Source of the DNA: Lyophyllum atratum | Lineage: Eukaryota; Basidiomycota; Agaricomycetes; Agaricales; Lyophyllaceae | Reading direction: 5' to 3' | DNA length: 64,000 nucleotides | Assembly (NCBI GenBank): GCA_014905825.1 | Contig: JACGCN010000007.1 | Coordinates: 2,075,372-2,139,371, forward strand | In this document: positions 1 to 64,000 of the stretch, one piece after another | Numbering within the stretch: position 1 is the first letter of the stretch | How the letters are laid out: the number at the start of each line of letters is the position of its first letter | Notes under the pieces: model-generated | What the model was told of the DNA's origin: nothing | Databases searched by the model: none | The model's input: only the letters and a program-made list of their open reading frames with translations | Made by a program: the position numbers and the translations under genes

Positions 1-2995
1 TGATTGGCTTACGTTGCTCTCGTTGTCAGGATCTTGGGACGATAGCAATGCCTTAGCGATTGCAAAGGTCGCTCAGATGACATTAGACGAGAAGCTTGGG
101 ATAGTGACTGGGACTGGGCAGTTGAGCTCAAAGCGTACGTCTAACCAACCCCCTTGATGTTTCGAACTTGGAGTCTGATACGCAGCTAGGCCGATGCGTT
201 GGCGATACGACCGCCGTTTCGCGGCTCGGTATTCCTTCGTTTTGCTTCAACGACGGCCCGGCGGGGGTACGGCTCAGTAAAGGCGTGACGGGCTTTCCGT
301 CCGGGATCAACACCGCGTCGACGTTCAGTCGGAGACTCATGCGAGCGAGGGGCCAGGCGATGGGAGAGGAGTTTCGGGGGAAGGGCATCCAGTACGTCTC
401 CAGCCACGGACGTCACGATTGAAGGCTTATGTTGCGTCTGTAGCGTGTTCCTAGGGCCTTCCATGGATATTGTTGGTCGTGTTTCTCTCATGCCCGCTGT
501 CTTGGACCAACTAACTGTTGACAGATGCGGAATCCGAAAGCTGGTCGAGGATGGGAGAGGTGCGCGTCGAATCATGCCTACCGATATATTCACTAATCCG
601 AATCCAGTTTCGGACCCGATCCCTATCTGAATGGAGAAGGCGCCTTTGAGACGATTACCGGAGTGCAAAGCGTGGGTGTCCAAGCATGCGCGAAACACCT
701 GATCGCGAATAATCAGGAACATTGGCGTTACGGTCTCTCCGCGAATGTAGATGACCGAACGCTCAATGAAATATACTGGTATCCATTCCTTCGGAGTATC
801 GAGGTGAATACTGCTATACGTTGAGATACTGTCGTCGTGGTTGAATGACTTCATAGGCCGGAGTCGCGTCCGTGATGTGTGCTTACAACCGGTTCAATGG
901 GACGTCGAGCTGCCATAATGCTGGATTACTTGGGCCTAACGGGCTCCTACAGCGGGACGGTTTCAAGGGTACGTACATCACTACCTTTCCTTTGGTCTCA
1001 TTCTCACCGAAGATTCCGACAGGCTATGTGGTGAGTGACTGGGGAGCAACACACGATTCGGCCGCGGAGAACGCCAATGCTGGACTTGATATGGAACAGC
1101 CTGGAGACTACATTGTAATTGGCACGTGTTTTACCTCACCCTTTGGAACTGTATTCCCATTCTGCGCGCAGGCGGTGGTTCGTTCAACTCCCTAACCAGT
1201 GGACTGAAAGGTGCCGTGAACAGCGGCGAAGTCACGACCGGGGTATGAAAATGTTTTTCTTTTTGTATCCATGTCTTGAAAGGGAAACAGAGGCTCAATC
1301 AAATGGTTACACGGATCCTCGCTCCCTGGTATCGATTTGGACAGGATTCTGTGAGTTCAAATTGTGCAACAACACAGCCTCGGACTACCAATGACCATAC
1401 TGTATAGGGATACCCTCCCGTCAACTACGACGCTCAGCATTCTGATGGATCGGGACCCCTCAACCTGGGCGTATCCGTTCGAAGCGATGCCCATACAGCG
1501 CTCGTGCGTGAGATTGCTTCAGCATCCGCTGTCCTCTTGAAGAATAATCGCACCACTACCACCGGTACGCCGTCTGGGTCGACAATCAGGGGGTTACCCG
1601 TAGATGCCTCGAGGATCAAGTCTATGGCCGTCATTGGTCAAGATGCAAAGCTGCCAAATCTGAAGTGCAATGATCTGAACGAGTGTAACGATGGGACTAT
1701 GTCTATAGGGTATGTCACCTCTACGAAGTCAAACATTTCGTGCAGTTCTGACCTGCCGGTTCGAAGGTGGGGTTCTGGGTCGAATTCACTTGAATTTATT
1801 GTACCTCCCATCGACGCTATCACTGCCTTCGTTGGGACCAAGGCTGCGATTACGACATCCTTATCAAATGATCTGACTGCAGGCGTCAACGCTGCGAACG
1901 GAAAAGATGTAGCCTTCGTATTCGTCAACGCGTAAGTGGTTGCTCCCTTCATAACCAATCCCTTCTTGACACTGACAATGTTCGCCCTCAGGATGAGCGG
2001 AGAACTTGGCGCCTACGATACCGTGGTTGGAAACCAAGGTGATAGGAACGATTTAGATCTATGGTGGAAAGGTGGCAGCCTGGTTCGTCCGCGTTGAAGT
2101 CTTTCTGTCTCTTCAATATTGAGCTCCAGATAACAGGTTGAGGAAGTAGCTGCTGTTTGCAACAATACGATTGCTATAATTCACTCCGTCGGACCAATCC
2201 ATCTGGGATGGAATATTCATCCCAACATTACCGGAATCATCTACGCCGGGGCTCCCGGCGAACAGACTGGTCCTTCGATTGTAGACGTTCTGTATGGCAA
2301 ATACAATCCCAGCGGGCGACTTCCTTTCGGTATCGCCGATGTCAGTATCTGATTATAGTTTCATGTCTTGTTTAGTCACTGATAGCTTCCTTCAGAACGA
2401 GAGCGATTATGGTACTACTATCATTTACAACAGCCTCGGTTTCCCAGAGGTGAGTTCGGTCAGTGGCTGTGGGGAACCTTGATCTCAACAACGACGTCGA
2501 TGCTAGATCCCATACACTGAGAAGCTTCTTCTCGACTATCGCTACATGGACTCGAAGAACATTACTCCCCGATTCGAGTTCGGTTTCGGACTTTCCTATA
2601 CCACATTTAACTACTCCTCGTTATCCATCATTGCATCCGGGACCTCACAGGTTATCAAGTTCACGGTAGCAAATACTGGTGCATTTGCGGGCACAGAGAT
2701 ACCGCAGGTCTACCTTGCGTATCCTGCGAGTGCAGGAGAACCAAAGAAGGTTTTAAGAGGGTTCGAAGAAGTCATCCTGGGTGTTGGGGCGAGTTCGTTC
2801 GTGAGTATCACCCTGAGCACAAGGGACATGAGGTAGGCCGCCGGTCATTTGTTGGTTTCTGACGGGTAGCTGATCAATCATTACGCTCGCAGTATTTGGG
2901 ATACCCCGAGCCAGAAATGGGTTCGGCCTACAGGAACATTCACGGTCTTTGTAGGGGCGTCGATCAGAGATATCAGATTGACTGGATCGTTCTAG
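1..2995 (+). CDS. GH3 beta-glucosidase, 5' partial
   Basis: Secreted-type beta-glucosidase of glycoside hydrolase family 3, releasing glucose from cello-oligosaccharides or beta-glucans. The start lies left of the window; a splice acceptor near 29 opens the first visible exon ([14 protein letters not shown]). Many short introns interrupt it; joins near 135-189, 392-443, 560-607, 802-854 and about 970-1021 restore the family blocks [44 protein letters not shown] and [12 protein letters not shown]. The Asp of SDW (codon about 1037) is the catalytic nucleophile by family knowledge. The second half has the alpha/beta sandwich ([32 protein letters not shown]) and a C-terminal fibronectin III-like domain after [13 protein letters not shown]. 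The stop is TAG at 2993-2995. No inactivating change is seen. Family assignment is firm; the exact substrate is not. Confidence 0.93.
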
Positions 2996-3111
2996 CCTAG
3001 CGGACGTGTAATGCATGAGACGTTGGAAGATAAACCCACATTTACTGCTCCAACAGTTGACTCGAGCATCGCGAGCCTATATTCTGCCAAGGACATCACC
3101 CTCCTGTGCTT

Positions 3112-3360
3112 TCAACTTTGGTCATATATTCGAGGATAATTCCCGATCAAGACTAGATACTGCACGCCGATGGCCAAATAATACACCACTCTCCACGAGG
3201 CAGACTCTGCGATGATTACAGCTGGGACTCTTGCGATGAGAATGCCGAAGAGAAGGCCTGAGAGAACCACAGATATTGCTGTCGCTTGCCGGTCAGGAGG
3301 GGCGAGGTCGGTTGCAAGGGGGCTTTTCGTCGCCCTTCGATTGAGACGGATGCTGGCCAC
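3112..3360 (-). pseudogene. MFS transporter fragment (remnant)
   Basis: A short minus-strand stretch resembles one part of fungal major facilitator transporters: a DLAPPDRQATAISVVLSGL loop and helix followed by WRVVYYLAIGVQYLVL. A full transporter would need about 450-550 residues and 12 helices; only about 70 residues in two or three hydrophobic helices are visible, and I could not assemble flanking exons on either side (stops appear within about 100 bases upstream, and the frame ends after NYPRIYDQS). I read it as a degraded relic. A hydrophobic minus-strand segment at 3573-3650 could be a further piece but shows no motif. Confidence 0.55.
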
Positions 3361-3639
3361 GATATAATGTATTGCTGCCTAGCATATACTCCTCGTCATC
3401 ATGCATCGCGACACTACCGTGGTCTGGATACTACTCACAGAGGTTGGGCAATTATGCGATGGATCAGCCATGTCTGCCAGACGAGTAGATGGCGTCCGGC
3501 CAATCCCTCGTCTTCAAAATTCATTATACGCCATCGTAGTCCGACGTACCCACAAGAAATCCTAGATCTGGATCAACTGATTATGTCTGGAAATGTGCAG
3601 AACGACTTTGTCCTGTACTCGACTGTGAAGTGAATGATA

Positions 3640-5100
3640 GCGATGATCGACCCCAAGGCAATAAGGCGTAAGTAGAGGGTAGAATTGAACTCGTCGAGAG
3701 AACCTCCGAAACAATCCTCTGGATTCCCGTTATTCCCGGAGATGTTTTTCACAGCGTTTAGTCTGCCAGAACCTGGTTTCACGAGGGAAATGCGATGTCG
3801 ATGAAGCCTCAAGAGGACATTTTGAGCAGCCTAGGGTCAAACGCATCAAGCAGATGCTAAAAGGAGCCCAAGAAGTCGAAAAGCAGCGGAGGGATGGGTC
3901 GAGTTTGGCTTGCGGGGCTCCGCACGGAAAAATCACCCGGCCCGCCGATCTGATTGGCGTTGTTAGGCCTCGACGTGCCTTCACTAAGTTCACTTTGCTT
4001 TTACTCTTGCCACCCTCCTATCGTCAGATAATGACCTTCGCGAGCACCCAGCTGGCTGATTGACTTCACACAACACTCCTTAGAACCTATGTAGCTGCTG
4101 CGGAAAGTCTGGGAAGTTTGAACCCGTTCATTGAGAATCGATAACGCGCCACGTGGGTCGTCAATTTGAGAAGAAAGAGCGTATGGTGACGAATATTCTC
4201 TCGTAGCTGGACGTGAAGGTATGAACTTCTCATGTCGTACGCATATTCAAGTCGCTCTCCATTCTAACAGGTTATATTGTCTAGTCTAGGACAATAGTTG
4301 TGTGGTGACGGTCAGGAGAGTGGTGACGGTCAGGAGATACATGCACTGATAGCTATCGTAGATCAGGAGGTCGACACCTTGCGAACAAAGCCCTGTGGAA
4401 GTAGAAGTGTCCGGACTCTCCCCGCACCTGCCGCGTGTTAAGTCGCAGCTCTACGCGGAGTTTACCCAATCGCAAATTCTTGTTCTTATCGGCAATGGCA
4501 ACGGTCCAGCGGACACATGGCGCATTCACAGCAGAGCGCTTATTTTGATCGGCGATGCCGGTTGTCGACATAGTTTGCTCATCGCCATATCCTTGGCCGA
4601 GGATTCGCGAATTGGTTGACTGAATTTCAGGAATCACATGCTTCCCATCATATGATGCTACAGCAGGCTATCTACCATCTCGGCCGTCGACGCGGTAGTG
4701 TCGTTGCTTTAATTGACCACCTCAGGAGCCAAGTCTCGTCAACGTCCGAAATGCGTTGTATGGGGCACTCAAACGTCCGCTTACTAGGCACGGGGCTGAA
4801 CGAAGATGCTCAGCAGTCCCTCTACACGAGAACACGAAGCTCGTTCGAGACGCCATCCATATGGCGAAGCTGTCGGTTGACCGTACACCTGTGAGCTTCT
4901 AGGTCATATCAAGGGGTCATTTGTTGAAATTTTCGCCGACTTCCCAAAACAAGGTTCCTAGACGACGCCGGATGATCGATCCGTCGTCAGTTGTTCGCGT
5001 GCATCGGGACTTGGTACTGCATGGAAACTATGCATGACCTCGGTATGATCTGCTCGTGAATATGTGCCCAAAATAATAACCTCGCTTTAAAAGGTGATCA
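3640..5100. other. intergenic region, no gene seen
   Basis: Only short overlapping reading frames on both strands, none with recognisable composition, signal peptide or consistent exon structure. It holds one 18-bp tandem duplication (4303-4338). The right edge should include the promoter of the GH30 gene; a TTTAAAAG box lies about 45 bases before its ATG. Confidence 0.6.
4303..4338 (+). repeat. 18-bp tandem duplication
   Basis: Two adjacent copies of TGGTGACGGTCAGGAGA plus one base (4303-4320 and 4321-4338), differing only at the last base. Intergenic; likely a simple slippage duplication. Confidence 0.85.
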
Positions 5101-5131
5101 AGCTTCGACTCGGTTCAAAAACATCGCCACC

Positions 5132-7574
5132 ATGCGCGGGTCCTACATCTTCTCGCTCCTTGTGGTTGCTCAGCCGATCGCTTCCCAGCAAATATGGGAC
5201 ATCGTAAGTCTTTTTGAATGTCCTGATTGCCTCCATGCACTAATGCAATATACAGTGGCAGACGACTTGGGACCGGTCAAAGCTCCTGACTTCCCTCGCA
5301 CCATCAGCGGCGATCAATTTCGTTGCCCCGGGTGCTATTGGCGACGCGAACATCATAGTTTCAGACTCCCAGCTGTTCCAATCGATGGCTGGGTTCGGAG
5401 CGAGCCTCAGTGAGTCGATGCATGACGCCCGTCGTATACTGCATCCAACCCTGATATCTATCCTCAGCGGACTCGTCGGCCCTGATCTTAAATAACTTGA
5501 AGGTACGAGAATTGAGGCCTTGTGCTGAGTTTTACAATTGACTCGACTTGATTGTAGTCGAAAAATAATGCGAACTACCATGCCTTGCTCAACTACATGT
5601 TCAACTCGGGTGACGGTGCAAACGCCGCTGGGTTGAACTACCTCAGAGTGCCCATCGGCGCGTCTGATTTTTCTGCGTCAGGTGTGTTCGCGTGCGTTCA
5701 GCGGGTATTATATAGATGCTTACATAGTCTCAGCATACAGCCTAGACGACACGAGTGGCGACACCGCTTTCAACAGCTTCAACATCGACAGGGCACCTTC
5801 TTACCTCTTCTCGGTCCTTCAGGATATCAAAGCTATCAACAGCAACATCAAAGTTCACCTCCTTCCCTGGTCTCCTGTACGTCCCCGTACACACCTTCTC
5901 GAGTGGCCTCTGATATCCTCTACCAGCCCGCCTGGATGAAGGACAGTGGAACCATGAATGGCGGAAATTTGAAGTCTCAGTATGTTGGCAACTGTAAGTT
6001 TATATCGCACCTCCATAGTCATCAGCGACGCTTACACGCACATCAGACGCTACCTACCTCCTCAAAGCAGTCCAAGGATTCCAGAACAAGGGAATTCCTA
6101 TCTATGCGGTCGGTATTCAGGTAAGCATAAGCATTCCGTGAGCTTGAAACGCAGTAATGCTAAGCAGAGAAACGTAGAATGAACCGCAAAATAGCAACCC
6201 GACCTATCCTTCCTGCAACATGACACCTACCATCGAAGGACAGATCGGATCTGGCCTTCGCACCCTCCTGAACAACAGCGGACTATCCGGCGTCAAGGTC
6301 GTCGGGTATGAGGTATAACTCACGGGTACCTTTCTTGCTCCGCGTCTGACCCCGTGGTTTGTAGCATAATTGGAACAATGCCGGTACATACCCTGTTCAG
6401 CTGGTACGTTTCAACTTCACAGCCTACGAGGCAGCTCAGCTCAGCCTTCATTAGATGCAAAGCGCCCCAAACGCTTTCGCCGGCGTCGCTTTCCATTGCT
6501 ACGAAGGTAGTGTGGCCAATCAGGATTCCTTCCACAACGCTTTCCCCAACAAAGTAGGCATCGCACTCCATATTCTGACTTCGCTTGATAGTTGATCTCT
6601 ATATATCCAGGAAATCTATTTCACTGAGTGCACTGGGACCATCGGTTCCGACTGGTGGAGTGATATCAAGGTGAGATTTCCAGTTTGTGCATCCTGAGCA
6701 TTGCTGATCATTCGACAGTGGTACATGGATAACCTGTACGTTAATGACATCCTCTTCGATACCTAGTATTAACACTTAACTATTTCTTAGCTGGATCGGC
6801 AGCGTCGAGCACAACGCAAAAGCGGTATGATATCCATGCTGTCAGATCTGGCTAGTGACATTCTAAGCGGTACTTTGTGACGCAGGGCTTGATGTGGAAT
6901 CTTGCTCTCGACGGAAGCGGTAACCCCAAGTTCCCTGGCACGAACAGCTGTGGAGGCGGGTGTCGCCCTCTTGCGACCGTCAACAGCGACGGAAGCTATA
7001 GCCTGAACCAAGAATGTGAGTCTACCCATGAACTCTCGATTATCGACCCTCGCTTACATGAACACCAATAGTTTACTCCATGGCTCAAGTTTCCAAGGCC
7101 ATCATTCCCAAGGATGCTGGAGGACCCTACGGTCAGAGGATCGGCGTTTCTGTCACAGGAAACCTGAACTGGGCCCTACGTGTCGGCGCGTTCGTGACCA
7201 GGCGAGTGTCTTCTACTGACTGGCTGCGTTACTCCTTGGTTGTCCTCAACTGTAAGTGGTGCATTTTTACGTGCTATTCGATACTAATGAGCTTATAGGG
7301 GACGACAACGCTTCTTCATCGTGGAATCCTACTCCCGTCAGAACAACTATTGCTTTCAGGGGGGCCCAGGTGAGGTCGTTATTTCGGACTTCCTCGATAG
7401 CTTACTGAGCTCAATCGCCAGGCAACCTACACGTTCCCCGTGGGCGTCACGACTCTCTGGTGGTTTGCCCCCGCGACTAGCACGTCTGGCTTCGCGGATG
7501 GTGTCTTCCGTTTCAATGCGACAACTACGCGTCCCGATAACGCTACAGCTTTCAATAAGACCTCCGGGAACTAG
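5132..7574 (+). CDS. GH30 endo-beta-1,6-glucanase-like enzyme
   Basis: Glycoside hydrolase family 30, most like the fungal beta-1,6-glucanase (pustulanase) branch; glucosylceramidase-type activity is the alternative. The ATG at 5132 opens a signal peptide (MRGSYIFSLLVVAQPIASQQ). The gene has about a dozen short introns. Conserved blocks in order: FQSMAGFGASLTDSSALIL, GLNYLRVPIGASDFS, IKVHLLPWSPPAWMKDSG, YAVGIQNEPQ (Glu of NEP is the acid/base), VAFHCYEGSVANQ, IYFTECTGT (Glu is the nucleophile) and SVEHNAKAGLMWNLALDGSGNP. The C-terminal beta-sandwich ends VGVTTLWWFAPATS. Stop TAG at 7572-7574. Both catalytic Glu residues are present. The product is expected to be extracellular and to act on fungal or oomycete wall beta-1,6-glucan, either remodelling or recycling. 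Confidence 0.92.
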
Positions 7575-8216
7575 GTCGGGGCTTCTGGACCTGCAGCTCC
7601 TTGTGATACCCTATTTTTATGCTGGATGGTATTAGGATAAAGAAATCGAAATTAGTATCTCGGCGATATCAGTATGAGAGATTTCGAGACTCGTGCATCT
7701 TTCGTTCGCGTGAGCCTCCTTTGCAGACCATCCTATGTCGGCATCTTAGATCAGCACCGCCCTAATCCTCCAGCATTCATCAAAGGACGAGGGTCCAATC
7801 AAGGTATATATGGAACCTCATCAGCTTCAAGTGCCACCGCCTCAATCATTGGTCGTCGCTGCCGATCCTATTCCCCAGTTTCGGCAGGTAAATGTCTCGA
7901 TCCATCATGTCATACTGATCTATCGATCTATCATGGACCCACTGAAACGGACATCGCATCTTGTTGTTCGCAGAAAATCTCCTCGTTCTTCACCTGCGGG
8001 AAAGTTGGGATCTATGATATTTCTGACTACCGTTCATTCTGTCCGAAGGTACACACGATATTCTTCCTAGCGTGAAACTTCCATCTAACAAAAATCATGA
8101 TGAAAAGATTTCTGGCGTCTGTTTCCGCTTATAAGGACGACTTTCATCATCTTAAACACTAATAACGCTGGACGTTTCCTTCTTTTCCGATACTAGGCTG
8201 GACCTCCTTCCACAAG
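7575..8216. other. intergenic, overlapping unsupported frames
   Basis: Two overlapping plus-strand frames (7674-8075 and 7810-8070) have no recognisable motif, no signal peptide and no agreed exon structure; I do not call them genes. A TATAAGG box at 8130-8136 lies 87 bases upstream of the next ATG and probably belongs to that gene. Confidence 0.5.
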
Positions 8217-8739
8217 ATGCATATTTCGTATCTGCTCATCCTCGTAGTTGCGGCATTCGTGGGCTTGCATCAGATGCATATGGTCGCCCATGCACTCCCA
8301 GTCCCAATATCGCCAACTCCTCGCCTCGAAAAGTCCATAACCCGCCGAAAACTCAAAGCTTCTACGCCATCCAGTGGAGCTCCTCAACAAGTTGAATTCA
8401 TGCCCGTCAATATAGGCAAGCCCGGAAAGTACGCAACGATGCTAGTGTATTTTCTGCTAAGCTAATCACGAGCATTTGTTAGATGCACCACCTTGCGTGC
8501 GAACAACCCGGAAAAAAACCCGGCCGCCTACCCCCATGGACTGGGCTAAATGTCGAAGTAATGCGGGGGTTGGTTGGCAATATCGAAGACGCTGTTATGG
8601 GATGGAGGGCGTTCTGGCGTTGACAGCACCTTCTCCGCAAGGCCTGTGTTTCTTTAACCTAGAGGGCTGGGTGCTTCCACCCCCGACCCCGGAAACCCCG
8701 ATACGGCTCCCTGGAGACCCAAAGCCTAAGTTTACCTAG
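8217..8739 (+). pseudogene. small secreted four-Cys protein, frameshifted copy
   Basis: Paralogue of the gene at 25424-26014. The ATG at 8217 opens a signal peptide (hydrophobic ISYLLILVVAAFVGL). An intron at 8429-8482 matches the paralogue in length (54 nt) and phase (2). The second exon should carry RPPTPMDWAKCR, then GVGWQYRRRCYGMEG and GLCFFN, as in the paralogue, but the spliced frame is off by one: the run of seven A at 8512-8518 appears to hold one base too many, so the literal frame ends soon after at a TAA. The downstream frame is open to a TAG at 8737-8739. Either a real frameshift (pseudogene) or a homopolymer sequencing error. Function unknown; the pair looks like small secreted or effector-like proteins with four conserved cysteines. 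Confidence 0.7.
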
Positions 8740-10150
8740 GTGTCCTAGACCAAGTAGAGATATTCTTAGGGTGGCGAACAAGAGTGTTGGTGCGGGTCGT
8801 GAAACTCGATATGTAGAATTTGCATGTCTGATACCTGGTTACTTACCTTGCTTGTTGTATTTGGGAGAGATTTATTTTGGGGCGTAACAAATATCGGGCT
8901 CAAATCGGGCTGTGAAAATGATCGCTTGACAGTTTGTGTGTTACGCGTTGTTTACGCGTTGTTTGGCCTTGTTCTACTTTCCAGGAAGCGTTGCTCTTGA
9001 GTCCAGCTCTTACGCTTCTACAACTTGGTTATCATTACTTTCTCTACCTGCCTCATCTCAAAAAAAGCCCTTGTCAGCAATCACTATCTCCTCCGAGTGT
9101 TCTTATCCAAACGCCCATTCATCTGCAGCGGACTGGCAGTTAATTCTTTCGTCATGACCACGATGGCCACGCCGCCACGGATCCATACGGTCAACTATGC
9201 TATGGTGATATCTATGTATGTTATCTATGACTCTAATTCTTCTTGGCTTTGACGGAATTTTCCCTTATTTTTCAGCGAAGATACCGTGAGGGTCAGATAG
9301 AGCACAATTGTATACGCGAGTAGTGTCCGTCCATTGTCACAGCGTTGTAAGTCGAGCTCACATCGAACTGAGATAGTCACTGGATTATTGAACCGCCATT
9401 CTAGGCACTCTCTACATGAAAATATGAGCGCCAGTACAGCGCAGCAATACTCGTCACTGATCCGCCAGGACCGTCTATTCCGTGGCTCTCCGGTCCCCCT
9501 CGGCCCCACATATCCCAAGTTAACGGCTCCCGAAGTCCTTATTCTATTGTCCAGTTCGAGGCCCATGCTGGCTTTAGACACTTCTGTGCCTTGATACTCA
9601 GGCTTTCTCCCTATCGCCACCTTCCCTGGGTTCCAACTTCACCGAAATAACCTTCCTGTCATCCTCGAGCCTGCGACCCTTCAGGATGCAGCTCGATGCT
9701 CGTACACAGGTGCTGCCGATGGGTGATACGGGGGCGTAGGAAGCTCAATCTGTCATAGGTGGAACTTCCTTCACTCTCATGGGTACTAGGATTTTCGGAC
9801 AACATCGGGAACCGATAGTCTCTCTTATCCTCAGCGCCTATTCTGAAGGTTGACGCCTAAAACGCGCCCAATGAGTCAGCCGGACGCATGGCAACAAATG
9901 TTGATGGCGCTCATGATCTCCGAGGTCCACGGGGATCACCTAGGGGCTCTCTTTATAATCGATTAGCATGCACAGCAACACATCCCAACGCGGCTCTGAT
10001 AGGCTATAGCGAATACGACACATAGTTCATTCCGTCGCCGCAGTCTCCGACGTTGATCTGCTAGGTTACCTGGCCCCAGCGACGCCAAAGCAGAGCTTAT
10101 GGTCCACGGCGTTGGTAAGGCGAATCACAATTAACACAATCGGCTCCGCC
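8740..10150. other. intergenic region, no gene seen
   Basis: About 1.4 kb with only short unsupported frames (for example minus 9225-9620 and plus 9334-9594, which overlap each other). No domain, repeat or signal peptide stands out. The right end leads into the TATA box of the first DUF6699 gene. Confidence 0.55.
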
Positions 10151-10157
10151 TTATAAG
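10151..10157 (+). promoter_or_regulatory. TATA box of DUF6699 gene
   Basis: TTATAAGC at about 10151-10158, 65 bases upstream of the ATG at 10216, a usual fungal spacing. Confidence 0.5.
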
Positions 10158-10215
10158 CCCAACTCTTCAGCGCAGCTCACCTCCCTTCACTACCTCCACC
10201 ACTAGATCCCACAAG

Positions 10216-11180
10216 ATGTCAGGCCCATACGTTTACACACCAGCTCCCGGTGTGCAACATACAGCGCCATTCCACCAAACTCCATATTATGCTCCGTCAC
10301 CCCACCCTGGCACCCCATTCATCCCCGACTCAGCCTTATACCCCAACTCTCCGTATTCCAAATCCGCCTCACTACATCAATCGCCCCATCGCGGAGGCAT
10401 CCCACTGCCCAGCTCAGCCCCGCCAGATCAATTCGCGTTCCCATGTCAAGGTGTCGATTCCGATCCACACCCTGGGACAGATGGTATCGCGAACGCCGCC
10501 CATCATGGCACGGAGCCGACGATGGCCAGTGGCTCCAAGCCCCGCCCACGTACCCAATCGGATTCGGACTCAATCGTCGCCATTCCTTCGGTGCCTCAGG
10601 ACATGCACCTCCACAGTTCGGTGCAGGAGGGTTCTCCCCCAATAGCCTGTTCACGCACTTCTACGTGAACCCATGGATCAACGCTGAGTCCCCACGCGCC
10701 GACTTCTTCTTCGATCTCTCGCTTCCCACTTTCACTCCGCTGCGGCTGTACGGGCCTGGACAGTCAGGCCTTATGGGATCGGAAGAGATGATGCAGCCTG
10801 CGACGCATCCGCCCATCACCCGTCTACGTATCGTCTGCGATGCGCTACCGCACTGGCCCTGCGAGCTCCAGCTGGACCCGTATCAAACGGGGGGCTATCA
10901 GCCGCCGCCGATCTCACTGCAGGATGTGTTGGTGGCTGTACACCGCAATATGCACAGGCAGATAACGCATGCGGATTGGGGGCGCTTGAGTGAGAAGGAG
11001 GAGGTGGCGGTGTCGAGGGCGTTCACGAGGAGGTGCCAAACTGTTCCGACGACATTTGACTCGGAGAGGGCGAAGGGCGTGAAGAGGGTGGATTATTTGC
11101 TGGGGAAGACCAGGATGATTGGGTTGGTGAGGGTTGCGAGGTCCGAAGGCTGGGATGTGATGAAGCTGATCGTTGAGTGA
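10216..11180 (+). CDS. DUF6699 domain protein (copy 1)
   Basis: Member of DUF6699, a family of unknown function expanded in Agaricomycetes. The ATG at 10216 opens a Pro/Ser/Tyr-rich disordered N-terminus. The frame then changes to one that runs to the stop at 11178-11180. A 44-nt intron at 10437-10480 (GT...CAG) makes the join in the right phase, giving ...PPDQFA-WYRERRPSWHG. It is short, so the junction is tentative. The domain follows: FVNPW-like YVNPWINAESPRADFFFDL, PITRLRIVCDALPHWPCEL, ISLQDVLVAVHRNMHRQIT, W.RLSEKEE, and the closing GVKRVDYLLGKTRMIGLVR. No catalytic residues are known for the family. Two more copies occur at 13.6 and 19.5-20.8 kb. Confidence 0.82.
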
Positions 11181-12930
11181 GCTGTTCTCGATGGGTGGGC
11201 CGGCGGCTTAGCATGCGTGGTCTTGGGGAGGTCGGACCGAGGACAGATCGTCGCTGGATGATATACTCAGAGAGACTTGAGTTTGGGTTATATTCTTTGG
11301 TCAATTGCGACAGACACTGCGCGTCGTTCAGGGATCTATGGTTTTAATTTTATGGATAAACATATGCTGTGTACTTTTAACTCACATGGGCTTGTACATT
11401 ATATCAAACGATGCTTGGATCTGTATTCGAGGTGAAGAAGGTATGCCTTCATGGCACTTTACTGACTTTCTGAATGGGCAAGAGCTGTAGAGATACTTTG
11501 GAGACTAGCACATCAATTGAGACAACCTGTGCGCCGTGCGGTCTGACTGAAATTCCACGTGGTCAGCGGAGTTCAAACATCTATGGTCCGTGCTCCCCAT
11601 GGATCACGCCCATGTTGATGTTCTCTTCCACAAATCCTCGACGCGACTGGACGCGTTTATACGCGTTTTCTACGAGAAGTTCTTGTACTTGCTAGCATTT
11701 GACTACCCTCGCCCAGCCTGGTAAGTTGGACTCCGTTTTCATCCGTGTCAATAGTACTGAACGGGGCATCGATACAGTAGAACAGCATGAGCGCCAGATG
11801 ATGAACTACCAGAGGCTCGATTCTCTTGAGCTGCACTCGAGCGTCATGTCGATTTTCCCTCAGTAAAGTGGGTCCCTTGATGGCCTGTATCGTTTTTCGT
11901 GTTGCGTCGCCAATGGCCATCCATTTGCGTCGTACTATTGAGTAAATTATAGCCGTCATAATCCAGGATCTGCCAGGTTCTCATTTCGTACCGCAAATAG
12001 CCTTGTATGGCCATCCCTATCACGACCCCCTGCTCACGACATCAACCCCACCATGCGACCCCACCATGCTCTGGCATGGGATGATCAGCTCGTCACAGAG
12101 ACCGCCTATCAACGCCTTCCCTCCCATTCACCCGTGACGGGTCGATTCCAAGCCTAACCCAGTGCGCTCTGGCCTCACCATGATTTAGTTGCCGACCACG
12201 CACTCTTCCCGTTTCAGGTATACAGTCGGCGCGCCGCGGGCGGCTTGGTTCGGTTCAATGCGCACTACGCCTCCGCCAAACTCGGGATTGTTTGGATTGC
12301 CACCCAGGTCGTCGGATCTTCTGCAATCTCAAAATTCCGGCGACTAACGATCCCTGCCCTGCGTCACCGTCGATCATGATCGAAAGCCCCCCGTTCCGTG
12401 CTACGTTGCGATCCCGGAGGCCGAGCTCTCAAGATCTCATTCCCGATCCTACAAGTTTTCGAGAATTTGGCAAATCCCCGGCTCAACAGGACCCAAAATC
12501 CATTCTTTTGGATGAGGGCCGCAGGAAGTTTTGTTATCTTCGTTTCGTCCGATTTCAGAGGATGATTCATGTGGGTAGCAGCCCTCAACCCCCGAGGAAA
12601 TACGTTCTGAGTGACGCATTGAATTCCCCATTCTTGTAATACGACCGCGGAGACGGGTTAGCTTAGTTGTGGCCCGCGAGCATCTGTGAAACCTCCGGCG
12701 CTGGATGTATTGCCTGTTCGATTGGCTTCGTTCCGATCGTTGCGAGTGTATCTGTCGCATGGCGTACAAGGAATTTAACATTTTCGTTGCGAAAGCTCTG
12801 CGTGAGGTTTGCATTGCTGCATCGAGATTCAACACGAGGATTTGGGCTTCTCCGTGGATTTGCAATTAGAAGTGTCCCATAAATCCCCATAAATGCCGAG
12901 TTTGCGGCGTTCGCATCCGACGTGTCATCG
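11181..12930. other. intergenic region, no gene seen
   Basis: About 1.75 kb with small frames on both strands, none with motif support. Several minus-strand frames between 12449 and 12974 overlap, but the composition and lack of splice-consistent extensions argue against a gene. Confidence 0.5.
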
Positions 12931-12937
12931 TCACCGG

Positions 12938-13262
12938 CCCCGACACACCTGGCATAGAATACCCACATATGCAAATACGCCCGCCCTCATCCACCCAAGA
13001 GGGCCTGTTTGGCACAATGGCGCCCCGAATTCTTTTGATGTGTGTTGAACTTTGCAAGCGCCCAATCAGTCAACGACGTCGGGGCGATCGTTACCGACCC
13101 CGACACATCATTACTGAGTTCGATATCTGGCATCGGATACCCACATACGCAAATACGCCCGCCTCACCCACCAAGAGGGCCTGTTTAGCACAATGGCGCC
13201 CCGAATTCTTCTGATGTATGTTGAAGTTTCGAAGCGCCCAATCAATCAACGACGTCGGGGCG
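12938..13262 (+). repeat. two-copy direct repeat of about 150-165 bp
   Basis: Copy 1 at 12938-13087 and copy 2 at 13097-13262 share long blocks: CCCACATAYGCAAATACGCCC, AAGAGGGCCTGTTT, GGCGCCCCGAATTCTT and GCGCCCAATCARTCAACGAC. Copy 2 has an extra piece of about 18 bases near its left end. It lies just upstream of the second DUF6699 gene. No coding or transposon signal is seen. Confidence 0.8.
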
Positions 13263-13520
13263 CGAACTATCAAGGGTCCACGGTGTGCGATCTTTCCTAT
13301 TCGGGAGATGCCGATGTTCTCCCGCTCCCTGCTGATCAGTCGTGATGTCGGTGGGTCCCGACCAGTGACCCAGTGTGAGTCATGTTTCGCGTTCAAGCGC
13401 CCTCGGTGCCCCGTTTAGGCACATCCCATGACTCTTTACGCGCTTCCAACCAATTAGGACGCGTCGGTGACAGCGCCCATTGCAGACCCGTAAAGTTCAA
13501 CATGTTGATTCGCTAGCAGC

Positions 13521-13527
13521 TATAAGA
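13521..13527 (+). promoter_or_regulatory. TATA box of second DUF6699 gene
   Basis: TATAAGA at 13521-13527, about 99 bases upstream of the ATG at 13620. Confidence 0.4.
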
Positions 13528-13619
13528 TCGAAATGACTCGTCGGGTTTCTGACACCCTCACCGCCCTCTCCCATCACCCTCCCGCCCCCGCCGTCACTGT
13601 AAACTGACTCGAGCTCGCC

Positions 13620-14270
13620 ATGTACTACCCGGCCCCTCCGACCCCAAAGACTCGTACAGCAGGCAGCGTTGACATTCGGCTCCAGTCACCGGCCAGCAAC
13701 GTCAGTTATTCCTCATGGGGTACCGTCTCTACACCCCCGACGCCGGTCAGATTTCCACAACCCTTGAGTGAGTGGCTCATCCCGTGATCAACAAGCCATT
13801 CAAGTTTACTGATCTGAACCGATCCAGACACCCCACGGCCAAACGGTCCACCCTCTGTACATCCTTTGCTACAGCCCCCAGGTCACCTGTTAAAATACGA
13901 TATAAGAACCCGTCCCCAGCCGATTACAGATCTAGCATTCTATCCCACCCTTACCAAAACGTGTATAAGCGTACAAGGCCTCCGCGAATTCACCTTCAAC
14001 GTCGAGAACGTGGAAGGCATTACCATCCAAGATGTCCTCAACGTCCTGCATACGCGTCTGCAGCGTGGTATGAGCCGTTCGGAGCTCTCTCCGCTCACGC
14101 CGGAGGAGAGGAACAGTGCACAGGCATCTTTCCATAGCCGCACAACGTTGGATCCGAGCGAGTATCCTCAAGGGATGAAATGCCTCGATCGGTTATCTGG
14201 GAGGTTCCATTTTATGGGGCTAGTCCCGTCGCCGAGCACACCAGGTGTATGGGAAATCCACTTCGCTTGA
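13620..14270 (+). CDS. DUF6699 domain protein (copy 2)
   Basis: A compact DUF6699 protein of unknown function. The ATG at 13620 begins MYYPAPPTPKTRTAG, a Pro/Ser/Thr-rich leader. A 60-nt intron at 13768-13827 joins the leader to the domain in phase, giving NTPRPNGPPSVHPLLQ and LLKYDIRTRPQP, the family's opening HPLL...YD block. The domain continues FTFNVENVEGITIQDVLNVL, RLQRGMSRSELSPLTPEE, and the closing GMKCLDRLSGRFHFMGLV. Stop TGA at 14268-14270. It is about 196 residues long, close to the bare domain. It diverges strongly from the copies at 10.2 and 20.8 kb, so this is not a recent tandem duplication. Confidence 0.85.
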
Positions 14271-14960
14271 AGGGTTCCCTGCGCGCGTTTGGGCTGGCTT
14301 TTTATGAGCTGGTTCATGCCCACCGTTCTCGCCGCTTGGCAGAATCCTGGCGTCCTTTCTTAAGCTGCAACGACTAACCCGCCAACGGCCCGGGTTTCTT
14401 TTTCAACTTTTTCCCGTAAAAGTACCGACAACCTCAACTCTCAAATCTCAGCGCAACCATAAACGCCGGCTCGTTTGCTTGAGATCGACAACTTTACATC
14501 CATCTCAATCTTGTATCACGCATTATCCGGATCTCCTGCTTCTGATGGACTTGGACTGTATCATTACTTGTATTTCCGCTGTCGTCTTGCTATCCTAACC
14601 CCTCCTCGCTATCTAGTCTCCCTGCTATCATTGTTCTCATCTATCAGCTCTGATCATCTCTCATCCGCACGCCCCTCCGTCGACGTACATCCCCCTTCCC
14701 CCTCTGAATTATCCCCACTCTGGACATTACTATTACCCCCCGTCTCTGATACCCCAGATCCCAGTATATCTGTACCACTAGTCGGCTCCGCAACACAATA
14801 ACTGTATACTACTCACTTAGATAGATGTCACCATGTACACTCTATGTAACCGGTAGCAACATATATCACACTAAATTTGATCTCACAAGGCGGCAAAGTG
14901 GACATATCGGTGGTTAGTCAAGCACGAAATTGCATATGACACTCTGATCGAGATAATTCA
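14271..14960. other. intergenic, pyrimidine-rich
   Basis: About 690 bases rich in C and T on the plus strand between 14470 and 14790. An open frame at 14475-14801 exists but is low in complexity and has no motif; I treat it as non-coding. Confidence 0.5.
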
Positions 14961-15966
14961 CTATTCTTCCATCTCCTCGTCCTCTTCATCATCGTCCTCA
15001 TCCTCATCCTCGTCATCCTCATCCCCTTCGTCCTCATCCTCGAAGTCCTCATCCTCATCTTCTTCATCACTGTCCTCGTTCATAGCATCTCTGTCATCAT
15101 CTCCATCGCTTTCATCGCTGTATGGCTCTCCCCACCCGAGTGCCGCACGCTGGTCCTTCAGCTTCTCGAGAGCGCGCGCGTCCTCGTTCCCATGCCATGT
15201 CCATTCCACTCCATCCTTCTCCAAAACCTCTCTACAAATCCGCTCACGGCGCAGATCCTTCCGCGTATCATGGATCATATTCCCAAACATATGGAGCAGC
15301 TTCTCGATCGCCTCCATCTCACCCAACTCCCCACCATCAATACGAGCCCGCGTCTCCCGCAAGCTCGGCTTCTTCGACTCGGCCCACTCCGCGTTCCGCC
15401 GCGAGTACTCCTTCTCCTCGCGGAGGAACGCGCTGATCATACTCTTCCACTCCACGCTCATCTCCAGGCCGTCGTAGTCGACTTCGAGGCCCGGTACAGC
15501 CGTGTCGTTGACCTCGCGGCGGATCTGCACGAGGATTTTGGGGTTGTGGGCGGGGTTCCCATATGCCAGTCTCGAACGGAGCCGCGAGATGAGCTCGGGG
15601 CGGTACTCGGGCACGCACTTTCCCTTGTCCGCGAAGATAGCGCGGGCTGGGTTCGATGGGTCGAAGCGGTCGAACTGGAAGTCGCACGCAAGGTAGACTT
15701 TGCCGTACTTCTGGGAGCGCCACATGCCTGCGAACTTGGTTTGACAGGGTTTTTGGTTAGGGAGAGAGTGCGGTTGACTTACCACAGTCGACAGCGAGCC
15801 ATGTCTTGTTCTTGAGGTGCTTCTCGATGAAGATACGCTCTGCCGCCTGGGAAAAATCACGGGAGACTGCACGGCAGTCTGTCCATAGGAATGTCATGTC
15901 TTTGACATAGTGTAGAATTGGGTAGAAGAGGTCATGGGGGAAATCTAAGTCGCTACGACTCGCCAT
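14961..15966 (-). CDS. F-box-like protein with acidic tail (copy A)
   Basis: Basidiomycete protein of unknown function that starts with an F-box-like helical segment, DFPHDLFYPILHYVKDMTFLW then CRAVSRDFSQAAERIFIEKHL, usually read as an SCF ubiquitin ligase substrate adaptor. I chose the ATG at 15966 (MASRSDLDFP) by analogy with copy B; an in-frame ATG at 15999 is possible. One 55-nt intron at 15728-15782 joins LAVDCG to MWRSQKYGKVYL. The middle holds the blocks FQFDRFDPSNPARAIFADK, ILVQIRREVNDTAVPGLEVD and LRRERICREVLEKDGV. The last 60 or so residues are almost all Asp and Glu, an acidic tail that could bind basic partners such as histones (inference). Stop at 14961-14963. Confidence 0.8.
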
Positions 15967-15999
15967 CGATCCTTGATGAGATAGAGACGGGGCGATCAT

Positions 16000-16733
16000 G
16001 ATGCATCAATTCCCCATGCGGGATTGCCATATTTATGTGTATTTTTTTCTCCCGGGCTCCCGATCTTTTTCTGGCCTTTCACGTTGCTTTCCTGGTTCAA
16101 CTTCATCCACGCAAGGAATTTAAGGATACATGCTTACGGTTCGAAACGCAGAAGACCATGTAAGACAGGATCTCCGAACTTGCATTTGCGTCTAGATTGA
16201 CGCCATCTATTCAGAGATCAAAGGAAGGTATAAGGAAAGTGGGATTATCAGGTTTTGGGAGTATGGAGTGGTATGTATAGATCGGGGGCGAGCTTGAATT
16301 CAGTCCTTGACATCATGGCAAGAGGCATATTCGCCTCGGGGTTAGCTGGGCTGATTCTATCATGTAGCCGACTTACGACCGACCTTCTGTCCCTGCTTCC
16401 CTCGGAGCGCCTATGCCATATCGATATGTCTTGGACTTGTCTTGGATTGCCTCCTTCGAACGCCCCGACCAATATTGATGAACCCATGCCTGACAAGGAG
16501 ATGAACCCAAACCATACTATGCGCTTGGAGTGCTACCGCCCTATTTCCTGTGAATGATGGATCACATCCCGAAGTTAGTGCATGCTACGTGTCTCCAGAC
16601 AGCGGTATGTGTCGTACCTCCAGGTCGCACATAGGACTTTTATAGGGTCATATAGCCGTGGAGCAGTGGTACAGTCTTCTTGACATAGTAAGGCATAATA
16701 TACAAGCCGCGGGGCATATGGCACTCATCCAAC
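16000..16733. other. spacer between F-box-like paralogues
   Basis: No gene or repeat recognised. A plus-strand frame at 16255-16557 has no motif. The sequence should contain the promoter of copy A and the 3' end of copy B. Confidence 0.5.
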
Positions 16734-17662
16734 CTACCATTCGCTTCCGCTTGAGGCGTCGTCCAAACTCCCTTCATCTTCGTCCAAGCTCCCTTCATCA
16801 TCGTCCTCGCCGTCTTTGCCATCGTCGCTCTCGTCGCTATAAGGACTTTCCCACTGAATCGCATTTCGACGATCTTGCAACGCCTTAACTTCGATCTCAT
16901 CCTCCCCGTCATCCCATTTCCACGTGACCCCTTCTTTCTCCCAAACCTCCCTGCAAATCCGTTCACGTCTCAGTGCATTCCGGTTGTCTGTGAGTGACCT
17001 GAGATGTGCACCGAAGGCGGCTCCCCACGCCTGGGTAGTACCCAGCCCTTCATTCCTCTCGACTTGGGCTGTCATTTCTGATACAACGACTTGCCTACGC
17101 CGCTCAAACTCTCTTTCCTCGCGGAAAAAGGCATTGTAGAGTCCCTTCCACGCGAAGCTCAACTTGAGGCTATCATAGTCGACCTCGAGGTCTGGTACCG
17201 CGGTGTCGTTGATCTGGCGTCGGATTTGTACGAGGACCTTCGGGCAGTGAGGAGGGTTTCCCCATTTCAGTCGGGTACGTAATCTCGCGGCAAGCTTCGC
17301 ATGGAAGATGGTCGCACATTCCTTGTCGGAAAAGATCGCGCGTGAAGGGTTGGATGGGTCCATACGATCGAAACTGAACTCGGAGGAAAGCTGGAGTTTC
17401 CCGTGTCTATTGGAGTACCAACAGCCTATGTACACGGTTTCAGACAGCTGTGCCTAAGGTACTATCGACTGCTGGCCCTACCTCCGTCGATGATAAGCCA
17501 CGTTTTGCTCAAGTGTCTGGCGATAAAGACATGTTCGGCGGCTGCGGCGAAATCGCGGGAGACTGCACGGCAGACTGTCCACAGGAAGGTTAAGTCCTTG
17601 ATGTGGAGCAGGATTGGGTAGAAGAGGTCGGCAGGAAAGTCGAGCTCGCCACCTTGCGCCAT
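16734..17662 (-). CDS. F-box-like protein with acidic tail (copy B)
   Basis: Tandem paralogue of the gene at 14961-15966, with the same architecture and intron position. The ATG at 17662 begins MAQGGELDFPADLFYPIL; TFLWTVCRAVSRDFAAAAEHV follows. A 56-nt intron at 17426-17481 joins TWLIIDG to CWYSNRHGKLQL. Shared blocks: FDRMDPSNPSRAIFSDK, KVLVQIRRQINDTAVPDLEVD, ALRRERICREVWEKEGVTWKW and SPYSDESDDG. Its acidic tail is shorter and richer in Ser and Gly than that of copy A. Stop at 16734-16736. Function is inferred only from the F-box-like start; no substrate-binding repeat is visible. Confidence 0.8.
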
Positions 17663-18279
17663 CGCAGTGGGAGTAAAGATGTCGTCGGCCCGGGCTTGAC
17701 TCTGATCTCCCGGTCGACGTTGGTTGTTCTTGTTTTCATTCAAGATTTGGACCTGATCGCCGACAATGCTCCTGACGGTGCTTTTGTATATGGACGGTCG
17801 TGCGCTCCGCACTGAAATCGATTCGAAGCCATGTCTTTTGAGATGTCTTGATGGCGATGGCCTCCGCTATTCTGTCAATGGAAAACTTGCGGGGGCAGCG
17901 TGAGAGAAGATCTACAGAGTGGCTTGAGATTCGACTCCCTGGAGGATCAAATTAAGTACCTCTGAAGGTAGTTGGAGGGCGGGCATAGGGATAATGTTGC
18001 AAGGGAGATGGAGAAATCCTTGCCAGCGCAAGACTTCTAAGTCGCTACTGTCCAATGGTTAGATGTCTAGATTTTATTTTCTCTCTGCCCCTTCCGACAG
18101 CACTTACCCCGCGTGCCTTGAATCTAATGAGCCTTCGTTCAACTTCTTCAGTGCTCGAGATGAAGATGGATTGACAGAAAACCGGCCGTGTCCGGATAAC
18201 AGTGGGCGAATATTTGTCAATGTTATCTTTACCAACCTTCACCTCAACCACCACCATCCAACTGCATCCAATATACAAT
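17663..18279. other. intergenic, divergent promoter region
   Basis: About 620 bases between the minus-strand F-box-like gene and the plus-strand secreted protein gene; it presumably holds both promoters. No clear TATA box or repeat was singled out. Confidence 0.45.
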
Positions 18280-19238
18280 ATGCGCTCAACCTCCATTCTT
18301 TCCCTTCTCTGCTTCGCAATCTCTGTAAAAGCTGCGGCTTTCAAGCTTCTAGAGCGCTCGGAAGTTCCTAGTCTCGCGTCGACATACTGGGCCAATCATT
18401 CAAACGAGACCAACATCCAAGAGAATCTATCGAACGGAGTCCGGCAACATCGACGACATCCTCGCTGGTTTCCATCTTCTGCTTCTAGTCGCCTGAGACC
18501 CCGCCAAGCGTCGAACCTTGATACCAAACCTTCTCCAACCTCCTCCGAGCCGATCGATACGCGTCCTACACCGGAGCCAACGGGCGATTCCTCTCCTTCG
18601 ACGACGGTGCACATAACAGGTACAAACGATTTCTCTCTCATCCTCCCAAGCAAAGCTGGAGGTAAGGCTTCTTTGACTGACTCCTACGCGTAGTCTGCTA
18701 ACCATCCGACCATAGAACTTATCTCGGACGCTGAATCCGACGGGGTTTCTTTTTGCTTCCCTGGTTCCGAATCGCCCAATTGCGTGCAACAATTTCCGGA
18801 TGGATTCATAACGGCCGCTGCGTTTGAGGCTTCGGAGGACGGGGCTTATATCCAAGTACGCCGTCCCTGTCCTGCCTTCGTTGTTACTGATCCTCGCGTC
18901 CCAGGTCACCGGCTGCATCGACCCATCCAAGTTCCATCTCGACACTGGGGACGCGGGTGGCCAATTCGACGTTCGGTATCCTAACGGAGCGCAGTGTAGT
19001 TTTGGGGGATATGGTGCTAGTTTCATTGAACTGTACGTACGCCGATGTCTGGTTCGCGGAACGAATCGCTGATCTTCTTTGATGCAGAGTTGAACCCGCC
19101 CTCAATCGGTTCTGCATCCGTTGCTGCGCATCATCCGGCGATCAGACTAACTGCAACTCGCATCGAGATCGTATGGGGTGTGAGGCAGCGATCCCTGGCG
19201 TCTACGACTTCCCTGATCTGGGCGTATCCTGCAGTTAG
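18280..19238 (+). CDS. secreted cysteine-rich protein, conserved, function unknown
   Basis: The ATG at 18280 opens a signal peptide (MRSTSILSLLCFAISVKA). Introns at 18662-18715, 18856-18904 and 19033-19087 join four exons in phase. After a Ser/Thr/Pro-rich, probably glycosylated stretch comes a conserved C-terminal module seen in many Agaricomycete secreted proteins: GVSFCFPGSE, TGCIDPSKFHLDTGDAGGQFD, VRYPNGAQCSFGGYGASFIEL, VEPALNRFCIRCCASSGDQ, NCNSHRDRMGCEAAIPG and YDFPDLGVSC. Paired cysteines imply disulfides and an extracellular location. Stop TAG at 19236-19238. I recognise the family but know no biochemical function for it. Confidence 0.85.
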
Positions 19239-19476
19239 ATCGCCAGCTATTGTCTGAGCTGAGCTGGACTCTCAACATTGTATTCTGTGTCTTCGATTTG
19301 TATCCCTACATCCCTATGTCCTAACTGTCGATGTATCTCCTAGTCCTTGCATCCTGTATCTGTACATCCTACTCTGTATCGTTCTGTCTAGCCATATGTA
19401 TCAACGTCCAAATAATACAATCATAATACCAGGCACGAAAGTAAGCCGTAAATGTCAGATTCCAAAAGCTACGGCG

Positions 19477-20775
19477 CTACGTACTCGTAAACACGAGTCT
19501 GCCCATAACGTCTTGATTACCTACACCCTTGCTCTTCTCCTTGTCCACCTCGATCCCGATGAGGAGCGTCTTCCCGCAGAGATAATCGATCCGCCGTACG
19601 CCCTCTTCCCACCCGCCACCCGCACGGACACACCGCCGCTCGTATTCCTGCATAATACGCCGCTGTGCACGGCTTCTCTGTCCAAGTGCGGACCATTCCT
19701 GTGGCGTCACGCGCGCGGCGAGGGTGGTGTGCACGGCATGGAGGATGTCGAGGTTACTTACTGGTCCGTTGTCCAATCTTACTTTGCTGACAGAAGCCGA
19801 CCTGCTGTATTTGGTATTGGCGCGGGCGGAGGTAGCGACGATAGCCCAGGGGAACTTGGGTGACTTGAGGACGAGAGTTGGCGTTGAGGGTTTGGTGGCT
19901 GGTTGGGCGAGCGTTGCAGCAAGAATGGTGGACCGCGTACGTCTGTCGATGAGGCTATCTGGAGAAGGCGGGTGCGCGACGTCGTAGGCCAGGGGTGAGC
20001 GCTGTAGGCAGGTGTGCACCAGAAGGGGGTGGATCTGAAGAGCGGGCTGGCGTCGCCGTGGGGGCAGGAAAGAAACGTGTAGTTCAGGAGCTTCAGGACC
20101 TAGACGGATTCTATGAGGACGTCTAGATGCAGGAGTGAAAGGAGATGACGCACGAGGGAGGATAGTGTTATGCTTGTGAATCTTATGCTCATCCGCATGA
20201 CACGTGCGATTGGGCGTTAGCGCTGTCTCAGGGTGCTCTGATCGCGTTACGCTTATGGAACCCGAGGCCCGTGGAGGTGATGTGGATTGATGGAGGGTTA
20301 GAGGAAGGATAACGGCATAGGCGGAGGAGCTAGAGGTCATTTCCGAGAGGGTCTTGTTGGCGATGGGCGTGGACTGAGAGTATACGGGACTGCGTGCGGC
20401 TAGGACTGTTAAGCATAAGCAGAAATTCGTCAGGTAAGCGTGGACCTGCAGTTTACACTCACATTGTGATTTACGATTCTTGGACCATTGAAAGATCGAC
20501 ATCGGTGAGCGTGCAGCCTTCGGGGGCTGCGTGTCTTGCATCATCGGTGGATTTGGCTCTGGACTCGATAGAAAGTGTAAATCCGGTGATGTGGCAGCGG
20601 AAAGACTCGTGCTTGAGTACGACGTGGCATATCGTAATGGTGAAGGCGTGTTCGTGCGGGCGGTGTAGGCACGGCTACGCTCTCGGCCTAAGCTGGACGT
20701 AGAGGCAGTAGGCAAGCTCGAAGGTGACAGGTGGGTCTGAGGGCCCCCTAAGCTGTTGTGGGAGTCGTTTTCCAT
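19477..20775 (-). CDS. DUF6699 domain protein (copy 3)
   Basis: Third DUF6699 gene. The open frame reaches up to 20844, but a TATAAAG box at 20864-20858 (minus) sits only 14 bases from that ATG, so the next ATG at 20775 (MENDSHNSLGGPQT, 83 bases from the box) is the better start. A long Ser/Thr/Pro-rich N-terminal region follows. A 57- or 63-nt in-frame intron probably removes 20406-20462 or 20400-20462, since the segment between has clear GTGAGT and TAACAG/CCTAG signals. The C-terminal domain starts LQIHPLLVHTCLQRSPLAYDV and ends ISNLD-like VSNLDILHAVHTTLAARVT, then GVRRIDYLCGKTLLIGIEVD. Unknown function. Confidence 0.8.
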   Translation of the reverse strand: MENDSHNSLGGPQTHLSPSSLPTASTSSLGRERSRAYTARTNTPSPLRYATSYSSTSLSAATSPDLHFLSSPEPNPPMMQDTQPPKAARSPMSIFQWSKNRKSQCECKLQVHAYLTNFCLCLTVLAARSPVYSQSTPIANKTLSEMTSSSSAYAVILPLTLHQSTSPPRASGSISVTRSEHPETALTPNRTCHADEHKIHKHNTILPRASSPFTPASRRPHRIRLGPEAPELHVSFLPPRRRQPALQIHPLLVHTCLQRSPLAYDVAHPPSPDSLIDRRTRSTILAATLAQPATKPSTPTLVLKSPKFPWAIVATSARANTKYSRSASVSKVRLDNGPVSNLDILHAVHTTLAARVTPQEWSALGQRSRAQRRIMQEYERRCVRAGGGWEEGVRRIDYLCGKTLLIGIEVDKEKSKGVGNQDVMGRLVFTST

Positions 20776-20857
20776 GAGAACCTGAGCACACGACAAGGCT
20801 GCTGAAGGACGAGGTGGAAGGTGTATGGATACACCCTTGCGCATCCATCCTGCCGCT

Positions 20858-20864
20858 CTTTATA
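20858..20864 (-). promoter_or_regulatory. TATA box deciding DUF6699 start
   Basis: TATAAAG read on the minus strand from 20864 to 20858. Its distance makes 20775, not 20844, the likely start codon of the gene below it. Confidence 0.5.
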
Positions 20865-20879
20865 CAAGGCTGCTAATGC

Positions 20880-22340
20880 GAATAGCCTGATCATCTCACA
20901 AGCCCCGAGGCGATCCTGGAACATCGAAATGACTCTTCCACCGTGAGTAGGGTAGGCTTTAGCATGAGGGAACGGGTCCGCGTTTGAAGTACAACCTCAT
21001 CAGACAACGGTAACTCTAGACGGACAGCACCGGATAGAAGACGAGCATAATTGGCGCATTTTAGAAATAGGGAGGCTATAGAGGGCAATGACAGCATAAT
21101 TTCCAGGGGTGGACCCAAGGACCTGCGCGGGCTTCTGGAAAATGGACGCCTCTCGGTGTTGATGCCCGCGGACCGCGGCAAGGTGTTCGAATACGTAGAG
21201 GTGTGCCAATAGGTGATACACCAACAATTGAAAATCACGACAGATCTGAGTCTGTATCCCTATGCTCACTGTAAAGAGTGCTATTTCGTTTGGAGAGAAT
21301 GTCGATCTCTGGAGTTATGACGATAGGTTGTCGCTATGAGGCGTCCTTGTTTCGACAGTTCCGTTGGCCAGAGATGGCTAAGGTGTTTGTCCCTGTTCGT
21401 TTAGAATTCTCCAAAAGATATTCTTGGCTTTGGGAGACATCGTATGATCCATCCACCTGCTTCGTATACAGGACAGGGATAGTGTTGCTTCTATCGAGAA
21501 CTCCGAAGACCTTTCCCCTGGTGGTAGCGATGAATAAAGGTGGGGGATACAACCTCCAAGGTTATCACTTTTTCGATGAAGTATTCACCAGAAACTCTAA
21601 GACGTACTCAGTCCAAGACAACCCCAGTGTTGACGGAGTGAGGCATAGGATCAGTTATAGCGGAGTTCGAAAGGCAGGTCACACTCCGACTGAAAAATCA
21701 TCATCTTTCCCACTGGTCCTTGCCAGGAGCTCTATTCTTGTGTTTGCAATTTTGCACATTGTCTCTTGATATGTTTTACTTGATGTTACCATGGAATCAT
21801 GGAAGCTCGACTTATGAATGGGACCAGGGCTCAGTGCCGGTCATATGGAACAGAGAGAGGAGATCGGTGGGTTGCTACTCTTGGTCATTGTGCGTATCAG
21901 TTTCTGCCACGGAATTGCTATTGACATCGCTAATCTTCAGTCAGCCAGTCAGTGTCCTCAGCTTCCGGTGCAGCGCTAAATTTAGACGAATTTCAACGAA
22001 GTCCTTATTTTACACCATCACGATAGCTACCGAAACAGTCACGAGGCTACCAGCATCGAATTGCGCCCGCGTTTCCTTCAAAGATCATTGTCTAAAGAGC
22101 TGCCGCTCCTGAACAGTGCTGGGAGGACGTCAGCTGGTCTTGACGGATACTTTTAACCCGAATGTGTGACAATCACAAGTAAGCTATCAGGTGTGGCACT
22201 CTCACCACGTCGTATGCTAATTTGCTCTGCGATCACATTATCCATGCGCCATCCTCACTATGCTCGCGTACTCCGCGTTTATCTTGATTTCGCAGACGTC
22301 AGTTGCTCAACTGACGGCTGCAATATCGACGGACGAACTC
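20880..22340. other. intergenic region, one unsupported ORF
   Basis: About 1.5 kb. The longest frame, plus 21278-21769 (163 codons), has no signal peptide, no domain I recognise, and an overlapping opposite frame at 21334-21552. I record it as an open frame only. The right end holds the promoter of the cutinase gene. Confidence 0.5.
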
Positions 22341-22352
22341 TTCGAGGATCGG

Positions 22353-22360
22353 TATAAATA
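22353..22360 (+). promoter_or_regulatory. TATA box of cutinase gene
   Basis: TATAAATA at 22353-22360, 65 bases upstream of the cutinase ATG at 22418. Confidence 0.6.
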
Positions 22361-22417
22361 TCAAGTCGGTCCCTCGTTTCCCAAGTCAGCACTCGTCTCA
22401 GAGTCTTCCCTACCACA

Positions 22418-23122
22418 ATGTTCGCTCACCTTGCTCTTCTGGCTCTTACGGTCTCCGCAACGGCGACGCCATTACAGCGACGCACGTGCGCTGATGTTAC
22501 CGTGTACTTCGCACGTGGGACCACCGAGTCAGGTACACTTGGTACTGTCGTGGGGCCTCCATTCCAGACCGCTCTCCAGAGCGCGCTCGGTGGGCGTACC
22601 CTTGACTTTGTAGGGGTACCTTATCCAGCCACTGTTGCCGGCTTCCTTGCTGGTGGCGACCAGGGCGGCGCGACCACCATGGCTGACTATGTCACGGACA
22701 AGGCGAGCGCATGTCCCAACACCAAGATCGTCATCTCAGGCTACAGGTAAGCATCCCCATCGCTTCCGACACTGTTATCTAAATCTCACCGACTTTTTTG
22801 CATCAATAGTCAGGGTGCACAGGTCACGCACCTTGCGGCATGGAAGCTCTCTACTACCGTCCAGAATCGGGTCAACGCCGCTGTTGTATTTGGCGATCCA
22901 GATAACGGTCAAGCGTTCCCTGGGGTTATCAACGACCGCGAGAAGACATTCTGTCACACTGGTGATGACATTTGCGCCGGAGGGAACCTTATCCTTGCCC
23001 CCCACCTGAATTATGGTGATGTACGTATACTCGCACGCTGTTACAATAAGTCAGTCGGCTGACGACGTAAAATTGACTAGGATGCTGACGCGGCTGCCGC
23101 CTTCGTCGTAGCACATGTCTAA
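22418..23122 (+). CDS. cutinase (CE5), copy 1
   Basis: Secreted serine esterase that hydrolyses the plant polyester cutin (EC 3.1.1.74 family). The ATG at 22418 opens a signal peptide (MFAHLALLALTVSATATPL). Introns at 22747-22809 and 23021-23080 join three exons in phase; the first splits the nucleophile motif and its removal gives ISGYSQGAQ (Ser is catalytic). The start of the mature enzyme carries the family block CADVTVYFARGTTE with TLGTVVGPPF. The other triad members are the Asp in FCHTGDDICAGG and the His in LAPHLNYG. The cysteines expected for two disulfides are present. Stop TAA at 23120-23122. About 190 residues, normal for the family. Closely similar to the gene at 31281-31987. Confidence 0.93.
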
Positions 23123-24341
23123 TATGTAAGTGCATGAAGAACAGGTCTGTCTTACCCCTTTGCTCAGGTTGTGGTACACTCACCGATACAATATTTATTC
23201 AGGATGGCGCTGAGCGGCCTCCTGGTGTATCATAGGTATCAGCTCGTGTAAAGTTGTCGTTAGCCAAATCGAAAATCTTCGGTTCCCATATTTTGGGCTG
23301 AGGCCTTCGCTGAGTAGCATATACATTTCGTCTATTCGAAATGTCTGGACAAGATTCTATTCACTCCTGTAAACGGAAACATCGCGTTTTCTGATTTCAC
23401 GGGTGCTCGCTTTGAAGTCGCATATCTACGTCGCTTGCAGCCCCAGCATCGCTTAATTATCTTGAATATGTTCATCACTTACTCACCTCGGGGGCGTAAA
23501 TTCATTCCAAAATCGGTGTTTTCACCGTGAAGCTGCCGCAGGTATTGGTCTATCGCTAGGGCTTTGCGCAAGCATGGCAGTCTCTGATATATCTAATCTA
23601 TGCTGATTAGATGAAGATTTCCCGTGCTTCGGCTTGAACCGCAATGCGTCAATTTGATTTTCAGACGTCATCACCTGGGGCAGACGACGCTACGGGACAG
23701 GCACATACTTATAAACTTTTGTTAGTCTACAAGAGCTACACATAGACAATAACATAACCCGATTATTTAATTTCCACGTACGTAGAAAACTGAATAAGTT
23801 GCCATGCCAACAAATAGTAGGTGCCAATGTACGTTCTTCAACTACGCGATTGTTTAAGAGACGACCGTTTATAATCAAACTACTTGAAATGCACGTAGTA
23901 GCACCTGCCCCAGGTGCATGATCTCCATTTTACAGCGCTCTCCTCACTGACAAGCTCTGACTGCCCATAAAAGGCTACAAAACGCCAGGAATTTGGAGGA
24001 TGACTGCCGGGGCAATGTATGCCATTGCTCTGCCCAGTCAAAGTCTACCTTGCTTCCCTAAAGTCTGCCATTCTAAGCCCTCGCCCACCCTTTGAACTTT
24101 TTATTCCGAAATCAAGACTAGATCGACAGAACACTTCCTCGAGAGAGATGTTCTCGAGAGAGATTATCTATCTTGGGTGTTGGGTAAGTTTAATACCGAT
24201 GCGAGAAAATAATGTTCTAACTCCTATACCTATCTCAGTCGGACGTGACTCGCTCGTTTCAAAGGGACCAAGCTTCACATTCATTACATGTTCTGGCTCG
24301 TGAGTCGTGCGTAAAGCTGCGCTCAGACCACGCACAACCTC
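23123..24341. other. intergenic, AT-rich
   Basis: About 1.2 kb of comparatively AT-rich sequence between the first cutinase and the degraded cutinase. No reliable gene, repeat or RNA is seen. Confidence 0.5.
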
Positions 24342-24600
24342 ATGATTTATTGCACAGTCATCCTGGCTCTAGTCGTTTCTGCGATCGCCTCTCTCGAGTC
24401 GCTTCAGAGTTGCGCTGACATTACGATGTACTTTGCTCTTGGAAGGACCAAGCCGGGAACTTTCGGCATCATCGTCGGGCCTCATTTCCAAGAGTGTACT
24501 TCAGAGCGCTCTTGGAGGGAGGTCCCTACAGTCATAGATATCACCACCCCATGAACTCGCTGACGGTGATCGAGGAGGGGCCACAGTGATCATGAGCGCC
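24342..24600 (+). pseudogene. degraded cutinase
   Basis: The frame from the ATG at 24342 begins like the two intact cutinases: a signal-like start (MIYCTVILALVVSAIAS), then SCADITMYFALGRTKPGTFG and IIVGPHFQ. It then loses register and stops at 24552-24554. Remnants in other frames follow, such as a DRGGATVIMS piece near 24560-24596 that matches DQGGATTMAD of copy 1. There is no GYSQG motif and no Asp/His region, so it cannot encode an active enzyme. It lies between copies 1 and 2 and is best read as a dead member of the cluster. Confidence 0.8.
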
Positions 24601-25423
24601 GGATATATATGGGAGACAATTCCCTTATCATCGGTCATTACTTATCTTCGTTTCAAGAAATAAAATCATTCTCACCTCGATAGGTCTACGTCGTCTTTCA
24701 ACTCCCGCCGGCCATCAATGCCAGAACGCGACAAGATGTGGGCGGTGTTTGTCGTTTTCGTTGCTGACATACGATAGTCTCAAATCTTCTCTGATACTTC
24801 GACAACACTTCGACTATGATCATCATCGTACCACAGCATACACCCACAGCTGAAATCATCAGTGGCCCTCGCTGATATTCTGCGTAAAGAGGCCGATACC
24901 TGCGATCTTCCATAACATCAAGGGCTCGATGATCAGAAATCCTTCCTTCGGATAGTTGCTCAGATAGCGGCGCTGCGAGCATCAGCTGATCGGTTCTGAT
25001 CAGGGAGTTGGCCTGTGCAGCAGCCGAAGTTCATCGTCCACTCGTCCTAGGTCTCTCATGAATCTGGTCGGAAAACATCATAACTCAGTGCTTATTTCAT
25101 TACTTGTTATCATCTACTATCCGAAAATCAGACGAACTGCGCCGTTTTCAACTCTCCGAGGCTGGTTATGTATCTCCGGCGCCCAGGTCTTTCTTCCTAT
25201 AAGAACGCCATTCGTAACAATCAACTTGCAATCATGCACAGCCATCATGCGACAAGTGATGTTGATGTTTACGGAACGCAAATTTTGCTATATAGCGCCA
25301 GCTCCGCCCAGCATGTTCCCACAAACACGGACTGCGCAGGACGCATCGCCCGTATATATCTCATCGGAGGCTGGACCTCGTCACCGCTTAACCTCAGACG
25401 CAGAAAAACAATAGGAGACACCC
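24601..25423. other. intergenic, no gene seen
   Basis: Short frames only. A TATATAG box near 25289 could serve the secreted-protein gene that begins at 25424. Confidence 0.45.
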
Positions 25424-26014
25424 ATGCGACTTAGCATTTTCCCGTCCTTCGCCATTTTCGTGGCACTACTTCCGCTACGTCCATTCGCATTGCCTTTACA
25501 ATCCCGGTACGCAAGGAATGGTATCGTTTCCTTGACCTCTGTCGTTCTGGAACGCAGCCCACGTCCCCCCACGAACGTCGATCCGAACAGAGCGTTCCAG
25601 GATACAGGCGCCCCGGGATTGTACGTCACATGCCTCGTACTTAGCAGCTAAATCACAAGCTGACTGCCACCCAGATGTGGGAACTATAACACCCATGTAC
25701 CAGGATATACTCGCCCACCAACGCAGATGGACTGGGTGCAGTGTCGCAAGGAGGGAGGCTTGGGATGGATGTTTGAAGGACACTGCTATGGGATGGAAGG
25801 GGCGACGCATCAGCATTTGAAGGTCCCCACGATGCCGGGAATATGCCACTTCTCGAATAGACTGTGGCACGGGCCTTCACCTGATCCACCACCATCGGAA
25901 CCATTACCCCCGACTCCACCGACCATTCCCGCAACCCCTCAAAAAAAGGTTAATGGTGCAAGGAAACCGAGAAAAAAGAGAAAGATAACGCGGGAGTATG
26001 TTTACCATAGGTAG
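25424..26014 (+). CDS. small secreted four-Cys protein, intact copy
   Basis: Intact paralogue of the broken gene at 8217-8739. The ATG at 25424 opens a signal peptide (MRLSIFPSFAIFVALLPLRPFA). A 54-nt phase-2 intron at 25621-25674 joins GAPGL to CGNYNTHVPG. The conserved core is RPPTQMDWVQCRKEGGLGW, then GHCYGMEG, then MPGICHFSN: with the first Cys after the intron this makes four cysteines, enough for two disulfides. A Pro-rich segment (DPPPSEPLPPTPP) and a basic tail (RKPRKKRK) follow to the TAG at 26012-26014. I know no named family; the size, signal peptide and cysteines fit a small secreted protein, possibly effector-like (inference). Confidence 0.75.
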
Positions 26015-28840
26015 ATGGTACCTTTCCTTCCAAATTTGAAAATGGCTTCGTTCGTGGTTTAAAGTAGACGTTGGAAGGCATTGTAGTACTTGTGCGACAT
26101 GATCGATGAGAGGCTTCCACATAAAATCTTCTTGGTTGCGAATTGAATGGCCTAACACTTCGTCAGATAAACGTCAGATCCCACAGAGGAACCGGCGAGG
26201 TTCGTAATCGAAGGCATACATCAATGAGAGGGTAGATTTGGTGAGGACATGGCCCTCGTCTAGTGATGCTTGAAGCGATAGAGGCGAGCAACCCTAGCGC
26301 GGTCATGCTCCTCCATCAGCGTCATGTCAAGGCAGCACGGAGTTCGAACGCGGGCCCATACCTTCGGCAGCGCTGTTCCAAAGAGTAGCGACGTCTCGAA
26401 CCATTTGCCGAGGCTTGGTATCGACGAGGCGTCGCCATCTCCTTCCATTGTTGGGCTATCTAACATCTTCCTCCCAGAGTCACGGAGCTGACGGTAGAAT
26501 GGTCCTCAGCCCCGATAGGAAGAGCATCTTTACACATACTTTGGCGATCGGGGAACGGTGAAGTTCGTTTCAGCGGGCTTCGCTGCCGGATTCGGTCACT
26601 AGAATCTGCACCAGCCAGCGTTAACTAGCGCCGCTCGTTCCGACGCTGTGGTCGATCTCGTCGTCCAAGCTACGCTCGATCAAAACCACGCCCGTCTAAA
26701 TCCTGCCAATCATGTTCCTCATCCGTCCCATGGTCCTGCCTGCTCGTCCTCGTGGTCATCCAGCCGAATATTTCCCTCACCATCCATATCTGTTCCTGAT
26801 CGGTTACTTGCCGTCACTTCCGTATATTCATCTGGTTAGTTGTGAGAGACTCATCTTTGAAGTTCATGAGTATGTAGCTCCTCTGTCGAAAATGATTTCC
26901 GGGACGACGGCATACCTGAAATATCAGAGGCAAAAATGAACCCCTCTTCTACATGTCGTGTGCACCTTGCATACGTCCCTAGTATCTGTGAGAGAAATCA
27001 CAACGGGTGCGATTCGAGAAATTCGCAGGCGGTTGAGCAGATGTCATGGTCAGCCTTCAAAAGCTTCAAGCTTCGGGCCCCCGCCTCGGGCTGCGGGGCT
27101 CAGCCGCCCACGTTCGTAGCACGTGTTTGCGGCTGTGCACATTACGCGACGTGCCTTGTTCCGTTTTGTTCGGATTACTTAGAAGATTTTGTTGGAGGCG
27201 TCTTCTGACTTCAGTGTTATCTCGGTCTGTCTTTGGACTATCGTTCCCTACCTCAGCTCGACGTTCTGCCATGTAAGTAAAATCTGCCAATGCAGCTTCC
27301 GGGACTCTCGCTGCACACGATCTGTACTCGGTGCCGCCTTTTGCTCCATGAACGGAGACTGACAAGCTGTTGTTGTAGATTTCCCATGACACATTGACAG
27401 GCCCGACGGGTCTTTTCTGCGTCAGCTTTGGGGCCCTAATGGAAGTCTTGAAGGCGCTATGGCGTTTGAGGGCGCCTCCAAGAGGGATTTGTAACGATGC
27501 CCTGGCACCAGGTACAATCATACGAGCACAGGAACTTGGAAGGCTCTAAGCTTCAGTATACACTATCCCGTGGGGTGCGGCCCGTTCGACCACCCCGCAT
27601 TGTATCGAGTCTGATAGACGTTGGAGGTGAGATCAATGACTTCCAACTCCTTTTCCTCCGAAGGGAAGTTGGGGATGGACGAGGGGACACCAGTTGCGGA
27701 AGAAGAGAGGAGAGCCGCCCACAACATCGACTGAGGGAAGTGCTCGGGACGGATGAACAGGACACCTTAACTTGGCGGTCGATCCAGAAGTTCAGGTTGC
27801 CTCTATGCCACCTCGGAGCTCACTCCCATCCTCGACCATCTCATTCGACGGATGCGCATTCCCGCAAGCGGGCTTCCAAGCCTAAACCAAAGATACTGGC
27901 TCTTCGACTTACGAACCACTGTACTCATACTCAACTCCTTCACCCCTGTACTCACGACAGCATGTCACCTACATCTACATTGCTTGGGGTCAGTGTTACA
28001 CCGCTTAATCTTGGCACCATTTCTAAAATGACACGTATTGTCATGATTAGAAATCCCGAGCCTCGCTGAATGGCCTTCACTCACCCGGGCACGACATGGG
28101 AAGGAAGACCCACAGACTTGGCTCCAAGACTTATGCTGTCTCTCAACGAGACAGCGATACCATGGTTAACTACGGATACTGAACAGCTCTCAACGTTTCA
28201 TTGCTTCACCACACCGGTGGACGAACTCGATCCTCTGATTTTTCCTCGACAACGTCCTGGGTAGATTCTAATCAAGACCCGGAATCGCGTTCAATGTGTG
28301 GACCCTATAGCTTGGTGGGCGTGCTGTTCCTTGGTTATGTATGGCATGCCAATCTTAGATATTCGACCATCATTGTAAACCCCGGGTACACGTCGATCGC
28401 CCGTAAATCAGGGCTTTTTATGACGACAAATCTTGCACATCATGCGTGGAACATTAACTATCCAGGCCCTGAACTTGGAAAGGTCGGCGTGTTATTTATG
28501 GGTTATATATAGAGTGTCAAATAGTGAACAACGGGCCATCACTGTGAACCCCAGGTATACGTCGATCGCCTGCCAATCATGGTTGGATAACCTGACAGTT
28601 GACTCCTCATAACAACAAATCATACGAAAAACGTCAACCGTTCTAGGCTCTGAGATTGAATACACCTCCAAAGATGGACAGCCCGCCGGCCAGGTTTGAC
28701 TATGCCCGGACCAATTGGTCTGCGCCACTAACCCGTCTCCAGCTGCCGCCCTGGTACGCGGTTATATGGTCCTCTAACGGCGCTGGCTGACGCAGCAGAA
28801 TCAACGATGCCAAGGTAAAGGTGCCTGTCCAACGTCGAAT
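26015..28840. other. long intergenic region with unassigned frames
   Basis: About 2.8 kb. A minus frame at 27066-27521 (151 codons) and a plus frame at 27497-28069 (190 codons) overlap at their ends; neither shows a domain, signal peptide or intron-linked extension that I trust. Near 28.3-28.6 kb there is a diverged tandem duplication. I call no gene here. Confidence 0.45.
28319..28577 (+). repeat. diverged tandem duplication, about 170-bp unit
   Basis: Two related stretches, about 28319-28408 and 28487-28577, share ATCAYTGTRAACCCC followed by GGTAYACGTCGATCGCC and similar flanks. Identity is partial, so the duplication is old. No coding meaning seen. Confidence 0.6.
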
Positions 28841-28846
28841 AAAAGT

Positions 28847-28854
28847 TATAAAAG
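28847..28854 (+). promoter_or_regulatory. TATA box of HsbA gene
   Basis: TATAAAAG at about 28847-28854, roughly 90 bases upstream of the ATG at 28937. Confidence 0.65.
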
Positions 28855-28936
28855 GGAGAGTCAAAGTCGTGAGTTCCTCAGTCTAATCAACTCCTCCACA
28901 GTCTCATCTGTTACCGATCCATCCTATACCAACAAT

Positions 28937-29654
28937 ATGAAGTTCTCCTCCGCCTTCTTCTTGTTGACCTCCGTCGTCAGCCTCGTTTCCGCTGCACCCT
29001 CCACCAAGATACCCGGTCCTGAGGTCATCAAGCAGAACATCAATACCGTCACGACGAGGCTCAACGCTTTCAACAAGGCCATCGGCGACTTCGACTGCAA
29101 GAAGTCGGAGTTCAAGGTATTTCCTTCGGTGATACATTCTTGCGCGTCAGTTTCTGACCCTTATGAACAGGAAGTTATCAACAGGGGTCAGGCTTTGGGA
29201 GCGATTCTCGACAAGACCGCGTCTGACTTGAACGTAAGTAAATTCCTAGTTTTGCTTGGAACTTCTGCTAACCTCTGGCCTCGATACTCATTAGAAAGCA
29301 AACCCTCTGTCGTTCGCCGACGCCAGATATACCCTCGACGTCATCGAGGCCTTTGCACCGACCGTCGTACACGCCATGAAGACTATTACCGACAAGAAGT
29401 CCCAGTTCCAGAAAATCAAGGGCGCGACCGACCAGATCCACACCCTTGTGACGAACATCGGCAACAGCGCCAACAACGTTCACTCTGGATTCCGACTTGT
29501 CAACCCGGTATGTCCTAATCCATGCTGGGCTTGGAAAATGCAGTTCTGACTCTATCGGCCTCGGGGATTCTAGGACGAGATCCAGGCGGAGGCTGAAGAA
29601 GTCGGTGTAGTTATCCACACGGCGTTCGTAGACGCGATTGCCGCGTACGCCTAG
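28937..29654 (+). CDS. HsbA-type hydrophobic surface-binding protein
   Basis: Cell-wall or secreted protein of the HsbA / galactomannoprotein family. The ATG at 28937 opens a signal peptide (MKFSSAFFLLTSVVSLVSA). Introns at 29117-29170, 29234-29293 and 29508-29573 join four exons in phase. The mature protein is all-helical: VIKQNINTVTTRLNAFNKAI, ALGAILDKTASDLN, VHAMKTITDKKSQFQKI and the closing EIQAEAEEVGVVIHTAFVDA. Stop TAG at 29652-29654; about 180 residues, normal for the family. In Aspergillus oryzae, HsbA binds hydrophobic polyester surfaces and recruits cutinase (known from that family). Here the gene lies between cutinase genes, which fits that role, though linkage alone does not prove it. 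Confidence 0.88.
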
Positions 29655-31200
29655 GGAATTTTACCTGGCGACGATTAGAGTTGCTTTAGATGGATGCTAG
29701 TTCCTACCTGATCAGGCTATTGAACTGTATATTCTTTAACCTTGACGATGGCCCTGTCCAAAAGCCGCGACTCAACCACGTATGAGGGCTGGTGCACTTG
29801 CATTCCATATGGTTATCGGGGATGCGGTGGCATCTGAAATCGACCGGGATGGTGTACAAGGCGTCCGATTCGCATTGGGATCATGGGACTGATACTTAGG
29901 TTCTTTAACACGGTAGGTTTCTGAGGTGCGAATCAGTACATGGGTCATGGGTGACATGAAGAACACAGAAGAAGTCGCGGCCGGAATAGAGCCTTCTCTG
30001 AAACGACTCACGAGGGACACATGGGAAGTTTTTTTTGCCATAGAATGTGCATTCCAGAACAAAGCAGCTGGATATGCTGTATGGTTCATTTGCGGCGCAG
30101 CGACTATCCATTACACGACTGCCGGAGTTCATCGTCACGCTGGTCGCAAACTTGAAGGAAAAGGTGTACCGTTACGTCATACTCGTTGTCGTTGTGACTT
30201 GTTTTTGTGACCCACGTGTTTCTTCTATTTTTGAAGTTCGCGCTTCCTCGAAGTCAAATTGAACCTCGACGACCAAGTTCTGGATGCTGCTACTACCGCG
30301 CCCACGCCTTACCAGCGGTGTGGTCCCCAGCTGAGAATTACTTGCCTAATCTTGTTTTGTCTGAGGCAGTCTGAAAATCTCGGCGAGGCTTGTCGTGCAC
30401 AAGTGTCTCTTCGGTCGAGCTTAGGATTGCCGTCAAGTCGGCACAAGGCTTGGCTTCAATGCTTTAAACTGTGCCTCTTCTTTACTGACATCTCTTTTAT
30501 TTTCTGATATCTTTACGTTCTAGATGGAGAGCGTGATTCGCTCTTTCTCATGGTTTCTTTCACCCTATTCTCGATATCAGACTTCCAAGCAAAAGGAAGT
30601 TTCCAATCTAAGGTGAATTTTGCATCCATGGACCTTGTACTCAGCTCTTATTTGGCTCTACTGTGCTTCGCAACGCCCGTAGCATCTGGATGCCCCCAAC
30701 CGTTGCCTTGCAGAGGTCAGCAGATCCGATGCCCAATTCACATATGATATTCTGACATGCCACGAAGTATCCGGCCACCTATTGCAATAACTTCTTGCTG
30801 GCATGCATTTGACATCGACGTATACTGATTGACTCCTTTAAGTTGCCTTCGTCGACTCGCGCGTGATAACATGTGAAGACGATCATGCTCACATGACAGA
30901 ATTCTGTCGCTGTCGCTTCCACTCTACCCGATTGGTTTGCATAGGACTTTCCACGCGCTGTCGAATGCCTCCCTAGTAACAGTATTACTGTTCGGGCTCT
31001 ATCGGTAGATCAAAGCCATCCAGGGAAGAGATCTCTTCGCGCATGACCTGCATAGTCTCCTTTGCTGAACGATGCGCGCACGCCAAGCCCCCATCTTCGA
31101 CCATCATTCTTGCTCTGCTCCCGCCGTTGCAGAAGCTGCGCCTTCCACTTCTCGCGGCTGCAGTCCGTGTGATTTATTTTACCGAGACTCTTCCTCCTCC
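29655..31200. other. intergenic region, no gene seen
   Basis: About 1.5 kb with short frames lacking motifs. The end includes the TATA box of the second intact cutinase (TATAAAT, 31211-31217). Confidence 0.5.
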
Positions 31201-31210
31201 CACCCAACCC

Positions 31211-31217
31211 TATAAAT
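31211..31217 (+). promoter_or_regulatory. TATA box of second cutinase gene
   Basis: TATAAAT at 31211-31217, 70 bases upstream of the ATG at 31281. Confidence 0.6.
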
Positions 31218-31280
31218 GATGGTCAAACCCTCCCTTCAACTCAGTGCTAATCCCCAGCGCATACCGAGACCACTGACACA

Positions 31281-31987
31281 ATGCTCTCTCAGTACGCAGC
31301 CCTCTTTGCCCTCGCCCTCTCCGCCTTCGCCTCCCCCATCGAGCCGCGCCAATCCTGCGCCGACGTCACGGTGTACTTCGCCCGCGGCACCACCGAACCT
31401 GGCACCCTTGGCACCATCGTCGGCCCCCCCTTCCAAAGCGCCCTCACAAGCGCCTTGGGAAGCAGGACCCTCGAGTTTGTCGGTATCGCCTACCCTGCTA
31501 CTGTTGCTGGCTTCCTCGCCGGAGGAGACCCTGGAGGAGCCACGACTATGGCGAATAGTGTTACGGCGAAGGCAGGCGCATGCCCGAATACCAAGATTGT
31601 TATCTCCGGGTATAGGTAGGATTCTTTTCCTCGCATATTTGCGTATACAATGCTAATCGCTGATGGACCTACAGTCAAGGCGCACAAGTGACGCATCTTG
31701 CAGCGGGGAAGCTATCCTCTACCATCCAAGGTCGCGTCAACGCCGCCGTCGTGTTCGGAGACCCGGACAATGGTCAGGCCTTCCCGGGACCTATTGCGAC
31801 CCGCTCAAAGACATTCTGCGCCGCGGGAGACAATATCTGTGATGGGGGTGTTCTCATTTTCCCCGCCCACCTCAGCTATGGCGCGGTGCGTATACGTTAT
31901 CTGGTCGGAATATAAAGCCTACTCAATGTTGGCAATGTGGGTTAGGACGCACCGGCTGCGGCGAAGTTTGTAGTTTCTAAAATTTGA
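31281..31987 (+). CDS. cutinase (CE5), copy 2
   Basis: Secreted cutin-degrading serine esterase, close paralogue of copy 1 with the same two intron positions (31617-31674 and 31886-31945). Signal peptide MLSQYAALFALALSAFASPI; the mature start carries SCADVTVYFARGTTEPGTLG. Splicing the first intron creates the nucleophile motif ISGYSQGAQ. The Asp of FCAAGDNICDGG and the His of FPAHLSYG complete the triad. Stop TGA at 31985-31987. Compared with copy 1, the second half varies more (IATRSKTFC against INDREKTFC). The exon GC content and C-ending codons are higher than in copy 1, suggesting different ages or expression levels. Confidence 0.93.
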
Positions 31988-34276
31988 AAACTGGGTGTGA
32001 AGGTTACTGCTCTTATATTTTTGTACTTGAAGTTTCCCTCATCGCCAGAATCAGGGTCTTTTACTTTTTCAAATGGGTCCGGGCGACGTGGTATATGTTG
32101 TATAGTAGGCAAAAATGTAACTACACCTGAGTTCTGCTCAAATTCATGGATTTCTCGGACGAGTTCAATGGACCTGATATCGATAACATGGAAGACGAGT
32201 GTATGAACATGCACAGCTGCAACAGCAATAATAATAAATGTGATAAATAATGATCTCTATATCCAGGTCACTGCTCTGGGAGTGAGTCATCAAGTCCCTG
32301 ATATCTACATCGCGGCCGTCATCTTGCGCTCTACAACCAAGGCGCTCACCACGATGTGATCGAGGAGGTCGTCAGCATGGCCTCTTGGGAAGACTGTAAG
32401 CGTCGCCAGTGGCAATGGTGGAGACGCTTCTGGTGATGGTGGCACGAAGGATGCAAGCTGGTGGTCCGTAGGGTGGGAATAGCACTAAGAACCAAGGGTC
32501 ACGATGGGATGAGGGAACATATGGCATGGAGAGGAGACCTACGATGCACACGGGAGAACCGTCGTCCAGGTTGTTCCGGCAATCCCAGCGTAGTTGCGTC
32601 GTGTCAAAAATCCATTTCCAATGTCGCTGTTTGGAGCGAACGTCAAGGCATGAAAAAAAATTGACTCGTAAACAAACGCACAGGAGATCCGTCAACGGTA
32701 GAGAGAACATTTTTAAGACGAGTCGTAGTATCACCCATTGTCAGAATCGCACGCTTATGGTTCAACGACAACCTGATACAAGACGTGAGTTAATAGATAA
32801 TCCGGGCTTCACAGAATGAAATGCTCACTCGAATTCCCCCACAGGCTCCCCGGGGCTCTCGCTTTCCCAGGTATTAGAACGGTATACCTGGGTGACGTAT
32901 GCAATTGGGAGGAAAGGGTCGAGATTTACGTATGCAGATATCCGGTACACAGGCTCAGGCTGATCGCGCGGATTTCGGGTGAAAGGCTGTGGGATGAGGA
33001 GCAGGTGTCCTTCGCCGGGGAGAGACGAGGTCGACGAGGACCTGGATGCCGTCCACGGCGTGAACCGATAGGTGACTGGTTGCGATGGACGGGCGGCCCC
33101 GAGTGTGTAACTGCGGAATCGAAAATATCTACTTACAACGTTTCGGGGGGTTCGAGAGCGATGATAACACACCGAGGAGGGTTAGGAGAGTGTAGCGCAG
33201 TTGAATAGCTGGGATCGAAGCCGTTAGGGTGCAAAGCTCGCTGAAGAAATGCTGATCGTTACTCCGGGAGCGGTTCGGCCGCAGTGGTCGGCGGCGACGT
33301 ACTGTAATTGGCTTCCGTGTCTGCAAGATTTATACCTGTGGTTTTGTATGAGAGATTTGCAGACAATGAAGCAAGCTGGAACCTTACCTACCGATTATCA
33401 TCCTTCAAAATACAATCTATACAGTGTTGCAATTAGGCAGTAGAGTTTAAGATAATTTCGAAGAGAAACTGTGGTCATGTTCCACACCCTTCTCGGCTCG
33501 GAGATCTCCGGTCCTAAGCACAGCTATTTTGCCACATGCTCATGTGTGGTTGTGTGTGGCTGCACCTTATAGGTTCGCTCCTTGGCTTGAACTCTGGCTT
33601 GAACTCGATTTTGACTTGCTTACTCTTCGGACTGACCACCGTGACAGGCTATAGTTGCATTTGACTGTAAATGTCAGAACGGTGTCAAGATCTTCTCGCG
33701 AACGAGACAGACGAGGTAAGCGGTTGAAACTTCAGCGCGCAGCGTTATCCATCTTCTAGGCAGATCTTAGGGTTCCGTACTTGTCTCCCATAAGTAGGGT
33801 CGAATCAAATGTAGCCGTCGGAGGCACCACGATGGATGCCTAGCGTGTCAGTCCAAAGTCCCATTCATGCCCGCCCTCAGTTGCGGCCGCAATGTTTAAT
33901 TAGCCGGCCTCAACCTCTGAGGGGGCCCTCCTCGTCAGCTTACGGTCAAGAATCCCGAGCAACAACACCTCAGAGAGCCAGCGAGTCAATTGCTGACCTA
34001 TCGTTTTGGCCTCTCTCCGTGGACTCGTACTAGTACATTCTAACTGGTTCGAACCGAGCTTTCGTAACCGCGCCCTATAATACATACCCCTTGCGGTTTG
34101 AACGTTGCAGTTGAGTCGAAACTCGTTTGGAAGACGATCGCTGGCCGAGCATGAGGCACCTGCTACTGGGGCGCCTGTCATATCCCGACATTCCCGGATC
34201 TTCGCCTTGATCATCGCCCATCTATTTCTTTTGTTTCTTATCCTTCATCATCTTACCGGCGCCAGTCTTCGTAGAC
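31988..34276. other. intergenic region, no gene assigned
   Basis: About 2.3 kb. Minus-strand frames at 32372-32734 and 32825-33172 are the longest; I tried to join them by splicing and found no protein family. Treat as unassigned. Confidence 0.45.
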
Positions 34277-37200
34277 ATGCCTTCATCGTCGACTATAGGC
34301 ACTACAACTTCACGAATCGGTCATCAAGATTCGAAGGCTCCAAGAGCGAAAGCAGAGGACCATCAACGTGAGTCTTCAGACATCGTCCTGACGTTATCTA
34401 GCTTGGAATTGATTATCGCGATGTAGGCGATCGCGTCGCTGAAATCAACGAACCGCCGGCCATCCAGCTTGCCGCGACCTTTGCGTTACTTAACTCAGGC
34501 TCAGCATCAGGGAATGAGTCAGCTGCCTCTATTCACCATCAGAATATTGAGGCCGCGATTCACGGCTTCGCGGAATCGGCTCAGATAGGACTCGACGTTT
34601 TATCGGAGCTAGCTTCGATCCATCCGTTCATCTATGGTAAGTCTGATCTATTCCACAGTGTCGGGGAAGGGGAACCAAAATCTTATCTCGCATGACGTAG
34701 CTCCCGTAATGGCGTTCAAACTCGTCATTATTCTGGACCTCAAGCGTCGCGAAAACAATTCCAAGGTTTTAGCCGTCAAAGTCCAGATGCAGAGCATGAT
34801 GACGGTCTTATTTCAGTATGTGATACTTTCGCTCTTGTAGGACTTTCTACTCATGCGACTGAAAGGCTTCGCAACATACAGGATCCAAACGAAATTGGAC
34901 CCGACGGTCTCAGTCTCCCTGGACGCCTTCAAAACCTCATGCTCGAAATTGCAGACTCCATCAAGGAGTGTGCCTCCGCATGCGATTTATATATGAAGAA
35001 AAGTCTAATCCGTACGTCCACATTTCTCTCCTCATTTTCTTTATCTCACCCTATGAGCAGGAAAATACCTGAAGTCTCCGATATACGAAGCCCGCCTTGC
35101 GAGCTATGCAGCCCAATTTGCCGAATTCAAAGCTGAACTCGAACACGCCCTCGCCATCCACACCGCTCTCGGTGTCGACACCGCCAACCAAAAGCTCGAT
35201 GTCCAAACCGCCCACCTCCGAGATCTCCAGTCCCAAATGCGCGCTCTCTTCCTCCGCCTCGACACCCCGCGCGAAGCAGAGATCCGCACCATTATCCAGG
35301 ATAATGGAGGCCCCAAAGCTAGTATTATCGACAACAACGTCCTGCAGGCCCTCCTCGACAAGAGCGGCGAGGATATATCAAAATTCGCAGGGAGGCTAGA
35401 GGGGAACTTACAGGAGATGAGGCAGAGTTTGAGCAACGAGCTGGCGGAGGATGTTGATAAGGCATTCGCGCAGAATCTAGCGCTGTTTGAGGGGAAGTTG
35501 GATATCCAGAAGCGGGAGATCGATGACGCGATCACCAGGCAGGGTGATCGTATCATTGAGTTCTTCTCCGGGGGGCATGAACGGATTATCGATCCGGTGC
35601 GTTTATGAAATCCTCTCAGGCTCAGATCTTCCGGTCCTGACCATTCCCCTGTAGCAATTACGGGAGATATGGAAGGAAATGGTATGTGTATCGATCATCC
35701 TACACCGTTTTCTCGAGACTTATGTGCTACCTCGCTCCATCCAGGGATGGAAAAGCACTGTAAAAGCCCGGCACTTCGTCTTAGCCTTACGAGACTACTT
35801 TTTGGAAGAGCGTTCTTTACACGGCCCCCGATACGGGCATTCAAGCGTTAGCACCGTTACATCTCCCAACCAGCTCACCTCGCCTTCACTGTCATCGCCC
35901 CCTGCTGAGCCGCCGCATCACGATTTGTCCGGACCTCCAGCACATTGCAACAACGAGGAATGGGCCAATGCGTACGTCAATGTATCGTACCTGCAAGCAA
36001 TCGCAGAGTCCATAGACGATGATGGGTCTGGGTTCATTAATATCAAGGAAGTAAATGAGTTTACAAATATGCGCCCCAAAGGATGGACGTGCGTACCCTG
36101 AGACTCGTTTATCATCCTTGCCTGATTTACCTCGGGTGCAGGTTGCTTCAGTGGTTGGCGTATTGGGCTGCAGGTATGGCTCTGGATCGTCGCGTTTCTT
36201 GACTCTCTGTATTCACGTTTCGACGAATCTAGGCTGGCATTCGAGTATATCAGAATACTCGACCAAGATATACAAACTTATGCGGAAGATTTACAACCTT
36301 CGTGAGAAGGTCCGGCCCGACAACCGAAGGATGCTTGACGCGTATCTGGATAAGCCCGTGCTTTATCGACTAGAGCTCCTCTTACGCTCGACAAAGACAG
36401 TGACGAGTGAGGGGACGCTTATTACGGCTGAGCTTGCGCAGCTAAGAGATGAATTTTGCGAGGTGGAGGAGAAACGGATCGACGATAATATGGAGAAGAT
36501 TGGGTATAACATCGATTCGACAGATACGGTTTCGCTCTTGACGGGTTCAGGGCGGATAGAGCGGGTGGGTACAATTTCTCTTGGTTTCCTTCTACAGAAT
36601 GCTGAATAAAGTTGGGCTGTTCTAGTACATTTATCCGGTGATCTATCTGCTGCTTAAGCGTCAGCTCAAAACGATTCAGCTGGCACGCAACCATATCTTA
36701 CACCTCGATGAGATGTTTGATGGGTATTCGTCGCTGGTGTATGTCTTTGCAGTGTTTGACATGAGGCTTCAGGATCTCTCTGGTGAATATGTTCATCTAT
36801 GCGATATATGGCTCCTGATCGGTGTACTTCGAACCAATAGCGACTTTCCAGCAGATGCATATCAACATCGACGCTCAGCTGGAGAATTTTGCTTTCGGGA
36901 TGGTGAGTCCTGCGTATCCCGATGAGATTTGTTCTTAGTGCCTATCATTTGCAGTTCAAGACTTCGTATGGGTCGGTTCCTTGGCGTATCCAGGGCAACA
37001 CACTCTCCGCCGTTTGGGACAACCTTCCCACGGAGCCAGGAGAAGACGACGATGTCATTACATGTCCTGAAGATATACCACTATCACTCCTTAAGTACGG
37101 GGTTCAGGAACCGTTTACGTTCCCAGTACTCGCACCTTTCACTACTATTGCCCAACCCGAGGACAGTCCCAACATCCTGCAAGGCGCTTGGGCTGGCTAT

Positions 37201-38862
37201 TGCATGTGGAAGCAACGGGACGAGTACGGTTCTCACGACGGGCTCTTCCGTATATTGTTTGCGGGCGCTATAAACGACGATGGGACAACTTCTGGGACAG
37301 CAGATGGATATATTGGGCGACTGGACATGACGTACCTACTGACGTCAGGGGAGGATGGCAAGAATAAGGTCGACTTCGTTATGGCGTATGAGGATGGGTA
37401 CTGGTTGCGTTGCCAGGGAACCCTTAATACGACTGCTGGCACTATCAGCGGTGGTTGGTACTGTCCCGACTATGCATCTGAACTGAAGCCTATACCAGGA
37501 AGCGACGCCGCTGACCGCCAGGATGGGAATTTCCAGCTCTCGAGGACGCCTGCCCCCCTCGTTAGATTCAGGTACTCCCAGGCCGCGTTCGCTGAGAATC
37601 CAGTACGGGCACGGTGGTTCTTCGCATGCGCCGCAGTCCTGCGTGGCGTGCAGCGCGACAGGCTATCCAAGGATTACGTCATGTCACGACTGCGAGATGG
37701 CCGAAGGTTCAAGGCACTCGTCATCAAACAACTCATCGAAATCAACGGGTATTCTCGGCGGAATGACTTCACGCAGGAAGAGAGGGCCGAGTTACGAACT
37801 CTCGAAAATACCATGTGTCCGACCGTGGATCAGTTTTACTACTCCATGGCAGGCTTCGTCGTCAACAGGCAGACATTTCACTTGTAAGTGGTTTGTCCGT
37901 GTAGTTTGGTGGCATGATCCTCATACGCTCCTGCCCAGGGGTGTCGCTTGCGATGGACCTGGTTGCAAGCGGAAGATTCTTCAATCTCGGTTGCTGTGTA
38001 TCGTCTGTATCGATGAGTCGCTCACCGCGAGTCTGGACTTTTGCTTTAATTGTAAGGATAAGGAATTGCCTGACCATGCCACCCACACTGCCTCGCACAG
38101 TCTTATTCGCGGAGACCGTTTTATCCATGACTCCGAGCGTGTGTGGATGACGCCCAAGGCGAGGGCGATGTCCGAACGTCTGAAGACGGTGTTCCGCACC
38201 AGAGCTATGGAATCCAAGGAGGGTAGAACCGACGCGAAGAGAGCCGATGCACACGAGCGGGCACGCAATCAAAGCGAGAACACCATGAAGTGTGCTTTCT
38301 GCGAAAAGGAGATATCTCCCCCATGCTGGGTTTGCCTCGAGTGTCGTACGTATTCTTTGCATCACGTTTACAATGACTGAATAGAAATATGTCCGTTTCT
38401 TTAGCTGGCGACTCGTTTGTTTGCGACAATTGTGACGAAGTACATCAGCTGCCACCTGCACCAGAAAACATGGTCACCACCCCCGCATCGATGGTTCATG
38501 CCATGCTAAGGATCAAAGATGATAAGCCCGTGGAAATTCCTGACGACGACCCGTTGGCGCGAGTAGAAAAACGCCTTACTGGCGTGAAGCGGAATGTGGA
38601 GGAGCGTCTCGATAATCTCGACAAGCAACTAACCCGTCGCACCATGGCTTTAGAGGCCATACTTACTGATCATATCCGGCGACTAGACCAGATGGAGGAA
38701 GGGAAGTCTCTGTCTACGACCGTAGAGCCCAATATGGAGCAGCGTTTTGGGGATCTAGAGGTTAAGGTTGAGCGACGCCTTGATTCGCTGGAGGCTCGGT
38801 TCACGTCCATGGAGGAGCTTCTACGTGAGTTCCTCGACCGCGTCTCGGTGCCGCGGACTTGA
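34277..38862 (+). CDS. EF-hand and zinc-finger protein, 1281 aa
   Basis: Large conserved Agaricomycete protein of unknown function. From the ATG at 34277 (MPSSSTIGTTTSRIG) I could join 14 exons, all in phase, to the TGA at 38862; exon lengths sum to 3846 nt (1281 residues). Two exons are only 27 and 32 nt (35655-35681 and 36142-36173). Order: an all-helical N-terminal region (IHPFIYAPVMAFKLVIILDL) of the kind seen before fungal signalling proteins; a canonical EF-hand loop DDDGSGFINIKE at residues 466-477, all Ca2+-ligand positions filled, with RPKGWTLLQWLAYWAAGWH after it; a beta-rich region of about 300 residues; a ZZ-like finger near residues 995-1045 (ACDGPGC, CIVC, FCFNC, HTASH); a second Cys cluster near 1110 (MKCAFCEKE, CWVCLEC, VCDNCD); and a C-terminal coiled coil. 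Probably a cytosolic Ca2+-responsive scaffold (inference). Confidence 0.85.
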
Positions 38863-39017
38863 CAGCGAGGACACGATATGCAATGCGGAAAGCGGTGGAT
38901 GTGCATCTAATCCAGGATGTCCTGAGTCGAAAACAGGTCTGTAGGGTGTGGTAAGGGGTTAATAAATGTCTGTTGCTTCTCGAGATGGGTTTAAAGACAT
39001 TCTGGGAGGGCCTATAG

Positions 39018-39300
39018 AAATCGGCGTGGCACAGGCGTGAGAGGCGTGCAAGGCGTGAGATAAAACTTACTTAGAGCGTGCAAGCGTGAAATCTGCCGGA
39101 GTAAGCGTGCACCTGGAGAAGGTAAGCGTGCAAGTGAGGAGGGTAAGCGTGCAAGTGAAGAGGGTAAGCGTGCATTCAGGAGGGTAAGCGTGCATTCGGT
39201 AAGCGTGCACGTCAGGAGGGTAAGCGTGCATTCGGTAAGCGTGCATGTCAGGAGGGTAAGTGTGCTTGTCACACAAGTCAGCGTGCGGAATCGGCGTGCA
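39018..39300 (+). repeat. GCGTG array, right-end type
   Basis: Dense GCGTG and GCGTGCA motifs, many in units like GGAGGGTAAGCGTGCA spaced about 20 bases (39100-39270). The first 22 bases (39018-39039, AAATCGGCGTGGCACAGG then CGTG) are an exact reverse complement of 51980-52001 in the left end of the outer transposon. It is therefore a terminal or subterminal region of the same transposon family, here without a recognisable body attached. Confidence 0.8.
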
Positions 39301-39550
39301 GAATGAGTCAGTGTAATTGGCCAAATATATGTTACAGATAGCGTGTATATACCGGTTACATAGTAGGAAACATGAGCGGGGAACCCAGCAAGCACTACTG
39401 ACATTTGTGGTTTGTGTGGTGTTGTTGAATTTTAGAGCGGATAACACTGCCCGCTCCTTCTACTTGGTCGGAGGGCCTCTCAAAATGTCTTCCTCAAGTT
39501 CAAAAGTGTCAGCCCACTCTCCCCTTAAATTAGTGTGACTAATTAGAGAT

Positions 39551-40380
39551 TTTTGACCGCTCTTGGAGTGTTCCAGTGTACTCTAAATGATGCCTTCGAG
39601 GCTTTCCTGGTGTTTTAACACTCAAACACCAATCCTGGACGGTCAAAAGGGCCTCTACAAATTCTGACAAGGTCATCCTACCCTCCCCCTACCCCTCTAT
39701 GACTCACTAGATATTTTTGACCGCTCTTAGAGTGTTGCAATGTATTTTGTATGATGCCCTACATGCTTACCTGGTGCTTTAACACTCAAACACCAATCCT
39801 GGACGGTCAAAAGGGCCTCTCCAAACTCTAACAAGGTCAGCCCACCCTCCCCCTACCCCTCTTTGATTCACTAGAAATTTTCGACCGCTCTTAGAGTGTT
39901 GCAATGTATTTTGAATGATGCCTTACATGCTTACCTGGTGTTTTAACACAGAAACACCCATCCTGGGCGGTCAAAAGAGCCTCTCCAAACTCTAGCAAGG
40001 TCAGCCCACCCTCCCCCTACCCCTCTTTGACTCATTAGAAATTTTCGACCGCTCTTAGAGTGTTGCAATGTATTTTGAATGATGCCTTACATGCTTACCT
40101 GGTGTTTTAACACAGAAACACCCATCCTGGGCGGTCAAAAGAGCCTCTCCAAACTCTAACAAGGTCAGCCCACCCTCCCCCTACCCCTCTTTGACTCACT
40201 AGAAATTTTTGACCGCTCTTAGAGTGTTGCAATGTATTTTGTATGATGCCCTACATGCTTACCTGGTGTTTTAACACAGAAACACCCATCCTGGGCGGTC
40301 AAAACGGCCTCTCCAAATCCCAGGAAGTCCAGCTTACCCTTACCCTTCCCCTCTGTGACTCACAAACAGTTTTTGACCGC
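39551..40380 (+). repeat. 164-bp satellite, five full units
   Basis: The core GACCGCTC recurs at 39555, 39719, 39883, 40047, 40211 and 40375: five intervals of exactly 164 bases. Each unit starts TTTTGACCGCTCT, passes a TTTTAACACWVAAACACC segment, and holds CGGTCAAAA, an inverted match to the TTTTGACCG start. Substitutions occur between units, yet no length change does. Non-coding. Confidence 0.95.
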
Positions 40381-40389
40381 TCTCAGAAG

Positions 40390-41200
40390 GCTGCAGTTAC
40401 GGTAGACTCTTTTTGAGTACTATTAAACGTTCTTGGTGCGAAATACATCTTTTATCTATAGTTTGAATGACTCTAGATTACTTTCTCCTTCTCCTGGGGA
40501 CTGGACGTGGCCCTTTTATGATTTTTTGCTCCATGGTTGGTGCAACGACCTCTACCGGGACATACCCGTGACCCCGCTATTACCTATATTAATATTGTGC
40601 TCCAACTCCGAAACTTAAGACTTACCTGAAGCTCAGTTCCGAGTTCTATTCCTGCTACTTTAGTAGTAGGTTTTACCCCCCAGAACAGGTCACGTTCGCC
40701 ATCAATTTTTGTCGCCACGTTTCGCCACGTTTCTGCTTGTCTCGTGACACCTTTGTTCTAAATTTAATCCTCCTCTTGTCCACCTATGCCGCCTTCCTGC
40801 CTGTATTTTACGAGATCCATAACTTTAACGAATGTCTGGAACGACGGTTTTTGAAATTGAATACCGCTGCTGGTGTCGATCCTGAACTGCTCTTGAACAC
40901 CATCACCCATTTAAACACCGCGTCGAAGCCATGGACATTGGTATTCACCACGCTCCTTGTGTTCTCTTGCTTCCCTGAGGTACAGATGTTATTGACGGTA
41001 AGATGCGTTTTACACGGTGCATAACCTCATTCATTTCCTGACTTTCTCCGAAATCCACACTTTACTCGAGCTTACCGTTTCGTTTTCGCATCAACACTGT
41101 AACGCAGGATTTGCATTGGCTCCCTAACCTGCTCGTTTTTAACCATCGGCGGTGAGTGCTTACTTCATCACTGCGTCGTCTCTCACTTACTTGCTTCAAT
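40390..41200. other. no gene assigned
   Basis: A plus frame at 40737-41024 (MSRDTFVLNLILLLS start, hydrophobic) has no domain and no intron-linked continuation I could find. Otherwise nothing is seen. Confidence 0.45.
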
Positions 41201-41202
41201 TT

Positions 41203-41559
41203 GGTGCTGTGCACATTACACACGTTATACTCGCACCGCTGACCTTTGGGTGATCCCATACGCAGCCCGACCACAATTCCGCGCGTTTTCTTTGTGGGTG
41301 ATCCCACTCGCAGCTCAATTCGGTGTTCTCCACATTAGACGCGTTACACTCGCACCGCTGACCTTTGGGTGATCCCATACGCAGCCCGACCACAATTCCG
41401 CGCGTTTTCTTTGTGGGTGATCCCACTTGCAACTCAACTCGGTGTTGTCCACATTAGACGCGTCATACTCGCACCACTGACCTTTGGGTGATCCCATACG
41501 CAGCCCGACCACAATTCCGCGCGTTTTCTTTGCGGGTGATCCCACTCGCAGTGATTCGG
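41203..41559 (+). repeat. 119-bp tandem triplicate
   Basis: Three copies with the block CACATTAGACGCG-like starting at 41212, 41331 and 41450 (period 119). The core ACCTTTGGGTGATCCCATAC then GCAGCCCGACCACAATTCC is identical in all three. Each unit also holds a second, shorter GGGTGATCCCA, so units contain an internal echo. Confidence 0.92.
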
Positions 41560-42708
41560 AACGATAGCAATAGTTATAGCGCCATTACCCACGCGCGGTC
41601 CCGACGACGAAAATGTGGGGTTTCCGTGCTACGTACATGCATCAAATGTACACTACCGACGCAAGCTCACCATTGTCGCCATGATATACGGATGCGCACG
41701 TGTTACACTACGTACGCGAAATTCATGTCGCAGGAAGGAATAACTGCGGACGTCAATTGCAGCAGGTGGGAATCGAGCGAACATACACTTCCGACATAGA
41801 AAGGGGGGGTCACTGGAGACAGACACGTTGAGACTACCAGCATAACGACGGCACGCTGTACGCTCACATCGCTTGCACATAAACATCACCGCATCGTTTT
41901 TAGCCCGTCTTTACAGCCTCCGCTACGTCACCCACCGCCCAACTCCATGTCAACCGCCTGCACCGTCTTCTCATGCCCGCGGTGCCAACACATCCACGGC
42001 GACAACAGCTCTTTCCTAGAATCTTCCAAACGCAGCTCATTCGTTGATCCACGGCGCTCTTTCCATGCTCTACCCATTCGTTTTAGACCACACGAAGACG
42101 TACCCACCGATGGTAGATCGTCGCCATCGCTTGCAATTACACGCTTCTCTACCCTACTGGAATGCTCCCTCCCTACAACTAACGTCCTCCTTCTCCTACA
42201 TCTGTAAAAGGTCAAAATGCCGTGGACTGCGGCTCGTCCTCAAGCAATGCCAACGCTTTCCAGCTGCTACGAAACCCACCTACAGCTCATCAGCGCCCGC
42301 ACCGCACTCCATCACAACGCAGCCACTCCAAAGTCTGGATACCCATGTCCGTGCTGATCTTCCCGCACGCGCCCTCAGCTGCCTGATCCTCAACGCTCCA
42401 CACAAACCCAAGCCAATTCAGAACACGCTGTAGTCGCTCTCTTCCCTTTGCAAATAAATCACAGTTGTCCATCTTGTTATCATCTTCTACGAAGAAACCC
42501 ACTGCAGAACTCAGACCGGAGATACATCTACTACTATCAAATTAAGTTGCTAGCCGGAGCTGGTGAACGCACGCTACCGCCGCGGAACCTGCTACTTTTA
42601 CTCTTTGTACTTCTTTACTACATACTAAGTCGCTCAGTCTAAGTGTCATGTGCCTTCCATTCCTTTGCTACTACTATTCATGGAATTCCAATTAACATCG
42701 ACCCATAT
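41560..42708. other. no gene assigned
   Basis: A plus frame from 41947 (CTVFSCPRCQ near its start) is short and unsupported. The stretch ends at the stop codon of the minus-strand dioxygenase gene. Confidence 0.45.
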
Positions 42709-44586
42709 CTAACCTTCCGGACGCTGGGGGAAGAGTCCTTGATGGATCAAACCATTCGCATCGCACGTTGCATCCATGCCAGCTGCCTTAGCCTCCTTGA
42801 TAGATGCTACACCCAACTCCGCAGTTTGGAACATTGTTGCCTGGTTGAACCATACTACGGAACCCCTGCCTACACCAGCATCTGTTGGTTTGGTGTTCTC
42901 CAGTGTAGGAATCTCACCCTCCTCCAGCTCACCAGTGACGATGTGCTTGTTGATGTCTGGTAAACATAAATTAAATTAGACTGACCAACTCAGGAAGAAC
43001 TGAAGCAAATTCACCCTTTAGGTCAATATTAAAATGGAAAAATAAGGAAGAGGGGTACATCAAGAAGCAGCCAGCAGGCAGCTGGATAACGACTCCGGCT
43101 TCCCAGATCACGAGCCACGAAAGCTCCTTGTCATTGAAGTGCCCTACCCATTTCCCATCAAAAAAAATAAGGAACATGCACAGTGAAGTGCTCACCGTAC
43201 ACGAAGACTACACATATGCCAATTGCCAGGTTCAATGCATCAACATGTGGGCCACAATGAACACGTTGGATTCCATGATGATAACGCGGTGCGTTGACGC
43301 AGAAGCTCCAAAATGGACCGAACATTCTTTCCACCCCATACTTTTTCTTTAACACATTCTCGCTTTCGCGAAACCTTTTGGCAATTCTTGGGAACTCGCG
43401 CTCAACATGGTTTTCCATGATTTTGCTAGGAATGCATCAGGAGCAAAACTTGCGCTCAGCATAGAAGGGTGCTCACTTTATTTGGGTGAATGCGCCACCC
43501 TCACACATAAGCCGTTCAATTGCTTCTTCATTCTTCCGGTGGAATTCGCTCAGCCGAGGCTCCTGGGTAGAACAAAGAGAACCATTTGCGTGAGTCCCAA
43601 GCAACATCATAGGAACACAAAAGACGCACTGGTTTTATCTGTCGATCATGGCCAAGGATTGAAAAAAAATGGGGCCCCCGCGCATTGTTTGCCATTTTTT
43701 CCTCGGAAAAGCCAGTCCCGGCAGCCTCTACCTCCCGAGCAAAACTTTCCATTTCCTGCCCAAACTTGTCCACCAAAGCCTTTTCTTTTTGGGACACTCG
43801 AGTACGGAGGATCAGCTGCCGGCGCTTTTGCTCTAATATCCTTGTCTTTCTCCTACTCCCAGCTTCAGCAAAAGCCACGCAATGCTGAAGCTCAGCTTAC
43901 CCAACATAAGGAATGAGGGTGAACCCTGTCAACCTCTCCCCAATCTCCCCAGTGTGCCATTCCTTCACCAACCGCGATCCATCCAAAGTCTGCCTGTAAT
44001 CATCGCCCTGCCATCCAGTCTTTGAAATCCTGAGCTTTGTGACATCTAGTGTATTTGATGGAAGAACGTCATCCGCCAGCCGCCCTGGGTCCCTAAGCTG
44101 CCTCCCCCGCCTTTGACGTCGCTTACGCGGCGCTGAAGCAGCCTCCTCCGGTTCAGCATAGGTAGCCTCCGCTATGGAGCGCTTAATTCTGGTTATAGAC
44201 TATTCAGCAATTGGTATGGACCGGGAAAGTCACTATTGACTTACGTCTTTCCTTTGCCACTACCACACTCGTCAGAACAGCCTTCCGTTTGAGATGATAA
44301 CATGGATGCAAGATCCCGGACCTCTGGGTCCTGATTTGCAGCCCCTTCGGTTTGGGTCTCATGCCGGGCGCCAACCAAGTCCTCCAAGGAAAGTGTTTCA
44401 ACCGTGCACTCCGATGTTGGCTCGTCTTCCCTTGCTCGGAACGGCGTGCAACGTTGTGGAAAGCTAAAAGTTGAAATTCTTTGACAGTCCATCAACAGAA
44501 GCTGAGAGTGGACACCTACACTTCATCCACAACCGTCCCGATAGCGAGCCCTGGAAGATTTCTGCGCTTTCAGAATCCAAAATCAT
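42709..44586 (-). CDS. Tet-like 2OG-Fe(II) dioxygenase
   Basis: Member of the fungal Tet/JBP-like 2-oxoglutarate and Fe(II)-dependent oxygenase family, relatives of enzymes that oxidise 5-methylcytosine or thymine in DNA. Eight exons join in phase on the minus strand: 44586-44522, 44463-44245, 44188-43901, 43855-43630, 43562-43507, 43425-43196, 43143-43015 and 42956-42709; they sum to 1461 nt (486 residues). The catalytic core is present: FGPFWSFCVNAPR, then VHCGPHVDALNLAIGICVV with the metal-binding HxD (His345, Asp347), then WLVIWEAGVVIQLPAG and MYPSSLFFHFNID (distal His398), then GRGSVVWFNQATMFQTAELG. The first 150 residues are polar with a basic PRKRRQRRGRQ patch, possibly DNA-binding or nuclear-targeting. 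The start is tentative. It lies between transposon repeats; such genes are known to expand with transposons in mushrooms. Confidence 0.87.
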
Positions 44587-44888
44587 AGGCAAAAAAGGTG
44601 AACACTCACGCAAACCCTGCGTGTAGCTGCGTGTCTGAATTGGCATTTCTCAGACTCGGTTCCGGCGCACCGATAATATGGATTTCGAATCGGCGGCGGC
44701 GACTACTCACAAGCGCCACCCGAGCCCAGAACTTGAACTTGGAACTTGAATTTCTTGAACGGCGTGACACCGGACCGAAGCGATGCAGCGGTTTGAAAAC
44801 ATCCGCAAACACGCTGTTCCTTGTGCATTTTCTTTGCGTTTTCAATTTGCTGGCAAAGGCTCTCGACGCCAACTGCCAGCGCCTCTTG

Positions 44889-45133
44889 TGCCGGACGTGC
44901 CGTTCTGAGTTCGCAGGTGCCGCCGTCCCTTCAGAAGACGTCTTGCGCTCGACTCATTATCCTGGTGCACTCAAGGATCGACATAACTACGCCACCAACT
45001 CTTGTGGCGGGCGTGCCGTTCTGAGTGGAACTCAGAGCCTGCGACCCCATAGTCGCAGGTGCCGCCCTGCCTTCAGAAGAGATCTTGCGCTCCTCTCCTT
45101 CTCCTGCTACACTCAACGATCGACATAACTATG
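44889..45133 (+). repeat. diverged tandem duplication, about 140 bp
   Basis: Copy 1 (44889-44993) and copy 2 (45003-45133) share GTGCCGTTCTGAGT, TCGCAGGTGCCGCC, CTTCAGAAGA with CTTGCGCTC, and ATCGACATAACTA. It overlaps no recognised exon and lies just upstream of the tentative gene at 45154. Confidence 0.75.
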
Positions 45134-45153
45134 CCAATGGATGAAGCCTTGCA

Positions 45154-47053
45154 ATGACTGCATGGAAGAGCAAGGGGGGAGTCCCACAGGTGCGTGTACG
45201 CCCTACTCAACTTCCGTTCACTAATGATTCAATCTAACTGTACAGGTTTCTTCTCCTCCAGGACAAGCCAGCACCGTCTTCCCCTTGAAAAGAGATGTCA
45301 CGCCGTCGATAACGACGCACAGGATCACAGTCCCGCCGGTCGCTATTTTTGCACGACGACGTGTCGCGCCTGTCTTTAGCGACCACAGCACCAGGGTCCG
45401 ACCAGTTCAGAACGCGCCAACGCAGGGCCAAACCCCCATCGCTGTCTCCGCCTCCGTCAGTTTCCCTGCCCCTGCCCTTCGGGAAGCTTGCTTCCCTCCG
45501 TCGACGTCCCCTGCATCCACGCCGTCTCGCTCTCACCTCATCCCGGTTCGACGCCGCCTCCCGTCGCCCATGATGCACCTCCAGTTCCCACCGCACCTTC
45601 ACCGACCTCACCTACCGCTCTTGCCCGGATTCTCATCTCCCACGATGGTCGAAGTTTCCGATCTCATGTCAGGGAGCTGGTCAAGACGCCTCGTCGTACC
45701 TCTACCCAATCCTTGCTCGCCCATATCAGCAGCCACTCCCGTGTCTGCAATTTTCGAGACCACATCACCTTCCCCTCGCTCGCTTGCGCCAACACCCCCT
45801 GCACGCGATTCACGAGACAGTGCTGGTCGTGTGGCAAGCAAGGGGACTACTCACAAAGGTGCAGGGAACTTTGACAACGGACGCTCCCCGTGACTTTTCC
45901 CGGGGAGTGAGAGCGGATCGTCCAGCTCGTGGCTTTTCCCGAGCAGACACGCATCTCCCATCCTCTGTCATTCCCCCTTGACTCAAGCGCCGTATTCACC
46001 GACTTCTCCGCCTCCCTCATCCGGAGTCTCTTCGCCATGGCCATCGCTTCCGCACGCTGGAGGGCACACAGGTATCGATACTGCGGGGGTCAAGTCGTCA
46101 CTACCCATCGGAAAGATGTTTCAACCGCCTCAGGCACTGGACGGGAATGATACCAGCATCGTCGCCAGCTCACCGCCATCGAGCTCCAGCACTCTTGAAG
46201 CAACACGCACGCTCAGTGCGGTGACGAACTCCGTTGACTTGTCAGGGAGGCCTCATCCTGCACCATTCATCTCCTCCCCAGCACAAGACGCGAACAAAGC
46301 TACGCTACCAGGTAGTGTCAAGTCTCATGATCCGAGCGAGTCCCCTCCCTCCATTCCGCTTGCATCATCTGGAGCTAATCCCACGCAAGGCAGGGTCTCG
46401 CCCTCTCGTCATTTTTCGCATTGTCCGCTCAACCTGTTGACCTCACCCGTTCCGCCGCCTTCATCGATCGAAGCCTTGGCGTTGCGGGTACCTGCCTCAA
46501 CTGAAGCTAGGGATACAAGTTGTCGTGGTGTCCAGCCAGCTCCCGCGCTTGTCAACCATCCGAGCACGCTTTCTATCGTGCACTCCGATGCTGGGGGCCA
46601 GGACAGTCCTCAGGTGCTCAACACAGATGTCCATTGTGCACCGAAACGTTCAACCACTTCGCCTTTCTCAAGCTCGTCATCACAACAACCTCTCCTTCAC
46701 TTCACCATCTTCCAACGCCTCAGGACGACAACAGACATCCTTCATTCACACTATCCCGCTCCAAGACATGTGAAGTCGCGAAACCGCACGTTAGGGCGCT
46801 GAACTCGACGCCGTGTCCTACCACGGCCAATCCAGAGAATCTCAAGGACGTGAAGACGGTGGCTTGGGAGTCAGGGGTTGTTCGAGAGAAGACGCACATG
46901 GGGTATGCTTACTGGGCTTACCAGGTACGTATGAATACCCCTCGTTTGTTCGCCTCGGCGCCTGGGACGATGCCAGAGGAAATTTCGAACAAAACCAATG
47001 ACGATGATGGCGGCGCCAACACCGGCACCTCCACCCACTCATACCAACATTGA
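45154..47053 (+). CDS. tentative Ser/Pro-rich protein
   Basis: Weak call. An ATG at 45154 (MTAWKSKGGVPQ) joins in phase through a 56-nt intron (45190-45245) to a frame open to 45893. A further intron starting near 45889 could link to the same-phase frame at 45978-46802, which is equally rich in Ser, Pro and Thr (many SSPPSSS-like runs). No domain is recognised. A zinc-knuckle-like pattern (CWSCGKQG...C) lies in a different frame at about 45820-45862 but has Asp where His is expected. It may be a low-complexity companion of the Helitron to the right, or not a gene at all. Confidence 0.25.
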
Positions 47054-47694
47054 CCGGTGCCATGTCAGCATTACGAAGATACAGCTGCACCAACGCCGCC
47101 CGTAGCGATCGTTGTCCCGACAACGCTCTCTCCCTCGCTTCGCCATCCAACGACCCGTTGGGACGAGGAGGGACCGTCAATATAATACTCCACTTAACAA
47201 TAACTGTTTGTAGCACACATGCGTCACCCTTTTACTGCCACCTTGTGGTGGATATCCGATTCCACGCAGGACGCTAGTGCTCTTCGACACCCCACCATGT
47301 CCTCTAACTTCAAACGGCATCCAGCGCCATCTCATGCCTCTTCGTCAACGCTGTGTAGTTGTATAGTCTGGCCTAACGCTAATGTACCAATTGTGTATCA
47401 AAGTCATGCATTCAATTCTTTGCAGCCTATCTCCCCACAACGCCGACATATGCATTGCAAATGTGTCAAAACGTGCTATGGAGGAGTACAACTCAAATCG
47501 ACGCCGACATAGAATCATGAAGGGAACTGTCGCATGCGCGAGGAAACACATGAATGAGCCAATTTCGCCGTGAACGCCGACTGGCTGAGTCACCGCAACA
47601 CTAATCTGATCTACACATTTCCTATAAAAAGATGAAACATAAAGTACTATAAAATAAAATCTTCCAACTACATACTTTGTAATCTTCACTCACC
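47054..47694. other. no gene seen, upstream of Helitron gene
   Basis: About 640 bases. TATAAAA-like boxes occur at about 47625 and 47650 on the plus strand, 45-70 bases before the Helitron ATG. No other feature. Confidence 0.45.
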
Positions 47695-50600
47695 ATGCTA
47701 CCTTCCCTATCTTCATCGGTCACACAAGGAATGCTGAATGGCAACCATGTATCGCTGTCATTCACGTCTACTTCTACTGCCTCGTTCATCTCCAACACTG
47801 TCGCCGATTACATTCAATCCGAAATCGCCCCTGTCATCGTCGTACCCACCCATCATGGACCTTTCACCTGTTCCATGACTTTGGGCGTAGCTGATTCAGA
47901 GACAGACGTGCTTTTAGGCTTAAATTGGTTAACTTACTATCGTGAATATTGCATGTCTCAAAACTTCACTCCTCCAACCATTACGTCCATAATCTCCCTT
48001 TTCAATGAAAAACTGCGTCGTACGTCTTCTTCCCATCCATCCCTTATTCCATTCTCATTGCACTGTAGTCCCTGTGCCGCGGATCACGTTTCGTAACACG
48101 ACGTCACTTTATAATAACCATGATAAACCCGATATTCCGTCATCTTCTCCATCTCCTGAAATTGTAAATTCTGCCTCTGGTGCTGTTCCCACTTCTACTA
48201 CATCCAATGTCCCCATAAATATTGTCCAAGCGATTCGCTTTGTCAATCCCTTTCTGTGCGACAACACGTCACCTTTATTTGAACATAGTGTCGATACCGA
48301 TTCTTACTTACGCGCCCATGGTATAGCATCAGTTGACTGGTCTGACAAAAGAAAAAGAACAGCGTTCACCCATCACCTCATAAACGGCCTATGCGCTAAT
48401 AGCGTATCTCCTGGATGTCGCGAACTTGCCTCTGATTTATGCGTACACGACTTATGCCTTTTGATAGGCTTTCAAATCCAGGAATGGTCATTGTCTTCAT
48501 CTAACACTCACCTCCGTCTGATCTGCGAATCTCTGGGATATACTGGTTTGTCAGAGAAGAAACAAATGCTTAATGTTCTAGCTACACGTTTCGGCACTTT
48601 AAAACATCGTAGATCTCAAGATGTCACCGTGATATTTAATAACTTATCCAAGACTACAAGACCCGCATTGTTATCATTATGCGCCGCACATGGCCTTCCT
48701 GACCTCGGCGTTCGGACGGATCTGTTCAAAGGCATTGTGCGCCACATCGCATCTGCCCATTGTTACTCCGCCCATATTTCTTCTCCACCCGCATGCCAAG
48801 CAGTACAGGATTGTTTCGAAGACGCTCATGTCTCCCAAAACATTATAGAAGCATCCATTCTACATAACTCTGTCCGCACGTGTGGAATCCAGACACTACA
48901 ATCAATACTAGACATCAAGCACATTCCATACACGTCCCTAGACAATGCACACGATCTAAGAGTAATACTTGACCGTCACATAACTTCTCTCAGTCACCGT
49001 GTTTTTCTCCCTCTCAGAATGCTATCCCCGGTCACGGACGACACAGCCAGTAAACTGCAGACAATTTCTTCGGAATGGCCACAGATTTCGCCTTCGTCAA
49101 TAAAAGATGGCTGCCAACGTCTCTTCCGTGACATGACATCTTCTGCATATCTGTCTGAACGCTGTTGCGCATCTTGTGCCGAAAATGTTCTTCGTAGGCA
49201 TTGTAAAGAATATCCATTGTCTTCCATCCCTCACGAATTACTACGCCGTCCTGATTATCACATCATTCACCCAATCGAACAGGATGGAGAACTCGAAAAT
49301 GTTGAAGACCAGGACATTCATGGTTCTGCGTGGTTACACGAAGACGTCATATCTCCAAGTATGCCATTCGAAGAAGGACGATTGAAGGACGTTCTTGTCG
49401 CACCTGAAGGGATCTTCGTCGACGTCACCACAACAGACATCACAATTGCTCTGTGCGATCCATGTCACTCGTCATTAACAAGACATAAATTACCCCAAAT
49501 GGCGCTGGCAAACCGCACGATGCTTGGTGATGTTCCACCTGAGCTGGCGGACTTGACATCGGTGGAAGAGTCACTCATAGCTTTATGCCATACAAAGTGT
49601 TGGATCTTACATTTGAAAGACTCCGACACGAAAGGGGTAAGCCAACGAGCAGTGAGAGGCCATGTCATGGTCTATCCCCAAAACCCCGGCGTTGTTGCCG
49701 ACATCCTGCCACCATCTATAGAACAGATTACGGCTTACATGTGCATCATGTTTGTAGGTTCTGTACGACCAACTGATGAATGGCTCCGAGAGCATGCGAC
49801 ACCCCTCGCGGTGCGGGCGAACAAAGTTCGACGCGCGTTAGTTTGGTTGAAGGCCCACAATCATCTGTATTCGCATATAACTATAAATGAGTCCGTGTTG
49901 CTTCAACTGCCGGAAGACGGCCTGCTTGACTACCACATCGAGTTGGTCTCCTCATCGTCGAACCAAGAAAGTCTTGTCTCAGGATACGAGCCGGACCTTT
50001 CTCAACGTTCAGAGGACATGAACGCGTTCACCGCTGCTGAGGGAGTGCTGCATAGCATCTTGATCTCCGATCTTGAAGGTCACGCGTCATCCGCACAACT
50101 GAAAGCAGCCGCCATGCGGCACATTAAACATAAAGGTGGTGACTACTTGCAAATGCGTCGTGGGTCTAACTTGGTTAACTGTTTCGACAATCCTACTATG
50201 TTTCCCATGATGTATCCGACTTTGTATCCCTACGGCATAGGTGGGTTCGACGACAGCAATCGGAACGTTCGAATCTCCACCAAAAATCACATCAAGCACC
50301 TACTTCGCCTAGCTGACAAACGGTTCCAAACCCACCACTCTTTTATCTTCTCCGCGTTTAACATGCTCCAACGTCGGACTTACTTACTTCACACTCACTT
50401 GAAGGTAAAAAAAATGACATTTCCCAAGGTAGCGCGTACATTCGAAGGAATTTCATCGGAATCTCTTCACGGTGTCGTTGAACGCTTTGCACAAGGTGAT
50501 AACACAACCGCCTACAGCGAACAAGAACGACAAGTGATAGCACTGATGAAAGAGGTCACTATGATAACCTCCCATGTTTCGGGATCTGATGCATCAAGAG

Positions 50601-51085
50601 CCATTATGAGAAACGAAATTAGAGCGTTGACCACGACTTTGGGCATGCCTTCCTTCTACGTCACAATAAATCCAGCCGACGTTTACAATCCGCTTCTGAA
50701 ATTTCTGGACGAAGGTAATATGGACATCGACAACCTCTCTGTAAACGACATTCCTCAATTTATGCCGCAATCAACTCTTATTGCACGTAATCCCATCGTT
50801 TGCGCGAAATTTTTCAACATTTACATCAAAGCCTTCCTTCATGCGTTGCTTGCGTGGCGTTCGGACCCCAACGACGTCCAACAAGGCATTCTGGGACACG
50901 TCCGGGGTCATTACGGCTGTGTCGAACAACAGGGCAGAGGATCGTTACATGTGCATTTTCTACTTTGGGTGACAGGCTCTCTTGATTGCCAATTTCGAGG
51001 AAAGGTTTGCCTTGAGCCTTCATCTCAAGAATTCGGGCTTTCTTGGTTGGGGTACATGCAACCATGTTGGAACGGATATTTGTGA
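47695..51085 (+). pseudogene. Helitron Rep gene, truncated before helicase
   Basis: Two exons join in phase through a 49-nt intron (48020-48068) into one frame of 1113 residues. The N-terminus resembles a retropepsin-like fold (GMLNGNHVSLSF, TASFISNTVADYI, DVLLGLNWL) but has Ser where the catalytic Asp should be. The middle carries DUF6570 (LALANRTMLGDVPPELADL, VRGHVMVYPQNP, ALVWLKAHNHLY). Then comes the Helitron-like N-terminal Rep region (MYPTLYPYGIGGFDD, FFAFN-like IFSAFNMLQRRTYLL, VTINPADVYNPLLKFL) and the HUH metal motif GRGSLHVHFLLW near residue 1069. It stops about 45 residues later. The catalytic tyrosines and the whole Pif1-like helicase are missing, so the protein could not mobilise an element by itself. 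No downstream frame restores them. Confidence 0.82.
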
Positions 51086-51718
51086 GTGATCTTCCAGCAA
51101 AAAGACGCGAGGTTTGATGTTTGGGTGAAGAAAATCGACGAACACGACGCGTCGTGTCAATGTGACTGTCACAATTTCACGACATGTCAGTGTGATCATA
51201 GGATTTCTTGCCTCAATAACATTTTTCATACTTGTACAAGTACACACATAAACTACACGTCCTTAGCTCCCTATCTCTCCCTGTAAGTTAGTCCATAAGT
51301 GTTACCGTTATGGTGTGGTTGACGCGTCGAACCGAGACGCGTCGACTCTGCAATCTTTTCTCACGCCACTGTATACTAGGTCAGAGATCTCTTCGAAGTC
51401 TCCATTGATAAATCTAGTCTCGTTCTTCATAACATCTACCGTCGTCTACCGTATCTCCTTAGTCTATCGCCTTCATTGATATCTCGTATTGTGCTTACTG
51501 ACATCTGACGTATCTCCATAGTCTATTGCCTTCATCGCCGTCCCTATTGACATCTCGTATTGCACTTACTTCTATATAGGAGTTAAGCTCAAACAAACAC
51601 TTGACTATCAAAGCTTTATCGAAAACCCCACGAACACTAGAGACTTGCCCGTTCACAAGAATAGTTCCGGCAGAATCTAGGCACTGACTTCTTATTGAAA
51701 AGAATAAAGTGTGACAGC
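51086..51718. other. no gene seen, 3' of Helitron remnant
   Basis: A 66-codon frame at 51086-51286 is Cys-rich (CQCDCHNFTTCQCD) but short and unsupported. No helicase sequence is found on either strand. Confidence 0.5.
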
Positions 51719-51785
51719 GTGCGTTGGCGTGCATTAGCGTGCAGGTGGCGTGTGACTGGCGTGCCAATGTGGCTGTGCTAGCGTG
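51719..51785 (+). repeat. GCGTG array, right end of a neighbouring element
   Basis: Seven GCGTG-type motifs in 67 bases, ending GTGGCTGTGCTAGCGTG (51769-51785). The same 17-mer closes the outer element at 63366-63382. I read it as the right end of another family member lying to the left; the body of that element was not identified. Confidence 0.7.
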
Positions 51786-51952
51786 CAGCCCAACAGTTTG
51801 ACGTCGATTTGAGCGACCGAGCGAAGTTTTTGAGCAAAATCTTGACTTTAATGATGGATGTACGTAGCCTATAAACCCTTTTCGGGTCTCAAAAACCTAA
51901 CATAACGACCCACGACCTGGATCCCGACCTACATATGTGGACACAAGCGTGC

Positions 51953-52011
51953 CACGCTATGCACGTCTGGCCACGCTTGCACGCCTGTGCCACGCCGATT
52001 TTCCTGTGCCC
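51953..52011 (+). repeat. 59-bp left terminal repeat (copy 1)
   Basis: Starts CACGCTATGCACG and continues with CCACGC motifs to GTGCCC. It is repeated at 63540-63598 with one difference in 59 bases (T at 51966, C at 63553). The start is roughly inverse to the right-end GTGCTAGCGTG. The stop codon of the outer element's gene falls within it (51957-51959). Confidence 0.88.
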
Positions 52012-55000
52012 GATTCCAGGATAGCTTCCGCAAGATTTGGCTGCTGTTTAAGACGGCTGGCAATGAAAAGTGTGTAAGCATGCGCAATGGGCAAGCGACC
52101 GATCCATTCGTGTCGACGTTTTCTAGTCTTGCTGATATGTACTTCAAACCAATTAGCGACCTGAGCCCTTTCTACAATGGAAAGGCTTCCGACATGAGGC
52201 ACAATTGTCGTCGAAGTATTCTTGTTGAGAGCTTCGAGCCATGATTTGGCCGGTATAACTTCGTCGTCTAGCTCGCTTGGCGTGTTAAGTAGTTTCTTGA
52301 GGATGTCCACATTGGCTAAAAGGGCATGATCAACTTCCGCAGTATAAGGAACACTGGTAGGATCCGCAAGAATGTCCTCTGATGTCGGAACTTCACAGGC
52401 ATGGCGCCACTTTCCAAGCTGTAATGTCTTTGTTAGTACTCTTGTTTGATTAAAATTGGCTTTACTGACCCGAACATTTCTTCTACCCATACGATCTAGC
52501 CATAAGGAATCGATGATGTCTTTAAAGGCCACCACGGTGGTCGGAGTCTCGCCTGTGGGGATTTCGAAGTTGCATTCCCGCCACCAGCGGACCATCCAGC
52601 TGGGTTCCATACTTTTGATCGGCTTCACAAGACGTACAGGATACCAGAAGTCCCCACGACGAGCGAGGGCTCCCATTCCAGGCCTTATCAATATCTTCAG
52701 TATACGTCAATTCGGTTTCTATCATAGGTGAGCTTACTTTAAACGGTCTTTCATAGGTTTATTCAAACCTATACGAGCTTCTATCTGTCTGCAACGTCAT
52801 TTAGTTACGAGAGATGCAAACTGAACAAGATATACTTACTTGCGCTTGGAGATCCTAGTAAGCTGCTGGCGAGGTAGGAGGTATGACGGATCACAAGTGT
52901 CGCAGATAAATCTATCCTTCTTTCCAAGATTGCTCGCCCTCGCATCTCGCTGGCAAGCAATGTGAGACCATTCATTGCACTCATCACATTGGATGGCCTC
53001 CCCATCTTCCTCTCGGTATAGCCTATTTCCATCGCCATGTGTTCCACACCGACAACTCAAGTCAAACTCGGAGTCAGGTAACAAGGATTTCGAAGAAGGC
53101 GCACGTGTGACGGAGAGCGATGTAATGTGGTGCTTGGAAGGATCTGTGATGTCTAGGGCATTCTCACTAACTCCTTCCTCCGATTCTGGTGGATCAGGAG
53201 AAAATTCGAGGGAGATCTGGGAGAGCGGTGATGCAATGCGAGTGCGCGAGAGATACTCGGCGGTGCGACTTCTGTAAGGATTGACGATCCAAAACCGTTC
53301 CTTCTTATCCATCAGAGTGAAATCGGGGTGAGGGTAAGACATTGTGAAGGGTTTGTCGAGTGTGGTCTGGGAGGGGTGGATGTTGAACCGGTCACGATAG
53401 GCCTTTGCGCGCAGTTCAAAGAACTTTTCCTGCGCCCGCAGACCGCCACGGAGGTGATAAAATACTTGATGAATAGCATAGCCTTCCGGGAGACGAATCT
53501 TCTTTCCAGATAAGTGCGTAGAAACCTTCGCATCGCGTTCCTGAACGGGATATCCGTTGTGCAACATTCCATCATAGGTATAGATATTGTCCTCGAATAT
53601 GTAGCGTGCAGTGAAGTGACTTTCTGCACGATTAACGAGTGCGAAGCCTATGAGATCGTATACAAGGCCATCATCCTCTGCTGCAGCCTTCGAGTGGGGA
53701 GTGATAGTGGACGGATATTTCCAGGATTGAGTCTCGATGTTGTCGTCATGGAGGGATTCATCACCAATTTCGATAGCAAGCACAACGGGCAACGAGATGA
53801 CCAGACCTTTAATATCAGTCCGAGTCCCAGCGCAGGAGGATATGCCGTCTTTGAATCGCCAGCAGGACGAAGAGGGAATTGGCGATTTGTCAACGGAGAA
53901 ATAATCTTTGAGGTAGTTCGCCAGACTTCCGTTATGTTTTTTGTACATTGTGAGGCCAACTTGGTGGATCCCACGAAGATGTGGGGTCTCGGAGATTTCG
54001 ACGTGGGGACCTCCAATTTTTGACGAGCCCGAGCAGTGGTGGATATCAATCAGGACAGCCTGGAAATAAAGCCCGGCACGGAATGAATCAGGAAGTTCGC
54101 TTTCCCGTCGAGCAAGCTCAGAAAGCCATACCTAGTGCCAAGTAAGTAATATTAGATATACAGGGATAAGGCGTACTTACGAATACAGACTCGAATGTAG
54201 CTAGGCCGCCAATAATGCGCTTGTTGCGAAGAATCTTTCTCAAAGCTTCACGTCGCTTTAGAAGGGTTTGAGAGGCGGATGCATCCTTCGGGTCCACAGC
54301 TCGCTGGGTTTCTAACGTCTCATACAGCGCACGAAGTCCGGAACCTTTGGGCAACAATTTGAACAGTTGCGAGAATTCGTCGAAGCTCCTACTGGTGGCA
54401 GCGAACAAAAGCTGAAGAGCGGTGTCCAACCAACATGAGTTTGAGCTCCAAGGATAACTTGCAGGGCCTAGAAGCGGTGCGCTCGGCTCCTTGGCAGTAT
54501 CGGGGGAATGGTGATTCGCTTTACGCTTCTTATCCTTTGTGTGAACAAGCTCCTTGGCGGTATCGGGAGGACGGCCATCGTTAGCTTTACGCTTCTTCTC
54601 GTCCGGCTTTACAGCCCGTGTCGGTTTCGTGCGACCGATGTTATTCGCAACGACCTTCCAGGGCTCTGTCTGGCCATATCGAATTAGTGCACCCTCTAAT
54701 ATACACGTTGATCAGTTTTTGAATAAATATCAGACTCAGGAGCTACACACTTGTTGCCCCATGGTGAAGCCGTTCATAATATACAGCTGCGGCGTGGAGC
54801 GCCCGCATACCTCCAAGAAAATTGTGGTCCTTTCCGCAGCCACTGTAGAGCTTCCAATGCATCGCTTCCTCTGCGTTCGTCGTGCTGGGAAGAGAGTCCC
54901 AGACATCAATATCCATGGCGCGTTCAGACTCGAAAAGCCTCGATGCATTTCCAGGTCGCATCCACCAAGAAAGCCATGACTCGAGCTTAGGGTAGTCACG

Positions 55001-55164
55001 TATTATGAGGGCGCAACGGGACAAGAATTCTCCCGTGTCAGGAGCGTCGAGAAGAGCCATTGCACGAGCGACAAAGTACTCGGTCATGTTCGGAGGAACA
55101 GCTCCACTAATCCGACTGACTCGGGTTACACCAGCTCGAAAATGCTCCTGGCATCCGCGAATTA
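51957..55164 (-). pseudogene. outer transposase gene, C-terminal part (USP and PHD)
   Basis: Downstream part of the gene split at 55165-61360. Exons 55164-54751, 54695-54181, 54131-52840, 52788-52738, 52683-52470 and 52418-51957 join in phase. Starting EALIRGCQEHF (minus strand), it holds the last part of the transposase core (SLPSTTNAEEAMHWKLYSG; the Glu may be the third catalytic acid), then a USP/C19 deubiquitinase-like domain with Cys box SSNSCWLDTALQLLF (Cys near residue 711 of the intact protein) and His box AESHFTARYIFEDNIYTYDG (His near 968), then a PHD finger (CRCGTHGDGN, AIQCDECNEWSHIACQRDA, FICDTCDP), and a conserved end (GALARRGDFWYPVRLV, VPYTAEVDHAL). Its own sequence has no other break. 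Cut off from its promoter and start by the insertion. Confidence 0.85.
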
Positions 55165-55172
55165 GAGCCTCA
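55165..55172 (+). repeat. 8-bp target-site duplication, left copy
   Basis: GAGCCTCA immediately before the left inverted repeat. An identical octamer lies directly after the right inverted repeat at 61353-61360. Confidence 0.92.
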
Positions 55173-55194
55173 CAAGGGGGTGTCGGAGTTTAAA
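55173..55194 (+). repeat. left terminal inverted repeat of inner transposon
   Basis: CAAGGGGGTGTCGGAGTTTAAA. It pairs with the right end read inversely: the first 10 bases are identical, then one substitution and one single-base gap within the next 12. Confidence 0.92.
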
Positions 55195-55533
55195 TATCGC
55201 ACCAAGGGTCGGTCGGTCGGTTCGAGGATGGGGTCACTAAATATTTTTTGGACCTATCATATTTTTGCATGGAAATCGAGTATTTGGCTGATTTACCGCC
55301 TCACAAGCAACTTGAAATGGCCAGATGAATGACGTCACTGTGTGAGGGGCGGATTTTGTCCAAGGGTAACCAAAATCGACCCTCAATTTGACTAAGCGTT
55401 TGGTCACATGATCATCGTCATGTGTCTCAAATCTCCAGAGATTGCATCCCAAGAAAATCGTCGCAGCACGAAAATATATTCCATTACTATCCTATTCTCA
55501 ATCTATTCTACGGATACATACTCAGCTAATATT

Positions 55534-58500
55534 ATGGACCTTCAGTCGGTGAGAACATCTACTGCATGAATTATTAAATTGCTGACCATAATATCTCTAA
55601 TAGACGGCGGCATGGGTGGTTGACGCTGACGGCTTTGTAGAATGTCCAGAATGCGGGGAAAAGAAGCGAGCGGGTGCCGCGGGAGTTGGCAACATCCAGA
55701 GGAACCATGTCGGTTCCCAGATCTGCAAGGACAAAGCTGCGAAACGGAAGAAAGGGGACAGAAAGAAAAATGCCTCACTACTCGATTTTTTTCAGCGAGG
55801 GCGCCCGATGCCAGTGCCGTCAACAGTGACCAGTGATCCGGTCATCCAGACAGCTGCTCTACCCCCACAAATTGGCCTAGAAACTCCATGTGAAACACGC
55901 TCCGAACCCAAGACAACCACGGCACCTACTTCATCAGCATTTCTGCGTCGACTCCAAGAGATCTCGGATACCCTCCCTTCGACGATCCCCGAGGCAATTC
56001 CAACAGACCCGTTGGCCCAGTTCGCAGACCCTGCCGCACATGACAACACCGAGGTCTCGCCGGACGATCTGTGGGAGGAAGCGCTGAATCCTTTCCTGAA
56101 GGGGGTATTGGGGTGGGGGAATGATATCGATATGGCGACCGTAATCCGACGTGGCAAGCTGGGATTTGGAGGGTTGGTGGTGTTTGTGAAGTACTTTACA
56201 GAGACGCGAGGTGTGAACGAGGCGCTGTTTGAAGGGAAGTTGACGAATCTAGTAGAAAGTGCACTGAAAATCATGTTAGTATTGATTTGCCCTCGAAAGA
56301 GCTACTGACTTACATCCCGCGAATTCCAGAGCATCCGAGCCACGCAACCCCTGCCCAGAACAAAGCCAGCCCCAGCTAACCACGCCTAAACCCATCGATG
56401 TAAACGAAATCGACGAAATCATCGAAATGGTGCCTGCTGGTGACTCCAAGGCTGTTAGCAAGCATATAGCACGCTCCATCGGACCTAGCTCACCTCCCAG
56501 CTGCCAGGGCTTTGTCCTCGACATCCCTGACGGACAGTCACCCTATACCATGTACCCATACGGCCTTCATACCCTTCATCGCTTGCCGTGGAACCCCTAC
56601 ATCGACTCGAATGGGATTCTCAAGCTCTTTGCTCATGGATGCAGTAGACAACGTACCTCCGCACAAGAATCCTGCATTGCATGTCGTGCCCTTCGTCACA
56701 ACAGTATCCTGGAGGGTATATTAGATCGTATGGAGCATGGTGTTGCAGAAAACACACCGTTTTTGTACCATGGGATCTCGGGTCTCACAGAACTTCTTAA
56801 ACGTAAAAACGAGCGGATCGAGCGCCAGCATCTTCGAGGCCTGGTCCAGGCAAGGAGCCTCCTTGGGAAAGCGACTGCTCTTGCTGACCACAAGCGATTC
56901 ATGGTGGCAATGGCAAGTGGAAAAGTCGAACGTGTCGACCGCTTGGTAAGGATTGCCTTGGGGCAGCAGAAGGGAATTCGAGCTGTCTTGAAGCTGTTTG
57001 ACAAAGCCGCACAGGGTCTCTACAAGCCAAAAAGTTTCAGTGAAGAAGACGAGATGCGGGGCTTACTTTTATGGCGTCTTGGGGGTAATCGATTGGCCTA
57101 CTTCGCAAACAAAGCCCTTGGCCTGCCCAGTGTCAGCACCCTCCGCACTCGCACCATCATGCCACCCATTATTCCTTCCCATGCCAGGCCAACGACCGCG
57201 GAGATTGAGGCAAACATAGTGGCAAGCTTCGAGAGTGTGATGGATGTGGTTCAAGGGCAAGGGACCGTCCTGCATGCAGTACTGATGTTTGATGAGATCG
57301 CATCCGAAAAGAGAATCAGGCTTGATCGCCGGCAAGACCTCTTTCTGGGAGTGTGCCGAGAACACGGGCACAGGACATCTCTCGAGTTCACGACGGCCGA
57401 TGACTTGGAGGAGCTGTTCCATGCACTCGACAGCGGGGAAATTCATTATGCCGCAGAAGTATGTTGTTCAATCCCATTCAAAAATGTTGCTAAACATGTA
57501 TACTATTCATAGGCTACTGTAGGCGCCTTAGGAGTGCTTTGCGAAAATAATCGCATCTATCCTGCGCGTGCCATTCTGGTCTCTGGCGACTGTAAGCAGG
57601 AGACTGGCGCAGAGCATGCCGTTGTTCTTCAGACCGCAATTGATGGCATAGATAACACACGTACTGAAACCTTCAAAATTCGAACTGTATCCATCGCCTC
57701 CGATGGTGAGAAGCGCCGGGGTGTGGCCATGGCTCAACTCACATTCAAAAAACAGCTCGAACCCCAATCCGATATCTTCCCGCTCCTGTCTGGATTGAAA
57801 TTCATGGATATGCATGTCGGCGACGACGATTTGACATGCGACAAGGATTGGAAGCACCTCTTTAAACGGCTTCGAAATCTCCTTCTTCGAGAGCGAGGGA
57901 TAGTTGTAGCAGGAATCCGTATCACGCCGGCAATTCTTCGTGCTCATTTTATCTCCGAAGGAGCTACGGCAGACCATATTCGAGCGACATTTAATCCTGA
58001 CGATCTTCAAGATGTCCGAATCGCGTTTGATATGCTTAAAGACATCTGGACACTTCCGAGGACGCCTTCGAAGCCCAGCGCTTCTCCTGGTTTCCAAAAT
58101 ACACGAGACGCACTCTGGATTTTCGGGCGGGTTCTCTTTTACCTCCTTGTTCCTTTCCTTTGCATCGACCTTACCCTCTCCGAGCAACTGGAACATCTGA
58201 GCGCTGCGGCACACCTCGCCATGGCCCTTTACCGCAAAGTTGGGAAGGACTTTCTTCCTACCGAGCTCTATACCGACTTGATGCTTATGATCAAAAACAC
58301 CTATTTCTGTGTCGCCAAAGGCAAGGTCGATAACCCCCGTGAATCATTCTGGATTATCCTGCTAGGGACCGACAGGTTAGAACAACTATTTGGAATTTTA
58401 CGCACAATGGTTGGCAATAATGTGAATGTCGATCTCTATCAACTTGTCGAGCGCTTAAGCGGAACCACGGAGGTGTCGAATATCCTCGCGAAATATCCTC

Positions 58501-61213
58501 ACTGGGACCGCGGCCCACGGCGCCTCAAACTGCCTACAATCACACGAGAATCACAGCTAGTTGCGAGACATGACCACATTACTCCAGCAACGTGGAAAGG
58601 GGACGTGAGATTGTCAAATGTCACCTTACAAACTTGCTGGCGCCGTGGCAGACGTATCATCGAAGAAGCATTTTCTATTTATGCTGACTTATTCGCAACG
58701 ATGGAGGACGAAGAAAACATCACAATCTTGTCACCCTCTGGCCAGCTTCTAGTGAACATCCCCCTTCCCAGTGACGACATTGACGAGAGCGTGGAGGAGA
58801 TTCTCCTCGGGATCCAGCCTGCTCAGCCTCAAGAACACAGCGATGCCAACAATGCCACTAGTGCTTCTGAGGACCAAGTGGTGATCGAGGATGCAGTAGC
58901 TGCCGAGATGGTACATGACGCAACACATGATGATGTTAATCACGATCCTGCGAGCATCAAATCAAGGAACATTTTATATCGAGGCCAGGAAATGTCGAAG
59001 ATAAAGGCACTTAGCTTGTGTAGCAAGTACCGGACGTCGGCTGGATCCACCGATCGTCTTCGACGCGTACAGGATATTGGCCGTCATTTTAGCGCCCGTT
59101 CAGCGAAGTCCGACTCCTGCGTCGACTCGGATAGTGGCGGTACGAGCTCGGGGCTTTTGTTGGTCACTTCAGATCCCATTGCCAGCCTCCTTCGTTGCAA
59201 TGACCGGTACTGGTTATGTATTGGTGAAGTTAATGGCTTGAAGGATGACGGTGAGAGCGTCGATTTCATTGAACACGGCCAACTGGCGGAATCGACCATT
59301 ATGGTATCCTATCAGCTCTTGGGACTACGGCCGACGGATTCGTTAGATGACCCGACTATGAAGATGGACTGGCGAACATACCAGACGCCTTCCGAGCTAT
59401 CATTCACGGTTCCTGGGCGCTTGATCCAGCCCATCAACCCCGACACTTCTGAACCACAATCCGTCGGCGAGAAAGTGTTCTATCTCCTCGAGAGTCGTGT
59501 TCTCGTAGCGCTGGCGGCCAGTATTTTCCAATCGTTGACTGCGACTGAATTTAAATCAGTGCCTCGAACACCTGTGAAGCCAGAATATCCTTACCGGGAA
59601 CGATTAGGTATGATTTTCTCTTGCTGTCGGTGTATCTGGCCCGCACTGAGGAATGACCTAGGAAAGGCAGCATTTTTATGTCAGAGCCAATCAGAACCAG
59701 AATTCGTGGATGGACTTGACCTGGACAATCCCAACTCCATATCTTGTCCCCTCTGCACGTTGCCCAGCATCTTCCTTGATCTGAAACATGGCCAACGAAT
59801 CCTCGAGCATCTCGGCGCCCATATCCTGTTCGACAAAAATGTTGCACGCACCGACGAGCCCTGTGGGTGCTGTCTACGGCCCGGCGCTGTCTGCCTATAC
59901 TATCTGAAAAAGGGAAAAGGCTCTCAGGGAAAGCTGAAGATCGACACGGAACGCACGAGAGCGTGCCCCACGAAACTCACATTCTCGTACAGCGTTGCTG
60001 TGGAGTCAACACAGACAGCTCCCTGCAGTAATGTGCCGATTGCTTGTCCATCGTGCCCCAAGCTGGAACCTGCAGTGTGGCGCTACAATTTGAAACAGCA
60101 TTATTTACGTGCGCACCCCAAAGTCGACCACAACAAGTACGCCCACCTGTGGGAGCTCTCGAACTTCGAGATCGCTGAGATGAAAGAAATATGGAAAAGG
60201 CGTCAGCGCGTGGTGGTGAGAAGAGCAAAGAAGAAGACAAACACACCGGCTCTTGTCATATCGGATGCCCATAGATCTCAAATCCCTGCAGGGTATGTCC
60301 GTTGAGATTGTGGCGACTTGTCGATGATTTACTGAACGTTCGTACCAATTGCTATCGTTCCAGTTCCCGCGAAGTATTGGCAAATATTGATGACGATTCT
60401 GAGGAGGACGTTCGCTCGGACGAAGATGATGAGAAAAGCAGAGAGGACAACGACGAGGAAGTGGGAGGAGACAAGGAGGGTGAGACAGAAGCAGTTGACG
60501 TTGACAGCGATCGTGTGAGTGGTAACACTGCGGCTGAACCTTACGTAGGGTTTCCTGTCGACAATTACGTCCATGAGAACCCCGCGGATTTTGCGCGTTT
60601 GACGGGAGACGACGACGAAGCGTGCACTGAGGGTGCAACAGGTTTAGTAAGTGTCAAAACTTCAACATGAGCACAGAATGACTTACATTTCTTCAGGCCG
60701 CTCCTCCTGTGGCACTAGCCATAGAATCTAGCAATATAGCGGGTGGAGACACTGAATCGACTGCGGTTGCAGGTCCTGAGCAGCAATCGGAAATTGCTAG
60801 TCCCACGCCCATCGCATCAACAACTCACGCAGACGGACATCCGGCTAGTAGGACTACTATACAGTCCACCTTACCTCCCTCGACTTCTGCTGTCATGATC
60901 GCAACGGAGGATCTTCCAACGGGTCGATTTGGAAGGAAGAGGAAGGTCGTCCAAATACATGGCTTGAGCGACTGTGAGTGCGGACTCCAGGCAGATCCCA
61001 AGGCCAAAGATGTTGTGCAGTGCAAACGGGAAGCATGCGAAACGGGATGGGTAAGTCATTTCAAGTATTCTATTGCCGACATAATGCTAATATGCTATTT
61101 AAAATATTCAGTACCATCTACGCTGCATCGGACTTGAGTTAGCGCCCAAGAATTGGGTGTGTAGGACGTGCAAAACGTCAGGAGGAGGGAAAGCACGAAA
61201 ACGACAACACTAA
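55534..61213 (+). CDS. transposase of inner element, 1777 aa, DDE core and PHD finger
   Basis: Seven exons join in phase (55534-55548, 55604-56274, 56330-57458, 57513-60292, 60364-60646, 60697-61050, 61112-61213), summing to 5334 nt. N-terminus: zinc-binding pattern CPECGEKK...H...C (about residues 17-45), probably for DNA binding. Core: HAVLMFDEIASEKRIRLD (Asp550), VSIASDGEKRRG (Asp669), DLTCDKDWKHLFKRLRNLLL (Asp715, His720), and LGTDRLEQLFGILRTMVGNN (Glu895). This order, with the D..H.K..RN step, resembles the RNase H core of P-element/THAP9 transposases. Then a conserved region (CNDRYWLCIGEVNG, SFTVPGRLIQPINP), a Cys/His-rich block (CPLCTLP, DEPCGCCLRPGA, ACPSCPK, WRYNLKQHYLRAHP), an acidic stretch, and a C-terminal PHD finger (DCECGLQ, VVQCKREAC, WYHLRCIG, WVCRTCK). 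No stop or frameshift inside. Similar unnamed proteins recur in mushrooms (from memory). Confidence 0.85.
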
Positions 61214-61331
61214 TTCCATAAATAGAACGCAGATCACCCAATTCGGAAATACATATCACGTGTTTGCTTACGTTGGCCGGTCGGTTCAAGAAACTCACCA
61301 CTAACAAAAAATTCGACTCTAGTTCATGTAT

Positions 61332-61352
61332 TTTAAACCCGCCACCCCCTTG
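61332..61352 (-). repeat. right terminal inverted repeat of inner transposon
   Basis: Read on the minus strand from 61352: CAAGGGGGTG, then GCGGGTTTAAA. It mirrors the left repeat. The present premature stop of the outer gene's N-terminal part (61333-61335) is created by this repeat. Confidence 0.92.
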
Positions 61353-61360
61353 GAGCCTCA
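61353..61360 (+). repeat. 8-bp target-site duplication, right copy
   Basis: GAGCCTCA, identical to 55165-55172. Confidence 0.92.
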
Positions 61361-63030
61361 GCGGCAGCTTTCAGTTGCTTTTCTGACCGTGAGTCATTCG
61401 GATGCGACCTCCAGAAGTCTACGAAGGCCGCTACGAAGCCTGCATATTCAGCCTGGCTGAAATCCATCACCTAATTGACGAAAAAGTAAGTATCCACGTC
61501 ACAATGTGAACTGCGGTGTTAATTACCCCAGCGAATAAACGATCTGTAACCATAATTTTCTGAGCTTCCGCCTCGTGAGCAATGCTCTGTAGAACTGCGT
61601 CGAAATGATACTTGAAGTGCTCAGCACTGGCGCCATTTGTGTACGACATCACTCCAGGAACCCAGCAAAAGAGATTCGGACAGTACGTAGATGTGATCAT
61701 GAGGAGAGAGTTCCGCTCCTTCCACCACCCATGTGCTGCATCGTTAACTGTTCCATTTATCGGACCTTCGAGCAGTTTCTCCTTCACCAGCTGGGAGCGC
61801 ATGAATGGTGTCTGAACTGAGACGACGGTCACGTCGCTCAAGACGGAGTTGATGACGAAATGGGGATGCTGGGAGACAAAAGAGGAAAACGCAGCGATAA
61901 ATCCATCACCACCGACTTCCGTACCCTTCTTGATCTTTTGGCGCTCCTTACTGACCCGATCAGCATTCAACAAGACGTCTGAGATGTCTGCGACCGAATC
62001 CCCCGGTCCTTCTATCCCAGGAACTCCTACAATCAATCCGAGAGGCCCGACCTTTGGATGGGAGTCGACAAGTTCCTGGAAACGGCGTGCCTCGTTGGGA
62101 AGGAGGTGGAGAATATGTGAAGGTCGACGATGAAGATGAAAGCCTCCGTTGGAATAATGGATGCCTCCCGAAAATGTCCACAGCTCGGAGCGAATGTTGC
62201 ACGGCTGGTGGAGAAGCCTCGCGCCGCATGCGCACGGTCCACGCAGCTGGGAAGCGATTCCCTGTGGCGTAGTCTGTGGGCGAGTGACCACTTCACAATC
62301 ACGGTCATCACATTCCATGATACCCATGCAGCGCCGTGTCGATTTTTTCCCTCCCTGCCAGTCCATTGCATGCGAATCTCCCTTACGATCTCCCCCAGAA
62401 ACCTTCATCGCCCAGTGAGCCTTCAAATTGTTTGTCTCAAACACTTCGTTGAACGTGAAATCCCTTTCGAAAAACCCATCCGGCCATCCATCCCAGTCCG
62501 TTACGGTTGGTGTTTTACTTGATGTTCGTTGATGATGAGCTTCGGCAGGGGTAGGACATCCAGATATTTTCGCAGGTGGGCGGGATTCGCTTTTCGTGAT
62601 GGTGGGCGCTGCGAGGGTGACATTCGTCTGAGACTTGATCTCTGCGTGACACATGATATCAATAGACGGAAGTAAATGACGTGAATAAAATACATTACCC
62701 TTCTTTGGCGCTTGTAACTGGGAAAAATTGCCCTGCCGTGGCACGTAGGCGATGATTTGACCTTTGAAATGTATGTTCACAACGAGAAAAGATAGAAGGA
62801 ATCTATACTCACCATTAGAATCATACAGAGGCACTGAATTTTGTAGAAAAGCGGTAAGATCAGCTGGGGGGAGTGGGTTATCCTGCAGCTGGTGCCCAGT
62901 AGCGCCTGATACGCTCTCATGAGGCTTGTCTGGTACAAAGTACCGATATATGTGCTGAAAGAAGCCCTGATAAACAACATTCAGTCAGTATATCATTCAT
63001 TAGTGAGAAACAATCACACACCATAACCAT
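61353..63030 (-). pseudogene. outer transposase gene, N-terminal part (GCM zinc finger, MULE core)
   Basis: Upstream part of the split gene. Exons from a tentative ATG at 63030 (63030-63022, 62966-62813, 62761-62699, 62641-61527, 61470-61353) join in phase. It begins GFFQHIYRYFVPDKPHES and QIIAYVPRQGNFSQLQAP. A GCM/WRKY-type zinc-binding domain follows at about residues 120-240: DWDGWPDGFFERDFTFNEVF, CMGIMECDDRDCEVVTRPQ, LRGPCACGARLLHQPC, GFHLHRRPSHILHLLP. Then the MULE-like transposase core: VVSVQTPFMRSQL, VNDAAHGWWKERNSLLM (Asp near 376), YTNGASAEHFKYHF and MVTDRLFAG (Asp near 441). After KAAAEA the inner transposon begins and brings a stop at 61333-61335, so the natural product would lack the last acidic residue, USP and PHD parts. 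Confidence 0.85.
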
Positions 63031-63176
63031 ATTCCTTCACTACTGTAGTAGAGTAAGAGTTAAAAAGGTCTCCAGAGACGGTACCGACACCAGAGGCTGC
63101 CAGTGGAAAAACCTATAGCATCCCGATCATTGGCTAAATCGGGACTTGGAGCGTGCACCATACCGCCGGCGGCTGC

Positions 63177-63382
63177 GTTGGCGTGCAAACCTGCTTACTT
63201 AGCGTGCAAAGCGTTTCATTAGCGTGCCAGGCTCCCTAGAGGCGTGCAAGGTGGATGCATCGGCGTGCAGTGACACTCGATTGGCGTGCAGCGGTGTTTA
63301 AGGGCGTGCAGGGAGCGTGCGACTAGCGTGGCAAGGCGTGGCATCCGCGTGCGCCTCGCGTGGTGGTGGCTGTGCTAGCGTG
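63177..63382 (+). repeat. GCGTG array, right end of outer transposon
   Basis: More than a dozen GCGTG motifs (mostly GCGTGCA or GCGTGG) spaced about 15-25 bases apart, ending in the 17-mer GTGGCTGTGCTAGCGTG also found at 51769-51785. It lies 5' of the outer gene, so it overlaps the place where that gene's promoter should be. Confidence 0.85.
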
Positions 63383-63539
63383 GCACCCTCTTGACAATCA
63401 CAAGTCACCAAGCCTTCGGGCGGGTTTCTACACCTCTCAGCGCAGTCTGCACAGTATATATATACTTGGGACGCTCATACTAATTGTTTATTCGAGGTTA
63501 CAGTGTCTAATCTTAGTGTTTTGCAACTTGCCACGCCGA

Positions 63540-63598
63540 CACGCTATGCACGCCTGGCCACGCTTGCACGCCTGTGCCACGCCGATTTTCCTGTGCCC
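63540..63598 (+). repeat. 59-bp left terminal repeat (copy 2)
   Basis: 58 of 59 bases match 51953-52011, in the same orientation; sequence on both sides is unrelated. It looks like the left end of a further family member that continues to the right of the window, or a solo end. Confidence 0.85.
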
Positions 63599-64000
63599 AT
63601 TCTGGGAACAGTGGTCGTGCGAAAAGTATACTTATTTGAGCCACAACCTCGTTACAACTTCCCACATCTCTACTTCACTGTGATCATGCTGCATTCCGAA
63701 TCGGCGTCGTCTCAGCCCCTTCTCTATCGCGGATGCGGCAATATCGCAAGGGAGAATAATCAGCTGTATCGGGTATCGCATCTAAGACTGAGTATGTGCA
63801 GATCCTTGGGGGTAGAGACTGGTATATGCCTTATCATTTGAGGCCCCCTGTTCGACTTCCTCAACATCAGCTCTTGCGGTGCTAACATCTTGTCATTCGC
63901 AGTGTCCCGGGGCTTGGTAACGGGCTTTCCATCCTGTTGACTAATTGTAGGCTCTTCCAACGTTCATGAAGAAACTGTTTGGAGGCTGCTACTTCCTCTG
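63599..64000. other. possible start of a further element, no gene seen
   Basis: The minus frame at 63760-63960 shows no motif and does not resemble the C-terminus of the outer transposase. The sequence is cut by the window end. Confidence 0.4.

Follow-up and report, generated by a model that had tools for sequence, protein, structure and literature searches.

We asked what kind of unit fills 6.18 kb of the Lyophyllum atratum genome between a pair of inverted repeats, whether it has moved, and to which known transposons it is related. The window analyzed here is a stretch of 64,000 nucleotides, the terminal 64 kb of contig C119 in a genome of 64.76 Mb. An initial annotation made from the letters of the window had proposed a complete, apparently undescribed DNA transposon, and its ends, flanking octamers, and length were confirmed exactly (55173, 61352, GAGCCTCA, and 6,180 bp).

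Borders and ends of the element

The element covers window positions 55173–61352 (coordinates read from the sequence). It opens with CAAGGGGGTG at 55173 and closes with the reverse complement of that sequence at 61352; comparing the ends gives 13 matches over 14 bp and 20 over 24 bp. The features of the ends are as follows.

55165..55172, no strand: left 8-bp target site duplication GAGCCTCA (sequence and copy comparison)
55173..55186, plus strand: left terminal inverted repeat CAAGGGGGTGTCGG (13/14 match to the right end)
55205..55211, plus strand: left subterminal motif AGGGTCG, bases 33–39 from the end, candidate transposase-binding site
61314..61320, minus strand: right subterminal motif AGAGTCG, bases 33–39 counted from the right end, differing from RGGGTYG at one base
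61339..61352, minus strand: right terminal inverted repeat CAAGGGGGTGGCGG (comparison of ends)
61353..61360, no strand: right 8-bp target site duplication GAGCCTCA (sequence and copy comparison)

A degenerate pattern of the ends (up to two mismatches) matched the genome at least 17 times, which is a lower bound, and the reversed control pattern did not match at all. Because of this difference, and because 10 copies were fully bounded (see below), we do not attribute the end pattern to chance. Of 22 ends, 16 carry the heptamer RGGGTYG precisely at base 33, and 19 do so when one mismatch is allowed; this count leaves out the second identical copy and draws 10 of its 22 ends from closely related short copies. 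The motif is present at left and right ends alike, also in diverged copies, and is a candidate binding site of the transposase.

Insertion site and neighborhood

The borders had been argued from the duplication and from the reading frame restored in the disrupted gene, and this argument was borne out. When the flanks were joined through one octamer, 179 codons could be read on the minus strand without a stop; by eye, this stretch aligns with one of 146 codons in an uninterrupted paralogue (C65:250357-250793). The paralogue matches the joined flanks in two pieces at 73–74% identity; aligned over 600 bp, the two show no gap and 354/600 identical positions. Beside the junction, identity was 42/60 on the left but only 31/60 on the right. 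The search for an empty site that had been suggested at the outset returned an uninterrupted site, gapless across the junction, which is paralogous and not allelic.

Pfam returned nothing for the interrupted gene (window 54743–55172 and 61361–62834, minus strand). This gene may be a member of a repeat family or another mobile gene, so a nested insertion is possible. An open reading frame at 52836–53948 on the minus strand carries a PHD finger above the cut-off (E 5.9e-6) and may represent the distal portion of the same gene. On the plus strand, a 1,026-residue open reading frame at 48005–51085 matches Helitron_like_N (E 5.6e-35) and DUF6570 (E 7.1e-38); judged by these matches, it is a Helitron about 4 kb from the element.

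Copies in the genome and recent movement

Scanning 27 stretches for both ends and an octamer duplication, we found 10 bounded copies with 10 different octamers; the scan demanded an octamer match of at least 7/8, so the duplication was part of the selection, and few end pairs were tried per stretch.

Window copy, 55173–61352: octamer GAGCCTCA
Second full copy, C119:2044071-2050250: octamer GCTGATCC
Short copy, C90, 554 bp: octamer ATGTGACG
Short copy, C2, 541 bp: octamer GATATGTT
Short copy, C75, 540 bp: octamer TTCAGAAT
Short copy, C86, 541 bp: octamer ATTATAAA
Short copy, C74, 1,471 bp: octamer AGTATAGT
Coding relative, C81, 6,080 bp: octamer TATTTGAC
Coding relative, C141, 6,109 bp: octamers TCCCCAGC/TCCCCACC, 7/8 match
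Coding relative, C69, 5,720 bp: octamer GGTAAATG

The longest stop-free stretches in the short copies were 77–141 codons. The right end alone was seen at eight further places, including places at a contig end or in sequence retrieved only in part. The initial annotation had proposed to look for further copies that share these ends but are flanked by other octamers. Such copies are present in the Lyophyllum atratum genome, and they support its claim that the DNA transposon is complete and makes an 8-bp duplication.

The second C119 copy lies ∼80 kb away in opposite orientation and is identical to the window copy (0/6,180 differences). Its 1,500-bp flanks had no BLAST match to those of the window copy, and its octamer differs; these findings favor an origin by transposition over one by segmental duplication. 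The identical copy is evidence that the element moved once, and recently, in the lineage of this genome. Drosophila P elements are described in part of one account as favoring targets ∼50–150 kb away (PMC7776569). The 80-kb distance could be said to resemble that preference, but one pair is no pattern.

These copies also bear on the reading that the open reading frame is a gene of the host or a transposase domesticated by it, lying between chance repeats. Homologues are indeed annotated as ordinary hypothetical genes, as that reading would have it. At this locus it is refuted by the identical copy with another octamer, the short relatives that share the element's ends, and the uninterrupted paralogous site, and we consider it practically untenable.

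Some relatives appear to have multiplied differently. Three on C66, C24, and C73 (L026, L027, L028, L029, L073, L074, and L075) are piecewise 95%–100% identical. Because they have in common the octamer GAAACTGC and the sequence past the right end (140 bp with two differences), they were probably amplified inside a larger unit and not via their own ends. The starts of C96, C64, and C75 (L017, L018, and L019) have the same 80 opening bases, with the right end of a relative at base 567–573; these are contig-end repeats with an embedded copy, perhaps subtelomeric. When stretches with other relatives were scanned more generally for inverted ends flanked by 8-bp duplications, no convincing new pair emerged, and the end pairs at C125:127311-130596 and C119:2129169-2138150 were dropped as chance-like. 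No end pair was found for the distant subgroup of the protein family in the genome stretches scanned. A scan of viral contigs gave 12 pattern matches, none confirmed.

Gene model and domains

The interior had been read as a single gene of 1,777 residues. There is one gene, but 18 of those residues were translated from a 54-nt GT..AG intron, and the corrected protein has 1,759 residues. We take 59608–59661 as an intron because, in an alignment of 120 homologues, 82 of the 84 that span the position are without that stretch (at most four of its 18 residues). The predicted structure, based on reading splice sites by eye and on homology, has eight exons and GT..AG introns of 50–71 nt, all on the plus strand.

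55534..55548, plus strand: exon 1 of the transposase gene (splice sites by eye, GT..AG)
55604..56274, plus strand: exon 2, with C2HC-like zinc motif CPEC...H...C at 55643–55735
56330..57458, plus strand: exon 3, with first catalytic Asp D550 at 57291–57293
57024 (codon, exon 3) to about 58494 (exon 4), plus strand: P-like core (alignment and fold comparison)
57513..59607, plus strand: exon 4, with D669 at 57702–57704, D(2)H D717-H720 at 57846–57857, and E895 at 58380–58382
59608..59661, plus strand: in-frame 54-nt intron, initially read as coding (GT..AG; homologue alignment)
59662..60292, plus strand: exon 5, Cys/His-rich region (homology and reading by eye)
60364..60646, plus strand: exon 6, acidic linker (reading by eye)
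60697..61050, plus strand: exon 7, in which a PHD-like finger begins (from 60973; sub-cut-off Pfam match)
61112..61213, plus strand: exon 8, with the stop codon and the last part of the PHD-like finger (sub-cut-off Pfam match)

Over the whole protein, no Pfam model exceeded its curated cut-off (matches listed to E 5); those below it were Robl_LC7 (E 0.019), PHD (0.039), ElaD_SseL-like_N (0.18), and PHD-1st_NSD (1.5). Sub-cut-off matches of single exons to ElaD_SseL-like_N and FliN_N were set aside as chance. A sequence search of the PDB returned irrelevant matches only, with no transposase among them.

A large family of nearly nameless proteins

The transposase core matched 204 proteins at E ≤ 0.001 among 7,987 scored, and a query from the distant subgroup matched 190 among 7,996. 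In the best 120 of each set, on which names and species were judged, the proteins that carry a name are called hypothetical, uncharacterized, predicted, or zinc-finger-domain proteins, mostly the first two; the species, as far as recognized, are presumably all Agaricomycetes. The description of a widespread but unnamed protein type thus holds among the matches listed. Annotated Lyophyllum atratum homologues include P0004, P0009, P0065, and P0121. In P0009, an annotated 1,935-residue protein, a hydrolase-type domain (PF12697) is joined to the transposase; this fusion is probably a gene-model error.

Residues D550, D669, D717, H720, D892, and E895 are among those that are near-invariant (≥93% of 121 rows). 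In 32 diverse rows, numbered on another member, the catalytic equivalents were D344 in 31/32 and D462, D510, H513, and E687 in 32/32 each. In the portion of the source used here, the signature of the P superfamily is an RNase H fold that carries D, D, [C/D](2)H, and E at similar spacing (PMC8230255). The residues are conserved here, in the same order, as D, D, D(2)H, E. They are spaced by 119, 48, and 178 residues, versus 73, 36, and 192 in Drosophila P, the first interval being unlike P.

The Pfam model of P transposases, PF21787, matched nine of the 32 members (best E 8.4e-4; the member shown stays below the cut-off). The match whose place is shown, residues 334–365 of relative P0010, covers the catalytic D344. 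The model was not listed for the window protein (E up to 5) or for any of six members of the distant subgroup (E up to 1). Across the whole genome it gave no match, but 14 control genomes were equally silent, which makes that search uninformative.

Predicted fold and probable kinship to the P element

Fold was compared using a structure model of P0010 from Arthromyces matolae, a relative of the window protein, in which 98 of 1,073 residues have a pLDDT below 50. Its closest fold was Drosophila P transposase (6p5a, 6pe2), with a Z ∼8 above the next fold and 14% identity over the aligned fold. RAG1, Transib, and Hermes have the general plan in common with the model at lower Z. A mostly helical region between strand 506–509 and helix 684–697 forms the predicted insertion domain, and extra strands lie between the first and second Asp. 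The alignment pairs range 256–725 with P 153–569 and takes in P 339–528, as ranges and not as paired residues.

No THAP domain was matched in the Pfam scan of the window protein. Its first 100 residues have cysteines only at 19, 22, and 46, with His 40, which we take not to be THAP spacing. Because THAP was looked for and not found, and because sequence homology stayed below threshold, we do not file the element as an animal-type P element.

Taken together, the results very probably describe an autonomous DNA transposon of the cut-and-paste kind, which belongs to a fungal lineage akin to P elements and encodes a transposase with an RNase H-like core. The identification as a transposon family thus stands, and the kinship to the P element had been missed. 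In how it works, the element most resembles a P element; it may branch deeply within the P superfamily or belong to a sister superfamily.

A separate superfamily, sister to P, RAG/Transib, and hAT, and having only the RNase-H-plus-insertion plan in common with P, is a possibility we hold tentatively, as the lesser one. The missing above-cut-off match to any P model, the undetected THAP, the wider spacing of the first two Asp, the extra C-terminal modules, and the plan common to RAG1, Transib, and Hermes would all fit it, and the CAAGGG ends are unlike those of Drosophila P. The Z gap in the modeled fold speaks for P itself, as do the PF21787 matches, with the one shown covering D344, and the P-type D(2)H motif. 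Were the sister reading to hold, to which we give the same limited credence, an unnamed mushroom superfamily would stand behind hundreds of "hypothetical" Agaricomycetes proteins, distinguished by the ends CAAGGGNG, by a subterminal motif at a set distance, by short non-autonomous copies, and by a tail that reads chromatin through a PHD-like finger and possibly a SAWADEE-like fold.

Assignment to hAT is very unlikely. The 8-bp duplication and CA-rich end are typical of that group, whose ends are CA-type, and CAAGGG fits its loose end consensus. In one of the 32 relatives there is a match to a BED zinc finger (E 0.0048), a domain common in hAT. The hAT dimerization domain had no Pfam match in the window protein (E up to 5), which is weak evidence, as the P model also missed this protein.

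Less likely still, to the point of being remote, is a KDZ (Kyakuja-Dileera-Zisupton) element, although this large transposase group, found in mushrooms, has the same host range and Zisupton makes 8-bp duplications. The part of the source consulted describes two Laccaria bicolor Kyakuja families with 7-bp duplications, CA..TG ends, and no inverted repeats (PMC12730594), which speaks against it. The KDZ model did not match the window protein (E up to 5; the P model also missed it) and was absent among the matches listed for relatives (25 of 34 families).

Proposed mechanism

We envisage a transposase whose RNase H-like core (D550, D669, the D(2)H of D717-H720, and E895) is interrupted by a domain made up mostly of helices, which sits after the last core strand and before the E895-bearing helix. 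It would bind the ends, named CAAGGGGG for this element and the predicted target of the core, perhaps via the base-33 motif. Excision would proceed by metal-dependent hydrolysis; both ends would then be joined to the target with an 8-bp stagger, whose repair would leave the duplication. Short copies would be mobilized in trans. GTP is a possible cofactor, as in Drosophila P, because the modeled fold match covers the insertion domain. As a guess, the C-terminal PHD-like finger may read histones and bias target choice.

Novelty and significance

Searches of an open-licence library for fungal or P-like transposons listed no paper that names this family by title or in the start of its abstract, and as far as those searches go the element can be called undescribed; Repbase and subscription papers lay outside this scope, and an entry there is possible. 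The element gives defined ends to a large mushroom protein group mostly labeled "hypothetical." Defined ends and a duplication turn nameless proteins into a testable transposon group and would allow cleaner gene counts. Activity can be tested directly on the two full-length copies, which are identical and lie ∼80 kb from each other. A P-related enzyme without recognizable THAP could separate the core P mechanism (GTP use, long stagger) from animal additions, and the element could offer a gene-tagging tool for mushrooms.

Comparison with known systems

Drosophila P (6p5a, 6pe2) likewise makes an 8-bp duplication and has inverted ends with an internal motif repeated at both; the D, D, D(2)H, E residues of its RNase H core and the place of its insertion domain are matched here as far as the model predicts. 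The stagger that P makes measures 17 nt (PMC7776569). The element differs in its ends (CAAGGGGGTG), in the 119 versus 73 residues between the first and second Asp, and in its 1,759-residue protein, which has a zinc motif and a PHD-like finger instead of a detected THAP. Zebrafish P-like THAP9/Pdre2 is similar in its 13-bp inverted ends, subterminal inverted repeats, 8-bp duplications, and internally deleted copies, as given in part of one account (PMC7776569), and differs in its vertebrate host and THAP protein. RAG1/Transib have an RNase H core with insertion domain in common with the element. The likeness to hAT (Hermes) lies in 8-bp duplications, and that to KDZ in being mushroom transposons, with 8-bp duplications in Zisupton, according to the portion of the source used for both (PMC12730594).
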